From: Ornithinibacillus bavariensis
GTDB lineage: Bacteria > Bacillota > Bacilli > Bacillales > Amphibacillaceae
Direction: 5' to 3'
Assembly (NCBI RefSeq): GCF_018333235.1
Contig: NZ_BORP01000001.1
Span: 620,001-684,000, forward strand
Length of the DNA stretch: 64,000 nt
Shown here: piece after piece, positions 1 to 64,000 of the stretch
Numbering within the stretch: the stretch's first letter is position 1
Layout: the number at the start of each line of letters is the position of its first letter
Notes under the pieces: generated by a model
Seen by the model: only the letters and a program-made list of their open reading frames with translations
Database searches by the model: none
What the model was told of the DNA's origin: nothing
Made by a program: the position numbers and the translations under genes

Positions 1-92
1 TTGAAAGACAACTAGTCATAGATGAATAAGAATTTAGAGTTGTTTTGCCATAAAATTTCTATATAACCGTGTACGGTAGTAAAGAAAATTAA

Positions 93-130
93 AAGGAAGT
101 ATCCGTTTCGATTTCGGATACTTCCTTTTT
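93..130. terminator. Bidirectional intrinsic terminator after rnjA
   Basis: A perfect 13-bp stem (93-105 with 115-127) with a 9-nt loop. A T-run follows on the plus strand, and TTTT-AA-TTTT follows on the minus strand just past the rnjA stop. It probably ends the rpoY-rnjA transcript and also any plus-strand transcript entering from the left. The 130 bases before rnjA hold nothing else I can support. Confidence 0.85.
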
Positions 131-1798
131 TTATACTTCCATAATGATTGGTAAAATCATAGGTCTGCGCTTTGTTTTTTCATATAGGAATGGTGCAATG
201 GTATCGGTAATTTCATTTTTAATTTCCGACCACTGGGTTGTTTTACGCTCCATTACTTTATTTAAATGAGCTGAGACCAACTTCTGTGCTTCGTTAATCA
301 TGTCCTCTGATTCACGCATATATACAAATCCTCGAGAAATAATATCAGGACCAGCTGCGATTTTGAATTCCTTCATGTTTATACTTACTACTACGATAAC
401 CAAGCCTTCTTCAGAAAGGATTCGGCGATCTCGTAATACGATATTTCCGATATCACCTATTCCACTTCCATCTACATAGACAGAGCCAGAAGGAATTTTA
501 CCAGCTACTTGGGCACTATCTTTACTTAGAGCTAATACATCCCCATTATCCATAACAAAGGAATTCTCTAAATCTATCCCACACATTTCAGCAAGTTTTG
601 TATGTTCTACGATCATGCGATATTCACCGTGAATAGGTAAAAAGAATTTTGGTTTCATTAGTCGTAGCATTAATTTTTGTTCTTCCTGACTTCCATGTCC
701 AGAGGTATGGATGTCATTAAGTTTACCATGAATTACTTCTGCTCCAGCACGATAAAGCAAATTAATAGTCTTTCCAACACTTATCGTATTCCCTGGGATT
801 GGTGAGGAAGAGAATACAACTGTGTCGCCTGGTATAATTTGAATTTGCCTATGTGTACCATTTGCAATTCTTGATAAAGCTGCCATCGGCTCACCTTGGG
901 ATCCTGTACAGAGAATGGTTACTTCATTTGCAGGAAGTCTATTAATTTCGTTCGCATCGATGAATGTGTCCTTAGGTGCTTGGATGTATCCAAGTTCTTG
1001 CCCAAGTGTAATGGCAGATTCCATGCTACGTCCAAACACGGCTACTTTACGATTTGTTGCAACCGCTGCTTCTACCATCTGCTGAAGTCGGTAGATATTG
1101 GAAGCGAAAGTAGCAAAGATAATTCTACCGGTAACACGACTGAATATATCTTTAATATTTTCTCCGACAACCTTCTCAGACATGGTGAAGCCAGGTACCT
1201 CACTATTCGTGCTATCAGATAGAAGGCAGAGTACGCCTTCTTTACCTATTTCAGCCATTTTTGTTAAGTTCGCAGGATCTCCAACAGGGGTAAAGTCAAA
1301 TTTAAAATCCCCTGTATGAACAATATTACCTGGAGGTGTTTTAATAACAATCCCATAGGAATCAGGAATACTGTGCGTAGTACGGAAAAAGCTTACGGAA
1401 GTTTTACGGAATTTAATGACATCATCTTCTTGAATTGTAATTAATTTTGCATTTCTTAATAGTCCATGTTCTTCTAATTTGTTTCGAATTAAACCTATTG
1501 CAAGCTTGCCAGCATAAATTGGAATATTTACTTCACGAAGTAAATAGGGAATACCACCGATATGATCTTCATGTCCATGAGTTACAAATAGTCCCTTGAC
1601 TTTGTCTTGGTTTTGGATGATATACGTATAATCTGGAATAACATAATCAATACCAAGAAGCTCATCCTCAGGGAATTTTATCCCTGCATCAATTAAAATA
1701 ATTTCGTCTTGGAATTGAACACCATACGTATTTTTACCAATTTCACCGAGTCCGCCAAGTGCAAATACCGCTGCTTGATCATTTTTTACAAATTTCAT
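131..1798 (-). CDS. rnjA: Ribonuclease J1
   Basis: This 555-residue metallo-beta-lactamase/beta-CASP nuclease matches the RNase J family in length and architecture. The zinc-binding HxHxDH motif is visible as H74-G-H76-E-D78-H79, and the beta-CASP part carries the HTSGHGS motif. RNase J1 is a 5'-to-3' exonuclease and endonuclease for mRNA turnover and 16S rRNA maturation in the cytoplasm of Bacillota. It starts 3 nt downstream of the rpoY stop, so the two are cotranscribed on the minus strand, as in B. subtilis. The orthologue is distinguished from RNase J2 by the tight rpoY linkage and overall similarity; this is a confident call. Confidence 0.97.
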
Positions 1799-1801
1799 AA
1801 C

Positions 1802-2011
1802 TTACACGTTCTCCAATTTAAAGTCTTCAGATTGCTTTTCGTATTCCAAATGTGCTTCATCTAATGGTTGGATTAATTCGATGTTGTATCCGCGATCACT
1901 TAATTTTTTACGTACATCTTTTTGTGATTCGGCTTCTAGATAGAGCGACTTAGAACGCTCACGAATAGGTACCTCATATGAGGACTCTTGGTAAATTACT
2001 TTGAATATCAT
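1802..2011 (-). CDS. rpoY: DNA-directed RNA polymerase subunit epsilon
   Basis: This 69-residue protein begins MIFKVIYQ and belongs to the DUF1447/YkzG family, now known as the epsilon subunit of Bacillota RNA polymerase, a small acidic accessory subunit. A longer reading frame extends 24 codons upstream, but AGGAG lies 7 nt before the ATG at 2011 and the protein then has the usual family length, so 2011 is the start. It precedes rnjA by 3 nt, which is the standard arrangement. No clear sigma-A promoter could be assigned in the 400 bases upstream. Confidence 0.95.
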
Positions 2012-2418
2012 GTTATCTCTCCTGTCTCTCTCTTCAAAAAACTTTTTGCCAGAAAAGAATGTAAATCTACTTTTCCTGTACAAATGTATTTATTTTGTTC
2101 ACATAAAGCATGATGAACGTTTTTTCTATTTTCTAATACTGATGTCAATGTACGAAAATAAAACTATTTAATCCTTGTTAAGTATTTCTATGTAACATAT
2201 CCTATCGTCTAGTTTTCGACCATACATAGAGATATGTTCAATTCATTTTAATAAATGATCTTAAATGATAACTTAACTATTTTAATAATTCCGCATCCGT
2301 TTCCGTTTACTATTCCTATGGTAATATTTTGGAACTTTACAAAATGGCAGGTTACAAATGTCAGATTTTCATTATCGGTAGATTGGCTATTGTTTATACT
2401 ACCTGCCATTAATTTTGC

Positions 2419-2505
2419 TTATTCTTTAAAAGTTGTCGGTACACGTCCCCGGCCTAAAAAATCTCTCCAACGCTTCTTAAGCTTTTCTTTTAGGCGACGC
2501 AACAT
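2419..2505 (-). CDS. Candidate 28-residue cationic small protein
   Basis: The short frame begins MLRRLKEK and has about ten Lys/Arg residues in 28 codons, concentrated in an amphipathic-looking N-terminal half. AAAGGAG lies 11 nt before the ATG. It sits alone between rpoY and def on the same strand. I do not recognise the family. The case rests on the ribosome-binding site and composition only; it could be a chance frame. The rest of the gap (2012-2418 and 2506-2844) shows no other gene, only a 9-bp inverted repeat at 2344-2352/2401-2409 just downstream of this frame. Confidence 0.4.
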   Translation of the reverse strand: MLRRLKEKLKKRWRDFLGRGRVPTTFKE

Positions 2506-2804
2506 AAGGACATACACTCCTTTCAGGAAGGTTAAAGAAAAGCACTATCAAGTTCTACCGTCCAATCCCTTGTACTTATAGTATAGTATGGAATTAAAAA
2601 ATTGGAAATAGAAATAAACAATTTCCTTAAAAATATTATTCAAACGGTTGACAGTAAATGAAAAGCTTCCCAATTTTGCTAGGTAATAAGGGCTAGTATC
2701 TAATGAGTATTCTCTTCATTTCCTGAAATTCTATACATAGCATGTAAGCTAAAAAATGTCGGATACTTGCCTCATGACATAAGCATAATTGGAACTAGGT
2801 ATAT

Positions 2805-2836
2805 AATAAAAGGACAACAGTTAGGGGAGACTGTTG
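2805..2836 (-). terminator. Weak terminator after def
   Basis: Reading the minus strand, CAACAG (2831-2836) pairs with CTGTTG (2815-2820) and is followed by TCCTTTTATT. The stem is short and the T-tract interrupted, so termination is plausible but weak. Confidence 0.5.
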
Positions 2837-2844
2837 CTGGATAG

Positions 2845-3396
2845 CTAATCAATTGCTTTTGAATTTTCTGGTATAGCAAATGGGTTTTGTTGATTGATAT
2901 GGTCATAGAACATAACACCGTTTAAATGATCAATTTCATGCTGAAAAACGATTGCAGCATAATCCTTTAATCGAAGTTTTAACTGATTTCCCTCTATATC
3001 TGTCGCCTTCACAGTTATTCGTGCATGTCTAGGTACAAAACCTTCTACATTCCTATCCACAGATAGACAGCCTTCACCAACCGATAAATATGCCTTTTCA
3101 ACGGAATGACTAACTATTTTAGGATTGAATAGGCCATAGCTATAAAGTTTCCCATTTGAATCTTCAAAATGAACTGCAATCATTCTCTTTAATATACCGA
3201 GTTGAGGAGCAGCTAGTCCTACACCAGGCCGAAGATTATATTTTGCACATACCTTTTCATCTTGACTATTTATAAGAAACTCAAGCATATCTTTTAATAA
3301 ATTAGTTTCTTCTTCTGTTGGGGGTAACTTCACTTCCTTGGCCACTTCTCTTAAGGAAGGATGTCCTTCTCGAACAATATCATCCATTGTAAGCAT
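2845..3396 (-). CDS. def: Peptide deformylase (Def, YkrB type)
   Basis: The 183-residue protein removes the formyl group from the N-terminal methionine of new polypeptides. All three family motifs are present: GVGLAAPQ (58-65), EGCLSV with metal ligand C110, and QHEIDHLNG with H153, E154 and H157. The insert before motif 1 (about 30-55) is typical of the type 2 deformylases of Bacillota. B. subtilis has two deformylases; this position next to ykyA and pdhA corresponds to ykrB/defB. Start at ATG 3396. Confidence 0.95.
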
Positions 3397-3607
3397 TTAT
3401 TTCACTCCATCTCTTTTTTATATCATATTCTTACCGAATATACATTGTGCAATCAACTAAATAGTTTATCATATATTTTGTGCTTCTGGCATAAATTTAC
3501 CATGAGCAAGCTATTAAAATATAAATCCAGATAGCTATTTTTATGATATACTAAATGACAGTAATATAATCTAGCAATTGCAGCAGGCAAGAGGGGGATC
3601 ATCAAAG

Positions 3608-4270
3608 GTGAAAATATCGAAATCATTTTTCATCATATGCTTTGGAATCCTACTATTCCTAGTAGGGTGTGGAGATAGTCCTGAAACACAAATTTATAAC
3701 CATCTAGAAGAAGCTGTTCACCTGGAAGATGGATTTAAAAAGCAACAAGACGAGATAGCAGGATTGGAGAAGAAAGAACAAGATATTTACAAAGAAATTA
3801 TTGAACTTGGTATTGATGAACTAGATAAAATTAAGCAATTATCACAGGAAGCAATTACTTCTATTGACAAGCGTTCTGAGAAGATCAAATTAGAGAGAGA
3901 AAGCTTAGATCAAGCAAAGGAAGAATTTGAGAAAACAAAGGACGTCATTGATAAACTAAAGGATACAGAGGTTAAAAAAGAAGCGACAACCCTATATGAC
4001 ACGATGGAAAAGCGCTATGATGCATATCAGACTCTGAATAAGGTGTACAATGAATCCATAGACTTGGAAAAAGAATTATATGAAATGCTGCAAATAGAAG
4101 ATCTACAACAAGAGGATTTGCAGGCACATATCGAAAAATTAAATGTTAAATACCAGGAAGTTATTAATGCCAATGATTCATTCAATGAGCTTACAACGAA
4201 ATACAACGAATTAAAGAAAGATTTTTATAAGATTGCCAATATAAATGTAAAGTATGTAGAGAATAAGTAG
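3608..4270 (+). CDS. ykyA: YkyA-family cell-wall-binding lipoprotein
   Basis: The GTG at 3608 is preferred over an upstream TTG at 3578, because it follows a purine-rich AGGGGG site and yields a proper lipoprotein signal: a Lys-containing n-region, a hydrophobic stretch, and the lipobox L-V-G-C with the lipidated Cys near residue 21. The remaining about 200 residues are highly charged, Lys/Glu-rich and predicted coiled coil throughout. This matches YkyA, which lies between def and pdhA in Bacillus. No enzymatic motif is visible and the function is unknown; the protein should be anchored on the outer face of the membrane. Confidence 0.85.
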   Translation: MKISKSFFIICFGILLFLVGCGDSPETQIYNHLEEAVHLEDGFKKQQDEIAGLEKKEQDIYKEIIELGIDELDKIKQLSQEAITSIDKRSEKIKLERESLDQAKEEFEKTKDVIDKLKDTEVKKEATTLYDTMEKRYDAYQTLNKVYNESIDLEKELYEMLQIEDLQQEDLQAHIEKLNVKYQEVINANDSFNELTTKYNELKKDFYKIANINVKYVENK

Positions 4271-4274
4271 GTGA

Positions 4275-4320
4275 AAAGATGCTGACATCATAATTTTATT
4301 ATGTGACAGCGTCTTTTTTT
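4275..4320 (+). terminator. Intrinsic terminator after ykyA
   Basis: A long, slightly imperfect hairpin (AAGATGCTGACATCATAA against TTATGTGACAGCGTCTT) ends in a run of seven T residues, directly after the ykyA stop. Confidence 0.85.
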
Positions 4321-4417
4321 ATGGTGTTTTAGTACAAAATATACAATCAACTATAACAGTTGGATAATGATGAATGAGGGAGTATGCCAACATATCAAGA
4401 AATGTAAGTCAAAGTAG

Positions 4418-4447
4418 TTGACCGAATGGAATTAGTTGAGCTAAACT
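4418..4447 (+). promoter_or_regulatory. Possible pdhA promoter
   Basis: TTGACC (4418-4423) and TAAACT (4442-4447) are separated by 18 bases. The -10 matches only four of six positions. It would leave a leader of about 190 nt before pdhA. This is the best sigma-A-like pair in the 372-base gap, which otherwise holds only the ykyA terminator and a short palindrome CAATATATTG. Confidence 0.3.
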
Positions 4448-4636
4448 TTATTTGTATTCAATATATTGTACCAGTTTTTTTTGCGAGAAAAATGTAACAG
4501 TTTGTGTTCCTTTCCATCGTATGAACCTTACTGACGTAAATAAGACACAAATAATAGCAAATCGGTACAGATTTTCCTTGTTTTGGGGAAGGATAGTAAA
4601 GATTATTTCAAAAGGATGAAAGAAAGGAAGAGGTGA

Positions 4637-5725
<1,089 letters not shown>

Positions 5726-5728
5726 ACA

Positions 5729-6706
5729 ATGGCACAAATGACAATGATTCAAGCAATCACTGATGCACTACGCACAGAATTAAAAAATGATGAAAATGTG
5801 CTAGTGTTTGGTGAAGATGTCGGCCAAAACGGTGGTGTATTCCGTGCTACAGAAGGCCTTCAAAAAGAATTCGGGGAAGATCGTGTATTTGACACGCCAT
5901 TAGCAGAGTCTGGAATTGGTGGTCTAGCAATTGGACTTGCTTTAGAAGGCTATCGCCCTGTTCCTGAGATTCAATTCTTTGGCTTCGTATATGAAGTAAT
6001 TGACTCAATCAGTGGTCAGATGGCCCGTATGCGCTATCGTTCTGGAGGAACAAAAAATGCACCTATTACAGTACGTTCACCATTTGGTGGAGGTGTGCAT
6101 ACTCCAGAATTGCATGCTGACTCCTTAGAAGGATTAGTAGCACAGCAACCAGGCTTAAAAGTAGTTATTCCATCTACTCCATATGATGCAAAAGGGTTAC
6201 TAATTTCTTCAATTCGTGATAATGATCCAGTTATTTTCCTTGAGCATATGAAATTATATCGTTCATTCCGTGGAGAGGTTCCAGAAGGCGAATATACAAT
6301 TGAACTTGGTAAAGCAGACGTTAAGCGTGAAGGTAAAGATGTAACCATCGTAACATATGGTGCTATGGTACATGCATCACTAAAGGCAGCTGAAGAGCTT
6401 GAGAAAAACGGTGTTGATGTAGAGGTTATCGATTTACGTACTGTTTCACCTATTGATATTGATACTATTTTGGAATCAGTTAAGAAAACAAATCGTGTCG
6501 TAGTTGTTCAAGAAGCACAACGACAAGCTGGTATTGCTGCAAATGTTGTTTCTGAAATTCAAGAAAGAGCAATCTTACATTTAGAAGCTCCAGTATTACG
6601 TGTTACTGCACCAGACACAGTATATCCATTCTCTGAAGCGGAAAACGTTTGGTTACCTAATTATAATGACATCATAGAAAAAGTAAACACTGTAATGAAT
6701 TTCTAA
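5729..6706 (+). CDS. pdhB: Pyruvate dehydrogenase E1 component, beta subunit
   Basis: The 325-residue transketolase-like protein pairs with PdhA to form the E1 heterotetramer. The N-terminal pyrimidine-binding half has [15 protein letters not shown] (about 27-41) and the C-terminal transketolase domain has [11 protein letters not shown]. Length and sequence are typical for the Gram-positive enzyme. Its Shine-Dalgarno AAGGAG lies inside the last codons of pdhA, so the two are translationally linked. Confidence 0.97.
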
Positions 6707-6727
6707 CTTTGATAGGAGGCTTTTCTA

Positions 6728-7999
6728 ATGGCTTTTGAATTTAAATTACCGGATATCGGTGAAGGAATCCATGAAGGTGAGATTGTATCATGGATGGTTA
6801 AAGAGGGCGACGCGGTTAAAGAAGATGATGTGCTCTGTGAAGTACAAAACGATAAGGCTGTCGTTGAAATCCCTTCTCCAGTAGAAGGAACAGTTACGAA
6901 GATTTTTGTGAAAGAAGGAGAAGTTGCAGTAGTTGGCGACACTCTTATTTCTTTTGATGCTGAAGGCTATGAAAGTACAGAAAGTGAAGAACCTGCTGCT
7001 GAGAAGAATGAAGCAGTAAAAGCAGAAGCTCCAAAAGCAGAAGCTCCACAGGCTGTTCAACAAACTACAGATGTAGATGAGAATAAGCGCGTTATAGCAA
7101 TGCCTTCTGTGCGCAAATATGCTCGTGAAAATGATGTGAACATTAAGCTAGTAACAGGTACTGGAAATAATGGCCGTATCACGAAAGAAGATATTGATAG
7201 CTTCGTAAACGGTGGTCAACCTGTGGTAGATAGAGCAGAAGCAGAAACTGCAGCTCAAGATACAGCACCAGCAAAAACACCTGTTTTAGAAGGAAACTTC
7301 CCAGAAACACGTGAGAAAATGAGCCCAATTCGCAAAGCTATTGCTAGAGCAATGGTTAACTCAAAATCAAAAGCACCACATGTTACTTTAATGGATGAAG
7401 TAGATGTAACAGCATTAGTTGCGCATCGTAAGAAATTTAAGCAGACTGCATTAGATCAAGGTATTAAATTAACTTACCTACCTTATGTTGTTAAAGCTAT
7501 TGTTTCTGCATTGAAACAATATCCTATTCTAAATGCTTCCATTGATGATGCTACAGAAGAAATTGTGCAAAAACATTACTTTAACATTGGTATTGCTGCT
7601 GATACAGATAAAGGGTTACTTGTTCCTGTAGTTAAGAACGCAGACCGTAAATCAATTTTTGCTATTTCACAAGAAATTAATGAATTGGCAGATAAAGCTA
7701 GAAGTGGTAAACTAGCACCAGATGAGATGAAAGGTGCTTCAAGTACAATTTCTAATATCGGTTCTGCGGGAGGACAATGGTTCACACCAGTTATCAACTA
7801 TCCAGAAGCTGCAATATTAGGAATCGGACGTATTGCCGAAAAACCAATAGTTCGTGATGGAGAAATTGTGATTGCTCCTGTACTTGCAGTTTCATTGAGC
7901 TTCGATCACCGTATTGTTGATGGTGCAACTGCTCAGCTAGCCTTAAATCAAATCAAGCGTTTATTAAATGATCCACAATTAATTATGATGGAGGCGTAA
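6728..7999 (+). CDS. pdhC: Dihydrolipoyllysine acetyltransferase (E2 of Pdh complex)
   Basis: Three E2 regions occur in order. First is one lipoyl domain (1-77) with the lipoylated K43 in the motif QNDKAVVEI. Next comes an Ala/Pro/Glu-rich linker, followed by a peripheral subunit-binding domain (about 115-155). Last is the catalytic acyltransferase domain with [10 protein letters not shown] near the C terminus. It transfers the acetyl group to CoA and forms the core to which E1 and E3 bind. A GATAGGAGG site precedes ATG 6728. Only one lipoyl domain is present, as usual for Bacillus. Confidence 0.97.
7019..7048 (+). repeat. Tandem 15-bp repeat in the pdhC linker
   Basis: AAAGCAGAAGCTCCA occurs twice back to back and encodes the linker repeat [10 protein letters not shown]. 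Such repeats are a common source of length variation in flexible E2 linkers. Confidence 0.8.
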
Positions 8000-8004
8000 G
8001 GATT

Positions 8005-9411
8005 ATGGTAGTAGGAGATTTTCCAATTGAACTAGACACACTTGTTGTCGGTGCAGGCCCTGGGGGATATGTAGCTGCTATTCGTGCCGCACAATTAGGT
8101 CAAAAAGTAACTATCGTGGATAAAGGAGCTTTAGGTGGCGTGTGCCTAAATATTGGTTGTATTCCATCAAAAGCATTAATCGAAGCTGGACATTCAGTAG
8201 AGAGAGCTCATGGCAGTGAAGCAATTGGTATTAAAACCGAAAATGTAACTGTTGATTTCTCTAAAGTACAAGAATGGAAAGCATCCGTTGTTAATAAACT
8301 AACATCCGGTGTTGAGAGCCTATTAAAAGGGAATAAAGTCGACATCGTTAAAGGTGAAGTATATTTTGTTGATGGAAATACTGTAAAAGTTATGGATGAG
8401 AAGACTTCTCAAACATACACATTTAAAAACTGCATTATCGCAACAGGTTCATCACCAATTGAAATTCCTACATTTAAGTTCTCTGAGCGTGTATTAGATT
8501 CTACAGCTGCTCTTGATCTTAAAGAAGTTCCTAAAAAGCTAGTAGTAATCGGCACAGGATTCATTGGTGCTGAGCTTGGTACTGCATATGCTAATTTTGG
8601 TACTGAAGTAATCTTCTTAGAGGGTGCGAAAGATATCCTTGGTGGCTTTGAAAAACAAATGACTCAATTAGTTAAGAAAGGCCTTAAGAAGAAAGGTGCA
8701 ACGATTATTACAGAAGCAATGGCCAAAGGCGTCGAAGAAACAAAAGACGGCGTGAAGGTAAGCTATGAAGTTGCTGGAAAAGAAGAGACAGTTGAAGCGG
8801 ATTACGTATTGGTTACAGTTGGTCGTCGTCCAAATACAAGAGAGATTGGTTTAGAACAAGTTGGTATTGAGGTCGATGAAAGAGGATTAATCAAAGTAGA
8901 TAAGCAATGCCGCACTAATGTACCTAACATTTATGCAATTGGGGATGTTGTGGCAGGTGCTCCTTTAGCTCATAAAGCATCTTATGAAGGTAAGGTTGCT
9001 GCAGAAGCTATCAGCGGAGAAAAATCTGAAGTTGATTATATCGGTATGCCAGCAGTAGCTTTCGTTGAACCTGAACTTGCTACAGTAGGAATGACGGAAC
9101 AAGAAGCAAAAGATGCAGGATACAATGTAAAAGTAGCAAAATTCCCATTCGGTGCAAATGGTCGTGCTCTTTCACTTAATGCAACAGATGGCTTCTTAAA
9201 ATTAGTAACTCGTAAAGAGGATGGACTTGTTCTTGGTGGTCAAATTGCTGGTCCTAATGCAAGTGATATGATCTCAGAAATCGGATTAGCAGTAGAATCT
9301 GGTATGACTGCTGAAGATATCGCATTAACTATTCATGCTCACCCAACACTTGGTGAAATAACCATGGAAGCAGCTGAAGTAGCATTAGGAACACCAATCC
9401 ATATGCTTTAA
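8005..9411 (+). CDS. pdhD: Dihydrolipoyl dehydrogenase (E3)
   Basis: This 468-residue flavoprotein reoxidises the dihydrolipoyl group of PdhC with NAD+. The FAD-binding GxGxxG (GAGPGG, 17-22), the redox-active disulfide C47-x4-C52 within GGVCLNIGC, the NAD-binding [10 protein letters not shown] and the C-terminal dimer-interface HAHPT with the catalytic His are all present. It starts 5 nt after pdhC and ends the operon. The E3 is probably shared with other 2-oxoacid dehydrogenases. Confidence 0.97.
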
Positions 9412-9423
9412 TTGAAACGAATT

Positions 9424-9473
9424 AATAAGAGTAATGTATTCATAAAGGATACATTACTCTTATTTTTTTTTTG
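9424..9473 (+). terminator. Terminator of the pdh operon
   Basis: A 16-bp stem (9424-9439 with 9450-9465), AATAAGAGTAATGTAT and its complement, is followed by about ten T residues just after pdhD. Confidence 0.92.
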
Positions 9474-9533
9474 GGGGTTTTTGCGTGAATCGAAATGTTT
9501 TCGCATATTGTATTCTTTTGTCCTGTCGTTTAA

Positions 9534-9562
9534 ACTTGTATTGGACAAGTAATAAAATACAA
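9534..9562. promoter_or_regulatory. Overlapping inverted repeats before the deacetylase gene
   Basis: ACTTGT-N5-ACAAGT (9534-9550) overlaps a second repeat TTGTATT/AATACAA (9536-9562). Both lie directly upstream of the ribosome-binding site of the deacetylase gene. They look like an operator, but no regulator can be named from the sequence. Confidence 0.35.
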
Positions 9563-9576
9563 CAGGAGGATTCGTC

Positions 9577-10482
9577 ATGAAAAAAATCTTTATGTTAATT
9601 TCCGTGCTACTGATGGTGTCTTTGGTAGCATGCAGTAATTCGAATCAAAGTAAAGAAACGAAAGATAATCAAATAAAAGATGAACCGAAAGAACAAATTA
9701 GTAATTCGAATGAAGATAGTAATATAGCTGAAAATACCGAGAATAATAAAGGTGCAGATCAAGAAGCTTCAAATCAAGAGGAAGCAAATAATGATAAGGA
9801 AATGGGGGGAGCAGTTGAAGCAGCGTATCGTATCGCAGATAATTGGTCGATTACCCCGATTAAAGAAGGAATAAATGAAAAAGTTGTTCTACTGACTATT
9901 GATGATGCACCAGATAAGTATGCATTAGAAATGGCTAGAACGCTAAAGGATCTGGATGCAGGGGCAATATTTTTTGTAAATGGTCATTTTCTAGAAACTC
10001 CTGAAAACAAAGAAATATTGAAAAAAATTCATGACATGGGATTCATTATTGGAAATCACACATATTCTCATAAAAAGTTACCAGATTTAACAAAAGAGGA
10101 ACAGAAGAATGAAATTATACGTGTAAATGATATGGTAGAAGAAATTATTGGAGAACGCCCGAAATTCTTTCGAGCACCAAATGGTGCTAATACTGATTAT
10201 TCCAAGAATCTTGTCAAGGAAGAAAAGATGGTATTAATGAACTGGTCATATGGTTATGATTATTTCAAGCCATATATGGATAAAGAAAAATTAACCAAAG
10301 CTATGATTACTGGGGAAGGTCCAGAGGCGCGTGAACCAAATTCATTATTAAATCCAGGTGCAAATTTATTAATGCATGACAGAAAATGGACAAGTGAAGC
10401 ACTGGGAGATATTGTAGTAGGACTGCGTGAACAAGGCTACGAGATGGTTGATCCGCATTTAATCGAAACGATTTCTGATTAA
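9577..10482 (+). CDS. Polysaccharide deacetylase lipoprotein (NodB domain)
   Basis: The protein has a lipoprotein signal with lipobox L-V-A-C (Cys19), then an Asn/Glu-rich low-complexity linker to about residue 85, then a carbohydrate esterase 4 domain. Catalytic features are visible: TIDDAP with D109-D110, the metal-binding H161-T-Y-S-H165, RAPNG in place of the more usual RxPYG, and LMHD near the C terminus. It should act outside the membrane, removing N-acetyl groups from peptidoglycan or another glycan; the substrate cannot be read from sequence. It has its own promoter region and terminator and is preceded by AGGAGG. Confidence 0.85.
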   Translation: MKKIFMLISVLLMVSLVACSNSNQSKETKDNQIKDEPKEQISNSNEDSNIAENTENNKGADQEASNQEEANNDKEMGGAVEAAYRIADNWSITPIKEGINEKVVLLTIDDAPDKYALEMARTLKDLDAGAIFFVNGHFLETPENKEILKKIHDMGFIIGNHTYSHKKLPDLTKEEQKNEIIRVNDMVEEIIGERPKFFRAPNGANTDYSKNLVKEEKMVLMNWSYGYDYFKPYMDKEKLTKAMITGEGPEAREPNSLLNPGANLLMHDRKWTSEALGDIVVGLREQGYEMVDPHLIETISD

Positions 10483-10487
10483 TAAAC

Positions 10488-10520
10488 AAGTACTAGTGAA
10501 AAATCACTGGTACTTTTTAT
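10488..10520 (+). terminator. Terminator after the deacetylase gene
   Basis: A 12-bp stem with one wobble (AAGTACTAGTGA/TCACTGGTACTT) is followed by T5 and further T-rich sequence. Confidence 0.85.
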
Positions 10521-10524
10521 TAAT

Positions 10525-10590
10525 TATGTTATACTAATTATGTGATATATCGTAAATGTATTATACTTTATTAACAATAAGTGTTATACA
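10525..10590 (+). promoter_or_regulatory. SR1 promoter with CcpN-like boxes
   Basis: TATACT (10562-10567) is the likely -10. TATGTTATACT (10525-10535) matches all 11 positions of the CcpN consensus as I recall it, TRTGHYATAYW. TATGTGATATA (10539-10549) and AGTGTTATACA (10580-10590) each match 10 of 11. CcpN represses sr1, gapB and pckA during glycolytic growth in B. subtilis, so the same control is likely here. The -35 is poor. Confidence 0.65.
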
Positions 10591-10777
10591 TTATATTGAG
10601 GGAGCTGGGAATAGTGGGTACAATTATTTGTCAAACATGTCAGCAAACAATTGAGCATTATGAAAATGAGAAGGTTGTCGTTCTTTACGGAACATGTCCT
10701 GATTGTAAAACGAAAAAAATGCAAAAATAAATAATCTATCATACATTTGGCTGCAAACTTTGCAGCCATTTGTTTTG
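10574..10777 (+). ncRNA. sr1: SR1 dual-function small RNA
   Basis: The predicted RNA starts about 7 nt after the -10 at 10562-10567 and ends at a hairpin (10748-10768, TGGCTGC/GCAGCCA) followed by a T-rich tract. The predicted length of about 204 nt agrees with the roughly 205-nt SR1 of B. subtilis, and the location downstream of pdhD is the same. SR1 acts by base pairing (ahrC mRNA in B. subtilis) and encodes the SR1P peptide. The exact 5' end is an inference. Confidence 0.8.
10614..10730 (+). CDS. sr1P: GapA-binding peptide SR1P
   Basis: A 38-residue peptide beginning MGTIICQTC, with a second Cys pair C-P-D-C, starts at GTG behind GAGGGAG. It aligns with B. subtilis SR1P, which also starts with GTG and keeps the N-terminal MGTI-C and internal LYGTC segments. 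In B. subtilis SR1P binds glyceraldehyde-3-phosphate dehydrogenase GapA and promotes its interaction with RNase J1; rnjA is also in this window. The CxxC pairs could bind a metal; this is inference. Confidence 0.93.
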   Translation: MGTIICQTCQQTIEHYENEKVVVLYGTCPDCKTKKMQK

Positions 10778-10833
10778 TCGTGAATCCAGGGGCGTGATAG
10801 GATGGATATACAAAGTATGATGGAGGAATGAAT

Positions 10834-11808
10834 ATGGGCTGGAATACACGAATCACGGAATTGTTTAATATTCAATATCCAATAATCCAAGGAGGATTAG
10901 CACATCTGGCTTATGCGGATCTAGCTGCCGCTGTTTCTAATGCAGGAGGCTTAGGACAGATAACTGCAATGAGCTTGGAAAATCCAGATAGCCTACGAAG
11001 TGAAATAAACCGTGTTAGAGAATTAACGAAAAACCCGTTTGGTGTAAACTTTGCAATAGGACAGCATAATCGTCCATTTGAAGATATGATAGAAGTAGTA
11101 ATTGAGGAAAAAGTTCCAGTTATTTCTGTGACAGGTGGAAATCCTAAAGGTGTATTCGATATGATTAGAGATCACCCCATTAAAACGATGGTCTTAGTTG
11201 CCGCTAAACGTCAGGCAATGAAAGCAGAGGAGCTAGGTGCTGATGCAGTAATCGTTGTTGGACATGAGGGGGGAGGCCATTTAGGACGAGCCGATACAGG
11301 GACAGTAGTTCTAACGCCACAAGTAGTAGATAATGTGTCTATCCCAGTTATTGCATCCGGTGGAATCACCGATGGTAGAGGATTAATGGCAGCTCTTGCT
11401 CTAGGTGCAGAGGGAGTAGAGATGGGAACAAGATTTATTGCTACAAAGGAGTGTGTCCATGCACACCCTATATACAAAGATGCAATTGTAAATGCGGACG
11501 ATAATGAGACAGTTGTAATTAAACGCTCACTAGGTGCTCCAGCACGTGCACTTAAAAATAGCTGGACAGAGAAAATTTTAGAGCTTGAGAAACAAGATGG
11601 AGGATATGACGTTTTACGGGATTATATAAGTGGAGCTGCCAATAAAAACTATATTCATGATGGTAACCCTGAAAACGGATTTGGATGGGCTGGTCAAGGA
11701 ATTGTCAGTATCCATGATATTCCGACAGTACAGGAATTAATAGATGGAATGATAAAAGAAGCAGAAGAGATTAAAAATAAATGGAAAGATGGAGGTGCTC
11801 TAGATTGA
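10834..11808 (+). CDS. Nitronate monooxygenase family protein (FMN-dependent)
   Basis: The protein is a TIM-barrel flavoprotein of the 2-nitropropane dioxygenase/nitronate monooxygenase family. It begins with the family motif YPIIQGGLA and carries GHEGGGHLGR, VIASGGI and GAEGVEMGTRF for FMN and phosphate binding. Members oxidise alkyl nitronates, but some are enoyl-ACP reductase (FabK)-like, so the true substrate is open. ATG 10834 is chosen over ATG 10828 because GGAGG is 7 nt before it and only 1 nt before the other. The stop overlaps the yktA start. Confidence 0.85.
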   Translation: MGWNTRITELFNIQYPIIQGGLAHLAYADLAAAVSNAGGLGQITAMSLENPDSLRSEINRVRELTKNPFGVNFAIGQHNRPFEDMIEVVIEEKVPVISVTGGNPKGVFDMIRDHPIKTMVLVAAKRQAMKAEELGADAVIVVGHEGGGHLGRADTGTVVLTPQVVDNVSIPVIASGGITDGRGLMAALALGAEGVEMGTRFIATKECVHAHPIYKDAIVNADDNETVVIKRSLGAPARALKNSWTEKILELEKQDGGYDVLRDYISGAANKNYIHDGNPENGFGWAGQGIVSIHDIPTVQELIDGMIKEAEEIKNKWKDGGALD

Positions 11809-12071
11809 GTTACAATTACCCTTTTGACACGAGTTGGTCAAAGGATGAAATAATTATTGTCGTACAGTTTTTTACTTTAGTTGAAAGAGCCTATGAATCC
11901 GGGATTGAGAGGGATATTTTATTAGCAGGTTATCGGAAATTTAAAGAAGTCGTTCCATCGAAGAGTGAAGAGAAGAGACTATTTACTGAATTCGAAAGGG
12001 AATCAGGCTATTCCGGATATCAAGTTATGAAGAAAGTAAAGGAAGAGGACAGACATAAGATAAGAATGTAA
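11805..12071 (+). CDS. yktA: UPF0223 family protein YktA
   Basis: This 88-residue protein beginning MSYNYPFDTSWS is a clear member of the UPF0223 family. The start is a TTG overlapping the previous stop codon (TTGA), with GGAGG 9 nt before. It is translationally coupled to the flavoprotein gene. The family has an all-alpha fold and no known function. No catalytic residues stand out. Confidence 0.88.
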   Translation: MSYNYPFDTSWSKDEIIIVVQFFTLVERAYESGIERDILLAGYRKFKEVVPSKSEEKRLFTEFERESGYSGYQVMKKVKEEDRHKIRM

Positions 12072-12084
12072 TTTTAGAATAGAA

Positions 12085-12118
12085 AGGGTCTATAGCCAAT
12101 GGATTGGTTTAAGACCCT
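12085..12118. terminator. Hairpin between convergent yktA and yktB
   Basis: AGGGTCT (12085-12091) pairs with AGACCCT (12112-12118), with an inner CCAAT/ATTGG. There is no T-run on either strand, so it may stabilise 3' ends rather than terminate strongly. Confidence 0.4.
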
Positions 12119-12132
12119 ATGTTAACCATTAT

Positions 12133-12750
12133 CTATCTTACTTGTAGTGCTTTTTGATAAAATGGTATCAATAGTTCATAAGTTTCTTTAACCAGTTTAA
12201 CTAAAGCTTCACCATCCGAGACAATAGGATTGTTTGGTAATAGTCTCCTACCGATAAGGAATTCCGCTTTTTTTACATCACGGAAACGGTCTAAATGTTT
12301 CTTTTCTAATTCGCCAAGAGAAATCGCATCTTTTTTCATATGATCAAAGGAGATGACAAAGTCAGCTGGTAACTTTTTAATTTGGGTATAGCTTTTTAAG
12401 AATTCTTTGGCGATTGCTTGTTTGAAATCTAATTCATAAATACAAGCCAACCAAATAAATAGGTGGTCATCAAATAAACCTACCTGAAAATGTGGGTGCT
12501 TTTTATAGCCACGTTTATTATTCGAAATTGCCAACCATGTATCCTTCGGAGGATTAACAGTTCTTCTAGCATGCTTGGCTATATGTAAATATACTTCATT
12601 ACCAAGTCTTGTAGATAAAAACTCAACTAATTCATAACCTATTTCACGAAACTTTGGCTGAATGTTAGTTTGAATTGCCTCCATTCTTGCATCTAATCCA
12701 TCTATTTTAAAAGTATCAAAATCGCTTTTAGTAAAACCAGTACTTCCCAT
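12133..12750 (-). CDS. yktB: UPF0637 / DUF1054 family protein YktB
   Basis: This 205-residue protein starts MGSTGFTKSDFDTF and has the family core with HARRTVNPPKDTW and the FQVGLF segment. The family is widespread in Bacillota and of unknown function. It lies convergent to yktA and next to ykzI and suhB, the same neighbours as in B. subtilis. GAAGGG precedes the ATG. Confidence 0.9.
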   Translation of the reverse strand: MGSTGFTKSDFDTFKIDGLDARMEAIQTNIQPKFREIGYELVEFLSTRLGNEVYLHIAKHARRTVNPPKDTWLAISNNKRGYKKHPHFQVGLFDDHLFIWLACIYELDFKQAIAKEFLKSYTQIKKLPADFVISFDHMKKDAISLGELEKKHLDRFRDVKKAEFLIGRRLLPNNPIVSDGEALVKLVKETYELLIPFYQKALQVR

Positions 12751-12963
12751 TCAAAAACAACCCTTCTTTTTTAAGCTAATTATATTAATTATTATGAACA
12801 AATTACTTTAAATAAGTCAAGTATACCGTTTGAAAAACAAAATGTTTTTTGAACGAATCCCGATAAAAATACATATATATAAAGAAAACAAAGAGAATGT
12901 TCATAAAAACATGGACAACATAGTATTTTTTCAAAACCAGCTTCTTGAAAGGGTGTGGAATGG

Positions 12964-13155
12964 TTGAAATATTTATTAGAAGAGGTAAGACGTTTAGAAG
13001 AAAAAGAAAGACTACCAGTCCTTCGTATGGAAATTGATTATGAATTATTAACCCTATATGATGCCTTACAAGCCAATGATACCGTTCAAATTATAAAATC
13101 AAAAGAAAGATTAAAAACGCTTCGTAAGCAATTGATGGTTTTACAGGATAATTAA
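12964..13155 (+). CDS. ykzI: Small protein YkzI
   Basis: This 63-residue, charged and fully helical protein lies between yktB and suhB, where B. subtilis has ykzI. A TTG at 12964 is chosen because AAAGGG lies 10 nt before it; a GTG at 12955 gives three more residues but would leave a 1-nt spacer. It has two Lys/Arg/Glu-rich amphipathic helices and no known function. The identification rests mainly on position and size. Confidence 0.75.
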   Translation: MKYLLEEVRRLEEKERLPVLRMEIDYELLTLYDALQANDTVQIIKSKERLKTLRKQLMVLQDN

Positions 13156-13165
13156 TAGTTTCTAT

Positions 13166-13204
13166 CTCAAGGTAGGTTTCCAACACTTACTTTGAGCTTT
13201 TTTC
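13166..13204 (+). terminator. Terminator after ykzI
   Basis: CTCAAGGTA (13166-13174) pairs with TACTTTGAG (13188-13196) with one G-T wobble and is followed by a T-run. Confidence 0.75.
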
Positions 13205-13293
13205 TGAATTTTTGTGATAAGGCTCTCATGTATACTCGCTTCCAATATTCTGATACTATTGTATAAGAGTAGAGATTAATTGGAGGCTTTAGG

Positions 13294-14103
13294 ATGGATA
13301 AGTTAGTTCGGGAAGAAATATTTAACACTGCTAAAAGTTGGATTTTAGAGGCAGGTAATATTATTCGCAATAAAATAAATGAACCAATGGAGATCGGGTC
13401 TAAGTCTAACCCAAATGATCTTGTAACTTCAGTAGACAGAAGCACAGAAGAATATTTTGTCAATAAGATAAAAAGTAAATATCCAAAACATTTATTGTTA
13501 TCAGAAGAGGGATTTGGTGATAATATCCAAACAGTGGACGGAACAATTTGGATTATTGACCCGATAGACGGGACGATGAATTTTGTTCAACAAAAAAGAA
13601 ATTTTGCTATTTCTATTGGCATATATCATGAGGGTATTGGTGAAATTGGCCTTATTTATAATGTTATGGAAGATATTCTTTACACAGCAACACGTGGTGA
13701 AGGTGCTTATAAAAATGGACAAAAATTACCACCTCTAAAATCAGGAGTGGTTTTAGAGGAATCTATCGTTGGATTAACTCATTTATGGTTATGTGAGAAT
13801 CCTCTAGTAGATGAAAGGGTTATGCAAGAATTAGTTCAGACTGCTCGTGGATCGAGAACCTATGGTTCAGCAGCACTTGAGTTTGCCTATGTAGCTGAAG
13901 GAGTTTTAGAGGGCTATTTAACGATGAGTTTATCGCCTTGGGATATTGCCGCAGGAATGATTTTGGTAAATGAAGTCGGAGGGGTATCAACCAATCTTGA
14001 TGGGAATGTCTTAGATATTTTAAAGAGAGATTCTGTTTTTACAGGACATCCTGAGGTCCATAAGAGAATTTTAGAAGATTTTATAAAAAAAGGAAGAAAG
14101 TGA
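13294..14103 (+). CDS. suhB: Inositol monophosphatase family protein (SuhB/YktC)
   Basis: The 269-residue protein has the signature motifs of Mg2+-dependent, lithium-sensitive phosphatases. LLSEEG supplies the metal-binding Glu, DPIDGTMNF the metal-binding Asp cluster, and WDIAAG near residue 213 the C-terminal Asp. It probably hydrolyses inositol phosphate or a related sugar phosphate, or NADP/PAP-type substrates; sequence does not settle this. GGAGG precedes ATG 13294. The stop codon is inside the hairpin shared with ylaF. Confidence 0.92.
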   Translation: MDKLVREEIFNTAKSWILEAGNIIRNKINEPMEIGSKSNPNDLVTSVDRSTEEYFVNKIKSKYPKHLLLSEEGFGDNIQTVDGTIWIIDPIDGTMNFVQQKRNFAISIGIYHEGIGEIGLIYNVMEDILYTATRGEGAYKNGQKLPPLKSGVVLEESIVGLTHLWLCENPLVDERVMQELVQTARGSRTYGSAALEFAYVAEGVLEGYLTMSLSPWDIAAGMILVNEVGGVSTNLDGNVLDILKRDSVFTGHPEVHKRILEDFIKKGRK

Positions 14104-14128
14104 CTCGCCTTAGCGAGTCACTTTTCGT
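14098..14128. terminator. Shared bidirectional terminator of suhB and ylaF
   Basis: A perfect 11-bp stem (14098-14108 with 14113-14123) with a CTTA loop is followed by T-rich tracts on both strands. Both stop codons, of suhB (14101-14103) and of ylaF (14110-14112), lie inside the hairpin. Confidence 0.88.
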
Positions 14129-14295
14129 TTTTTCAAAGCCAATCCACTGCCCATGATGGAAAAACCAAGTACGATAAATAAAAGAATAAGCAAAATACTA
14201 CGAAGAGCAATCGCAAAACCAACTCCTATAAACATTAGGACGACTAGCATTGCTAATAGTAGAGCTGGAATGTTTATCTGTTTCATTCGTGTCAC
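14110..14295 (-). CDS. ylaF: YlaF family membrane protein (DUF5325)
   Basis: This 61-residue protein has two hydrophobic segments (about 11-30 and 33-52) and a Lys/Arg-rich C-terminal tail KKRKV. It matches YlaF by size, topology and location. In B. subtilis ylaF lies beside typA (ylaG) and ylaH; here typA is absent and ylaH follows directly on the other strand. Function unknown. Confidence 0.8.
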   Translation of the reverse strand: MTRMKQINIPALLLAMLVVLMFIGVGFAIALRSILLILLFIVLGFSIMGSGLALKKRKVTR

Positions 14296-14431
14296 CCCTT
14301 ACTGTATACATATTAAGTATATCGTATCTAATTTGATAGGACAAAATATTAATTTCACACCTCATACTAGCGTGATTATATGAAATTTAGTATAGTTAAA
14401 CTGGAATACATCTAATGGAGGATTTATTTAT

Positions 14432-14755
14432 ATGGTTTATAATTTTGTAATGGAGAACTATGGTGTTGAGAACTTATTCACGATATTATACATAACAAAT
14501 CTCGTATTAGCTGCAATAGCATATAAATTGGGTTTTGCTAAAAAACTACCAATATTAAAATCAGTTATTGTATATATTTTACTGGCGCTAGGAATTCTGG
14601 TGCTTTATTTATTGTTTATTGTGTGGCCAGCTGTTTTAGCGGGTGAGCCTCTTCCACTAACGGAAAGTCTATTCGTAATCTGTGTCGTTCTTGCCATTTA
14701 TCGAATTCGTTTACATTTACAACGAAAAGCCAAAAATGGGAAGACTGCTTCATAA
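14432..14755 (+). CDS. ylaH: YlaH-like membrane protein
   Basis: This 107-residue protein has about three transmembrane helices and the conserved segment YKLGFAKKLPILKS between helices 1 and 2, which is characteristic of YlaH. The basic tail ends after RIRLHLQRK. GGAGG lies 9 nt before ATG 14432. The function is unknown; it sits in a run of small envelope genes. Confidence 0.87.
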   Translation: MVYNFVMENYGVENLFTILYITNLVLAAIAYKLGFAKKLPILKSVIVYILLALGILVLYLLFIVWPAVLAGEPLPLTESLFVICVVLAIYRIRLHLQRKAKNGKTAS

Positions 14756-14768
14756 TAAAATTTGAACC

Positions 14769-14816
14769 GGGGTCTATTTCTGAATTAATTTGGTATAGAC
14801 CCCATTATTATTTTGT
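14769..14816 (+). terminator. Terminator after ylaH
   Basis: GGGGTCTAT (14769-14777) pairs perfectly with ATAGACCCC (14795-14803) and is followed by ATTATTATTTT. Confidence 0.75.
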
Positions 14817-14933
14817 GGCTGTTTTCTAAAAGATTGTTGCATTTTAATGAGTTTTTGAATATGGAATATTCAGATCGAATAGGATTATTATCTACTAAAT
14901 AATGAAATAGGTCATTTTGCAGGAGGCATTTTC

Positions 14934-15212
14934 GTGGAAATTAATTGTGCTGAATTATTGATACTATTTATTGTTCTATATTTACTAAATGAAGTCGTTA
15001 AACTTAATAGTCGTGTCAAAGGTTTGAAATATACCTTAGACAAAATTTATAAACAAGCTGATGTGCCTAATAACGCATTAGATAACGAATTGAAACAACT
15101 ATTGAATGAAGGAAAAGATGTAAAAGGAGTAAAAAGAGCTAGAGAAACATTAGGTCTATCCTTGATAGAAGCTAAACAATATGTTGATGCTTTAAAAATG
15201 GAAGGCTCATAA
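14934..15212 (+). CDS. Membrane-anchored protein with L7/L12 C-terminal-like motif
   Basis: This 92-residue protein starts at GTG behind AGGAGG. It has one N-terminal hydrophobic helix (about 5-20), a linker predicted helical, and a C-terminal stretch from about 58 (LNEGKDVKGVKRARE through GLSLIEAKQYVD) that resembles the C-terminal domain of ribosomal protein L7/L12, where a similar GxGLxEAK pattern is diagnostic. Proteins of this kind occur in Bacillota, but I know of no function. The gene has its own terminator and no partner. Confidence 0.75.
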   Translation: MEINCAELLILFIVLYLLNEVVKLNSRVKGLKYTLDKIYKQADVPNNALDNELKQLLNEGKDVKGVKRARETLGLSLIEAKQYVDALKMEGS

Positions 15213-15218
15213 CTATTA

Positions 15219-15254
15219 CGTAAAAACGAACTCTTGAAGGAGTTCGTTTTTACG
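15219..15254 (+). terminator. Long perfect hairpin after the L7/L12-like gene
   Basis: A perfect 15-bp stem (15219-15233 with 15240-15254) with loop TTGAAG. The 3' arm includes TTTTT, so the inner stem with this run can act as a terminator. Confidence 0.7.
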
Positions 15255-15328
15255 TGGATAACGATGAACTTCCTATTCCCATTATATAAACCCAGTCCTA
15301 AAACCACAATTCATATTAAAACAGCCTT

Positions 15329-15532
15329 TTATATTAACTCGTCTTCCTTTTTTTTCTCTTCATATAAACGGAACTTTCCTGTAGCATGACGTTTTAACGT
15401 ATTATCCTTAACTCTTTCATAGCAATTGTTACATAAATACATATATATTCTACGGTTTCTCAATCGTTTAGCTTGTAAGGAATAATCTTCTATATTTTCC
15501 ACTGTATCACATAGAGTACACTTTACTTGCAT
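15329..15532 (-). CDS. ylaI: YlaI family zinc-ribbon-like protein (DUF2197)
   Basis: This 67-residue protein has two Cys pairs, C-T-L-C at 5-8 and C-N-N-C at about 34-37, consistent with a zinc site. It also has the conserved AKRLRNRRI and ATGKFRLY segments of YlaI. Cytoplasmic, function unknown. It faces the opposite way from ylaH, whereas the order of the yla genes is otherwise conserved. Confidence 0.9.
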   Translation of the reverse strand: MQVKCTLCDTVENIEDYSLQAKRLRNRRIYMYLCNNCYERVKDNTLKRHATGKFRLYEEKKKEDELI

Positions 15533-15641
15533 CTTACCACCTCAAATCAAAATATACTTTTACTATATCATATCTAATGAAGATATGTTTATTTTCTGTT
15601 AAAGAGAGGTACATTAAGATAAAGGTAGAAAGGGTGATAAT

Positions 15642-15890
15642 ATGAAGAAAGGCTATGTTATTTCAGCATTAGGAGCAGGTATTGCGGGATTTATACTAGG
15701 GGCGAGGCAGTTTAAAAGCCAGTCTAATTCAATTGATATGGAAATGGATGAGGATTTAACTCTACTTCATGCAGGTAAGCCTGATCAAGTAGATGATTTA
15801 GAACTTGAACAACTAGAAAATGCGAAAATGGTATCTGAAGGTTCTCAATTTGGTGTTCAATATTATAATGAGTTAAAGGCTAATGAATAA
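15642..15890 (+). CDS. Hypothetical small membrane-anchored protein
   Basis: This 82-residue protein has an N-terminal hydrophobic segment (about 4-22, Gly/Ala-rich) followed by an acidic tail with MEMDEDL and LELEQLE. AAAGGGTGA precedes the ATG. I do not recognise the family. It may be a bitopic protein with its acidic part in the cytoplasm. It is monocistronic, with a hairpin right after it. Confidence 0.6.
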   Translation: MKKGYVISALGAGIAGFILGARQFKSQSNSIDMEMDEDLTLLHAGKPDQVDDLELEQLENAKMVSEGSQFGVQYYNELKANE

Positions 15891-15895
15891 AAGAA

Positions 15896-15928
15896 AATGA
15901 GGTTGTCTCATCTTAAGACAACCTCATT
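15896..15928. terminator. Hairpin between the 82-residue gene and ylaJ
   Basis: A perfect 13-bp stem AATGAGGTTGTCT with a 7-nt loop. The better T-tract is on the minus strand, but it probably serves both convergent genes. Confidence 0.75.
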
Positions 15929-15999
15929 CCTGTTTAATAAAGAATTCTTTTAAGAAAAACAGGAAATATTTAGCCATAAGGTCTACTGAAACATCACTT

Positions 16000-16614
16000 T
16001 TAATCCTTACGCTTATCATGGTTATTCTTTGATTGTTCATCAATAATGTCATCCATTTTTTTTTCCTCATTATTGTCATCAATTATCTTCTTGTTCTGAT
16101 TAGGCTCAGCAGGTTGATCTTCTGGCATTGGAAAATCAGGCATATATCGACCAACGATTGCGGCAACTTCATCAACAACACCTTGAATTGGGTAGCCTTG
16201 CCTTATCTTATCATTCATATTACGAATTCGTTGTGTGATATCCGCGTCTGCTACTACGACAGCAGTTCTACCATAGCGATCGTGCTGTAATGCCTCTATA
16301 ACAGAGTACTTAATCGTACCAACTCTAGAACGGTCTAAGTCTTTATCCACATCAATTCCAACAACTGCATAAGGACCGACTACAATTGCTACTGCATCGT
16401 TTACTTGAGGTACCTCATCGGCAACACTTGCTAAGTGATTGGCAATTTCCTGATTAGAATAGTTTTGATCTTGGACAGGTGAAGAATTTTTGACATTTAC
16501 AATTCTATTGTTAGGATCCTGTTTTTCGGATGGTAAGGCGCGGTCTGCATTATTTTGCTGACAGCCGAATAGTAACAGTAAACTAAGGACTAAGATAGCT
16601 TTTTTAACTAACAT
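16000..16614 (-). CDS. ylaJ: YhcN/YlaJ family sporulation lipoprotein
   Basis: This 204-residue protein has a lipoprotein signal with lipobox L-F-G-C (Cys18), then the YhcN/YlaJ domain (about 55-165). The domain carries the motif AVVGIDVDKDLDRSRVGTIKYSVIEAL and the VVVADAD-ITQRI segment. The C-terminal tail is polar and highly charged. Family members are sporulation lipoproteins, expected in forespore or spore membranes. AGGAGGAG precedes the ATG. Confidence 0.9.
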   Translation of the reverse strand: MLVKKAILVLSLLLLFGCQQNNADRALPSEKQDPNNRIVNVKNSSPVQDQNYSNQEIANHLASVADEVPQVNDAVAIVVGPYAVVGIDVDKDLDRSRVGTIKYSVIEALQHDRYGRTAVVVADADITQRIRNMNDKIRQGYPIQGVVDEVAAIVGRYMPDFPMPEDQPAEPNQNKKIIDDNNEEKKMDDIIDEQSKNNHDKRKD

Positions 16615-16694
16615 TAATTTCTCCTCCTAGTAGAATAAATATAAGGGGAATAACTTTACTGTTAGTTTAAGTAGACGAGAACAAATTATACTAA

Positions 16695-16728
16695 TAAAAG
16701 AAAAGCAGCCATCATGTAGCTGCTTTTC
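16695..16728 (-). terminator. Terminator after the ylaL-like gene
   Basis: GAAAAGCAGC pairs with GCTGCTTTTC, and TTTTCTTTTATT follows on the minus strand. Confidence 0.85.
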
Positions 16729-16731
16729 AAT

Positions 16732-17202
16732 TTAATTAAACTGGATTTTTTTTATCCCTTTTATTGGATTATCTTTATTGGTACCATCTTTATATAGTAG
16801 ATGGACAGGGCCATCTTCCTTTAGTGGCTTTCCATTTAATGCGAAAAGTAAATAGCTATTATAGAGCTGATCAATAGAAATAGAAACTTCACCTTCGCTC
16901 GTAATAAGTGTGGCATCTTTTGCATCATCGTTAATCTCAGCATGATTTAAAAAATCATGAATTGGCATAACATAGGAGTATTGAAGAATGTCTTCTCGTT
17001 CATGCCTAGTTAATGTTTTATTAACAGGAGGCTTCTCAATTGCACGTTCCCATTTTTTTGCAGCTTCTTCTAGAAGATCCTTCTCATTTTTCTCTTGAAC
17101 CGAAAAGGCTTCCTCCAATATTATTTTACGATCATCAAATATCCATACGGTTGGATCCATGGTAATTTGATACCTTACATTTCCTATTATCGGAACAATC
17201 AT
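16732..17202 (-). CDS. YlaL-like conserved protein
   Basis: This 156-residue protein begins MIVPIIGNVRYQITMDPTV. A longer frame reaches 17385, but GAAAGGTGG lies 7 nt before ATG 17202 and the extension does not look like coding sequence. It lies between ylaJ and ylaN, where B. subtilis has ylaK, ylaL and ylaM, and I take it as the ylaL counterpart by position. It has no signal peptide or transmembrane segment. I recall similar proteins being named peptidyl-prolyl isomerase in databases, but no isomerase motif is visible to me. Confidence 0.7.
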   Translation of the reverse strand: MIVPIIGNVRYQITMDPTVWIFDDRKIILEEAFSVQEKNEKDLLEEAAKKWERAIEKPPVNKTLTRHEREDILQYSYVMPIHDFLNHAEINDDAKDATLITSEGEVSISIDQLYNSYLLFALNGKPLKEDGPVHLLYKDGTNKDNPIKGIKKIQFN

Positions 17203-17435
17203 AAGTATCCACCTTTCAAATATATGTATACTTATTAAGAATAGCAGACATGGATAATAAATAAAACGAAAAAAACCGTTCCTAGTGGTAATTTTATTTG
17301 CAGGTTCTTGTAAGTAACATTTGCATTTTATAGTAGTAAACGATAATATAATGGTAGAAGAATTGATCTGATCAAAGAAAAACAAGCTTATACATTTATA
17401 CTTGTAGGTTTGTTTTGTCCGGAGGGGATAATTTG

Positions 17436-17717
17436 ATGCAAGAGGTAACGATTGACCATCGTGAAAAAGCCTATGCCCTTCTCAAGGCTGATGCTGATAA
17501 AATTTTACGGTTAATTGAGGTGCAGATTGATAATTTAACAATGCCACAATGTCCGTTATACGAAGAAGTATTAGATACGCAAATGTTTGGTCTGTCAAGA
17601 GAGATTGATTTTGCGGTTCGACTACATTTAATTAGTGAGGATGAAGGAAAAGCACTTCTTGAAAACCTAGAGAGGCAGCTTAATATTCTTCATGAAGCAT
17701 CACAAAAATCTGTGTAA
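17436..17717 (+). CDS. ylaN: UPF0358 / DUF1507 family protein YlaN
   Basis: This 93-residue, mainly helical protein contains [21 protein letters not shown]-type sequence characteristic of YlaN. GGAGGGG is 8 nt before ATG 17436; seven more codons upstream are not needed. YlaN is needed under iron limitation in B. subtilis and S. aureus and has been linked to Fur. It immediately precedes ftsW, as in other Bacillaceae, but a terminator separates them. Confidence 0.92.
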
Positions 17718-17753
17718 GACTGCACTAATTTCGTGTGGTAGGATTTTGTCATA

Positions 17754-17791
17754 AAACTTTGCCTGCATATGAAATGGCAAGGTTTTTTTGT
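17754..17791 (+). terminator. Terminator after ylaN
   Basis: AAACTTTGCC pairs with GGCAAGGTTT (one wobble) and is followed by T7. Confidence 0.85.
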
Positions 17792-17875
17792 TTAAAAACA
17801 ATAGAATTAGAAAAAAACTGCTATATACTGATTCAATAGTAAAATGGGTTAGTTTATTAATGGGAGAGGGACAAA

Positions 17876-19060
17876 TTGCTACGCAAACTTAAGAATTTTG
17901 ACTTTACACTTATTATTATTCCACTTTTTTTAACTGGATTCGGAATAGTTATGATTTATAGTGCTAGTATGGTTTTGGCCATTGTGGAGGGGTATGAAAG
18001 CAATTATTATTTAATCCGACAATTACAATGGTTTGTCCTGGGCATAGCTGGATTTGTATTTTGTAGTTTTTTCCCTTACAGAAATTATCAGAAGCTAATT
18101 AAGTTAATTATCTTAGGTGTTATCGTATTGTTAATAGCTGTTAGATTGTTTGGGGATGTAAGTGGTAATGCGAAATCATGGTTAAGCATAGGGCCGATTA
18201 GAATACAGCCGTCAGAATTTGCAAAGCTCGGAATTATTATGTATTTAGCCTCTGTCTATTCTAAAAAACAGGCCTATATCAATAATTTTAGTAGGGGAGT
18301 ACTTCCTCCATTAATTTTAACCGCATTTATTCTTGGTTTAATCGTATTACAGCCAGATATTGGTACAGCCTCTATTATCTTTTTAATAGCTTGCTCTGTT
18401 ATTTTTAGTTCAGGAATACGCTTTAAGCATCTATTCTTATTGATAGCATTAGGATTATTATTGGTAGCTGTTGCGATTCCGCATATGATAACGGATGAGA
18501 GGATTTCACGATTTACAGGTGCTTACCAGCCATTTGAAGATCCTGATGATGATGGTTACCATTTAATTCAATCCTACTTAGCGATAGGTGTCGGAGGTTT
18601 AACCGGAGAAGGTCTTGGACAAAGTGTTCAGAAACTAGGGTATTTATTTGGCCCTCATACGGACTTTATTATGGCAGTGATCGCAGAAGAACTTGGTTTT
18701 ATTGGTGTTTTTGTTGTCATTGGTTCATTAGCAACCATTGTTTTAAGAGGAATATTTATCTCAAGAAAATGTGATGATAGCTTCGGGGCTCTACTTGCAA
18801 TTGGTATTTCTTCAATGATTGGTATTCAGGCGTTTATTAATTTAGGATCTGCAAGTGGAGTATTACCAATAACTGGTGTTACATTACCTTTTGTCAGTTA
18901 TGGTGGTTCATCCTTATTAATACTGCTTGTATCTATGGGGATTTTAAATAATATTGCTAGATCAGTTAAGAAAAAAGAACAGGAACCTGTTCCTGTAAAT
19001 GAAGAACCAATTCCAGAAAATAGATTTCAATATAGAGGAGGAACAAAATGGTCGAGTTAA
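17876..19060 (+). CDS. ftsW: Cell-division lipid II polymerase FtsW
   Basis: A SEDS-family protein of 394 residues with about ten transmembrane segments. The family motifs include IMAVIAEELGFIG and LPFVSYGGSS near the C terminus. SEDS proteins polymerise glycan strands with a partner class B PBP, here probably PbpB. The location before pyc is that of B. subtilis ylaO/ftsW; the second SEDS gene in the window is spoVE. It starts at TTG 17876 behind GGGAGAGGG. The C-terminal tail is Glu/Pro-rich and overlaps the start of pyc by 13 nt. Confidence 0.93.
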   Translation: MLRKLKNFDFTLIIIPLFLTGFGIVMIYSASMVLAIVEGYESNYYLIRQLQWFVLGIAGFVFCSFFPYRNYQKLIKLIILGVIVLLIAVRLFGDVSGNAKSWLSIGPIRIQPSEFAKLGIIMYLASVYSKKQAYINNFSRGVLPPLILTAFILGLIVLQPDIGTASIIFLIACSVIFSSGIRFKHLFLLIALGLLLVAVAIPHMITDERISRFTGAYQPFEDPDDDGYHLIQSYLAIGVGGLTGEGLGQSVQKLGYLFGPHTDFIMAVIAEELGFIGVFVVIGSLATIVLRGIFISRKCDDSFGALLAIGISSMIGIQAFINLGSASGVLPITGVTLPFVSYGGSSLLILLVSMGILNNIARSVKKKEQEPVPVNEEPIPENRFQYRGGTKWSS

Positions 19061-22000
19061 ATAAGATCAAAAAGGTTTTAGTTGCAAATCGCGGGGAAAT
19101 TGCAATACGTGTTTTTAGAGCCTGCACGGAATTAAATATTCGTACAGTAGCGATATATTCCAAGGAGGATTTAGGATCCTATCACCGTTATAAGGCAGAT
19201 GAGTCCTATTTAATCGGGGAAGGAAAAAAACCAATTGATGCTTATTTAGATGTTGAAGGAATTATAGCAATTGCCAAACGGGTAGGAGTAGATGCCATTC
19301 ATCCAGGCTATGGCTTCCTATCAGAAAATATAGAGTTTGCAAAAAGGTGTCAGGAAGAAGGAATTATCTTTATCGGACCAACAAGTGAACATTTACATAT
19401 GTTTGGTGATAAGGTAAGAGCAAGAGAGCAGGCTTTAAAAGCTGGTTTACCAGTAATTCCTGGTAGTGATGGTCCTGTCAGTTCCTTGGAAGAGGTCCAA
19501 GAGTTTGGAGAAAAACACGGCTATCCAATTATTATTAAGGCGGCACTTGGCGGTGGTGGAAGAGGCATGCGTATCGTCCGTAATGCACATAGCTTACGAG
19601 ACGGATATGAAAGGGCTAAATCGGAGGCAAAAGCTGCTTTTGGTAGTGACGAAGTATATGTGGAGAAGCTGATAGAGCATCCAAAACATATTGAAGTACA
19701 AATAATCGGAGACCAGTTTGGAAATATCGTTCATCTATATGAACGTGACTGCTCGATTCAGCGCAGGCATCAAAAAGTCGTAGAAGTAGCACCAAGTCTT
19801 TCACTAAATAACGAATTACGGGACGCAATTTGTCAATCGGCAGTAACGTTAATGAAGAATGTCAATTATTTAAATGCCGGAACAGTAGAGTTTCTTGTTA
19901 AAGATAATCAATTCTACTTCATCGAAGTTAATCCGAGAGTCCAAGTAGAGCATACAATTACAGAGCTTATTACTGGAGTAGATATTGTTCAAACCCAAAT
20001 AAAAATAGCCGAAGGGCAAAATATACATGATTCTTCTATTGGTATTCCGCAACAAGCTGAAATAAGAACATTAGGATATGCAATTCAGTCCCGTGTTACG
20101 ACAGAAGATCCATTAAATAACTTTATGCCAGATACTGGAAGAATAATGGCATATCGCTCCGGTGGTGGCTTTGGGGTACGTCTTGATGCGGGAAATGGAT
20201 TTCAAGGTGCGGAAATTTCACCGCACTATGATTCCTTGCTCGTAAAAGTTTCTACATGGGCACTTACCTTTGAACAAGCTGTTCAAAAAATGGTCCGAAA
20301 TTTAAAGGAATTTCGTATTCGCGGAATTAAGACGAATATACCATTCCTCGAAAATGTTATGATGCACGAACAATTTATGACAGGTGAGTATAATACGACA
20401 TTTATTGATGAAACACCTGAACTCTTCGTTTTTCCGAAGCGTAAGGACCGAGGAACAAAAATGCTTACGTTTATTGGAGAGACAACTGTTAATGGATTTG
20501 AAGGAATGTCTAAAAAGAGTAAGCCTGTATTTGATACTCCTCCTATACCGGCTATTGCAAACGTACCGGTACAACCTGGCACAAAACAAATATTAGATGA
20601 ACAAGGTCCAGATGCATTGGCAAGCTGGTTAAAGGAGCAAAATAAAGTATTATTAACTGACACAACTTTTCGCGATGCTCACCAATCTTTACTAGCTACA
20701 CGTATTCGGACTAAGGACCTAGTAAAAATAGCAGAGCCAACATCCCGTTTATTGCCTGAACTTTTCTCTATTGAAATGTGGGGGGGTGCCACCTTTGATG
20801 TCGCATATCGATTTTTAAAGGAAGACCCATGGGCAAGACTTCGTAAGCTAAGAGAAAATGTACCGAACGTATTATTTCAAATGCTACTACGCGCAAGTAA
20901 CGCTGTTGGATATACGAATTATCCGGATAACTTGATTGAAGAATTTGTAGAAAAGAGTGCAACAGAAGGAATTGATGTTTTCCGTATATTCGATAGTTTG
21001 AATTGGGTTGAGGGAATGAGGCCTGCTATACAGGCAGTTCGGAATCAGAATAAAATTGCTGAGGCAGCTATTTGTTATACTGGTGATATTCTCGATCCGA
21101 ATCGAACTAAATATGATTTGTCTTACTATAAGACTATTGCAAAAGAGCTAGAACAATCTGGAGCGCATATATTAGGCATTAAGGATATGGCCGGCTTATT
21201 AAAGCCAGAGGCAGCCTATCAATTAATATCTGAATTAAAGGAGACAGTCGATATACCAATACATTTGCATACCCATGATACAAGTGGAAATGGAATCTAT
21301 ACGTATGCGCGGGCTATTGATGCTGGAGTTGATGTTGTAGACGTAGCTTGTGGCTCAATGGCCGGCTTAACCTCACAACCAAGTGCACAAACGCTTTACC
21401 ATGCTTTAGTAGGGAATGAACGTCAACCAAAGGTAGACATTCACTCTTATGAAAAACTATCCTCGTATTGGGAAGGAGTTCGGGATTACTATCAGGAATT
21501 TGAAAGTGGGATGAAGGCACCACACAGTGAAATCTATGAGCATGAAATGCCAGGTGGTCAATATAGTAATCTCAAGCAGCAGGCTAAGGCGGTTGGTTTA
21601 GGAGAGCGTTGGAATGAAGTAAAAGCGATGTTTCGGAGAGTCAATGACATGTTTGGTGATGTTGTCAAGGTAACCCCTTCTTCTAAGGTGGTTGGAGATA
21701 TGGCATTATTCATGGTACAAAACGACCTTTCTGAGGACGATATTTATGAAAGAGGGGAGACAATAGACTTTCCAGATTCAGTAATAGAATTTTTCAGTGG
21801 TTATATAGGTCAACCATATCAAGGTTTTCCTAGAGAATTACAGCGCATCATATTAAAGGGCAAAAAACCAATAACAGAAAGACCAGGAAAACTACTAGAT
21901 CCGATTAATTTTGATCATTTGAAGGAAACTTTACAAAAGACACTAGATCAACCAGTTACTAGCTTTGACATGATTTCCTATGCTCTCTATCCAAAGGTGT

Positions 22001-22488
22001 TTATGGATTACTACCATTTCTATGAGATGTACGGTGACGTATCAGTTCTTGACACACCGACCTTCTTCTATGGAATGAATATAGAGGAAGTAATTGAAGT
22101 CGAAATTGAACAGGGAAAAACCTTAATTGTAAAACTTGTATCCATCTCAGAACCACGTGAAGATGGAACCAGGGTTGTTTATTTCGAATTGAATGGACAG
22201 GCACGTCAAGTAATTGTCCGTGATAAGAGTGTCAAAACGACCATCACATTAAGACAAAAGGTTGATAAAAATAACGAAAAGCAGATTGGAGCAACGATGC
22301 CTGGTACTGTTTTGAAGGTTGCATGTGAACGGGGACAAAGGGTTGAAAAAGGTGATCAGCTAGTTGTTACAGAAGCAATGAAAATGGAAACTACTGTTCA
22401 AGCGCCATTTTCTGGTGTGGTGAAAGATATTTTTGTTCGAGATGGCGATGCTATTGAGGTGAATGATTTACTGATTGAGCTAGAATAA
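19048..22488 (+). CDS. pyc: Pyruvate carboxylase
   Basis: At 1146 residues this is a full-length single-chain enzyme that carboxylates pyruvate to oxaloacetate. In order it has the biotin carboxylase domain (1 to about 455, with the ATP-grasp GGGGRGMR and EVNPRVQVEHT), the carboxyltransferase TIM barrel (about 535-800, LLTDTTFRDAHQSLLATR and HLHTHDTSGNG), the allosteric/tetramerisation region, and the biotin carrier domain with the biotinyl K1112 in EAMKMET. GAGGAGG precedes ATG 19048. It overlaps ftsW and is probably cotranscribed with it. Confidence 0.98.
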   Translation: MVELNKIKKVLVANRGEIAIRVFRACTELNIRTVAIYSKEDLGSYHRYKADESYLIGEGKKPIDAYLDVEGIIAIAKRVGVDAIHPGYGFLSENIEFAKRCQEEGIIFIGPTSEHLHMFGDKVRAREQALKAGLPVIPGSDGPVSSLEEVQEFGEKHGYPIIIKAALGGGGRGMRIVRNAHSLRDGYERAKSEAKAAFGSDEVYVEKLIEHPKHIEVQIIGDQFGNIVHLYERDCSIQRRHQKVVEVAPSLSLNNELRDAICQSAVTLMKNVNYLNAGTVEFLVKDNQFYFIEVNPRVQVEHTITELITGVDIVQTQIKIAEGQNIHDSSIGIPQQAEIRTLGYAIQSRVTTEDPLNNFMPDTGRIMAYRSGGGFGVRLDAGNGFQGAEISPHYDSLLVKVSTWALTFEQAVQKMVRNLKEFRIRGIKTNIPFLENVMMHEQFMTGEYNTTFIDETPELFVFPKRKDRGTKMLTFIGETTVNGFEGMSKKSKPVFDTPPIPAIANVPVQPGTKQILDEQGPDALASWLKEQNKVLLTDTTFRDAHQSLLATRIRTKDLVKIAEPTSRLLPELFSIEMWGGATFDVAYRFLKEDPWARLRKLRENVPNVLFQMLLRASNAVGYTNYPDNLIEEFVEKSATEGIDVFRIFDSLNWVEGMRPAIQAVRNQNKIAEAAICYTGDILDPNRTKYDLSYYKTIAKELEQSGAHILGIKDMAGLLKPEAAYQLISELKETVDIPIHLHTHDTSGNGIYTYARAIDAGVDVVDVACGSMAGLTSQPSAQTLYHALVGNERQPKVDIHSYEKLSSYWEGVRDYYQEFESGMKAPHSEIYEHEMPGGQYSNLKQQAKAVGLGERWNEVKAMFRRVNDMFGDVVKVTPSSKVVGDMALFMVQNDLSEDDIYERGETIDFPDSVIEFFSGYIGQPYQGFPRELQRIILKGKKPITERPGKLLDPINFDHLKETLQKTLDQPVTSFDMISYALYPKVFMDYYHFYEMYGDVSVLDTPTFFYGMNIEEVIEVEIEQGKTLIVKLVSISEPREDGTRVVYFELNGQARQVIVRDKSVKTTITLRQKVDKNNEKQIGATMPGTVLKVACERGQRVEKGDQLVVTEAMKMETTVQAPFSGVVKDIFVRDGDAIEVNDLLIELE

Positions 22489-22491
22489 CAG

Positions 22492-22520
22492 AAAAGGCGC
22501 CCAATAAGGCGCCTTTTTGC
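22492..22520. terminator. Terminator between pyc and ctaA
   Basis: A perfect GC-rich 10-bp stem (AAAAGGCGCC/GGCGCCTTTT) with a CAATAA loop. Its A/T flanks allow termination of both convergent genes. Confidence 0.9.
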
Positions 22521-22528
22521 TTAGCAAT

Positions 22529-23485
22529 TTACTTAATATTAGAATTAATGATTTCCTCGATGTCTATATTTCTTCTTTCTTTTACAGCACTTCTAGTAGA
22601 CAGAAGGATAAAGTAACTCAACATACCAAAGAAGCAGGTGATGACTAAAGCATGCATTAAAGCGACGATTAGATTTAATATAGTAAAGATAATCATGGCA
22701 CCAAAGAAAACCTGCAAAGTAATTAAAGTAAACGTAGTTGTCCATCCCCAGGTCATTACTTTACTATGATGGTATTGTCTAAGAATCCGAATAAATAAGC
22801 TAAGTGTCCAAATAAATAATATTCCCGCAGCAAGTCGATGTCCCATTTGTACCCACTGTTCAAAGCTATAGGAGCCAAAATCTAATGGAGACGAATTGGT
22901 ACAAAATGGCCAATCACCACAAACTAAGTTTGCATTTACGTGCCGAACTAACGCCCCTGTATAAACTACTAACAAAGTATAGCCTGTCAGTGCGTATATT
23001 TCTATTCGGTGCTTCTTTTTAATATGTAAGGAATCGGCATCAAATTTCCGATCAATTTCAAAAATTAATAGCATAAGTAAAAAGACAGAAGCAAAGGAAA
23101 TAAGTGATATACCAAAATGTGCTGCCAATACAAAGTCAGACTGGCCCCATATAACTGCCGCTGCCCCAATTAGCCCCTGTAAAACAAGAAAAATAATGGA
23201 CAGCAGGGAAAGAAATTTCACTTCTCTAATATGTCCAATATGCTTCCATGATAGGATTACTAATAGAATAAGAAATATCCCTACTCCTCCTGAAACTAAT
23301 CGGTGGCTTAGCTCAATAATTAATTCCATATCTATCTGACTAGGGATAAGTTCCCCTTTACATAATGGCCAACTATCACCACATCCATCACCAGAGTCTG
23401 TTTTTGTGACAAGCGCCCCGCCAATTAAAACAAATATCATTCCGATGGTGGTAAAAACAGAAAGCCATTTCAATGTTTTAATCAT
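22529..23485 (-). CDS. ctaA: Haem A synthase
   Basis: The 318-residue polytopic protein has eight predicted transmembrane helices and the internal two-fold pattern of the CtaA family. His ligands occur in ELSHRL and MGHRLA, and the conserved cysteine pair in each half is seen as C-G-D-S-W-P-L-C and C-G-D-W-P-F-C. It oxidises the methyl group of haem O to give haem A for the caa3 oxidase. ATG 23485 with AGGA 8 nt before it is preferred to the GTG at 23551. It is divergent from ctaC; ctaB, the haem O synthase that normally lies between, is missing. Confidence 0.95.
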   Translation of the reverse strand: MIKTLKWLSVFTTIGMIFVLIGGALVTKTDSGDGCGDSWPLCKGELIPSQIDMELIIELSHRLVSGGVGIFLILLVILSWKHIGHIREVKFLSLLSIIFLVLQGLIGAAAVIWGQSDFVLAAHFGISLISFASVFLLMLLIFEIDRKFDADSLHIKKKHRIEIYALTGYTLLVVYTGALVRHVNANLVCGDWPFCTNSSPLDFGSYSFEQWVQMGHRLAAGILFIWTLSLFIRILRQYHHSKVMTWGWTTTFTLITLQVFFGAMIIFTILNLIVALMHALVITCFFGMLSYFILLSTRSAVKERRNIDIEEIINSNIK

Positions 23486-23783
23486 TTCTATTTTCCTCAC
23501 TTTATAACTTGTTGTAACATTCCAACTACCTGTATTCTGATAATATTCCACTCTCCATGATAAGCTTTTTCGTCACTATAAATCAAATAAATATGACAAT
23601 AAAATGATATTTGACACAGAATTGTTAAACTATCATGGAAATAATCCTTGTTGTATCAGACTTCAATAAAAAAACCTTGCAAAGTTATTCATTGTCTGCT
23701 AGAAATAAGGTAGGGGAAATTCTGAGTTTAACGAAAAACAATGATATAAATTTTGTGGAAGATACATAATAGTTAGCAATCAT

Positions 23784-23815
23784 AAAGGCGGCAAAAGCCT
23801 TTTATTTATTTTCTT
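23784..23815 (+). terminator. Terminator-like hairpin in the ctaA-ctaC gap
   Basis: AAAGGC-N7-GCCTTT followed by TATTTATTTTC. It implies a plus-strand transcript from 23500-23780, although no convincing gene is seen there; a 44-codon frame at 23635 lacks a ribosome-binding site. Confidence 0.4.
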
Positions 23816-23821
23816 TACAGA

Positions 23822-23830
23822 ATTCACAAA
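23822..23830 (-). promoter_or_regulatory. ResD-type binding site
   Basis: ATTCACAAA is the exact complement of TTTGTGAAT, the ResD consensus as I recall it. A weaker plus-strand match, TTTGTGGAA, is at 23752-23760. ResD controls ctaA and other oxidase genes in B. subtilis, so a site between ctaA and ctaC is sensible, although it is over 300 bp from either start. Confidence 0.4.
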
Positions 23831-23919
23831 ATAGTCAGAAGTTACTCGTTGATGAATCAGATGAACCCAAGTGTAAGTAAAATAAAATATTAAACCATGA
23901 TACATCTGGCATCATAGAT

Positions 23920-23968
23920 AGCATACTTTCTGGGAATAGTAACAGAGAGGTTATTAATTAAGTATGCT
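23920..23968. repeat. Inverted repeat in the ctaA-ctaC gap
   Basis: AGCATACTT (23920-23928) and AAGTATGCT (23960-23968) form a perfect 9-bp inverted repeat with a 31-nt loop. The role is unknown. The rest of the 740-base gap holds no recognisable gene. Confidence 0.5.
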
Positions 23969-24017
23969 TCTTTCACTATGTCCCTTATTATGGAAGTTAA
24001 AAGGGGGGATATGCAAG

Positions 24018-24116
24018 ATGGAGAGAACAGAAATGACTTCCTTAAGAACGGGAATGCTAATGTATCATTGGAAGAAAAAACAGTATGTTATGATGAATGG
24101 AACATATTCAACTTGA
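24018..24116 (+). CDS. Candidate 32-residue small ORF
   Basis: The frame begins MERTEMTS and ends at TGA 24114-24116, with AGGGGGG about 9 nt before the ATG. A second frame from ATG 24011 gives 41 residues but has almost no spacer to the G-run. Neither is recognised. It may be a leader peptide or chance. Confidence 0.25.
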   Translation: MERTEMTSLRTGMLMYHWKKKQYVMMNGTYST

Positions 24117-24224
24117 ACGCTGTTTTTTACAATTGAGGTAGGGGGTAAATCTCTACTTGGTATTATTTTGTCCTTACTCCAATTATGATAAAGGAAGGAA
24201 ATATAGAAAGAGAGGTATGAATAC

Positions 24225-25277
24225 ATGAAAGGTTGGATGGGAAAATTTAAAGTTTTGTCCCTGTTAGGCTTTGTAGCGCTATTTTTATCAGCCTGCGGTA
24301 AGGAAAACTTAACTGCATTAGATCCAAAAGGTTATGGAGCAGAAAAATCTTTAGATCTAATAATTCTACCTACAGTGATAATGTCATTTGTTTTTCTTGT
24401 TGTAATGGTTATCTTTACAATTGCGCTTGTCCGTTTCCGTAAAAGAAAAGGACGGGAAGACTTCATTCCTAAGCAGGTTGAGGGAAACAAAACGCTAGAA
24501 ACTGTTTGGACTATTATCCCGATTCTGTTAATTATCATCATCGCAGTACCAACTGTTTGGTATACATTTGTTTTAGCAGATAAAGCGGATGCGAAGGATC
24601 ACATCAACATTGGTGTAACTGGTAATCAATATTGGTGGCATTTTAATTATGATGGTATGGATATTCAAACAAGCCAGGATTTGTATATCCCTGTTGGAGA
24701 AAAAGTATACTTAAATATGTTATCTTCAGACGTTATTCACTCGTTCTGGGTTCCAACACTATCTGGTAAGTTAGATGTAAACCCTGAAAACGAAAATACA
24801 TTCTACATTGAAGCGTATGAGGAAGGCGTATACTGGGGTAAATGTGCTGAGTTATGCGGACCTTCACATTCATTAATGGATTTCAAAATTGTAGCAGTTA
24901 GTAAAACAGAGTTTGAACAGTGGGTAGCTGATATGCAAAGTGTTGACCCAGAGGCAGTGCCTGATAATGAAATGGCTGCACAAGGTAGAGAATTATTCCA
25001 AGAGAATAATTGCATAGGCTGTCATGCGATTGGTTCTTCACCTGTTGCGGTAGGTCCGAACTTAACTGATTTCGGAAATCGTACGAAACTAGCTGGAGTC
25101 AAAGACATGACAAAGGAAAATATCGTTGCATGGCTTTTAAACCCAGAGAAAATTAAACCAGGTAACAAGATGACTGGTGCATATCCAAAACTTAGTGAAG
25201 AAGATGCTTCATTAATTGCGGAATACTTAATGCAGTTAAAGCCTTCTGAAATTACAACAGAAGATGCTGGTAAGTAA
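24225..25277 (+). CDS. ctaC: Cytochrome caa3 oxidase subunit II
   Basis: This 350-residue lipoprotein (lipobox L-S-A-C, Cys24) has two transmembrane helices and a CuA cupredoxin domain with H, C-A-E-L-C, H and M ligands (CAELCGPSHSLM, about 207-218). A fused C-terminal cytochrome c domain has the haem-binding C-I-G-C-H and a distal Met. The fused haem c domain identifies a caa3-type cytochrome c oxidase rather than a quinol oxidase. It is the first gene of ctaCDEF; an in-frame AGAGAGG site precedes ATG 24225. Confidence 0.97.
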   Translation: MKGWMGKFKVLSLLGFVALFLSACGKENLTALDPKGYGAEKSLDLIILPTVIMSFVFLVVMVIFTIALVRFRKRKGREDFIPKQVEGNKTLETVWTIIPILLIIIIAVPTVWYTFVLADKADAKDHINIGVTGNQYWWHFNYDGMDIQTSQDLYIPVGEKVYLNMLSSDVIHSFWVPTLSGKLDVNPENENTFYIEAYEEGVYWGKCAELCGPSHSLMDFKIVAVSKTEFEQWVADMQSVDPEAVPDNEMAAQGRELFQENNCIGCHAIGSSPVAVGPNLTDFGNRTKLAGVKDMTKENIVAWLLNPEKIKPGNKMTGAYPKLSEEDASLIAEYLMQLKPSEITTEDAGK

Positions 25278-25324
25278 GTTTTTGATATAGGGTTTCAAGA
25301 GATTGAAAAGGGAGGTTTATCTTT

Positions 25325-27175
25325 GTGAGTACTGCAATTGCTCAGAAAAGAAGCTTCGCTGCCGTTTTGTGGGATTATTTAACCACTGTTGACCATAAAA
25401 AGATTGGTAAACTTTATCTTTATGGTGGAGGTTTCTTTTTCCTACTTGGTGGAATAGAGGCTATGATTATTCGTATTCAATTAATAAAACCAGAGAATGA
25501 CTTTATTTCCGCTGGTTTATATAATGAAATGATTACAATGCATGGTACTACCATGATTTTCTTCGCGGCCATGCCGCTCTTACTAGGGTTAATGAACGCG
25601 GTCATGCCACTACAAATTGGGGCACGTGACGTGGCATTTCCTTTTGTTAACGCTTTAGGTTTTTGGTTATTCTTATTTGGTGGAATCATGCTAAATGTAA
25701 GTTGGTTAACTGGTGCTCCAGATGCAGGTTGGACAGGATATGCACCACTCTCCACGCTTTCGCCAGGACATGGCGTAGACTATTACGTTTTAGGTCTGCA
25801 AATATCTGGTGCCGGTACATTAATGGGGGGTATTAACTTCCTAGTCACTATTGTAAATATGCGTGCACCAGGTATGACATTTATGCGTATGCCGTTGTTC
25901 TCATGGACTACGTTTGTTGCAAGTGTATTAATATTATTTGCATTCCCAGCGTTAACTGTTGGACTATTCTTAATGATGTTTGACCGTATGTTTGGCTCGG
26001 CGTTTTTTGATGTTGCTCTTGGAGGTAACTCCATTATATGGCAACACTTATTCTGGATTTTTGGACACCCAGAAGTGTATATCTTAATTCTGCCAGCGTT
26101 TGGTATTTTTAGTGAAATTTTTGCTACATTCTCTAAGAAACGTTTATTCGGTTACACTGCAATGGTATTTGCTACCATTTTAATTGCATTTTTAGGATTC
26201 ATGGTTTGGGCACACCATATGTTTACAGTAGGTATGGGACCTGTTGCTAACTCCATCTTTGCGGTTGCAACAATGGCGATTGCTGTACCGACTGGTATTA
26301 AAATCTTTAACTGGTTACTCACCCTATGGGGAGGTAATATTACCATTAACTCTGCAATGTTATGGTCATTAGCATTTATCCCTTCCTTTACGATTGGGGG
26401 AATGACTGGTGTCATGGTTGCAACATCTGTAGCAGATTACCAATATCATGACACATACTTTGTAATTGCTCACTTCCACTATGTAATTGTTGGTGGAACT
26501 GTATTTGGAATTTTGGCTGCACTACATTATTGGTGGCCGCTTATGTTCAATAGAATTCTAAATGAAAAACTAGGTAAGCTTGCTTTCTGGACATTCTTTA
26601 TCGGATTCCATTTAACATTCTTTATCCAACATTTCTTAGGTCTAATGGGTATGCCACGTCGTTACTGGGTATTCTTAAAGAATCAAGAACTAGACCTTGG
26701 AAACTTAATTAGTAGTATCGGAGCATTCTTCATGGCATTTGGTGTAATTGTATTTGTAATTAATGCAATTTACAGTGGTATTAAAGGAAAACCAGCACCA
26801 CATGATCCTTGGGATGCACGTACATTAGAATGGGCTGTAGCTACACCAGTGCCACATTACAACTTTAAGCAGCTTCCATTAGTTCGTGGTCTTGATCCTC
26901 TATGGATTGAAAAGACAGAAGGAAATGGTAAATTAACTCCAGCAGAACCAATCGGTGACATTCATATGCCAAATGGTTCTATCCTACCATTTATTATGTC
27001 TGTAGGCTTCTTTATTGCTGGACTTGGCTTTATTTATCATATGGACAATAATTTAGCGTATATCCTACTATTTGGTGGTATGGCGCTTGCATTAGTGTGT
27101 ATGTTAATTAGATCATTGAAGGATGATCATGGTTACCATATTCACAAAGAAGAACTTGAAAGGGAGGCTGATTAA
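25325..27175 (+). CDS. ctaD: Cytochrome caa3 oxidase subunit I
   Basis: The 616-residue catalytic subunit of the haem-copper oxidase. It has the low-spin haem ligand in TMHGTTMIF, the HPEVYILILPAFG motif with the CuB His and the cross-linked Tyr (a YS-less HPEVY pattern of type A oxidases), WAHHMFTVG with two CuB His, and AHFHYV with the haem a3 and haem a ligands. Twelve or more transmembrane helices. It starts at GTG 25325 after GGGAGG. It reduces O2 and pumps protons. Confidence 0.97.
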   Translation: MSTAIAQKRSFAAVLWDYLTTVDHKKIGKLYLYGGGFFFLLGGIEAMIIRIQLIKPENDFISAGLYNEMITMHGTTMIFFAAMPLLLGLMNAVMPLQIGARDVAFPFVNALGFWLFLFGGIMLNVSWLTGAPDAGWTGYAPLSTLSPGHGVDYYVLGLQISGAGTLMGGINFLVTIVNMRAPGMTFMRMPLFSWTTFVASVLILFAFPALTVGLFLMMFDRMFGSAFFDVALGGNSIIWQHLFWIFGHPEVYILILPAFGIFSEIFATFSKKRLFGYTAMVFATILIAFLGFMVWAHHMFTVGMGPVANSIFAVATMAIAVPTGIKIFNWLLTLWGGNITINSAMLWSLAFIPSFTIGGMTGVMVATSVADYQYHDTYFVIAHFHYVIVGGTVFGILAALHYWWPLMFNRILNEKLGKLAFWTFFIGFHLTFFIQHFLGLMGMPRRYWVFLKNQELDLGNLISSIGAFFMAFGVIVFVINAIYSGIKGKPAPHDPWDARTLEWAVATPVPHYNFKQLPLVRGLDPLWIEKTEGNGKLTPAEPIGDIHMPNGSILPFIMSVGFFIAGLGFIYHMDNNLAYILLFGGMALALVCMLIRSLKDDHGYHIHKEELEREAD

Positions 27176-27177
27176 TA

Positions 27178-27798
27178 ATGGCAGATCACTCCTTAACTCC
27201 TGAAAATATGCCACAACACCCAGAAAAGGCAACGCTTGAAGGGAAAAATAAATTCCTAGGGTTATGGTTTTTCTTAGGTGGAGAAACAGTATTATTTGCC
27301 AGCCTTTTTGGTACGTACCTTGCGTTAAAAAATTCAACTGCAGGAGGTCCGTCATCACAAGAGCTCTTCGGACTTGAATTAGTTTTTCTTATGACAATGC
27401 TATTACTTACTAGTTCTTTAACAAGTGTTTATGCAATGTATCATATGAAAAATAATAATTTTAAGAAGATGATGCTTTGGCTAGGAATTACAGGTCTACT
27501 TGGTGTAGGATTCTTAGGCTGTGAAATTTATGAGTTCTACCATTACATTCATAGCTTTGAATTCACATTCCGATCTTCAGCATTTGGTTCTGCATTCTAT
27601 ACATTAGTTGGTTTCCATGGTGGGCACGTATTGTTTGGTCTTTGCTGGTTATCAGCATTAATGATTAGAAATGCAAAACGTGGCTTAAATCTGTACAATG
27701 CACCAAAGTTCAATACATTCAGTTTATATTGGCACTTTATTGACGTTGTTTGGGTATTCATCTTTACGGTTGTTTACCTAATGGGAAAGGTGGGATAA
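27178..27798 (+). CDS. ctaE: Cytochrome caa3 oxidase subunit III
   Basis: The 206-residue membrane protein has five predicted transmembrane helices and the subunit III pattern FHGGHVLFGL and YWHFIDVVWVFIF at the C terminus. It starts 2 nt after the ctaD stop with GGGAGG inside ctaD, so the genes are coupled. Confidence 0.95.
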   Translation: MADHSLTPENMPQHPEKATLEGKNKFLGLWFFLGGETVLFASLFGTYLALKNSTAGGPSSQELFGLELVFLMTMLLLTSSLTSVYAMYHMKNNNFKKMMLWLGITGLLGVGFLGCEIYEFYHYIHSFEFTFRSSAFGSAFYTLVGFHGGHVLFGLCWLSALMIRNAKRGLNLYNAPKFNTFSLYWHFIDVVWVFIFTVVYLMGKVG

Positions 27799-27801
27799 GT
27801 T

Positions 27802-28116
27802 ATGGCAGAAAACACCAAATCCAATGAATTTCATAAACAACAAAGTAAAGAGGAAATGAAAAAGCAACTTATCACATTTGCCTTAATGATTATCTTTACA
27901 ATCCTAGCTTTTCTGATTGTAGGAACAGAGATGATGAGCAAGATGGTTGCTATCCCATTATTACTAGTACTAGCTTTAATTCAAGTAGGATTTCAGTTTT
28001 ATTATTTCATGCACTTGAAAGATAAAGGACATGGAATGGCTGCAGTCATGATATATGGTGGCGTATGGGCCGCATTCCTAACTGTGATGGCTCTTACTTT
28101 AGTAATATGGTGGTAA
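27802..28116 (+). CDS. ctaF: Cytochrome caa3 oxidase subunit IV
   Basis: This 104-residue protein has three transmembrane helices and the QVGFQFYYFMHLKDKGH segment of bacterial subunit IV. It completes the ctaCDEF operon. It stabilises the oxidase; no redox centre is expected. Confidence 0.93.
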   Translation: MAENTKSNEFHKQQSKEEMKKQLITFALMIIFTILAFLIVGTEMMSKMVAIPLLLVLALIQVGFQFYYFMHLKDKGHGMAAVMIYGGVWAAFLTVMALTLVIWW

Positions 28117-28119
28117 AAT

Positions 28120-28148
28120 AAAGACCGGGGGAAACTCCGGTCTTTTTT
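28120..28148 (+). terminator. Terminator of ctaCDEF
   Basis: AAAGACCGG pairs with CCGGTCTTT, with T6 at the end, immediately after ctaF. Confidence 0.9.
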
Positions 28149-28200
28149 AATGAGGTTATTATATAAACTTTTTGAGAGTTAAAAAGTTGTCACATAATCT

Positions 28201-28231
28201 TTGTGTTTCAGTCTATCAAATAGGTTATAAT
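28201..28231 (+). promoter_or_regulatory. Possible ctaG promoter
   Basis: TATAAT at 28226-28231 is a consensus -10 after the ctaF terminator. The best -35, TTGTGT at 28201, is 19 bases away, which is longer than ideal. Confidence 0.4.
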
Positions 28232-28269
28232 GAAAAGGTATATAATAGGATATCTATGGAGTGAATAGC

Positions 28270-29187
28270 ATGTGGCTTAATTTACAAATTTTTGGTTTCC
28301 GTGCATTATGGAGCCCATATTTCTTTTTATTTGTTGTTGCTTTAGGTGTTGCTTACTATTTAATTACAGGTCCACTTCGACATAAATTTGGAGTTGTAGA
28401 TAAACCGACCATAAAACAATACTGGTTCTTTTATATAGGTTTATTCTTACTTTATATTGTAAAGGGATCTCCAGTGGATTTGTTAACCCATATTATGCTT
28501 TCCGCACATATGGCGCAAATGGCAATATACATATTGGTATTTCCAATTTTAATGATAAAAGGAATTCCTAAATGGATATGGGAGAGGATTTTATTAAAAC
28601 CAGTGGTAAAACCAATTCTAAAAGTATTGACCTTTCCTCTTATCGCAATTGTGCTTTTTAACGGAGCTTTTTCATTCTATCATTTACCGTCCATCTTTGA
28701 TTTGACAAAATCGTCGGATGTTGCACATATTGCGATTCATTTAGTACTTTTAATTTTTGGTTTTTTAGTTTGGTTTCCAGTCATGTCACCAGTAGAAGAG
28801 TTTGGTCCAATTAAGCATCCACTAGTAAAAATATTTTATATTTTTGGTAATAGTGTTCTTATAACACCTGCTTGTGTTCTTATAATTTTCTCAGATGTCC
28901 CACTTTATGCTGCATATAGCTCTAGTGGCGCTTGGCTTCAAGCTTTAGCATTGTGTGTACCTGGTGATGTATTAAATGGTCTTGCGTCGACCATCCAGTT
29001 GTCGGGTCCCGAAATGTTTTCTGCTCTAAGCACATTAGAGGATCAACAGCTTGGTGGAATTATCATGAAAATAATGCAGGAAATTACCTATGGAATCATC
29101 TTAGCAAAAGTATTTTATGCTTGGTTCAGTCCTGAAACATTAAAGATTGATCCACTTCCACCAAAACCAATACATGAAGGAAGTTAG
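28270..29187 (+). CDS. ctaG: Cytochrome c oxidase assembly factor CtaG
   Basis: The 305-residue protein has about seven transmembrane helices and belongs to the caa3-type CtaG family (DUF1404-like), needed for active caa3 oxidase in Bacillus, probably through copper delivery. ATG 28270 has GGAG 7 nt upstream; a GTG three codons earlier is too close to that site. His residues occur at AHMAQM and IAIHLVLL in helices, consistent with metal handling. Confidence 0.92.
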   Translation: MWLNLQIFGFRALWSPYFFLFVVALGVAYYLITGPLRHKFGVVDKPTIKQYWFFYIGLFLLYIVKGSPVDLLTHIMLSAHMAQMAIYILVFPILMIKGIPKWIWERILLKPVVKPILKVLTFPLIAIVLFNGAFSFYHLPSIFDLTKSSDVAHIAIHLVLLIFGFLVWFPVMSPVEEFGPIKHPLVKIFYIFGNSVLITPACVLIIFSDVPLYAAYSSSGAWLQALALCVPGDVLNGLASTIQLSGPEMFSALSTLEDQQLGGIIMKIMQEITYGIILAKVFYAWFSPETLKIDPLPPKPIHEGS

Positions 29188-29253
29188 AGCGGAAAGGAGG
29201 GATAGAACCTCCTTTTCATCTCTTTTTTATAATTAGGGAGGGAAATACAATAG

Positions 29254-29709
29254 ATGGAAATCTTACCTACATTAAGTACGTCTTTTATCTTATTAAGCGC
29301 TATTCTAGTAGCAATTGGTTGGAGACTTATTGTAACCAATAAACCAAAAGCTCATAAGAGAGTGATGATTGCTGCTGCAATTAGTGCACTATTGTTTTTT
29401 ATTATTTATATGTCTCGTACAGTATTTGCGGGGAACACTAGCTTTGGTGGTCCGGAAAACATAAAAATTTATTATACGATATTTTTAATATTCCATATCT
29501 TTTTAGCGACTACCGGTGCGGTCTTCGGGATTGTTACATTATATTTGGCATTTAAACGGAAAATCTCGAAGCATCGAAAAATCGGCCCTATAACTGCTGT
29601 TATATGGTTTGGTAGTGCGATAACAGGTATCGCAGTTTATTTATTGCTTTATGTGTTTTTTCATGGTGGTCAAACCACGAGCTTAATTAAAGCAATATTG
29701 GGTACATAA
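29254..29709 (+). CDS. DUF420 family membrane protein (YozB/CtaM-like)
   Basis: This 151-residue protein has four or five transmembrane helices, with conserved His in KPKAHKR and FHIFLATTG and the C-terminal FKRKISKHRKIGP segment of DUF420. Family members (YozB in Bacillus, CtaM in Staphylococcus) are linked to maturation of haem A oxidases. The position right after ctaG supports such a role; it is inference here. Confidence 0.85.
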   Translation: MEILPTLSTSFILLSAILVAIGWRLIVTNKPKAHKRVMIAAAISALLFFIIYMSRTVFAGNTSFGGPENIKIYYTIFLIFHIFLATTGAVFGIVTLYLAFKRKISKHRKIGPITAVIWFGSAITGIAVYLLLYVFFHGGQTTSLIKAILGT

Positions 29710-29712
29710 TTA

Positions 29713-29748
29713 AAAATGTGATAGCGAATTAGCTATCACATTTTTTTT
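29713..29748. terminator. Bidirectional terminator
   Basis: A perfect 13-bp stem AAAATGTGATAGC with loop GAATTA is followed by T8 on the plus strand and TTTTTAATT on the minus strand. It serves the DUF420 gene and the convergent permease gene. Confidence 0.9.
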
Positions 29749-30790
29749 ATATTTTAATATTAATACGGATAATTTCTGCTTCTCGTGCAGAATTATAAAT
29801 AATAATGATTAATGGTCCGATAATAAAACCTAAAATACCAAAGATTTTAAGACCTAAAAACATAGAAATTAAGGTTGCTAGTGGGGAAAGTCCCATATGC
29901 TTACCCATTACTTTAGGTTCTACTGTTCTTCTAATCGCTAATAATATGATTGCTAGAATAGATAATTCGATACCGGTTTGAACATCACCTGCTAAAAACA
30001 TAATTAGTGCCCATGGTCCAAGTATGATGATGGAGCCGATAATTGGTATGATGTCGATAACCCATATAATTAAAGACATAATAAGCGCTACATCTGGAGC
30101 AATTATAAATAAGCCAATTAAAGAAACTGCAAAAATTAATAAGCTTACCAAAAATTGTGCCTTAAAGAATCCTACAATAACACTTTTAATCCGACTATTC
30201 ATAAAGGCGACTTTTTTCGCTGTTTCCTCTGTGAATAATTGATATATCTTTTTTCTAAGTATAGGCAACTCTAGCATAAATAAAAACAGTGCAATTAGAT
30301 AGACTAATATACTAACAATATACTGGGGTACTTCCGCAAAGATCTTTGCAACCTTATTAATCGTTAATTTTTCTTTAATAGTATCACTTAGCTGACTAAT
30401 GTAATTATCAAAGCTATCGGTTACTGTTTGGACAAATTCAGTAGGCAGATTTTTACCATATTCACTAAACTTTTTTTCTAAATCTTCATAGATACTGTTT
30501 ATTTTATTAATATGGGATGGAACATCTTCAACAAAATTAATTGTTTGTCCGACGGCCTTTGTAACTAAAAAGGAACCTGCTATACCTGCTATAATGATGA
30601 ACGAAAGAAAAACAATAATTACAGCTGATTTTCTAGATAGCTTAACCTTATTCTGAATTAGCCTTACTAATGGATTCAAAGAAAGTGCTGTAAGTACTGC
30701 AATAATAAGTGGTATGGATAATGATAGAACATAAAATCCTACGATTAAGAGAGCTGCGACGATTAGGAAGATAAAAATTTTCCGAAACAA
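29747..30790 (-). CDS. AI-2E family transporter (YtvI/PerM-like permease)
   Basis: This 347-residue protein has two N-terminal transmembrane helices, a soluble region (about 80-145), and six further helices. It ends in the family block with DIIPIIGSIIILGPWALIMF and the VEPKVMGKHMGLSPL motif. The UPF0118/AI-2E family includes the sporulation protein YtvI and various antiporters; the substrate is unknown. The start is TTG 30790 with AAAGGAG 9 nt before. Confidence 0.85.
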   Translation of the reverse strand: MFRKIFIFLIVAALLIVGFYVLSLSIPLIIAVLTALSLNPLVRLIQNKVKLSRKSAVIIVFLSFIIIAGIAGSFLVTKAVGQTINFVEDVPSHINKINSIYEDLEKKFSEYGKNLPTEFVQTVTDSFDNYISQLSDTIKEKLTINKVAKIFAEVPQYIVSILVYLIALFLFMLELPILRKKIYQLFTEETAKKVAFMNSRIKSVIVGFFKAQFLVSLLIFAVSLIGLFIIAPDVALIMSLIIWVIDIIPIIGSIIILGPWALIMFLAGDVQTGIELSILAIILLAIRRTVEPKVMGKHMGLSPLATLISMFLGLKIFGILGFIIGPLIIIIYNSAREAEIIRINIKI

Positions 30791-30902
30791 AAAATTGTAC
30801 TCCTTTCGATTAAAGGGAATGGTTATATACTATCTATACAAAATATAGCATGAAACTATTCCAATGAATAGGACTAAATAATTATAAATTGGTATTGTTT
30901 AC

Positions 30903-30948
30903 AAAAAAAGAACCCGTTATCCTCGAAATAAGAGTATACCAGGTTCTT
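30903..30948 (-). terminator. Terminator after yugN
   Basis: On the minus strand AAGAACC-GGTTCTT closes an imperfect 15-bp stem and is followed by T7. Confidence 0.8.
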
Positions 30949-30970
30949 ATATGATTCATTTCGTTGTAAC

Positions 30971-31339
30971 TTATTCACCTTTAAGTGATTGTAATTCTTC
31001 ACTAAGACTTTGTAAAATCTTTCTTGCCCGTTCTACTAAATTTTCTGGGAAGTTCTCTTCTTCGCCATACTCGATACCGTGTGGGTAATAATGTTTACCT
31101 AGTAAAGGGGTAAGAAGTTTAATGACAGCATCCTTCCGGTCCACATCACCTTCTAGTGCATATCCTTGAACACGGATATAATATGTAACATTTGTTTCGT
31201 TAGAACCAATCTTATAATCATATGTAACACGCTCATAATCCCACTGACCAGCACGAATAAATGCGTGTTTTCCCATAATATGATCTAATGGTTTAAGGTC
31301 TACAACTGTATCTTCAATTCCTAAATTTTCTAATTTCAT
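30971..31339 (-). CDS. yugN: YugN-like family protein
   Basis: This 122-residue protein contains the family block AGQWDYERVTYDYK and later RVQGYALEGDV. YugN-like proteins are small cytoplasmic proteins of unknown function found in Bacillaceae. No membrane or signal segment. AGGTGA precedes the ATG. In B. subtilis yugN is elsewhere, so the location beside the cta and ylb genes is specific to this lineage. Confidence 0.88.
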   Translation of the reverse strand: MKLENLGIEDTVVDLKPLDHIMGKHAFIRAGQWDYERVTYDYKIGSNETNVTYYIRVQGYALEGDVDRKDAVIKLLTPLLGKHYYPHGIEYGEEENFPENLVERARKILQSLSEELQSLKGE

Positions 31340-31544
31340 TTATTTCACCTCACATTTTTGCTCATTAATTTAATAATAGTATTATTTCCCATAACTTGCA
31401 ATGGTAATGGTAAAAATTTGACGTACAGCCATTCCATTCCGCCATTAAATTGTAACGATTTTTTTCCAAAGCCTGTATAATTACCTATATAGCATGGTCA
31501 TAACTTGTTATAGCAAATGATAATTATTTTAATAGATATGATGC

Positions 31545-31566
31545 ATGTTCTTATATAGTAGAACAT
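31545..31566. promoter_or_regulatory. Inverted repeat upstream of ylbC
   Basis: ATGTTCT-N8-AGAACAT, perfect 7-bp arms, 40 bp before ylbC, with the centre TATATAGT. It may be an operator overlapping the promoter. The half-sites are in the opposite order to a LexA box. Confidence 0.35.
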
Positions 31567-31605
31567 AGTGTTAAATATAAGATTTAATAGAGGGAGTTTA
31601 TCGAA

Positions 31606-32676
31606 ATGCGTTTTTTTAGGGGATTAGTATTATTTACTATTGTTGCACTAATAACGTTTTATATATTAGATAAGAAGGACATTGAACCTGATGAGGCGAT
31701 AGAAAGAATAAGTCATATGATTACGCAGAAGAAAAATGAAATTGCGGATAAATCGGTACCAGAGAATATTATTGGCAATCAAAAATTTCAAGGTGAAATC
31801 TACCAGTGGATTGGTAAAAATACTAGCGAATTATTAGCGGCAATTGGTGAACCTATACGTAAGGATTTGAGCAGTTATGGTTATACTTGGTGGGTTTATA
31901 CTAACCATAAAACACAATATATCCAATTCGGTATCTTAGATGATAGAATTGTAACAGTATTTGCGACCGGGAAAGATATCAAGATTGAACCCTTATCAAT
32001 TGGAGCGACATATGAATCAGTGAATACAGAGCTTCAATTTGCAAATGAAGTGACCTATAATCAGGATATTTCGTCATATACCTTTCAATTAGACAAAGAG
32101 GATATGAGAATGCGGCCATTAGTAAAAGTTACAAATGATCTATTTTTACAGTTATATTTTGATACCTTTACTAACGAATTATCATCCATTCGATTGATGA
32201 CAGGAGATATGTTGCTGAAGCAAAGGCCATATGGATTACGTTACCGCGGGGAATTACCGGAAAGTATAGTATTATCAGATGATGAATGGAAAAAAGTAGA
32301 ATATGGTATGGAACAACAAATTTTTGATTTGACAAATATTATCCGATATCGTTTTCAAAAAGACAGCTTAGTTTGGGAAGATAAAGTAAGTGAAGTTGCC
32401 TTTTTGCATAGTAAAGATATGGCGGAAAATCATTATTTTTCCCATTATAGTCAAAACGGGGATGGGTTGAAGGAAAGGTTAGACAAAGAGGATGTGAACT
32501 ATTTTGCTGCTGGAGAAAACATTGCAGCACAATATATCGATGCCCCTGCCGCTGTAGAAGGGTGGTTAAATAGTGAAGGTCATCGGGAAGCATTGCTGCA
32601 TGATGATTATACACATTTAGGTGTAGGGGTATACCATTTATATTACACCCAAAACTTTTTGACGAAGCCTTTTTAA
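31606..32676 (+). CDS. ylbC: CAP-domain protein YlbC
   Basis: This 356-residue protein has one N-terminal hydrophobic segment (about 5-22, signal anchor or signal peptide), a CAP-associated N-terminal domain (about 60-215) and a C-terminal CAP/SCP domain (about 235-350). The CAP domain carries HSKDMAENHYFSH, GENIA and SEGHREALL. YlbC of B. subtilis has the same arrangement. It should act outside the membrane; the CAP His/Glu cavity residues are present, but the function is unknown. Confidence 0.9.
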   Translation: MRFFRGLVLFTIVALITFYILDKKDIEPDEAIERISHMITQKKNEIADKSVPENIIGNQKFQGEIYQWIGKNTSELLAAIGEPIRKDLSSYGYTWWVYTNHKTQYIQFGILDDRIVTVFATGKDIKIEPLSIGATYESVNTELQFANEVTYNQDISSYTFQLDKEDMRMRPLVKVTNDLFLQLYFDTFTNELSSIRLMTGDMLLKQRPYGLRYRGELPESIVLSDDEWKKVEYGMEQQIFDLTNIIRYRFQKDSLVWEDKVSEVAFLHSKDMAENHYFSHYSQNGDGLKERLDKEDVNYFAAGENIAAQYIDAPAAVEGWLNSEGHREALLHDDYTHLGVGVYHLYYTQNFLTKPF

Positions 32677-32695
32677 CGGTTAATCTACAGGGAGG

Positions 32696-32829
32696 CTAAG
32701 TCCCAGGGAACGGGTTGACTGAGCGAAGAATAAGTATACTATATTTTCGGTGTGGTGTTTGTACTATACTTATCGGATTTAATCTTGACTAAATACTATT
32801 GTCTTCGTCTTTTGCTTTCCTGGGATTAG
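32696..32829. repeat. 134-bp nested imperfect palindrome
   Basis: Three complementary pairs nest. CTAA-G-TCCCAGG (32696-32707) pairs with CCTGGGATTAG (32819-32829), 11 bp with one bulge. GCGAAGA (32723-32729) pairs with TCTTCGT (32802-32808). ATAAGTATA (32730-32738) pairs with TATACTTAT (32765-32773). There is no T-run at either end, so it is not a terminator. It may be a structured RNA, or a MITE-like element with terminal inverted repeats. It fills most of the gap between ylbC and ylbD. Confidence 0.6.
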
Positions 32830-32838
32830 GCATTATGC

Positions 32839-32866
32839 ACAGTCACATTCACATAAGCATAAATTA
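32839..32866 (+). promoter_or_regulatory. Possible sigma-K promoter of ylbD
   Basis: AC (32839-32840), 17 bases, then CATAAATTA (32858-32866) fits the sigma-K pattern AC-N16/17-CATANNNTA. YlbD is a spore coat protein, so late mother-cell control is plausible. Confidence 0.45.
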
Positions 32867-32925
32867 TTAATAGTTAATATCATCGTATTTTGGTTGAGAA
32901 TGCTTGATGAATGAGGTGAATGATG

Positions 32926-33321
32926 ATGAGTGATAATCAGTTGCATCCGACTGTTCGCCAGTTTCGAGATTTTATTAACAGACATCCGAGCTTAAGAAAA
33001 GAAATTAGGCGTACAGGTAGGACTTGGCAAGAATATTATGAAAAATGGTCCTTACTTGGTGAAGATGATGAATTCTGGGATGTATATAAAAAAGATTCTA
33101 GTGAGGAAAAAACAACTAAGAAGGATGATAGCAAGGCAGATTTATTTAAACAACTTGTAAAGCTTACGGAAAATATTGATATTGAAAAAGTACAAAAACA
33201 GATTCATCAATTAAGTGGTACTATATCGACAGTTCAGGAATTAATTGATCAATATCAAGGATCTAAAGGTGGAGCACGCCCAATGAATAATCGCCAGCCA
33301 TTTGGTTGGGGCAGGGATTAG
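32926..33321 (+). CDS. ylbD: Spore coat protein YlbD
   Basis: The protein of 131 residues (from ATG 32926, 7 nt after GAGGTG; two more ATGs lie directly upstream) begins MSDNQLHPTVRQFRDFI and has the TWQEYYEKW motif of the YlbD/YlbE-type coat family. The middle is Lys/Asp-rich, and the C terminus is Gly/Arg/Asn-rich. It belongs to the ylbD-ylbE pair and is expected in the spore coat. Confidence 0.88.
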   Translation: MSDNQLHPTVRQFRDFINRHPSLRKEIRRTGRTWQEYYEKWSLLGEDDEFWDVYKKDSSEEKTTKKDDSKADLFKQLVKLTENIDIEKVQKQIHQLSGTISTVQELIDQYQGSKGGARPMNNRQPFGWGRD

Positions 33322-33329
33322 TGATTACA

Positions 33330-33563
33330 ATGCAGAAGGAAGTATATTATTATGTAAAAAGTAGCCAGGAGCTACTTCATTTCATTCGACATAATCCAGA
33401 ATGGTATCGATATTTAACTAGGGATCCTTCGAGAATTAGTGAATGCGAATTAGAAGCGAAGCGATTTTACGGAAGAACCTTCTCCCAAAGGCTTGAAAAA
33501 GTAAATCAAAATGTTCAGATGGTCGGAGTGCTATTGCAATTTGCAGAAATGATGAAAGATTAA
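33330..33563 (+). CDS. ylbE: YlbE-like protein
   Basis: This 77-residue protein begins MQKEVYYYVKS and contains FIRHNPEWYRYLTRDPS, the hallmark of the YlbE-like family. ATG 33330 is chosen; a GTG at 33321 overlapping the ylbD stop gives three extra residues and is a real alternative, since the spacing to AGGGA favours neither. It is coupled to ylbD and probably a sporulation protein, by association. Confidence 0.85.
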   Translation: MQKEVYYYVKSSQELLHFIRHNPEWYRYLTRDPSRISECELEAKRFYGRTFSQRLEKVNQNVQMVGVLLQFAEMMKD

Positions 33564-33617
33564 TTGTTTTTCATTTTCGCCAAAATGATGATAAACTAAT
33601 GGTGGAGGTGAATAACT

Positions 33618-34058
33618 ATGATAGCTACCCTTGAATATGTCGAGATACTAGATAAATCCGAGATGCTGGGGAAAATGGTTCTTAAGTCAGAGGTTTATGA
33701 AGCGTATAGAGATGCAAAGCTAGCTTTATATAATGATGATGAGGCCAACCGGCTTATAAAGGATTTTAATAATGTTAAGGATCTATATGAAGACGTACAA
33801 CGTTTTGGTAGATATCATCCCGATTATTCCGAGATAATGAAATTAGTCCGTACGAAAAAACGTGCGATGGACTTAAATGATAAAGTAGCAGCATATAAGA
33901 TTGCTGAGCGAAGCTTTCAAGGTCTGCTAGATGAAATCAGTCAATATATTGCTCTTAGTGTAAGTGATCATATTAAAGTACCAAAAGATGGTGCAGCACT
34001 AACAGATAGTGGCTGTGGCTGTGGTAGTGGAGGGAGCTGCGGGTGCAAGGCATCCTAG
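33618..34058 (+). CDS. ricF: Regulator YlbF (RicF)
   Basis: This 146-residue helical protein of the YlbF/YmcA family ends in a Cys-rich tail C-G-C-G-S-G-G-S-C-G-C. In B. subtilis RicA, RicF and RicT form a complex with two [4Fe-4S] clusters that stimulates RNase Y-dependent mRNA processing and affects competence, biofilm and sporulation. The Cys tail visible here is the cluster ligand region of RicF. GGAGGTGA precedes ATG 33618. RicA and RicT are not in this window. Confidence 0.93.
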   Translation: MIATLEYVEILDKSEMLGKMVLKSEVYEAYRDAKLALYNDDEANRLIKDFNNVKDLYEDVQRFGRYHPDYSEIMKLVRTKKRAMDLNDKVAAYKIAERSFQGLLDEISQYIALSVSDHIKVPKDGAALTDSGCGCGSGGSCGCKAS

Positions 34059-34134
34059 GCATCTACTCCATTGTATTTTGTAAAGTATTCTGATAAACTA
34101 GTTGAAAATAACTTGTAATGGTGAGGATTTTTTT

Positions 34135-34410
34135 ATGAGAACGAATCGTCAAGGATTAATTGTTTGGTTCCAGCATACAAAGAACATAAAACAATTGAAG
34201 CGTTTAGGACATATATTATATACATCTAAAAGAATGAAGTACGCCGTAATGTATGTGGAACAAGACGAAATTGAAGAAATTGAAAAGAAATTACTAAAAT
34301 ACCCGTTTATCTCAAAGGTAGATCGTTCCTATAAGCCTTTCGTTCGTACGGAATACGAAAATGCAAAGCCAGATAAAGCCAAGCAATATGATTATAAGAT
34401 GGGAATTTAA
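34135..34410 (+). CDS. ylbG: UPF0298 / DUF2129 protein YlbG
   Basis: The 91-residue protein from ATG 34135 (GGTGAGGA upstream) begins MRTNRQGLIVWFQHTKN and has the compact alpha/beta pattern of UPF0298. It follows ylbF, as in most Bacillaceae. Function unknown. An 11-codon upstream extension is unlikely. Confidence 0.9.
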   Translation: MRTNRQGLIVWFQHTKNIKQLKRLGHILYTSKRMKYAVMYVEQDEIEEIEKKLLKYPFISKVDRSYKPFVRTEYENAKPDKAKQYDYKMGI

Positions 34411-34438
34411 ACCCCTTGCATATGCAAGGGGTTTTTTT
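34409..34438 (+). terminator. Terminator after ylbG
   Basis: AAACCCCTTGC pairs perfectly with GCAAGGGGTTT around ATAT, followed by T7; it begins inside the ylbG stop codon. Confidence 0.92.
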
Positions 34439-34672
34439 GTATATAATCATAATCAGTATAGAATTGGTATCGCTAAATTGTTTCTAATTTTGATACTAAC
34501 AGAATATCGGTACTTGATAGCATTTCTTTTAAGTAAACTTATAAAGTAAGTTAAATAACCGAAAAGCCTAGAAATGGAGAATTAATACTATTTGTAAATA
34601 GAGATAAGAGCATTAGTCTAATTGACCGAGAGGTAGTAAAGTATAGTTAATAGACGTTGTTCAAATAGAAAA

Positions 34673-34820
34673 TAAAAAAACCTGCAGAAATTATTCTGCA
34701 GGTCCCTTTGTTTTCTTGTAGAAAACAAAAAGGCAAAGGGAGAGGAGAAACCGGAGGAGAACTTATGGGGAAGTGTAAGTCTTCTCCGTGTTTTGAAACA
34801 ACCAAGCTACGCATTAGCTG
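34673..34820 (-). ncRNA. Probable minus-strand small RNA between ylbG and rsmD
   Basis: On the minus strand CCTGCAGAA/TTCTGCAGG (34681-34702, 9 bp, tetraloop) is followed directly by T7-A-T4, a textbook terminator. Upstream on that strand lies a bulged stem (34752-34788) whose 10-nt loop shows UUCCCC, then an open C-rich stretch, then a hairpin closed by CCCTTTG/CAAAGGG. C-rich loops of this kind pair with Shine-Dalgarno sequences in Gram-positive sRNAs. The 5' end near 34820 (CATAAT at 34825-34830) is a guess. The region also occupies the position of the ylbH-leader element on the plus strand. Confidence 0.55.
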
Positions 34821-34960
34821 TTCCATTATGCTATTATGTACATTGGAAAAAATAATATACATCAGTTCCCTATTTTTTTCTATGAAATGTTTCTGTTTTC
34901 TAATCTATTTCCTTTATGGTAGGATGGAAACGTAATGATGGTAGTCGTGAGGTGTTAATA

Positions 34961-35518
34961 ATGCGTGTGATAGCGGGAATACATAAAGGAAGACAATTAA
35001 AAGCTGTACCAGGTAAGGATACAAGACCAACAACAGATAAGGTTAAAGAAGCAGTATTTCAAATACTTGGTCCTTTTTTTCAAGGTGGTAGTTGCTTAGA
35101 TTTATTTGCAGGAAGCGGTTCATTAGGAATCGAAGCATTAAGTCGCGGAATGGAGACATGTGTTTTTGTCGATAAACATCCTAAAGCCATTCAAACCGTA
35201 AGAGAAAATGTTAGTATGCTAAAGCTAAATGACCATGTAGAAATATTTCGGGCTGAAGCTTATCGAGCATTATCTGCTGCAGGCAAGCGTGGTTTATCCT
35301 TTGATTTAATATTTTTAGATCCGCCATATAACAAGGTGGATTACTTAGAATTAATAGAGTCAATTGAGAAAGAACAATTACTTCGATCTGGTGGAGTTAT
35401 TTATTGTGAGCATGATGCAAATGATATTTTACCAGAAACTTTGCCAGGGTTTTCGATGAAGAAACATACCAATTATGGTGGCACTATTGCGATTACTATT
35501 TTTCAAAAGGAAAATTAA
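34961..35518 (+). CDS. rsmD: 16S rRNA (guanine-966-N2)-methyltransferase RsmD
   Basis: This 185-residue SAM-dependent methyltransferase has motif I DLFAGSGSLGIEA and motif IV D-P-P-Y-N (FLDPPYN), typical of N2-guanine methyltransferases. MRVIAGIHKGRQL is the conserved start, so ATG 34961 with GAGGTG is chosen over an ATG 15 codons earlier. It pairs with coaD, 21 nt downstream, in the standard rsmD-coaD arrangement (ylbH-ylbI). Confidence 0.95.
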   Translation: MRVIAGIHKGRQLKAVPGKDTRPTTDKVKEAVFQILGPFFQGGSCLDLFAGSGSLGIEALSRGMETCVFVDKHPKAIQTVRENVSMLKLNDHVEIFRAEAYRALSAAGKRGLSFDLIFLDPPYNKVDYLELIESIEKEQLLRSGGVIYCEHDANDILPETLPGFSMKKHTNYGGTIAITIFQKEN

Positions 35519-36024
<506 letters not shown>

Positions 36025-36025
<1 letters not shown>

Positions 36026-36069
36026 AAGCTAACCTAGCTTAGAGGGGAATCTCTTCTAGGTTAGCTTTT
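36025..36069. terminator. Terminator between coaD and ylbJ
   Basis: AAGCTAACCTAG pairs with CTAGGTTAGCTT with an inner extension, followed by TTTTATT. The symmetric flanks allow use by the convergent ylbJ gene too. Confidence 0.88.
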
Positions 36070-36071
36070 TA

Positions 36072-37280
36072 TTAGGAATTATTCCGTATCCGCTTATATA
36101 TTATGGTTACAGCAATGGCAAAGGAGCCTATAGTAATGATAGGGCCAATTTCTTCCAAAAAGAATAGGGTATTCATCCAACCATTGCTACCAACTGGATT
36201 AATTACGGGCATATTTTCTAAATCAAAAACTTGTCTATCTAAATACAGAGGCTTGTATAGAAAAATGGTGAGAAGACTAGCAATAAACCCGTGAAGGATT
36301 CTTGCGAAAAAATATGGATAGAAACGGATATCTGTTTTTGATATGATACTTGCAACTTGAGCTTGAATGGAAAATCCATTAAAGCCTAAAATGAAACTGA
36401 TGGTGATTAAGCTTGATAATAGGGGATCAATGTTTTCTTTGGAAATCATGTTTGCCCCTAACGTAATTTCAAATAGACCTGATATAAATGGTAATGATAG
36501 CTCCAATGGAAGTGACAATAGTTGAAAGACATGTTGAAAAGCTAAAGATATCCATGGTGTTATTCCAATCAGAAAGAGCATTTTATTAATAACAGAGAAT
36601 AATATAATAAAACCTCCAACCATAACAAGCGTTTTAATGGAATTAAGTACAGCGTCCCCCATAATTTCACCGAACGGTCTTTTATCCTTTAATCTTGTTT
36701 CGTGCATCGCAAGAAAGGCCTTTCTAAGTGAAATTTTATGATTTTCCTTTACGGTAGACTTATCCACAGTTCGTCCATAATAACGCATACAAATTCCAGT
36801 AAAAGTATTGCCAAGATAATGGCAAACACCTAATAAAAGACCAAGCTTAGCATCATGAAAAAAACCGACAGAAATTGCTCCAAAGATAAATAAAGGACTG
36901 GAGGAATTGGTAAAGGCAACCAGTCTTTCTGCTTCTAAACGTGTTAGTTGATTTTCCTCCCGTAGTCTAACTGAGATTTTTGCTCCAGTAGGATAACCAC
37001 TAGCCATTCCCATTATCCAAGCAAAGCTACCGACACCAGGGACATTAAAGAGTGGTCTCATGATTGGTTCGAAAATAACACCTAAAAATCGAACAACACC
37101 AAAGCTTAGAAGTAATTCTGCGGTTATAAAAAATGGTAGAAGTGATGGAAAGACAACTTCCCACCACATATCCAAGCCACGGATACTTGCCTCTAATGCA
37201 TCATTTGGATATTTAATTAATGTGAATGCAAAGAAAATTGTTATTCCTGCTAACATGAATGATTTAAGTATTTGCTTCAA
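36072..37280 (-). CDS. ylbJ: Sporulation integral membrane protein YlbJ
   Basis: This 402-residue polytopic protein has about eight to ten transmembrane helices and two nucleoside-transporter-type gate segments, including SLLPFFITAELL near the N terminus. It is YlbJ, a sigma-E-dependent protein of the spore maturation family needed for heat-resistant spores. It starts at TTG 37280 with TAGGAGG 7 nt before. It is divergent from ylbL; ylbK, which lies between them in B. subtilis, is not here. Confidence 0.92.
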   Translation of the reverse strand: MKQILKSFMLAGITIFFAFTLIKYPNDALEASIRGLDMWWEVVFPSLLPFFITAELLLSFGVVRFLGVIFEPIMRPLFNVPGVGSFAWIMGMASGYPTGAKISVRLREENQLTRLEAERLVAFTNSSSPLFIFGAISVGFFHDAKLGLLLGVCHYLGNTFTGICMRYYGRTVDKSTVKENHKISLRKAFLAMHETRLKDKRPFGEIMGDAVLNSIKTLVMVGGFIILFSVINKMLFLIGITPWISLAFQHVFQLLSLPLELSLPFISGLFEITLGANMISKENIDPLLSSLITISFILGFNGFSIQAQVASIISKTDIRFYPYFFARILHGFIASLLTIFLYKPLYLDRQVFDLENMPVINPVGSNGWMNTLFFLEEIGPIITIGSFAIAVTIIYKRIRNNS

Positions 37281-37499
37281 TACGCTGCCTCCTAAAAACT
37301 TGCTAAACTGTACTTATTTTTTTGATAGTAGTAAAATATGGGATATGTATTATCGTTGAAATAGGACAAGTTTTTAAATATCTATACCAATATACGCACA
37401 TACATTGCCTAATTATGCCATAGACTTTTATGCTTAAAGAATATTTCTGAAACTGGTATGATAAAGGCCTGTTACAAGGTAAAGAAGGGGGTCTATCAA

Positions 37500-38522
37500 A
37501 TGAAACTTTTTAAGGGACAGTTGCTATCCATTATAGTAGCTGTAATCATAGCTGTACTTCTATCTACTTACAAAATGCCATACTATATTCAAAAACCAGG
37601 TGGTGCAGATGCGTTAAGTCCAATCGTACATGTGGATAATGCCGAGGAGAGTAAAGGGGACTTTCATTTAGTAACAGTTCGAGGCGGGCAAGCAACACCA
37701 CTACAATATGCGCTCGCAAAAATTTTGCCACATCATGAAATTGTTGATATAGAAGATATACGACCGGAAGGGATTTCCGAGGATGATTATCTCCACACAC
37801 AGTTTCAAATGATGGAAAGCTCTCAAGAGGCTTCCACAGTAGTTGCGTATACTGCAGCAAATAAAGAAATAAAAATTGACTATAAAGGGGTATATGTAGT
37901 CAGTATTAAATCTGGTGCACCAGCAGATGGTGTTCTAGAAGTTGGTGATCACATCGTTGGAATTGATGATCAAGAGGTTAAAGAGTCCAATGATTTAATC
38001 TCCTATATCGAATCGAAAAAAACAGGTGACACTGTAACGCTTACAATTTTGCGGAAGGATAAGCAGCTAAAGAAAAGCCTTACCCTTGAAACAATAGATG
38101 AGAGTACGAAACAAATTGGAATTGGTATCACGCTAGTAACAGATCGGGATGTTCGAGTAAAACCTAACATTACGTTCTCCAGTGGAGGAATAGGTGGTCC
38201 AAGTGCAGGGTTAATGTTCTCCTTAGAAATATATGATCAGCTAACAGAGGGAGATTTAACGAAGGGACATCAGATAGCTGGTACTGGTACAATTGACTAT
38301 GATGGCAATGTAGGAAGAATAGGTGGAATTGATAAAAAGGTTGTTGCAGCAGATAAAGAGGGTATAGAGATATTCTTCGCACCATATGAAGGTGGACGTG
38401 GAGGAGACTCCAACTACGAAGTGGCAAAGAAAACAGCCGAAGAAATCGGTAGTGATATGAAAATAGTTCCAGTTGATACCTTTGATGAAGCATTGAAGTA
38501 TTTACAAGAAAAAGTTCAATAA
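37500..38522 (+). CDS. ylbL: PDZ/Lon-type membrane serine protease YlbL (SepM family)
   Basis: This 340-residue protein has an N-terminal transmembrane anchor (about 6-24), a PDZ domain (about 125-195) and a Lon proteolytic domain. The catalytic dyad is visible: Ser235 in GGPSAG and Lys280 in GGIDKKVVAA. The active site should face outside the membrane. ATG 37500 follows AAGGGGG; 14 further codons upstream are not used. Substrates in Bacillus are little known; YlbL has been reported to cleave the checkpoint inhibitor YneA. Confidence 0.92.
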   Translation: MKLFKGQLLSIIVAVIIAVLLSTYKMPYYIQKPGGADALSPIVHVDNAEESKGDFHLVTVRGGQATPLQYALAKILPHHEIVDIEDIRPEGISEDDYLHTQFQMMESSQEASTVVAYTAANKEIKIDYKGVYVVSIKSGAPADGVLEVGDHIVGIDDQEVKESNDLISYIESKKTGDTVTLTILRKDKQLKKSLTLETIDESTKQIGIGITLVTDRDVRVKPNITFSSGGIGGPSAGLMFSLEIYDQLTEGDLTKGHQIAGTGTIDYDGNVGRIGGIDKKVVAADKEGIEIFFAPYEGGRGGDSNYEVAKKTAEEIGSDMKIVPVDTFDEALKYLQEKVQ

Positions 38523-38540
38523 GGAAAGTGACAAAGAAAA

Positions 38541-38600
38541 AAGCTCGATTAGTTTCTACTCATTTTTAAAAAAGATGAATCTAATCGGGCTTTCCCTCTT
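38541..38600. terminator. Bidirectional terminator between ylbL and tmcAL
   Basis: AAAGCTCGATTAG pairs with CTAATCGGGCTTT with a long loop. A T6 tract lies on the minus strand and CTTTCCCTCTT on the plus strand, so it is stronger for tmcAL. Confidence 0.8.
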
Positions 38601-39813
38601 ATGTATGAAGAACAGGTCCTATCAATTCCTGCTTCTGCAATTCACTGCGTTTTAGGGTAGGTATTATACTGTAATATGCATTCGATGCTCTTTCTTCAAT
38701 TTCTAGCATAGGGTGAATATTCCGTGATAGCTTTGAATATAATGGGACATTTAGTTGTTTTTTTATCGTATTTATATACTCCCTCCCTTTCCGTGTGAAT
38801 CCTAGTAAGCGAACATATGGTACAGAAGGAAGTGTTGTAAAATATTCAATTTCTGCTTTTTTGGTGTTTGTTAAGAGATGGACAAAAATCCGCTGTATTC
38901 GAGTCCATGTATATCGTTTTGTTTTCATTCGATCTACCCAGTCATAAAAGGTTCGTGCCTCTTTTGCGGTTTTCTTAATTCGGTGTTCCATTCCTTCAAC
39001 TACCCCATGAATAGAAGCTAATTCAGCAGTAGGCATTGTTAGAACCCGATATTGTAAGAAAGGAAAATATTCTTCCCAGCTATGTAAAAGACCTGCCTTA
39101 ATTTGATAAGCATCTAATTCTACTAAAGTAGATGAGGGCATAGTAAATTTAAGATCAGTTATAGAAGTTTGCGCTTCAAATATTTGTTTCCGAATACTAG
39201 TAGCGCTGGCGATAGGGCTAGTAATTTCTGTATCGTGGTAGTTGCTGTTTATACGTTTAATAGTTAAGGGTTCAATAGGTAAATTATTATCAAATATTGT
39301 GCGAACATAACTAAAACCCAAAATATTATTTGGCTTAGATAAATCCATCTCTTTACTAGTAAGGCCAATTAATTCATAGGCGGTTCTACTTGCCTCAGGG
39401 AATGAAAGTCCTTCTTTTAAGGATTGTTTTACTTGTAATTGGAACTGATTTTGATTCTCCGTAAATTCGTGATAAGCTTTCGTGAAAGCCTGGATATCAC
39501 CGGATTCACTGCCAAAACAGATACGATTTATTCCTAGTTCATGTAGTGTTTGCACGGAACCCTTTGCAAATAACTCACTACTTTGTACAGCATAAACATA
39601 GGGAAGCTCAACGACGATATCAACCCCAGCTGATAAGGCAGCACGGGCACGATGAAATTTATCCATTATTGCCGGTTCTCCTCGTTGTAGGAAAGAACCG
39701 CTCATCACTGCAATAACGTAGTCTGCATTAGCTATTTCTCTGGCTTGATCAATATGATATGCATGCCCGTTATGAAATGGGTTATACTCTACAATTAAGC
39801 CACAAACATTCAC
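38599..39813 (-). CDS. tmcAL: tRNA(Met) cytidine acetate ligase TmcAL (YlbM)
   Basis: The 404-residue enzyme forms N4-acetylcytidine at the wobble position of elongator tRNA-Met from acetate and ATP. The nucleotidyltransferase motif YNPFHNGH is at the N terminus, and FSYVR and the SxTSIRK motif follow. GTG 39813 is chosen, because GGAGGT lies 6 nt upstream and the protein then starts directly at the conserved VCGLIVEYNPFHNGH block. The longer frame to 39858 contains the ribosome-binding site itself. Confidence 0.93.
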   Translation of the reverse strand: MNVCGLIVEYNPFHNGHAYHIDQAREIANADYVIAVMSGSFLQRGEPAIMDKFHRARAALSAGVDIVVELPYVYAVQSSELFAKGSVQTLHELGINRICFGSESGDIQAFTKAYHEFTENQNQFQLQVKQSLKEGLSFPEASRTAYELIGLTSKEMDLSKPNNILGFSYVRTIFDNNLPIEPLTIKRINSNYHDTEITSPIASATSIRKQIFEAQTSITDLKFTMPSSTLVELDAYQIKAGLLHSWEEYFPFLQYRVLTMPTAELASIHGVVEGMEHRIKKTAKEARTFYDWVDRMKTKRYTWTRIQRIFVHLLTNTKKAEIEYFTTLPSVPYVRLLGFTRKGREYINTIKKQLNVPLYSKLSRNIHPMLEIEERASNAYYSIIPTLKRSELQKQELIGPVLHT

Positions 39814-40005
39814 ATGAACACCTCCAATAATAGATAAATTATCTTTTAGCTGATACATACAAAAGCTTAGCCTTATTACTTTTGTTGAAGATTCAGACTA
39901 GCATTCATAATTATTACCTATAATGGTTGATTATAGAAAATATCCTTTGGGAATGCTACCGATAAGGAATAATTCTATTATTTTTTTCACTGTAAAGAAA
40001 AAATA

Positions 40006-40034
40006 TTGACAAAAGAGCAATTTCCTTTTAAAAT
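40006..40034 (+). promoter_or_regulatory. Sigma-A promoter of ylbN-rpmF
   Basis: A perfect -35 TTGACA (40006-40011) is 17 bases from TAAAAT (40029-40034). The predicted transcript starts near 40041, about 20 nt before the ylbN start. This is the clearest vegetative promoter in the window, as expected for a ribosomal protein operon. Confidence 0.85.
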
Positions 40035-40061
40035 AACTCTTGTTGCCTTGAGGTGAAATCA

Positions 40062-40589
40062 ATGAAATTTACAATTGCACAATTAAAGAAAAATGCTTTT
40101 AATAAGCCCTTTGAATTTTCAAGAGAAGTGGATGTTTCTGTGTTAGCAACCATGAATACGGATATTCGCGATATTACTCCTGTTCATGTACAAGGAAGCT
40201 GTACGATGCAAGGTGATCAATTCTTTTTTACATTTACTATTACTGGTAAAATGATATTACCTTGTGCGCGTACTCTTGTTGATGTTCCTTATCCGTTTAC
40301 CATTAAGGCAGAGGAGATTTTTACGACCTCACCTTATATCAATGAGGAAGATGATAACGAAATCCACTCAATTCATGGAGAAGTGCTTGACTTAATGCCG
40401 TATATAAAGGAAAATATTCTATTGGAGGTTCCTTTTCGAGTATTTTCTGATGAGGTAGATTTTGAGAAAGATGCACCTCGAGCGGGAAATGGTTGGGAAG
40501 TACTTTCCGAAAAAACAGAAGAAGTGAAAATTGATCCACGTTTTCAAAAACTGGAGTCATTATTCAAAGATACCGAGAAAGAAAAATAA
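40062..40589 (+). CDS. ylbN: YceD family protein (DUF177, YlbN)
   Basis: The 175-residue protein starts at ATG 40062 with GAGGTG 6 nt before; the GTG at 40053 is inside that site. It has the DUF177 core with LPCARTLVDV and LLEVPFRVF. YceD proteins occur next to rpmF across bacteria and plastids and affect 23S rRNA accumulation. Here it lies 47 nt before rpmF and under the same promoter. Confidence 0.92.
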   Translation: MKFTIAQLKKNAFNKPFEFSREVDVSVLATMNTDIRDITPVHVQGSCTMQGDQFFFTFTITGKMILPCARTLVDVPYPFTIKAEEIFTTSPYINEEDDNEIHSIHGEVLDLMPYIKENILLEVPFRVFSDEVDFEKDAPRAGNGWEVLSEKTEEVKIDPRFQKLESLFKDTEKEK

Positions 40590-40636
40590 GAATCGTTTCA
40601 TTGTTTTTGCTTTCGCAATTGAAGGAGGTGTAAGTC

Positions 40637-40810
40637 ATGGCAGTACCTAAAACAAGAACTTCTAAAAAAGTTAAAAGACAACGTCGTACTCATAAAAAAT
40701 TACACGTGCCTGGCATGGTAGAATGTTCAAATTGTGGTGAATTAACAAAGCCACACCATGTATGTAAATCATGTGGGCATTATGATGGAAAAGAAGTTGT
40801 TAGCAACTAA
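40637..40810 (+). CDS. rpmF: 50S ribosomal protein L32
   Basis: This 57-residue protein begins [17 protein letters not shown] and carries a zinc-ribbon C-S-N-C (30-33) and C-K-S-C (43-46). It is therefore the zinc-binding (C+) form rather than the cysteine-less paralogue. GAAGGAGGTG precedes the ATG. It ends with a strong terminator. Confidence 0.98.
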
Positions 40811-40822
40811 TCTAGAATGAAG

Positions 40823-40861
40823 ACAGATCACTAACCGAATGTTTGTGGTCTGTTTTTTTTA
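40823..40861 (+). terminator. Terminator after rpmF
   Basis: ACAGATCAC pairs with GTGGTCTGT (one wobble), followed by T8. Confidence 0.9.
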
Positions 40862-40894
40862 TATACAAAAAAATTATCGAAGGGATGAGACGTA

Positions 40895-41656
40895 GTGGGG
40901 GTTATTACGTACCAGTATATGAGCGACAAGGATTACAGTGTAATTACGATTAATCGTGAAGAGAAGCGGAATGCTATCTCCTTAAGAATGGCAGAAGAGC
41001 TGATGACTGCTATCGAAAAAGCAAAAAAAGACTCTATCAAATTTCTTGTCATTACAGGAGCAGGGGATAGGATGTTTTGCTCAGGCGGTGATCTGAATGA
41101 CTTACATGGAAATTTGTCAGTGGAAGAGGCGGAACGAAGACTATTGACAATGATGGGGGTGCTTCATGAGATTGCCGTTTTTCCAGTGCCAACTATTGCT
41201 TTATTAAATGGTGGAGCTGCTGGTGGAGGGTGTGAATTAGCGACAGCATGTGATATTCGTATCGCTAGACGGTCAACTAAGTTTGGGTTCATTCAGTCGA
41301 GTCTGGGAATTATGCCTGGCTGGGGAGGGGGAATCCTATTAGCAAAAAGAGTACATACTAGCTTTGCTTTTCGATGGATTATGGAAGGTACAGTATATCA
41401 AGCGGAAGAATTGGAAGCGAAAGGCTGGCTGCATAGATTGATTAATAATGAGGATTGGCAGGATAAGGATGAGGTTTTAGCTCCGTATATAGCGAAATCA
41501 TTTCAGCAAATGAAAATTTTTAAGAGCCAATACCTAGAGGAGATAGGAGTAATAGGTTTAAAGGATAGGATGATGAATGAAGTTAAGAAGTGTGCGTCAC
41601 TATGGGAAACAGAAGAGCATAGACATGCGGTAGAGGCATTTTTAAATCGAGATTAG
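40895..41656 (+). CDS. Enoyl-CoA hydratase/isomerase (crotonase) family protein
   Basis: This 253-residue crotonase-fold protein has the oxyanion-hole segments CSGGDL (62-67) and LNGGAAGGGCELA, which keeps Glu114 at the first catalytic position. At the second catalytic position the usual P-E is replaced (I133-Q134 before LGIMPGWGG), so classical hydration of enoyl-CoA is doubtful. Decarboxylase-like or thioesterase-like activity on acyl-CoA is possible. It starts at GTG 40895. It lies between rpmF and gerR, a lineage-specific insertion compared with B. subtilis. Confidence 0.85.
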   Translation: MGVITYQYMSDKDYSVITINREEKRNAISLRMAEELMTAIEKAKKDSIKFLVITGAGDRMFCSGGDLNDLHGNLSVEEAERRLLTMMGVLHEIAVFPVPTIALLNGGAAGGGCELATACDIRIARRSTKFGFIQSSLGIMPGWGGGILLAKRVHTSFAFRWIMEGTVYQAEELEAKGWLHRLINNEDWQDKDEVLAPYIAKSFQQMKIFKSQYLEEIGVIGLKDRMMNEVKKCASLWETEEHRHAVEAFLNRD

Positions 41657-41711
41657 TAATCCTGTAATTTGAAAATTATCATAATGTGTATTCTATCACT
41701 CCTAGTTTGTG

Positions 41712-41719
41712 CATACATT
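41712..41719 (+). promoter_or_regulatory. Sigma-E-type -10 element of gerR
   Basis: CATACATT fits the sigma-E -10 consensus CATACANT exactly and lies 27 bp before the gerR start. The matching -35 (TATTCTAT about 15 bp upstream) is only fair. gerR is a sigma-E regulon gene in B. subtilis. Confidence 0.5.
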
Positions 41720-41746
41720 GATAGCAAATAGATAAGGAGTGATGTT

Positions 41747-42232
41747 ATGAATGCAACGAGGCAGGATGCCTGGACGGAAGATGAAGATGTTATATTAGCT
41801 GAAACAGTGCTACGTTATATTCGGGAAGGGAAAACACAGCTTGAAGCCTTTAAGGAAGTTGCTAATCAATTGTCTAGAACTTCGGCTGCTTGTGGATTTC
41901 GATGGAATGCTACCATTCGTAAACATTATCAACAGGAAATAATGAGAGCCAAAGAAGAAAGAAAGCTTGGTGGAAGAAAATCTTTATGGAATTCTAATAA
42001 TCTGAAGCCGAATGAAGAAAAAGATACAATCGAATCAGCTATCATTTTACTTGAAAAAATGAAATCAACCTTTGCAGATCACCAAGATTTAGCTAAACGC
42101 GAACAGGAAAAGCTGATTAAGAAATTAGAGGATGAAAATAATAAATTGAAATCTCAATTGGAACGATATGAAAATGCTTGGGAAGAGATGGGAAATCTAT
42201 GGAAGTGGATTAAAGATAAGCATAATGGTTAA
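41747..42232 (+). CDS. gerR: RsfA/GerR family sporulation transcription regulator (YlbO)
   Basis: This 161-residue protein has an N-terminal Myb/SANT-like DNA-binding domain (about 5-65, with [17 protein letters not shown] and [13 protein letters not shown]) and a C-terminal coiled coil (about 95-150). It belongs to the RsfA family; position after the rpmF region and length agree with GerR (YlbO), a mother-cell regulator that acts with sigma-E. GGAGTGAT precedes the ATG. Confidence 0.9.
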
Positions 42233-42289
42233 TCCTTCCCTAAGCAATCATACTATATTTTACTGGAAAGATGAAAATTATGAAGCTAA

Positions 42290-42330
42290 AAAAGTGTCTA
42301 CTCCAAAGGGATAGACACTTTTAAAGTTTT
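42290..42330. terminator. Terminator between gerR and ylbP
   Basis: AAAAGTGTCTA pairs with TAGACACTTTT around a 11-nt loop, with T-rich flanks on both strands. Confidence 0.8.
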
Positions 42331-42359
42331 GTAATAAAAAAATGAAATAGCTTACATTT

Positions 42360-42839
42360 TTAATGAATATTTTTTTCGTGTATTCCTTCAGGAAGCCAAA
42401 TTAATGGGTTTTGGCCAAAATCTCTTTCCATTTCGTATTTAGCCTTCTGAAAACCCATCTTCTCCCAAAATCCATGTGAATTAATACGAGGATTAGTCTT
42501 AATAGGAAGCTGATATGATTTTGCAAAGTTTACTAATTTTTCACCATAGCCCTTACCTTGATAATGAGGCAGTACCTCAAGCTTCCATAACTCTAAGTAA
42601 TCATGCCTTGGTTCAAAATACTTATCGTACTTCTTCTCTACCTTATATAAGCTCATTCTGGCTATTAATGTTTCCCCATAATATATTCCATAGAAAGGAG
42701 ATTCACTGTCATTTTCCACAAAGTTATTTTGTAGATCCTCTAACATCGATAATTCTTGGTTTCCATATTCCTTAAAGAGCTTAAATTCTTCTAATGTTTT
42801 ATAGTTTATTAACAGCTTTTGTACACTAACTTCATTCAT
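42360..42839 (-). CDS. ylbP: GNAT family N-acetyltransferase YlbP
   Basis: The 159-residue protein has the GNAT acetyl-CoA-binding motif A (VLPHYQGKGYGEKLV) and the motif B region HGFWEKMGF. It matches YlbP in length and location, convergent to gerR. ATG 42839 is used because GGGGGAG lies 7 nt upstream. The acceptor substrate is unknown. Confidence 0.88.
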   Translation of the reverse strand: MNEVSVQKLLINYKTLEEFKLFKEYGNQELSMLEDLQNNFVENDSESPFYGIYYGETLIARMSLYKVEKKYDKYFEPRHDYLELWKLEVLPHYQGKGYGEKLVNFAKSYQLPIKTNPRINSHGFWEKMGFQKAKYEMERDFGQNPLIWLPEGIHEKNIH

Positions 42840-43027
42840 AGTAAAGCTCCCCCTTTGCAAAAGCTAAAATGGTTGATCTATTTAATTATAATATAAATGC
42901 CTGCATAATTAAACTTAACATGCAGACTACTTTATAAAATCTGGATTCTAAATAAAATGCAAAATATAAATATTTTGTTACAATTAAGAAATGGAATAAC
43001 GTTCATGGTGAAGGGACATATCAGAAA

Positions 43028-43408
43028 ATGTTTGATTTTGTATTATTTATAGTAGCGTTTATTATTACGATACCCATTGTTGCAACGGTTGGATTATATT
43101 TTATCTTGAAATTAGTATATGGTAATCCAATTAGAGCACTTCATAAGGCAGTAAACTGGACCACAATTCTACACATTATTGCTGGAAATGTACTATTAAC
43201 CAATTTATTTAATGGCAATTACATAGGCTATATTATTGTTTTTTTACTTTTATTATTAACGATACTTATTACCTTTCAGTGGAAAAAACATACAGAGGTT
43301 GATATAAAAAAAGCATTGAAGCTATCATGGAGACTATGTTTTCTAATATTTTTTTGCTTCTATATCGTTCTTGTGTTGTATGGAATTATTGAAAGGATAA
43401 TAGGTTAA
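43028..43408 (+). CDS. DUF3397 family membrane protein
   Basis: This 126-residue protein has four hydrophobic segments (about 4-27, 42-60, 65-84, 100-122). DUF3397 proteins are found directly upstream of bshC in many Bacillaceae, as here. The position is occupied by panE (ylbQ) in B. subtilis. Function unknown; AAGGGA precedes the ATG at a somewhat long spacing. Confidence 0.8.
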   Translation: MFDFVLFIVAFIITIPIVATVGLYFILKLVYGNPIRALHKAVNWTTILHIIAGNVLLTNLFNGNYIGYIIVFLLLLLTILITFQWKKHTEVDIKKALKLSWRLCFLIFFCFYIVLVLYGIIERIIG

Positions 43409-43496
43409 CCTTTTGTTCCAAAACAGATTACATGAAAAAACGGTCTTTATCCTGTACAATAATTTTAAATAGAACACCTAAAGGAGTACGTAATGC

Positions 43497-45107
43497 ATGC
43501 AAATTGAACCGATACATATCGATAACCAAAATAAATTGATTCGCGATTATCGTGATGCTAAATTATCCATCATGGAGCATTTCGATTATGGTATGTTGGA
43601 TTTTCAAAAGAGAGTAAATGAAATATCAAGTCGTACCTATAATCGTGAACAGTTAGCCCATGTGCTTAAACAATTAAATGAAATGTGGGGTGCGACTTCT
43701 GCCACATTTTCGAATATAGAAAGATTAAAAGAGGCTAGAAGTGTTGTAGTGGTAGGCGGTCAGCAAGCGGGATTATTAACTGGTCCGTTATATTCGGTAA
43801 ACAAGGTAATATCTATTATTCAGTTGGCAAGACAACAAGAAAAGGAATTAGGTATTCCAGTAATTCCTGTTTTTTGGATAGCAGGTGAAGATCATGATTT
43901 TGAAGAAATTAATCATGTATACATGGGGCGTAAATCATTTAAAAAATATAAGCTTCCAATACGAAACGACGAAAAGTTGTCCATTTCGCAAATGGATATA
44001 GATCATAAGGTTGTACAGGACTGGCTCAAAACAATTCTTAATCAAATATCAGAAACTAAATTTACGAATGAATTAAATAACATGATAGTAGATTGCTTGG
44101 AGCACTCCAATAATTATGTAGATTTCTTTGCGCAGCTTATTTTTCGCCTATTTCCAGAGGAAGGCCTTGTCCTAATAGATTCCGGTAATAAACAAGTACG
44201 AGAGCTAGAGAGTGAATATTTTGCACAAATGATTATGAAGCAAGAAGAAATCAGTGCAGGTGTTGTAGAAAGTATTGAGAAATTAACGAATAAAGGGTAT
44301 ACCATTGATCTCGATGTATCACTTGAAAGTGGTAATCTATTTTATCATTTGAATGGAGAAAGAATACTGTTAAACAAAGATGCAGAAGGTAATTGGATTG
44401 GAAAGCAGAATGAAATTATTCTTAGTGTGGAAGAAATTCTTCATGTGGCAAAACAACATCCAGAGCAATTAAGCAATAATGTTATTACACGTCCATTAAT
44501 GCAAGACTTATTGTTTCCTACTTTAGCGTTTATAGGTGGGCCAGGAGAAATTAGCTATTGGTCTGTGTTAAAACCTGCTTTTCACGGGTTAGGTATTAAA
44601 ATGCCACCTGTAGTTCCTCGACTATCGTTTACCTATTTAGAACCAAAGGCTAAAAAGATTATGCAAAAATATAACATACCAATTGAAGTAGCTGTTAATC
44701 ACGGGGTAGTGGCTATTCGCGATAAATGGTTTCAAGCTAAAATGGAACCTCCAGTAGGCGAAACTGCAAGTCAAATCAAACGTAGTATCACCGAAATCCA
44801 TCGGCCATTGCTGCAGATAGCTGAAAAAACTCGTTCAGATGTTGGTGAATTAGCACATAAAAATTTGGCTTATTTAATTCGGGATATCGAATTTTTAGAA
44901 AAGCGAATTGAAAATGCCTTAAAGGAAAAATATCATAAAGAGCTAGAAGATTTCTCATTGTTAGAAAATCTATTACATCCTGATGGTTTACAGGAAAGAG
45001 TTTGGAATCCGTTACCTTTTCTAAACGAATATGGATTAGACTTCTTTAGAGAAATCTGCTGTAAAGAGTGTTCGGTGGAAGAAGAGCATTTTATTATCTA
45101 TCTATAG
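43497..45107 (+). CDS. bshC: Bacillithiol biosynthesis cysteine-adding enzyme BshC
   Basis: The 536-residue protein adds cysteine to glucosamine-malate in the last step of bacillithiol synthesis. Rossmann-type blocks VVVGGQQAGLLTGPLY and FWIAGEDHDFEE are diagnostic, and a C-terminal coiled coil (about 440-480) follows. AAGGAG lies 10 nt before ATG 43497. It precedes mraZ as in other Bacillaceae. Confidence 0.95.
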   Translation: MQIEPIHIDNQNKLIRDYRDAKLSIMEHFDYGMLDFQKRVNEISSRTYNREQLAHVLKQLNEMWGATSATFSNIERLKEARSVVVVGGQQAGLLTGPLYSVNKVISIIQLARQQEKELGIPVIPVFWIAGEDHDFEEINHVYMGRKSFKKYKLPIRNDEKLSISQMDIDHKVVQDWLKTILNQISETKFTNELNNMIVDCLEHSNNYVDFFAQLIFRLFPEEGLVLIDSGNKQVRELESEYFAQMIMKQEEISAGVVESIEKLTNKGYTIDLDVSLESGNLFYHLNGERILLNKDAEGNWIGKQNEIILSVEEILHVAKQHPEQLSNNVITRPLMQDLLFPTLAFIGGPGEISYWSVLKPAFHGLGIKMPPVVPRLSFTYLEPKAKKIMQKYNIPIEVAVNHGVVAIRDKWFQAKMEPPVGETASQIKRSITEIHRPLLQIAEKTRSDVGELAHKNLAYLIRDIEFLEKRIENALKEKYHKELEDFSLLENLLHPDGLQERVWNPLPFLNEYGLDFFREICCKECSVEEEHFIIYL

Positions 45108-45111
45108 TCCC

Positions 45112-45127
45112 CACCACCTCCCACCAC
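45112..45127 (-). promoter_or_regulatory. Second, oppositely oriented pair of MraZ-like boxes
   Basis: On the minus strand GTGGTG occurs twice with a 10-bp period (complements at 45112-45117 and 45122-45127), directly after the bshC stop and 150-165 bp upstream of the main boxes. The role is inferred only from identity with the first main box. Confidence 0.45.
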
Positions 45128-45276
45128 TTATTTGAATAACTGTCTTATTCATTGCAGTATCAGTGAAAACCCTTATTTAATCAGGTGTTTTCAAGTGCTG
45201 CTCATGGTTATAAGGCGGTTATTTTTTTGTTTTTAACCACTTTTTATCAATAATAATCCGTTATATTAAAAAAATG

Positions 45277-45300
45277 GTGGTGAAAAGTGGGGGGATGTGG
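45277..45300 (+). promoter_or_regulatory. MraZ operator (three 10-bp-spaced repeats)
   Basis: GTGGTG (45277), GTGGGG (45287) and GTGG (45297) form direct repeats with exact 10-bp spacing upstream of mraZ. MraZ binds such direct repeats in front of its own operon in bacteria studied so far. The promoter may be near TATATT at 45262-45267, but no good -35 was found. Confidence 0.75.
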
Positions 45301-45333
45301 TAATATTGATTTATGAAAGTGGGGGCATTGTAA

Positions 45334-45765
45334 ATGTTCATGGGTGAATTTCAGCATAACTTTGATACAAAGGGAAGAATTATCGTACCTTCTAAGTTCC
45401 GAGAAGAGCTTGGAGAGCGTTTTGTTGTCACCCGTGGTCTTGATAAATGCTTGTTTGCTTACCCCATGAGCGAATGGACTATATTGGAAGAAAAGTTAAA
45501 AAAACTCCCACTCACAAAAAAAGATGCTAGAGCCTTTACGCGATTTTTCTTCTCTGGAGCTGTAGAATGCGAAGTTGATAAGCAGGGAAGAATAAACATA
45601 CCACAGCCTCTACGTAATTATGCAGGTTTAGACAAAGAGTGTGTGGTAATCGGTGTATCCAATCGAATTGAATTCTGGGCTAGCGAAAATTGGGATGATT
45701 ACTTTACTGATTCCGAGGAGTCATTTGCAGAAATTGCCGAGAATTTAATGGATTTTGATATATAA
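45334..45765 (+). CDS. mraZ: Transcriptional regulator MraZ
   Basis: This 143-residue protein has two SpoVT/AbrB-like domains, each with the D-x-K/Q-G-R-I motif (DTKGRI at 11-16, DKQGRI at about 82-87). It binds repeats upstream of its own gene and regulates the division and cell wall cluster. Start at ATG 45334 behind GTGGGGG. First gene of the dcw cluster. Confidence 0.97.
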
Positions 45766-45797
45766 CCGAAAACGAAATCGCTGAAGTAGGTGTAGTT

Positions 45798-46775
45798 ATG
45801 TTCAAACATTATACAGTACTAAAAGAAGAATCCATCACAGGACTACAGATAAAACCAAATGGTACATATGTGGATTGTACACTAGGTGGTGGAGGTCATT
45901 CAGAAAAAATAGTCTCTCATCTCGATCAAGATGGCTTATTAATTGCGTTTGACCAAGATGCTGACGCCATAAATGCCGCTAATGAAAGACTTTTGCAATA
46001 TCAGGATAGAATCCTATTTATCCACAATAATTTCCGTAACTTGACTGAAGAACTAGACAAGCACTCTATTTCAAAGGTAGATGGAATTCTATTTGACTTA
46101 GGAGTTTCTTCTCCACAGCTAGATAGAGGTGATAGAGGTTTTAGCTATCAGCATGATGCAAAATTGGACATGCGGATGAATCAAGAGCAAGAATTAACAG
46201 CCCATGAAATTGTTAATGATTGGTCATACAATCAGTTAGTCTCGATTTTTTTTCAATATGGAGAAGAGAAATTTTCTAAACAAATTGCTAGAAAAATTGA
46301 AGAGCATCGTAAAATAAAGGCAATAGAAACAACATTTGAATTAGTAGATATTATAAAAGAAGGAATTCCTGCAGCTGCTAGAAGAAAAGGTGGCCATCCA
46401 GCAAAACGAATATTTCAAGCCATACGAATTGCTGTTAATGATGAGCTAAATGCGTTTAATGATGCACTACATCAAGCTGCGCGTCTAGTAGATATGAATG
46501 GTAGGATAGCGGTTATAACCTTTCATTCATTAGAGGATCGAATTTGTAAACAAGCATTTAAAAAATGGAGTACACCAAAAGAAACACCGAGAAATCTACC
46601 AATAATACCAAAAGAATATGAAGCACCATTTAAGATGGTTAGTAAAAAACCAATCGTAGCAGGTAATGAAGAGTTAGAAGAAAATCGAAGATCACGAACA
46701 GCAAAGCTACGAATTGTAGAAAAAGTGAACCCATGGTCTGATGATTTTAAATATGAGGAAGGGTGGAATAAGTAA
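45798..46775 (+). CDS. rsmH: 16S rRNA (cytosine-1402-N4)-methyltransferase
   Basis: The 325-residue SAM-dependent enzyme has [15 protein letters not shown] (motif I), [15 protein letters not shown] and the C-terminal RSRTAKLR sequence of RsmH (MraW). It methylates C1402 of 16S rRNA. The stop codon overlaps the ftsL start by one base. Confidence 0.97.
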
Positions 46776-47143
46776 TGGCAGCAAATCATGCAAGAAGTTG
46801 GGAGAATTCATATACTTCGTATCGGCCACAAGTCGAGAAAAGAGTAGTAGTACGTAAAGCGGGCTGGATTACAAAGGGTGAAAAAATATTATATTCTGTT
46901 GTAGCTGTCTGCATACTCGTTGCATTATGGTATATCGTATCATTTTCATCCTCCTTGGACACATTGAATCGAAATATACAATCTGTAGAACAAAAGATAA
47001 CTAATCAGCAAGTCGTAAACGAAGGTCTAGGCTTTGAAATAAAAGAATTAAGTAGACCAGAGAGAATTATACAATATGCAAAAGAACATGGTTTGACCAT
47101 TCAAGCAGCAGAGGTAAAGCAGGCTAATTCATACAATCATTAA
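46775..47143 (+). CDS. ftsL: Cell division protein FtsL
   Basis: This 122-residue bitopic protein has a basic cytoplasmic N terminus, one transmembrane helix (about 41-60) and an extracellular leucine-zipper-like coiled coil (about 62-100). It belongs to the FtsL-DivIC-DivIB divisome complex. Position between rsmH and pbpB is the standard one. Confidence 0.93.
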   Translation: MAANHARSWENSYTSYRPQVEKRVVVRKAGWITKGEKILYSVVAVCILVALWYIVSFSSSLDTLNRNIQSVEQKITNQQVVNEGLGFEIKELSRPERIIQYAKEHGLTIQAAEVKQANSYNH

Positions 47144-47158
47144 TCCAGGTGATAAATT

Positions 47159-49405
47159 ATGAAAAAAAATAAAACGACACATGCCATGGCGGGTATTTTA
47201 ATGATTTTATTTGTCGTGGCCTTTTTATTGATATCCGGGCGCTTTTTATACATTCAAGCTTCAGGTTCAGTAGCTGGAGTTTCACTTAACGAGTGGGCGG
47301 ATAATGTTAGGACAACCACTTATACACTAGATTCAGAACGAGGAAAGATTTTTGATAAAAATGGCATGACACTAGCTTATGACATGCCTACTTTTCGAAT
47401 GTATGCTATTGTGACAGATAAATATTCAAAGGATAGTGAGGAGCCACAGCATGTAGTTGACCCTGAAGGTACAGCAGAACAACTGGCTCCTTTGTTAAAT
47501 GTTGATAAAGCCTATTTGTTAGAACGCTTAAATAATGGTGTTAAAAATGGGCAATCACAAATAGAATTTGGTTCTGCAGGGAAAGGAATATCAATACAAA
47601 CGAAAGAAAAAATTGATGCATTAAAGTTACCTGGTATAAAGTTCATTAAAGAAAATTCTCGATATTATCCGAATGGGGTATTTGCTTCCCATATCATAGG
47701 TTTTGCTAGAGAAAAGGAAAACAAAACAGAGAATGGTATAAAAAATGAAATAGTGGGAGTAACTGGTATCGAACATGAGATGGACGATTTGTTAAAGGGC
47801 GCTAACGGATATATATCTTATCAAAGAGATATTTATAATAAAAAACTTTTAGATCCTAATGAAGTGATTCAGATGCCAGATAATGGTGACAATGTATATT
47901 TGACTATTGATCAAAAGATACAAACACTTCTTGAGGATGTCATGACACAGGTGGATAATAAATATAAACCAGAACGGATGTCGGCAATTGTGATGAACCC
48001 TAAAACAGGGGAGATAGTTGCTATGAGTAATCGTCCTAGCTATAATCCGAACAATCCTGAAAATGTGAAAAACTGGTATAACGATGCCATTTCTACTCCG
48101 TTTGAGCCTGGATCAACAATGAAGATGTTTACATGGGCCGCGGCAATAGAATCAGGTGTTTATAATGGGGGAGAACAGTATAAATCTGGTCAATATAAAG
48201 TTGGAAACAATAAACCTGTTGGTGACTTTAATGGTGGAAAAGGATGGGGTATGATCTCCTATGACGAAGGTTTTGCATTATCCTCAAACGTAGCTGCGAG
48301 TAAACTAGTTTGGGAGAAGATGGGACCTGATACGTTTCTAAAGTACTTAAAAGCATTTGATTTTGATAAGGAAACAGATATAGATCTCCCTGGTGAAGTA
48401 GAAGGCCAAATTTTATACAATTATCCTATCGAACAAATTACAACTGCTTTTGGACAGGGAAGCACCACCACTCCCATTCAGATTATGAAGGCTGCAACTG
48501 CAATCGTCAATGATGGGAAAATGGTAAAACCTTATATTATTGATAAAATAGTAGATTCCGATACTGGGAAAGTAATAGAGCAGCATAAACCAGAGGTGGT
48601 CGGAGAACCTATCTCTAAGGATACTGCTAAACAAGTTAGAAATTTACTAATTCAAGCAGTTCAATCGGAACGTGCAACCGGAAGTAGATTTAAGTTAGAC
48701 GATTATTCTGTTGGAGGTAAGACTGGTACAGCTCAGATTCCTAATCCAGATGGTGGGGGTTATTTACGTGGTCAAGAAAATTACGTATTCTCCTTTCTAG
48801 GAATGGCACCAGCAGATGATCCAGAGCTAATGATGTATGTATCTATTAAACAGCCAACCCTAGAATTCGAATCTGGAATTGAATCGGGTTCAGTACCAGT
48901 ATCCTTTATTTTTAATAATGTGATGGAGAATGCCTTACATTATTGGAATATCGAACCTGATAAAGGTGAGATAACCGAGGTATCAGATTATAAGATTCCT
49001 AATTTAATCAATAAATCTACAGAAGAAGTTAAAGGTATTTTAAATTCTGCGAAAGTAAGCTATAGTGTGATTGGATCTGGTAATAAGGTTGTGAAGTTGA
49101 GTGTAGAAGAGGGCAATAAAGTCTTACCGAATGAGCGTGTTTTACTTCTTACTAACGATCCTGCCATGCCAAACATTATTGGCTGGTCACAGCGAGATGT
49201 TCTAAAGCTAGGAGAAATGGTAGGACTTAAGACAGAAATTATTGGAAACGGATATGTTACCTCACAAAGTATTCCGGAGGGCACTAAACTAGGAGAAAAT
49301 AGTTATCTAGGAGTAGAACTGAAAACGCCAATGGAAGTAAAGAAAACGAAACCAAACGATAATAGTAAAAACAATCAAGCACAATCTAACGACACATTTG
49401 AATAG
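47159..49405 (+). CDS. pbpB: Penicillin-binding protein 2B
   Basis: This 748-residue class B transpeptidase is the septal partner of FtsW. An N-terminal transmembrane anchor (about 11-31) is followed by the pedestal (about 60-230), then the transpeptidase domain with S319-T-M-K322, S-S-N and K521-T-G. Two PASTA domains (about 605-665 and 668-725) and a Lys/Asn-rich tail follow. The vegetative PBP2B has two PASTA domains, which separates it from SpoVD. Confidence 0.96.
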   Translation: MKKNKTTHAMAGILMILFVVAFLLISGRFLYIQASGSVAGVSLNEWADNVRTTTYTLDSERGKIFDKNGMTLAYDMPTFRMYAIVTDKYSKDSEEPQHVVDPEGTAEQLAPLLNVDKAYLLERLNNGVKNGQSQIEFGSAGKGISIQTKEKIDALKLPGIKFIKENSRYYPNGVFASHIIGFAREKENKTENGIKNEIVGVTGIEHEMDDLLKGANGYISYQRDIYNKKLLDPNEVIQMPDNGDNVYLTIDQKIQTLLEDVMTQVDNKYKPERMSAIVMNPKTGEIVAMSNRPSYNPNNPENVKNWYNDAISTPFEPGSTMKMFTWAAAIESGVYNGGEQYKSGQYKVGNNKPVGDFNGGKGWGMISYDEGFALSSNVAASKLVWEKMGPDTFLKYLKAFDFDKETDIDLPGEVEGQILYNYPIEQITTAFGQGSTTTPIQIMKAATAIVNDGKMVKPYIIDKIVDSDTGKVIEQHKPEVVGEPISKDTAKQVRNLLIQAVQSERATGSRFKLDDYSVGGKTGTAQIPNPDGGGYLRGQENYVFSFLGMAPADDPELMMYVSIKQPTLEFESGIESGSVPVSFIFNNVMENALHYWNIEPDKGEITEVSDYKIPNLINKSTEEVKGILNSAKVSYSVIGSGNKVVKLSVEEGNKVLPNERVLLLTNDPAMPNIIGWSQRDVLKLGEMVGLKTEIIGNGYVTSQSIPEGTKLGENSYLGVELKTPMEVKKTKPNDNSKNNQAQSNDTFE

Positions 49406-49491
49406 TTTACCATAGAAAAACAGTGTTCTAATCAGTTTTTTTAAACATATAGTTGATACAAGCCTACCTATGTATGTGAAGGAGATGGAAG

Positions 49492-51441
49492 ATGAAACGA
49501 GTATCAACGGTAACAGTTAGAAAACGATTAGTCGCTGTTTTTCTTATTGGTTTAATTGTATTTGGGATAATCGATCTTCGATTAGGCTATGTTCAATTTG
49601 TACTCGGTGATCAGCTTATGGAAAAAGCCGACGAATCATGGAGTAGAAATATTGCTTTTCAACCTGAACGAGGACACATTTTGGATGTGAATGGAGAAAT
49701 TTTGGCAGAAAACGTTACTGCACCTTCTGTTGTAGTGGTACCTAGGCAGATCACAAACCCGGAGGATACTGCAAAGAAGTTAGCTGAAATCTTGGACATG
49801 CCTGAGAAGAAAGCATTCGAATATGTTACGAAATCAGCTAGTTCTGTTAATATTCATCCAGAAGGAAGAAAATTAACGGAAGAACAGGAAAGAGCTGTCC
49901 GAACCTTAAATTTAGAAGGTGTATATTTAGCAAAGGATTCCATTAGGCATTACCCGTTCGGTGACGATTTAGCGCATGTATTAGGTTTTGCGGGAATTGA
50001 TAATCAGGGTCTTATGGGTCTAGAGTTGTATTATGATGATATGCTTGATGGTGAAGAAGGAAGCTTGTCCTTCTATTCTGATGCAAAAGGTAGGCGTTTA
50101 AACCAGTTGGCCGATGTGTATAAACCACCAAAAGATGGCTTTGACTTGGTTACCACAATTGATTCTAGGATTCAAACGATTATGGAAAGAGAGATGGATT
50201 TAGCAGTCGCAAAATACAATCCTGATGGTGCTTTAGCGATTGCCGTAGACCCCAAAACTGGTGGTATATTGGCGATGACATCAAGACCTAATTTTAATCC
50301 TGAAAATTATCAAGAGGTGGATTCAACCGTTTATAACCGAAATTTACCAATATGGAGTACATATGAACCTGGTTCCACCTTTAAAATTATTACACTTGCA
50401 GCGGCATTAGAAGAAAAAATTGTAGATTTACAAAATGACCACTTCCATGATCCAGGTCATGTGGAAGTAGGGGGAGCAAGACTTCGGTGTTGGAAACCTG
50501 GTGGACACGGTAGCCAAACGTTCCTAGAAGTTGTTCAAAATTCATGTAACCCCGGCTTTGTTCATCTAGGTGAGGAATTAGGAAAGGAAAAGCTATTTAG
50601 CTATATTAAAAAATTCGGTTTTGGATCTGAAACGGGAATTGATCTTCAAGGTGAAGGGTCAGGGATTCTATTTAAAGAAGAGAATGTTGGCCCTGTGGAA
50701 CTAGCTACTACAGCATTTGGTCAGGGAGTTTCAGTTACACCAATTCAACAGGTCATGGCTGTTTCTGCAACGATAAACGGTGGATATCTGTATGAGCCAC
50801 ATATTGCAAAGGAATGGCTAAATCCTCAAACAAAAGAAGTAGTATCAAAGATAGAGCCGAAATTAAGAGGTCGAGTTATTTCTAGTGAGACCTCTGATGA
50901 AATTCGCAAGGCACTAGAGAGTGTTGTTGCAAAAGGAACTGGTAGACCTGCATATGTTGATGGTTATCGGGTAGGAGGAAAGACAGGAACTGCTCAAAAG
51001 GTAGGTCCAAATGGTGGATATTTGGAAAATAACCATATTGTTTCCTTTATCGGTTTTGCACCAGCAGATGATCCGCAAATTGTAGTATATGTGGCGGTCG
51101 ATAATCCAAAAGGAGTTCGACAATTTGGTGGAACAGTTGCAGCACCAATTGTCGGAACTATTATTGGTGATAGCTTGCCAGTCATGGGGGTAAAACCTAG
51201 AAAAGATGGATTAGATAAAGAATATATTTGGCCAGAACAACCAAAGGTAGAGGTTCCAGACTTAATTGGGTTGCCTAAAAGTGAGTTAGTTAAGATGATG
51301 TCAGATCTTTCCATTGAATCTAGTGGTAAGGGTGACTATATTATTAATCAGGACCCTGACCCAGGAACAAAGGTAGATGCAGGATCAAAAATTCGAATTT
51401 ACCTGTCAGACGATAATAAAGACAAAAAAGATAACGAATAG
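49492..51441 (+). CDS. spoVD: Sporulation-specific penicillin-binding protein SpoVD
   Basis: This 649-residue class B PBP has an N-terminal anchor, a pedestal domain, the transpeptidase active site S295-T-F-K298 with GGKTGTAQ, and a single C-terminal PASTA domain (about 585-640). It works with SpoVE to make spore cortex peptidoglycan between the forespore membranes. It lies between pbpB and murE as in B. subtilis. GGAG precedes the ATG. A mother-cell promoter should lie in the 86-base gap, but only a weak GATACAAG (49455) was seen. Confidence 0.95.
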   Translation: MKRVSTVTVRKRLVAVFLIGLIVFGIIDLRLGYVQFVLGDQLMEKADESWSRNIAFQPERGHILDVNGEILAENVTAPSVVVVPRQITNPEDTAKKLAEILDMPEKKAFEYVTKSASSVNIHPEGRKLTEEQERAVRTLNLEGVYLAKDSIRHYPFGDDLAHVLGFAGIDNQGLMGLELYYDDMLDGEEGSLSFYSDAKGRRLNQLADVYKPPKDGFDLVTTIDSRIQTIMEREMDLAVAKYNPDGALAIAVDPKTGGILAMTSRPNFNPENYQEVDSTVYNRNLPIWSTYEPGSTFKIITLAAALEEKIVDLQNDHFHDPGHVEVGGARLRCWKPGGHGSQTFLEVVQNSCNPGFVHLGEELGKEKLFSYIKKFGFGSETGIDLQGEGSGILFKEENVGPVELATTAFGQGVSVTPIQQVMAVSATINGGYLYEPHIAKEWLNPQTKEVVSKIEPKLRGRVISSETSDEIRKALESVVAKGTGRPAYVDGYRVGGKTGTAQKVGPNGGYLENNHIVSFIGFAPADDPQIVVYVAVDNPKGVRQFGGTVAAPIVGTIIGDSLPVMGVKPRKDGLDKEYIWPEQPKVEVPDLIGLPKSELVKMMSDLSIESSGKGDYIINQDPDPGTKVDAGSKIRIYLSDDNKDKKDNE

Positions 51442-51482
51442 TTTGTACGAGAAAATTCATGTCTAAGAAGAAAAGAAAATGA

Positions 51483-51511
51483 TTCAGAAAGACTTTCATT
51501 TTTGTTATAAT
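51483..51511 (+). promoter_or_regulatory. Promoter of murE
   Basis: TTCAGA (51483-51488) and a consensus TATAAT (51506-51511) are 17 bases apart. The predicted transcript begins at about 51518, just before the perfect hairpin 51522-51556. Confidence 0.65.
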
Positions 51512-51521
51512 GGATAAGATT

Positions 51522-51556
51522 GAATATATAAGAGGGTACCTCCCTCTTATATATTC
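51522..51556 (+). promoter_or_regulatory. Perfect hairpin at the 5' end of the murE transcript
   Basis: A 15-bp stem without mismatch (51522-51536 with 51542-51556) and the loop TACCT. No T-run follows, so termination of spoVD is unlikely. It more likely protects the mRNA 5' end or acts on readthrough from spoVD. Confidence 0.6.
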
Positions 51557-51600
51557 ATGAGAGAATCGTATAATGGAGAAATAAAGGAAGGATGTCATAT

Positions 51601-53076
51601 ATGAGACTGAAAGAAATTCTTTCCTTATATCCATTTTCGGAACAATTCTCTGATACCTATGACATTGAAATCAACGAAATCAAAATGGATTCTAGGGAGA
51701 TAACCAAAGGAGACTTATTTGTTTGTATAAGTGGTTTTACGGTGGATGGACATGATTATGTTAATGAAGCAATTACCAATGGAGCTGTAGTAATTGTAGC
51801 AGAAAAAAATATCACAGCTTCTGTTCCAGTTATAGTCGTTTCTGACACGATTAGATTTTTAGCAATGGCAGCCGCAAAATATTATGACTTTCCCACTAAT
51901 TCGGTTCCGCTAATTGGTGTTACTGGAACAAATGGAAAAACTACCGTTACATACCTTCTAGAAAAAATATTTCAACTTCATGCAAATAAAACAGCAGTTA
52001 TCGGCACAATCCATATGAAGATTGCAGAAAAAGTATATCCAGTAGATAATACAACTCCTGATGCATTATTCTTACAGAAAACCTTTCGAAAAATGGTTGA
52101 CGAAGGAGTAGACCGGATCATAATGGAGGTATCCTCCCATGCACTTGACCAAGGAAGGGTATATGGTTGCGATTATAATATAGCCATTTTCACTAACCTG
52201 ACACAAGATCATTTAGATTATCATGATTCGATGGAGGACTATCTCCGGGCAAAAAGTCTTTTATTTGCTCAAATGGGCAATGCATATCGATTAAATGATA
52301 GGAAATATGCCATCATCAATCATGATGATCCAGCATGTAAAAAATTAAAACGTGCAACCTCACAAGCAATAATTACGTATGGAATAGAAAAAGATTCTTT
52401 GATTATGGCAAAATCCATTCGTCTAACTCCATCTGGAACGCAGTTTTTATTATGTACCCCTAGAGGAAATGTGGAAATCAGGAGTAATTTAATCGGTAAA
52501 TTTAATGTGTCGAATATGTTAGCTGCGAGTAGTGCGGCACTAGTTACAGGAGTACCATTATTGACGATAAAAAAAGCATTAGAAAGCATAAAAGGTGTTC
52601 ATGGACGGTTTGAGCTGGTTCAGCATCAACATCCCTTTTCAGTGATTGTAGATTATGCACATACACCAGACTCGCTTGAAAATGTATTAAAGACTATCCG
52701 TGAATTTGCAAAACAAAAGGTATATGTGGTAGTTGGCTGTGGCGGCGACCGTGATCGAACAAAAAGGCCTTTAATGGCAAAGATAGCAATAAAATATGCC
52801 GATAATGCAATTTTCACATCCGATAATCCTCGTACAGAGGATCCGAATGACATTTTATCCGATATGACAGAAGGTCTTCCAGATTCATTTGGAAGCTATG
52901 AGGTTATAATTAACCGGAAAAAGGCAATCTTCTATGCCATCCAGCAAGCGAAAGAGGACGATGTAATTCTAATTGCTGGAAAGGGACATGAAACATATCA
53001 ACTGGTTGGGCATACGAAGTATCATTTTGATGATCGAGAAGTTGCCAAAGAAGCATTGATAGCTAAGGAGACATGA
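51601..53076 (+). CDS. murE: UDP-MurNAc-tripeptide synthetase (meso-diaminopimelate adding)
   Basis: This 491-residue Mur ligase has the ATP-binding GVTGTNGKTT, the central domain HRFE-like HGRFELV, and the D-N-P-R motif (TSDNPRTEDP) that selects meso-diaminopimelate rather than lysine. The cell wall is therefore expected to be the direct mDAP type. ATG 51601 has GGAAGG 10 nt before; an ATG three codons earlier abuts that site. The stop overlaps the murF start region. Confidence 0.96.
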   Translation: MRLKEILSLYPFSEQFSDTYDIEINEIKMDSREITKGDLFVCISGFTVDGHDYVNEAITNGAVVIVAEKNITASVPVIVVSDTIRFLAMAAAKYYDFPTNSVPLIGVTGTNGKTTVTYLLEKIFQLHANKTAVIGTIHMKIAEKVYPVDNTTPDALFLQKTFRKMVDEGVDRIIMEVSSHALDQGRVYGCDYNIAIFTNLTQDHLDYHDSMEDYLRAKSLLFAQMGNAYRLNDRKYAIINHDDPACKKLKRATSQAIITYGIEKDSLIMAKSIRLTPSGTQFLLCTPRGNVEIRSNLIGKFNVSNMLAASSAALVTGVPLLTIKKALESIKGVHGRFELVQHQHPFSVIVDYAHTPDSLENVLKTIREFAKQKVYVVVGCGGDRDRTKRPLMAKIAIKYADNAIFTSDNPRTEDPNDILSDMTEGLPDSFGSYEVIINRKKAIFYAIQQAKEDDVILIAGKGHETYQLVGHTKYHFDDREVAKEALIAKET

Positions 53077-53078
53077 AG

Positions 53079-54437
53079 ATGTTATTTACTTTGAATTGGC
53101 TTCAGACAATTTTTCCGAATACGAATGGAGAAATTACTGGACATACAGAAATAAAACAAGTTATTACAAATAGCAGAATCGAAACAAGTGATGCATTATT
53201 TATACCAATAATAGGTGAGCATTTTGACGGACACGATTTCATTTTACAAGCCTATGAAAATGGTATTACTGCAGCATTATGGGACATGAAAAAGTCTGTA
53301 CCAGATCAATTACCTAGGGATTTTCCTATTTTTTATGTTGAGGATACTACAAAAGCATTACAGCATTTGGCAAGTTGTTACCGTGATGAAGTAAATCCAA
53401 TTGTTATTGGTATAACAGGATCCAATGGTAAGACAACAACGAAAGACATTGTATCTTCTATTACGAAAGAGAAATATAAAACACATTTTACAAATGGTAA
53501 TTTCAATAATGAGTTTGGTGTACCTTTTACGATCCTTTCTATGGACAGAGATACGGAAGTTCTAGTATTAGAGATGGGGATGAGTAGTTTTGGTGAAATT
53601 GAATTGCTTTCCAAAATAGCGAAACCAGACTATGCCATTATCACTAATATTGGGGAATCCCATATTGAATATTTAGGATCACGTGAAGGGATTGCGAAGG
53701 CGAAATTAGAGATTACTAGTGGTCTTAAACCAACTGGAAAGTTAATCATTGATGGAGATGAGGCGTTACTCTCTCATGTCCATGCCAATTCCAATGTTAA
53801 AAAGGTAGGGTTTAGTGAGGATAATGATTTTGTTATCACTAATATTCAGCTGCACCATCATCAAACTACCTTTTCAGCATCTGATGAGAATTCTTATACG
53901 GTTTCATTACTTGGTAAGCACAATGCCAAAAATGCTTCATATGGTATTGTACTAGGGAAACTATTAGACATTAGCGTAGAACAGATACAGCATGCATTAT
54001 CATCCCTTACTGTAACAGGCATGCGTTTTGAAATGTTAACAGGAGAGAATGGCGTATCTATTATTAATGATGCCTATAATGCATCTCCTACTTCTATGAT
54101 AGCTGCAATTCAAGTAGTAAAGGAAATGAGTGGTTTTCAACATAAAGTATTAGTATTAGGTGATATTTATGAGTTAGGGAAAGACTCTCGCACTCTTCAT
54201 AAAACTGTCGCAGAAGTAATTGATGACAGTCCTACAGCTGTATATACGGTTGGTGAGGATTCTTCAGTGATAGCCGAAATAGTTCGAAAAAAATATCCTA
54301 ATCTTACGGTGAAACATTTCCATCAAAAAGAGGACATTCTACCTGAGCTGAAACGTTTTTTAAGCAAGGATTCACTTATATTATTTAAAGCTTCCAGAGG
54401 AATGGAGCTAGAATCAATAATTGACAAAATAAAGTAG
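53079..54437 (+). CDS. murF: UDP-MurNAc-pentapeptide synthetase (D-Ala-D-Ala adding)
   Basis: The 452-residue Mur ligase has [13 protein letters not shown] and the NNEFGVPFT and MGMSSFGEI motifs of MurF. The second ATG (53079) is 8 nt after GGAG; the first (53073) overlaps the murE stop and is only 2 nt from it. It adds D-Ala-D-Ala to the UDP-MurNAc tripeptide. Confidence 0.95.
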   Translation: MLFTLNWLQTIFPNTNGEITGHTEIKQVITNSRIETSDALFIPIIGEHFDGHDFILQAYENGITAALWDMKKSVPDQLPRDFPIFYVEDTTKALQHLASCYRDEVNPIVIGITGSNGKTTTKDIVSSITKEKYKTHFTNGNFNNEFGVPFTILSMDRDTEVLVLEMGMSSFGEIELLSKIAKPDYAIITNIGESHIEYLGSREGIAKAKLEITSGLKPTGKLIIDGDEALLSHVHANSNVKKVGFSEDNDFVITNIQLHHHQTTFSASDENSYTVSLLGKHNAKNASYGIVLGKLLDISVEQIQHALSSLTVTGMRFEMLTGENGVSIINDAYNASPTSMIAAIQVVKEMSGFQHKVLVLGDIYELGKDSRTLHKTVAEVIDDSPTAVYTVGEDSSVIAEIVRKKYPNLTVKHFHQKEDILPELKRFLSKDSLILFKASRGMELESIIDKIK

Positions 54438-54524
54438 TGCATCAATGGGAATTACAACACGACGATCCATAGAATAGATACAGTTTTTTTGGTTGGACGG
54501 TTGGTAATATAAGGAGGAAGAATT

Positions 54525-55511
54525 GTGGATATAATTGTACTAATCATAACATTAGCGATAGCGTTTTTAATTGCCGTCCTATTGTCTCCAATTTTAATTC
54601 CGTTTTTAAGGCGTTTAAAGTTTGGACAAAGCATACGGGAAGAGGGACCAAAGTCTCACATGAAGAAAAAAGGTACTCCTACAATGGGAGGTATCATGAT
54701 TGTTCTAAGTATAATAGCTACATCGCTAATTATGGGTTATAAATATGGTCAAGGAGATATAGGTTATGAAATAGGGCTTCTCCTATTTGTCCTTATAGGA
54801 TATGGGCTATTAGGATTTTTAGATGATTATATAAAGGTTGCCCTGAAAAGAAATCTAGGTCTAACTTCTAGGCAAAAATTAATAGGACAACTGATAATTG
54901 CAATAATCTTTTATATTATTTTAAAGAAAAACGAGTTTCCAACCTATATACAAATACCTGGAACTGATATTCAATGGGATTTAGGAATTGGTTATGCATT
55001 ATTAATTATTTTTATGCTAGTTGGAGCTTCTAATGCCGTCAATCTAACTGACGGTTTGGATGGGCTATTAGCAGGCACAGCAGCAATTGCATTTGGTGCA
55101 TTTGGTATACTAGCTTGGTACATTAATTCGCAAAGTGAAGTCTCTATCTTTGCATTAGCTGTTGTTGGCGCATTATTAGGTTTTCTTGTATTTAATGCAC
55201 ATCCTGCTAAGGTCTTTATGGGAGATACAGGTTCTCTAGCTTTAGGTGGAGCAATTGCAGCAGTTGCTATTTTAACAAAACTTGAGATTCTATTGGTTAT
55301 TATTGGTGGAGTCTTTGTTATGGAAACTCTATCGGTAATTATCCAAGTAATTTCTTTTAAAACTACCGGAAAAAGGGTATTTAAAATGAGTCCACTACAT
55401 CACCACTATGAACTTGTTGGTTGGTCTGAATGGAGAGTTGTAACAACGTTCTGGTTCATGGGGCTTGTTTTTGCTGCTCTAGGTATATACATCGAGGTGT
55501 GGTTAGGTTGA
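54525..55511 (+). CDS. mraY: Phospho-MurNAc-pentapeptide transferase
   Basis: The 328-residue polytopic enzyme has about ten transmembrane helices. [16 protein letters not shown] with the D-D metal pair, NLTDGLDGL and the HHHYE-like [11 protein letters not shown] motifs are visible. It transfers phospho-MurNAc-pentapeptide to undecaprenyl phosphate to form lipid I. It starts at GTG 54525 with AGGAGG upstream. Confidence 0.97.
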
Positions 55512-56857
55512 ACAAATTAATTGATTTTCCTTATCGTCATGTTCTTGTTTTAGGACTAGCCAAAAGTGGAACAGCAGCAGCAACTGTACTGCTTGAGAGT
55601 GGCATTAAGGTTCGAGTGAATGATTATAAGGCAAGTGCGCATGATGAAGCAGTAATCCACTTACAAGCAATGGGAGCAGAAGTAATTGTCGGGTCCCATC
55701 CACTGTCAGCACTAGAAGGTATTGATTTAGTAATTAAAAATCCAGGAATACCTTATGAAAATGTTATCTTATCTGAAGCAGAAAAAAGAGCTATTCCGAT
55801 AATTACAGAAATTGAATTAGCTGGAATGTTAGCAGAAGGAACCATTATTGGAATAACTGGCTCTAATGGAAAAACAACAACAACAACATTATTATATGAG
55901 ATGCTAAAAGCAAGTGACGAAAAAGTTAAAGTTGCGGGAAATATTGGAATTGTTGCAACAGATGTAGCTAGAGAATTAGCAACAGATGAAAAAATGGTAC
56001 TGGAGCTTTCCTCTTTTCAGCTCTTGGGCATAAGGAAGTTCCGTCCGAAAATTGCAGTGCTTTTAAATATTTATGAAGCACATTTAGACTATCACAAAAC
56101 GTTTTCGAATTATAAAGAGGCAAAGGCGAATATATTTATCAATCAAACCGAAGATGATTTTCTCGTATATAATGCTGATGATTCAAACGTACTAGAAGTA
56201 AGTAAGGATATTAAATCTGTAAGAGTGCCATTTTCCATTTCACAGAAATTAGTTGATGGGGCATGGACGGATGAAGTATTCATTTATTTTCAAGAGGAAA
56301 AGATAATTGCTATTGAAGATATTGTATTAGTAGGTGCACACAATCTAGAAAATATTCTAGCAGCTGTAAGTGCAGCGAAGCTTGCCGGAGCAACAAATGA
56401 AGGAATCTATGAGGTGTTGACGACATTTTCTGGTGTTCACCACCGTCTTCAATATGTGGATAAGATTAATGAACGGATTTTCTATAATGATTCAAAAGCC
56501 ACAAATATTCTTGCCACTCAAAAGGCCTTATCAGCTTTTCAACAGCCAATTGTTCTTTTAGCAGGTGGTCTAGATCGAGGGAATGGCTTTGATGAATTAA
56601 TTCCTTACTTAAGTAATGTGAAGGCAATGGTTGTGTTTGGTCAGACAGCTGACAAGGTAAAAGCATCTGCAGAAAAAGCAGGAGTAGCCATAATAGAACA
56701 TGCAAACGATATGCAAGACGCTGTGCACAAAGCCTATGCCCTTTCAGAAAAGGGTGATGTAATATTATTATCTCCAGCATGTGCTAGCTGGGATCAATAT
56801 AAGACATTTGAAGAAAGAGGAGACATGTTTATACAAGCCGTGCATACAATTAAGTAG
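55508..56857 (+). CDS. murD: UDP-MurNAc-alanine D-glutamate ligase
   Basis: The 449-residue Mur ligase has an N-terminal UDP-binding domain, [13 protein letters not shown], and the HHRLQYV and NDSKATN motifs of MurD. The start is TTG 55508 overlapping the mraY stop (TTGA), with GAGGTG 9 nt upstream; the longer frame lies inside mraY in another phase and is not used. Confidence 0.95.
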
Positions 56858-56896
56858 GGGCTTGTATATATAACATAATAGAATATTTTACGCTCG

Positions 56897-56930
56897 CCCC
56901 TAAACAAACAAAGTTAGGGGTGTTTTTTTT
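56897..56930 (+). terminator. Terminator after murD overlapping the spoVE start
   Basis: CCCCTAA (56897-56903) pairs with TTAGGGG (56914-56920), and T8 follows at 56923-56930. The 3' arm contains the AGGGGTG that serves as the spoVE ribosome-binding site, and the TTG start uses the last T residues of the run. Confidence 0.75.
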
Positions 56931-58041
56931 GTTTGAAAAGCAATTATCGGTAAAGGACAAGCCGGATTACTTTTTATTAACCATCATTCTACTATTGCTT
57001 CTGATCGGAATAGTAATGGTATATAGCTCTTCTTATGTTTGGGCAGAATATAAATATGCAGATTCCATGTACTTTGTAAAAAGACAGCTATTATTTGCTG
57101 GTGTGGGAATAGCAGGCATGTTTTTCTTTATGACCATTCCATATTATAATTGGGCAAAGTATGCTAGAGTAATCTTGCTAGTGTGCTTTGGTCTGTTATT
57201 ACTAGTACTTATTCCAGGTGTAGGGCTTGTTCGAGGGGGAGCGCAGAGCTGGATTGGAGTAGGTGCATTTAGTATACAGCCTTCTGAATTTATGAAACTG
57301 GGCTTAATTATATTTTTATCTGTCTATTTATCTACGAATCAAAAATACATCACCTCGTTTAAAAAAGGATTTCTGCCATCATTGATCCTGGTCTTTACTG
57401 CATTTGGGTTAATTATGTTACAACCAGACCTTGGAACTGGTATGGTACTTGTATTAACCTGCATGATTATGATTTTTGTTTCTGGTGCACGAATACTTCA
57501 CTTTATAGGATTAGGGCTGTTAGGTTTAGGAGGCTTCGCACTTTTAATCTTATCTGCTCCGTATCGAATCAGTAGAATTACCGCCTATCTTAATCCATGG
57601 GAAGATCCACTTGGTGATGGATTCCAAATTATTCAGTCTTTATACGCAATTGGTCCGGGGGGATTAATGGGAGTAGGTTTAGGGAATAGTTTACAAAAAT
57701 ATTTCTATTTGCCAGAGCCACAAACAGATTTTATCTTTGCTATTTTAGGAGAAGAATTAGGTTTTATCGGCGGCTCTATTTTACTCCTTTTGTTTATTCT
57801 TTTGTTCTGGAGAGGTGTTCGAGTATCTATAGAAGCACCGGATTCGTTTGGGAGATTTTTAGCACTAGGAATTGTATCAATGCTAACAGTTCAAGTTATG
57901 ATTAATATCAGTGTTGTTATTGGTCTCATACCTGTTACAGGAATAACACTCCCATTTCTTAGCTATGGTGGTTCTTCTTTAACACTTACTTTATGTTCTG
58001 TCGGAATATTATTAAACATTAGTAGAAATGCAAGAGTGTAA
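56929..58041 (+). CDS. spoVE: Stage V sporulation SEDS protein SpoVE
   Basis: This 370-residue SEDS glycosyltransferase has about ten transmembrane helices and the blocks YSSSYVWA, QPDLGTGMV, AILGEELGFIGG and LPFLSYGGSS. The gene is SpoVE by its place after murD. It works with SpoVD for cortex synthesis. TTG 56929 is preferred to GTG 56920 because AGGGGTG is 6 nt upstream of it. murG and murB, the usual next genes, are absent. Confidence 0.9.
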   Translation: MFEKQLSVKDKPDYFLLTIILLLLLIGIVMVYSSSYVWAEYKYADSMYFVKRQLLFAGVGIAGMFFFMTIPYYNWAKYARVILLVCFGLLLLVLIPGVGLVRGGAQSWIGVGAFSIQPSEFMKLGLIIFLSVYLSTNQKYITSFKKGFLPSLILVFTAFGLIMLQPDLGTGMVLVLTCMIMIFVSGARILHFIGLGLLGLGGFALLILSAPYRISRITAYLNPWEDPLGDGFQIIQSLYAIGPGGLMGVGLGNSLQKYFYLPEPQTDFIFAILGEELGFIGGSILLLLFILLFWRGVRVSIEAPDSFGRFLALGIVSMLTVQVMINISVVIGLIPVTGITLPFLSYGGSSLTLTLCSVGILLNISRNARV

Positions 58042-58108
58042 TTGAAGAGCTGTTGATATTTTTATACTAATTCTTGTGTAAGTCTACTATTTGTTTTTAT
58101 CTATTGTA

Positions 58109-58117
58109 TGATATAAT
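58109..58117 (+). promoter_or_regulatory. Extended -10 promoter of divIB
   Basis: TG-A-TATAAT (58109-58117) is a consensus extended -10. The -35 region (TTGTTT at 58091) is weak and only 15 bp away, which extended -10 promoters tolerate. It gives divIB its own promoter at the point where murG and murB are missing. Confidence 0.6.
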
Positions 58118-58135
58118 CAAAATAACGCAGGGGAT

Positions 58136-58162
58136 AAACGGCATCACGTATGCCGTTTTCAT
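58136..58162 (+). terminator. Hairpin in the divIB leader
   Basis: AAACGGCAT pairs with ATGCCGTTT around CACGT, followed by TC and then a mixed sequence. It may be a weak terminator of spoVE or a leader attenuator, since it lies between the divIB promoter and its start. Confidence 0.5.
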
Positions 58163-58192
58163 GTGTTAATTTTTCAAAAAGGATAGAATAGA

Positions 58193-58981
58193 ATGACGAA
58201 AGAAAAAATTGTTTCGATAGAGGATCGTATTCCAAAATTGAAGCAAGCTCGTAAAAAGAAGGCTAATAGACGCCTTGTATTTTACTTAACTATTTTTTTC
58301 TTCTTAATATCTATCATTGTCTACCTGCAATCTCCACTCAGCGATGTTAAAACAATAAACGTTTCAGGAAATTCATTTTTGCCTGATAAAGAAATTATTG
58401 AACAGAGTGGAATTAAAAAGGATACCAATATTTGGACAATTGATAAAGAGGATATTATACATAAATTGAGAAGAAATCCTTTGATTAATACTGTTTCAGT
58501 GGAGACAAAGCTTCCGTGGACTGTTGAGATTCAAGTTGTCGAGCATAAGCGAATAGGCTACATAAAGAAGGACAATCAATATCATCCAATTCTATCAAAC
58601 GGATTGGTATTCTCTGACAGTAAAAAAGATATGGCAGGAGATGCTCCATTATTAGTTGGTTTTCAAGATGAAAAGGCACTTATGGAGATGTCTAAGGAAT
58701 TAAGTAAGCTACCAGTCAATATTTTTAACCTTATTTCCGAATTACACTGGACACCATCTGACAAAAACAAAAACGCGATTACGCTTTATATGACAGACGG
58801 ATTTATGGTGGAGTCATCAATTCGTAATTTTGCTGAGAAAATGTCTGTATATCCTTCGATTGTTACCCAGCTTGATCCAGCTATGGAAGGAATTATTCAC
58901 ATCGGTGTTGGGGCTTATTTTGAGCCGTTTAACAAGGAATTAACCGATGATGAGAAGTTAATGAATGAAAATGTTGAATAG
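58193..58981 (+). CDS. divIB: Cell division protein DivIB/FtsQ
   Basis: This 262-residue bitopic protein has a basic cytoplasmic N terminus, one transmembrane helix (about 29-46), a POTRA domain (about 50-118, DVKTINVSGNSFL) and a beta domain. It recruits and stabilises FtsL and DivIC. The ribosome-binding site (AAAGGAT) is modest. Confidence 0.93.
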   Translation: MTKEKIVSIEDRIPKLKQARKKKANRRLVFYLTIFFFLISIIVYLQSPLSDVKTINVSGNSFLPDKEIIEQSGIKKDTNIWTIDKEDIIHKLRRNPLINTVSVETKLPWTVEIQVVEHKRIGYIKKDNQYHPILSNGLVFSDSKKDMAGDAPLLVGFQDEKALMEMSKELSKLPVNIFNLISELHWTPSDKNKNAITLYMTDGFMVESSIRNFAEKMSVYPSIVTQLDPAMEGIIHIGVGAYFEPFNKELTDDEKLMNENVE

Positions 58982-59191
58982 AGATTATTTAAATCGTTTT
59001 ATTCAATTATATTACTATTCTATTAAAATATGATTAGTTTTTAGGTAAATGCTAGATATATGTTTCTTTTTTATACAAAATCCTTTAAAATAATAGATTA
59101 TAGTAAGTTAATCTACTATTTAAGTTATTATCATGGTTTTTATGAATACAGATTATTTTTTTTGGAGCTTTTGAACTAGGAGGTGCCTTTG

Positions 59192-60475
59192 TTGAACAAC
59201 AATGACATACTTGTCAGTCTTGATATAGGTACAACAAAAATTAAAGTAATAATTGGCGAAGTTTTAAATGATTCCCTAAACATTATTGGCGTAGGTACTG
59301 CAAAATCAAATGGTATGAAAAAAGGTGCAATTGTTGATATTGATCAAACCGTTCACTCTATTCGGAGTGCGGTTGAGCAGGCAGAGCGTATGGTTGGTAT
59401 GCATATTGACAGTGTTGTAGTTGGAATAAGTGGTAATCATATTCAATTACTGCCTTGCCATGGGGTAGTTGCTGTACAAAGTGAAAATCGTGAAATTACA
59501 GATGAAGATGTGAAACGCGTCATTGATGGTGCTCAAGTTATTTCTATTCCACCAGAAAGAGAAATTATTGATGTTATTCCAAAACAATTTATAGTTGATG
59601 GACTAGATGAAATCACTGATCCTAGAGGTATGATTGGTGTGCGATTGGAAATGGAAGGTACGATTATTACTTGCTCAAAGACTATTTTACATAATATTTT
59701 AAAATGTGTTGAGCGAGCAAATCTAAGAGTTGCAGATATTTCCCTTCAGCCATTAGCTGCAGGTACAATTGCACTATCAAAAGATGAGAAAAATCTTGGT
59801 GTTGCTCTTATCGATGTGGGTGGAGGTTGTACTACGGTTTCTGTATTTGAAAACGACCATATTGCTGCAACTAGTGTGATACCTCTTGGTGGAGATAATA
59901 TAACGAAAGATCTATCCATTGGGCTTCGCACCACCACTGAGGAAGCAGAGGATATTAAGCTAAATCATGGTCATGCTTTTTATAATGATGCACAAGAAGA
60001 CGAAGTGTTTGAAGCATCTATTATTGGTAGTAATACAAGACAGTCCTTTAATCAATTACAAATCGCAGATATGATTGAGGCAAGACTAGAAGAAATATAT
60101 GCTTTTGCCGAAAGAGAAATTCGTCGTATGGGCTATAGAGAGCTTCCAGGGGGATATGTTTTAACTGGAGGTACGATGAAAATGCCTGGTGCTTTAGAAT
60201 TGGCTAGTGATTGTTTCCAAGCGAATGTTCGCATTGCAATCCCAGATTACATAGGCGTAAGAGAAGCACAATTCACAGCTGGTGTTGGTATCTTACAATT
60301 TGCATATCATAATGCAAAAATTCAGGGAAAACAATTATTCCCGGCTATCACACAAGCAATAGAAGAACCTAAAGTAAAACGAATGAAAAAACAACCGATT
60401 AAAACGACTAATTCAGGTGAGAGCGAGAAAAAAGAATCTGGAATTGCTAATTTGTTTAAGTATTTCTTCGATTAA
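59192..60475 (+). CDS. ftsA: Cell division protein FtsA
   Basis: This 427-residue actin-like protein has the phosphate-1 motif SLDIGTTKIKV, the ALIDVGGGCTTV phosphate-2 loop, the GGYVLTGGT adenosine motif and a C-terminal amphipathic helix (GIANLFKYFFD) that anchors FtsZ to the membrane. The start is TTG 59192, because AGGAGG is 8 nt away and the protein then begins MNNNDILVSLDIG as in Bacillus. The 210 bases upstream are AT-rich with no promoter I would assign with confidence. Confidence 0.96.
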   Translation: MNNNDILVSLDIGTTKIKVIIGEVLNDSLNIIGVGTAKSNGMKKGAIVDIDQTVHSIRSAVEQAERMVGMHIDSVVVGISGNHIQLLPCHGVVAVQSENREITDEDVKRVIDGAQVISIPPEREIIDVIPKQFIVDGLDEITDPRGMIGVRLEMEGTIITCSKTILHNILKCVERANLRVADISLQPLAAGTIALSKDEKNLGVALIDVGGGCTTVSVFENDHIAATSVIPLGGDNITKDLSIGLRTTTEEAEDIKLNHGHAFYNDAQEDEVFEASIIGSNTRQSFNQLQIADMIEARLEEIYAFAEREIRRMGYRELPGGYVLTGGTMKMPGALELASDCFQANVRIAIPDYIGVREAQFTAGVGILQFAYHNAKIQGKQLFPAITQAIEEPKVKRMKKQPIKTTNSGESEKKESGIANLFKYFFD

Positions 60476-60541
60476 TCGGCGTTCCCAAACTAAAAATTAG
60501 CTTCTAGAAATCTTGTAATTTGCATATTAGGAGGAACGAAA

Positions 60542-61672
60542 ATGTTAGAGTTTGATACAAGTATTGATCAATTAGCGACGATTAAGGTTATCGGTGTCGG
60601 TGGAGGCGGAAATAACGCAGTAAACCGTATGATTGACCATGGCGTAGAAGGTGTTGAATTTATTGCTGCTAATACAGATGCACAGGCCTTGAACCTTTCC
60701 AAAGCAGAGACGAAGATTCAAATCGGCGGAAAGCTAACTAGAGGTCTTGGGGCTGGAGCCAATCCAGAGGTTGGTAAGAAAGCAGCTGAAGAAAGTAGAG
60801 AACAACTTGAAGAGATACTTCAAGGTGCTGATATGATTTTTGTAACTGCAGGAATGGGTGGAGGTACTGGAACCGGTGCTGCCCCTGTCATTGCTCAAAT
60901 AGCTAAAGACTTAGGTGCTCTAACTGTAGGTGTTGTGACTCGTCCGTTCTCTTTTGAAGGACGTAGAAGATCTACCCAAGCTATCTCAGGAATTGAAGCA
61001 TTAAAGAATAATGTAGATACACTAATAGTTATTCCAAATGACCGTTTACTTGAGATTGTTGATAAAAATACTCCAATGCTTGAAGCATTTAGAGAAGCAG
61101 ACAATGTTTTACGTCAAGGTGTACAAGGTATTTCTGATTTGATTGCAAAACCAGGTTTAATTAATGTTGACTTTGCTGACGTTAAAACAATTATGTTCAA
61201 CAAAGGTTCTGCATTAATGGGAATAGGTATCGCAACTGGTGAGAACCGTGCAACAGAAGCAGCTAAAAAAGCTATTTCTTCTCCATTACTAGAGACTTCT
61301 ATTGATGGTGCACATGGAATTTTGATGAATATAACAGGTGGTACGAATTTAAGTCTTTATGAGGTTCAAGAAGCTGCAGATTTAGTCACAAATGCTGCAG
61401 ATGATGAAGTAAATGTTATTTTTGGCTCTGTAATTAACGAGGACTTAAAAGATGAGATAATCGTGACGGTAATTGCAACAGGGTTTGACGAAAACAAAAA
61501 AGTAGAACCTCAAGTAAGACAGCGTCCTGCAACTAATCAGACACATCAACATGCTGCTACAAGAGAAAGTCAAGAATTTGTGAGGGATACTAGAGAACAA
61601 CCATCTCGTCCTCAAGTTGAAGATGACTTAGATGTTCCTACATTTTTACGAAATAGAAATAGAAATCGCTAA
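60542..61672 (+). CDS. ftsZ: Cell division protein FtsZ
   Basis: The 376-residue tubulin homologue has the GTP-binding [10 protein letters not shown], the T7 loop [11 protein letters not shown] and the conserved C-terminal peptide [12 protein letters not shown] that binds FtsA and SepF. It forms the Z-ring. A linker rich in Gln, Arg and Thr lies between. AGGAGG precedes the ATG. Confidence 0.98.
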
Positions 61673-61684
61673 ATGAAAAACGAG

Positions 61685-61718
61685 AAAACGTATAACTGAT
61701 TAAGTTATACGTTTTTTT
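61685..61718 (+). terminator. Terminator after ftsZ
   Basis: A 13-bp stem AAAACGTATAACT with its complement, followed by T7. Confidence 0.93.
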
Positions 61719-61900
61719 GTTGTATCTTTTAAAACGTAATAATCAACCTGCTACTCCAAAATTTTCCTCGACATAACTAGTTGAAATTAGCACAAATTTT
61801 CACACAGGATGTGACAGACTTCGCTGATTCACTAGTTTATACTTCACTTTATAGCTTATCTTAAAAATTACTCTCTACTGGCAACTTTCTCTTGGTAGAT

Positions 61901-62089
61901 TAGACAAAAAGATAGATACTCCTTCATATGTAAAATGGCGTTCCTAGTACCTGCAAGTATGAAAGGAAGTAGTGCAATTGCAAAGTTGCAGGTAGTACCT
62001 TACCCGGAAGTATCCTTCTATGCATAGGGATAAGCGATAGCGTTTCTATTAGGAATCAGTTTTTACCGAAGATTAGAGGTCAGTATAAT
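61901..62089 (+). promoter_or_regulatory. Control region of spoIIGA (unresolved)
   Basis: The 474-base gap between ftsZ and spoIIGA has no gene. It holds TTAGACA (61900), one base from the Spo0A half-site TTCGACA; CTCGACA (61767), also one base off; a 9-bp inverted repeat TACCTGCAA/TTGCAGGTA (61948-61956/61986-61994); and TATAAT at 62084 with TTTACC 16 bases upstream. Spo0A control of the spoIIG operon is expected, but the actual promoter is not clear. Confidence 0.35.
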
Positions 62090-62146
62090 CTCAGTCATTA
62101 ATGAAATATTTATGTGAGTTCTCTGTTCTAGAAAGGAAGAAAATGC

Positions 62147-63067
62147 ATGACCATCTACCTGGATGCCGTTTGGGTGCTTAATCTTCTGCTAGATTTAATG
62201 CTGTTAATGCTAACACAGGCACTAAGTAGAGTGTACACACTGAAAAGGAGACTGGTTATTGGGGCCATAGTTGCATCCTTAATTGTACCAGCAACAATTT
62301 ATTATCCAAGTGCTTTTCTGAATACGGTATATGGTAAGTTACTTTATTCTATTCTAATCATCTTGGTAACATTCCAGTTTACAACCATAAGGCTATTCCT
62401 AAAACAACTGCTAATGTTCTATTTTGTTACATTTTCCATCGGAGGTGGGCTATTTGCTGCACATTATTTGCTACAAAACCCAGTAGCCTTATCCGTAAAC
62501 GGTATATTAACCTTTAGCAGTGGTTTAGGAGACCCGGTAAGCTGGATATTTATCATCATAGGATTTCCAATTGCATTTTGGTTTACGAAAAGCCGTATGG
62601 ACAAGCACGTCGTTGATAAAATCCGATATGATCAGATTTATGATGTTACACTCCAAATCAGAGGGATACGTTTTTCCACTACTGGATATGTAGATAGTGG
62701 AAATCAATTAGTAGATCCTCTAACCAAAAAACCAGTCATTATCTGTGATGAATCATTTTTACAGCAATGGTTTCAGGAGGATGATTGGATAAAGTTAAAA
62801 GGGGCATTTGAAAATTTTGATATCGATAAGATTCCGGTAAGTTGGGAGAAGTATATTCAAATAGTTCCATTTCATGGTGTAGAAGGAAAGAGTAACTTTT
62901 TATTTGCTCTAAAACCAGAAGAATTATCCATAAGGTATGGTGAACAAAAAATTATAGCAACAAAATTCTTAGTGGGAATCCAATTTTCAACACTAACAAA
63001 GGATCAGAGCTATCACTGTCTACTTCACCCACAAATTATAAAACTGGCAACTATTCATTCAGCATAA
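62147..63067 (+). CDS. spoIIGA: Sigma-E processing aspartic protease SpoIIGA
   Basis: This 306-residue protein has five N-terminal transmembrane helices (to about 150) and a C-terminal aspartic protease domain with the catalytic D183 in GYVDSGNQL, the same number as in B. subtilis. It sits in the sporulation septum, is activated by the forespore signal SpoIIR and cleaves pro-sigma-E. Start ATG 62147 with GAAAGGAAG upstream. It precedes sigE by 20 nt. Confidence 0.96.
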   Translation: MTIYLDAVWVLNLLLDLMLLMLTQALSRVYTLKRRLVIGAIVASLIVPATIYYPSAFLNTVYGKLLYSILIILVTFQFTTIRLFLKQLLMFYFVTFSIGGGLFAAHYLLQNPVALSVNGILTFSSGLGDPVSWIFIIIGFPIAFWFTKSRMDKHVVDKIRYDQIYDVTLQIRGIRFSTTGYVDSGNQLVDPLTKKPVIICDESFLQQWFQEDDWIKLKGAFENFDIDKIPVSWEKYIQIVPFHGVEGKSNFLFALKPEELSIRYGEQKIIATKFLVGIQFSTLTKDQSYHCLLHPQIIKLATIHSA

Positions 63068-63087
63068 AGTAAAAAGGAGCGATATCT

Positions 63088-63807
63088 GTGGTAAAACTTA
63101 AAATGAAGATGCGGATTTGGTGGTATAAATTATTAAGAAAGCTAGGAATAAAGTCTGAGGAGATTTATTATATTGGAGGAAGTGAAGCATTACCCCCACC
63201 CCTTTCTAAGGAAGAGGAAAGCGAATTACTTGTCTTATTAACGAAGGGAGATTCTACCGCACGTTCTATTCTAATAGAGCGTAACCTCAGGCTGGTGGTA
63301 TATATTGCACGTAAGTTTGAAAATACTGGAATTAACATAGAGGATTTAATTAGTATTGGAACTATCGGATTAATAAAAGCTGTGAATACATTTAATCCAG
63401 AAAAAAAGATTAAGCTTGCTACATATGCCTCAAGATGTATAGAAAATGAGATTTTAATGTATTTACGAAGAAATAATAAGATAAAATCTGAAATCTCTTT
63501 TGATGAGCCTTTAAATATAGACTGGGACGGTAATGAACTTCTACTATCTGATGTTTTAGGTACAGATGATGATATCATTACGAAGAATTTAGAAACAAAG
63601 GTTGATAAGCACTTACTTCAAAATGCCCTGGCTCAATTAAATGCTAGAGAAAAGCAAATTATGGAATTGAGGTTTGGTTTGGTTGGTGAAGAGGAAAAAA
63701 CACAAAAAGACGTAGCAGATATGTTAGGAATATCTCAGTCCTATATCTCACGTTTAGAAAAGAAAATTATTCGACGCTTAAAAAAAGAATTTAATAAAAT
63801 GGTATAG
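63088..63807 (+). CDS. sigE: RNA polymerase sigma factor sigma-E (pro-sigma-E)
   Basis: This 239-residue sigma-70 family factor has regions 2 ([27 protein letters not shown]) and 4 ([15 protein letters not shown] to the helix-turn-helix [12 protein letters not shown]). The N-terminal pro-sequence is present, basic and amphipathic, with the Tyr27-Tyr28 processing site in [15 protein letters not shown]. It directs early mother-cell transcription after cleavage by SpoIIGA. Start GTG 63088 after AAAAAGGAG. Confidence 0.97.
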
Positions 63808-63863
63808 CCTTGGTAGCACTACATTTGCTAGGTTATAGCACTCTTTTTTAGCAATTTTCCCCT

Positions 63864-63893
63864 GCATAAATTTCCCTTCTAGGGGAGATACTG
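63864..63893 (+). promoter_or_regulatory. Sigma-F/sigma-G-type promoter of sigG
   Basis: GCATA (63864-63868), 15 bases, then GGAGATACTG (63884-63893) fits the sigma-F/sigma-G pattern with GGNNANANT at -10. Forespore expression of sigG from such a promoter is known in B. subtilis. The element lies inside the inverted repeat TCCCCT/AGGGGA. Confidence 0.65.
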
Positions 63894-63928
63894 TCCATGA
63901 ACAGCATCTCCAACTGGGAGGGTACAGA

Positions 63929-64000
63929 ATGACTAGACATAAAGTTGTAATATGTGGTGTTGATACATCGAAACTACCTGTTCTAACAAATGAAGAAATG
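63929..64000 (+). CDS. sigG: RNA polymerase sigma factor sigma-G (5' part)
   Basis: The first 24 codons, beginning MTRHKVVICGVDTSKLP, match the highly conserved start of sigma-G. GGGAGGG precedes ATG 63929. The gene continues beyond the window. sigE-sigG is the standard order; sigma-G directs late forespore transcription. Confidence 0.95.
   Translation, partial: MTRHKVVICGVDTSKLPVLTNEEM

Follow-up and report, generated by a model that had tools for sequence, protein, structure and literature searches.

The csfG locus between ylbG and rsmD

The window analysed here is a stretch of 64,000 nucleotides from Ornithinibacillus bavariensis. The gap between its genes for YlbG and RsmD holds the following features, given in window coordinates, where GU:AC denotes the number of G-U against A-C oppositions in hairpin stems when read on the minus strand.

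34135-34410: gene for YlbG (DUF2129)
34961-35518: gene for RsmD
34832..34860, minus strand: sigma-F/sigma-G-like promoter, GTATA (34860..34856), 17 nt, CATAATA (34838..34832); consensus score 13.3
34674..34825, minus strand: CsfG small RNA, predicted transcript of ~152 nt, from the fold, the RF00516 match on the complement and the northern blot of B. subtilis (PMC3574147, in the part available)
34794..34825, minus strand: 5' hairpin P0, beyond the Rfam model; in the MFE and centroid folds, 8-bp consensus stem in a 102-row alignment, GU:AC 135:17
34748..34793, minus strand: hairpin P1 bearing the C-rich loop; predicted fold and consensus stem
34767..34772, minus strand: C-rich region 1, UUCCCC in the P1 loop; from sequence and fold, strongly conserved in alignment A1
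34753..34759, minus strand: C-rich region 2, CUCCUCC in the 3' arm of P1; from sequence, fold and alignment A1
34738..34750, minus strand: C-rich region 3, UUUCUCCUCUCCC; the predicted fold leaves 7 of its 13 nt single-stranded
34704..34740, minus strand: variable middle hairpin; predicted fold, GU:AC 81:10 over 101 loci
34674..34703, minus strand: intrinsic terminator hairpin with seven T; fold and terminator scan, GU:AC 37:7 over 112 loci
34670..34791, plus strand: 'ylbH leader' match of RF00516, complementary to CsfG; 93 bits, inverted elsewhere

The 5' end of the predicted transcript was set ~7 nt after the -10 box, and its position is an estimate. At the other end, the minus strand carries the near-ideal terminator announced in the preliminary description, a GC hairpin of 10 bp (34703..34694 with 34689..34680, loop 34693..34690) and a run of seven T (34680..34674) whose first T still belongs to the stem. 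The claim that this terminator exists only on the minus strand is true for a good U-tract: read on the plus strand, the hairpin has a weak tail (CCCTTTGTTT), yet it was listed by a permissive scan. The description also saw no gene on this strand, and a protein gene there is indeed not likely, because the only minus-strand ORF of at least 50 aa in the gap (34647..34862, 71 aa) gave no match in a Pfam search. The upstream hairpin exposes UUCCCC in its loop (34772..34767) as described, and the C-rich stretch said to follow unpaired is present, but the predicted fold leaves only part of it single-stranded. The 5' hairpin (34825..34794) and the promoter-like sequence (34860..34832) had been missed. 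When the region was scanned for sigma-70 promoters, one promoter-like site was found, compared with 2.8 in shuffles. Directly after ylbG there is a strong plus-strand terminator (34409-34434), so read-through from ylbG into the csfG region is unlikely.

The small RNA had been called unassigned; it is already described, and the element is almost certainly the csfG orthologue, read from the minus strand. It shares with CsfG of B. subtilis the place, with ylbG on one side and ylbH (rsmD) on the other, the strand, the C-rich loop and linker, the terminator, the sigma-F/G-like promoter and the co-occurrence with sporulation. The loop reads ACUUCCCC in the window, compared with CGUUUCCCC in most of the 105 loci tallied. 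According to the available parts of the literature, northern blotting in B. subtilis gave a signal on the reverse strand only, the orphan-riboswitch region being equated there with CsfG (PMC3574147), and RNA-seq of B. licheniformis gave a CsfG transcript of 107 nt, with ylbG and ylbH in the same table row (PMC3871023). Transcription from the minus strand and control by sigma F and sigma G have been shown in B. subtilis by published work, as far as these sources extend. The proposal that the ylbH-leader position may be, or overlap, a minus-strand sRNA therefore holds, with the RF00516 match as a wrong-strand reading of the same DNA. In Rfam 15, RF00516 covers 122 of the ~152 nt on the opposite strand, lacks the 5' hairpin and is typed as a cis-regulatory leader, and the available text of at least one RNA-seq paper repeats the ylbH-leader assignment (PMC4342826). 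As a known sRNA, the window element is ordinary as such, and the Rfam 15 entry for the csfG locus still describes a cis leader and gives the wrong strand.

Evidence on the transcribed strand

Natural inversion is the best test of whether the element is, as RF00516 implies, a plus-strand cis-regulatory leader (an orphan riboswitch) of rsmD/ylbH, since a leader should be co-oriented with the gene that it leads. Among 119 loci fetched from the class Bacilli, 118 had rsmD in reach; the other (L059), a weak match with neither rsmD nor the core, was excluded. The usual arrangement, with rsmD downstream in the leader sense, was found in the window and at 115/118 loci, in agreement with a leader, and the element was inverted at the other three (L066, L067 and L113, with bit scores of 76.3, 72.9 and 113.8). 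L066 and L067 come from one family, and in the genus of L113 the inversion was seen in 3/3 sampled genomes (L120-L122, L120 being L113's own genome). Using a pattern search from the inverted loci, we also found inverted elements in records titled Metabacillus idriensis, Metabacillus indicus and Peribacillus frigoritolerans F-D2. Outside the class, 39 of 40 loci kept the usual arrangement and one (L183) was inverted, which makes a third inverted lineage. The promoter-like box moves with the inverted element at L113 (score 11.5) and L183 (score 13.3); at L066 the promoter score was 10.3, below the threshold of 11, and at L067 the terminator rule found no terminator. Because the element is inverted in three lineages, it is no rsmD leader in the RF00516 sense at those loci, and co-orientation fails overall. 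As natural experiments, the inversions speak cleanly against a leader. Two minor observations concern the inverted loci. The record titled Peribacillus frigoritolerans F-D2 carries the element pattern common to the Metabacillus records, and its title may be a misnomer. At L066 and L067, c-di-GMP-I riboswitch matches (L066:2911-3008, L067:2953-3051) lie ~1.2 kb from the element.

Second, the strand was judged from the base pairs themselves. The ungapped stem finder used for this treats G-U and A-C alike and therefore has no strand preference. In the minus-strand reading, GU:AC was 37:7 for the terminator hairpins (112 of 118 loci, no terminator being found by our rule at the other 6), 81:10 for the middle hairpins (101 loci) and 135:17 for the 5' hairpin P0 (118 loci), whereas the background from flanks was 1098:1306 over 1436 hairpins. 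With the window's genus and identical stems removed, the counts were 36:7, 56:10 and 81:16 for the terminator, middle and 5' hairpins, while the composition of the stem arms predicted only 100:82, 127:98 and 100:62, respectively. In these three hairpins, the plus strand would have A-C mismatches where the minus-strand RNA has G-U pairs, and the excess of plus-strand G-U pairs expected of a leader was not seen. The other hairpins gave no such preference, which leaves some room for a leader: P1, where bulges and a strongly conserved sequence make the test weak, had a GU:AC of 278:325, and at the 40 outside-class loci the hairpin that comes first after the core had 3:10. The base pairs of the three variable hairpins thus favour a minus-strand RNA, and those of P1 and of the outside-class first hairpin do not. 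The preliminary description had named loss of G-U pairs in the minus orientation as evidence against its proposal; the three variable hairpins gave the opposite outcome, and the other two did not.

Covariation in both orientations, also suggested in that description, did not separate the strands. When 102 of 117 rows were aligned (we deliberately dropped 9 rows belonging to the window's genus, along with 6 that had odd tails or lineage-specific inserts), RNAalifold gave totals of -49.6 for the minus and -46.3 for the plus strand, with covariation terms of 27.2 and 26.9, and column shuffles averaged -7.6 (minus) and -9.4 (plus). The structure is conserved, and the strand is left undecided by this measure. 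Folding of the window sequence gave a similar result. The minus-strand fold reached -59.3 kcal/mol (shuffles -30.5 +/- 3.5, z -8.3, 0/200 as good) and the plus-strand fold -59.1 kcal/mol (z -7.1); this near-equality is expected because the stems are complementary, and since the plus strand is almost as stable as the minus, folding energy is silent on strand. A leader is thus compatible with the plus-strand fold, its covariation and the 93-bit score of RF00516. Nevertheless, the promoter-like box and the U-tract are minus-strand features, no plus-strand RNA appeared in the B. subtilis northern in the available part of PMC3574147, and the presence of the element follows sigG. With the inversions and the G-U counts, these points make an rsmD leader very unlikely.

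The plus strand could also be read as a gene for a small protein starting MGKRKSSPR, in which GGAGG would serve as the ribosome-binding site. This start can be read in 59 of the 112 loci with a pattern-found ATG, but the similarity ends after about nine codons and there is no common C-terminus, the ORF lengths run from 3 to 86 aa, 7 of 119 loci have no ATG by pattern, and some variants of the core contain frame-shifting indels (by eye). We regard such a protein as scarcely credible.

Promoter, link to SigG and spread of the C-rich core

The promoter was scored with weights set, after inspection of the window, from what we take to be the sigma-F/G consensus, and these weights were applied unchanged to the 40 outside-class loci. 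A score of at least 11 was found before the sRNA at 97 of 118 class loci, compared with 9.8% of shuffles and 4/118 opposite strands, and GTATA was present in 105 of the 116 loci scoring at least 10. Outside the class, 37/40 loci reached at least 11 (12.2% of shuffles, 5/40 opposite strands) and 32/40 reached at least 12 (2.0% of shuffles, one opposite strand). The window's genome has a sigG gene and its csfG promoter sequence fits the sigma-F/G type, from which we infer that csfG of O. bavariensis is expressed under sigma-F/G.

RF00516 has one match in the window's genome, which scores 93 bits where the gathering cut-off is 50. Among the window's genome and its relatives, 58 of 61 genomes gave a match (57 above the cut-off), and in the class sample 183/299 did (152 above the cut-off). 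In this sample, a match was found in 182 of 209 SigG-like genomes versus 1 of 90 without SigG, where SigG-like means an E-value below 1e-60, a threshold set for this analysis (186 of the 209 pass the curated cut-off). The only match without SigG (G277) is weak (2e-4) and lacks the core. The presence of csfG-like sequence thus tracks the spore sigma factor SigG. RF00516 was not matched in 27 of the 209 SigG-like genomes, two of which (G235 and G265) have sub-threshold, core-bearing copies beside rsmD. Of the three genomes of the window's family with no RF00516 match, G017 has no SigG, G018 has a divergent SigG below the cut-off, and G035 has SigG. Second, weak RF00516 matches seen at a relaxed threshold were rejected as apparently due to chance: at E 0.1, 5/14 control genomes match, and the core was absent from the extra weak copies that we fetched.

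Several class loci showed variations of their own. At L058, a degenerate copy (34.5 bits) in a 2.0 Mb genome (G034) with SigG, the UUCCCC loop is lost and UUUCUCCUCUCCC and the GTATA box are kept; the stem and promoter counts include this locus, and the RNAalifold alignment does not. At L099, the UUUCCCC loop is changed to ACAUCGAUUA and the remaining core is kept. L090-L094 have a lineage-specific insert after the core with a common GUCUGAUAGGAGCA (by eye).

The element extends beyond Bacilli. In a phylum sample, RF00516 matched 57 of 299 genomes at E 1e-5 (7 in the class and 50 outside), and of the 50 matches outside, one reached the gathering score. We fetched 40 of these 50 loci (L154-L193), and all 40 adjoin rsmD. 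Alignment A1, with 47 rows picked from class and outside-class loci and including the window row (L001), gave a consensus core of ~38 nt, UUCCCCAUAAGCUCUUCCUCCGGUUUCUCCUCUCCC; 14 of its columns are invariant, 10 more are at least 90% identical, and the mean column identity is 85%. UUUCUCCUCUC in C-rich region 3 is invariant in 47/47 rows. The conserved CU-rich loop and interhelical segments by which the available text of PMC3574147 characterizes CsfG are also found here. A sequence-only model of the core, R1, was built from the 47 rows; it matches 141/299 genomes of the phylum sample, from which 27 of the rows had themselves been taken. R1 was found in 140 of 252 sigG genomes compared with 1 of 47 others, and it found nothing in the other 112 sigG genomes of this sample. 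The CsfG core outside the class was also seen at L194-L213. At the level of sequence, these comparisons establish the strand, the anatomy of the putative promoter and terminator, the SigG link and the conservation of the C-rich core.

As far as our literature search shows, the inversions, the strand statistics and the outside-class survey are new, which is not a proof of novelty: in the portions of the literature on CsfG, the ylbH leader and RF00516 that were available, we found no report of inversions or of a phylum-wide survey, and Marchais 2011 was not covered. That paper is reportedly the primary description of CsfG, and its title is said to contain the words "highly conserved in endospore formers".

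Possible mode of action of CsfG

Overall, the best explanation of the locus is a stand-alone forespore sRNA, CsfG, which probably acts by pairing with Shine-Dalgarno sequences, and we put the probability of this explanation at close to 0.9. On this view, csfG has a promoter of its own, of the forespore type (sigma-F/sigma-G), from which the minus strand of the ylbG-rsmD gap would be transcribed for ~150 nt, as far as a dedicated terminator. The RNA would show three C-rich segments (loop, stem arm and linker) complementary to Shine-Dalgarno sequences, and could pair antisense with the ribosome-binding sites of forespore mRNAs, blocking their translation and perhaps altering mRNA decay as well. 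RoxS and FsrA in growing cells serve as the model, and by analogy with them the pairing step in the forespore is probable.

FsrA is controlled by Fur, unlike CsfG. In the available passages, CsfG, RoxS and FsrA of B. subtilis are grouped as sRNAs with C-rich regions (PMC4409812, PMC8216469). RoxS/RsaE (RF01820) has, like CsfG, several C-rich regions in loop and linker and complementarity to Shine-Dalgarno sequences, and the C-rich loop and linker regions used to describe RsaE/RoxS in the accessible text of PMC4409812 are present in CsfG. The preliminary description was thus right about a layout like that of RsaE/RoxS with a 3' terminator, and the minus strand even gave a weak score with the RsaE covariance model. 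That score, however, is 21.8 bits, far short of the 79 required by the RsaE gathering threshold. An RsaE-like locus distinct from csfG is present elsewhere in the genome (63.9 bits, itself below 79), and the promoter of csfG is of a different type. RoxS is controlled by ResDE and NO, unlike CsfG, according to the part of PMC8216469 available. Membership of the RsaE/RoxS family, even as a divergent branch, is highly improbable.

In a duplex test, the core bound 51 start regions of the window more strongly than it bound pieces from inside coding sequences (-13.8 versus -9.5 kcal/mol, p 1e-5); each start had been chosen by its pairing with the 16S tail, a choice which favours Shine-Dalgarno-like starts. 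However, a shuffled core reached -12.9 kcal/mol with the start regions (p 0.05), so the preference reflects mostly base composition, that is, C-richness. The exact complement AGAGGAGAAA lies before a start codon at 10 sites of the genome, compared with 4 for the reversed pattern, and over the whole genome the genes at these 10 sites form no set pointing to a function. The prediction of targets from the C-rich loop against ribosome-binding sites, which the preliminary description had recommended, therefore yielded no target.

The main rival to gene-specific pairing is general anti-Shine-Dalgarno action or protein binding, in which CsfG would bind a protein or the ribosome as a decoy and general silencer of forespore translation, with no gene-specific pairing. 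Its C-rich core is kept from Bacilli to other classes, and sRNAs that pair with mRNAs usually conserve less than the CsfG core does; the generic nature of the start-region pairing also agrees with such a role. Against such a role, we know of no partner of CsfG beyond Hfq, with which it co-purifies in B. subtilis according to the available part of PMC3574147. The accessible text of PMC8216469 places CsfG in the forespore under sigma F and G and reports its mRNA target and role as not known, which suits a general role; that of PMC9147052 likewise gives no known mRNA target and states that disruption of the sRNAs listed there caused no obvious sporulation defect, which weighs against the main explanation. 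We consider a binding role of this kind unlikely. A broader proposal is that spore formers have had CsfG since before the split between Bacilli and the other classes of the phylum, and that it acts as a general anti-Shine-Dalgarno factor, silencing or storing forespore mRNAs at dormancy. This proposal starts from the ~38-nt triple C-rich core, whose conservation seems to exceed that of an ordinary sRNA aimed at specific mRNAs, and is offered as a speculative and rather doubtful extension. With a core so widespread and so well conserved beyond Bacilli, the function of CsfG becomes testable via shared targets in many spore formers.

Gene context outside the class adds a further hint. In one family (L202 and L205), the sRNA lies just before the germination protease gene gpr (PF03418; L202:1467-2441 and L205:1463-2449) on the same strand. 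The hairpin between them has a poor T-tract, and read-through into gpr is therefore possible. A csfG just upstream of gpr, a spore protease gene, would fit a forespore role. At the inverted locus L183, gpr is also nearby (648-1634), on the other strand. Finally, at L157, L167, L179 and L189, GAACCGGAG was seen by eye upstream of the core; it could pair with CUCCGGUUUC within the same RNA and so hide a C-rich segment.
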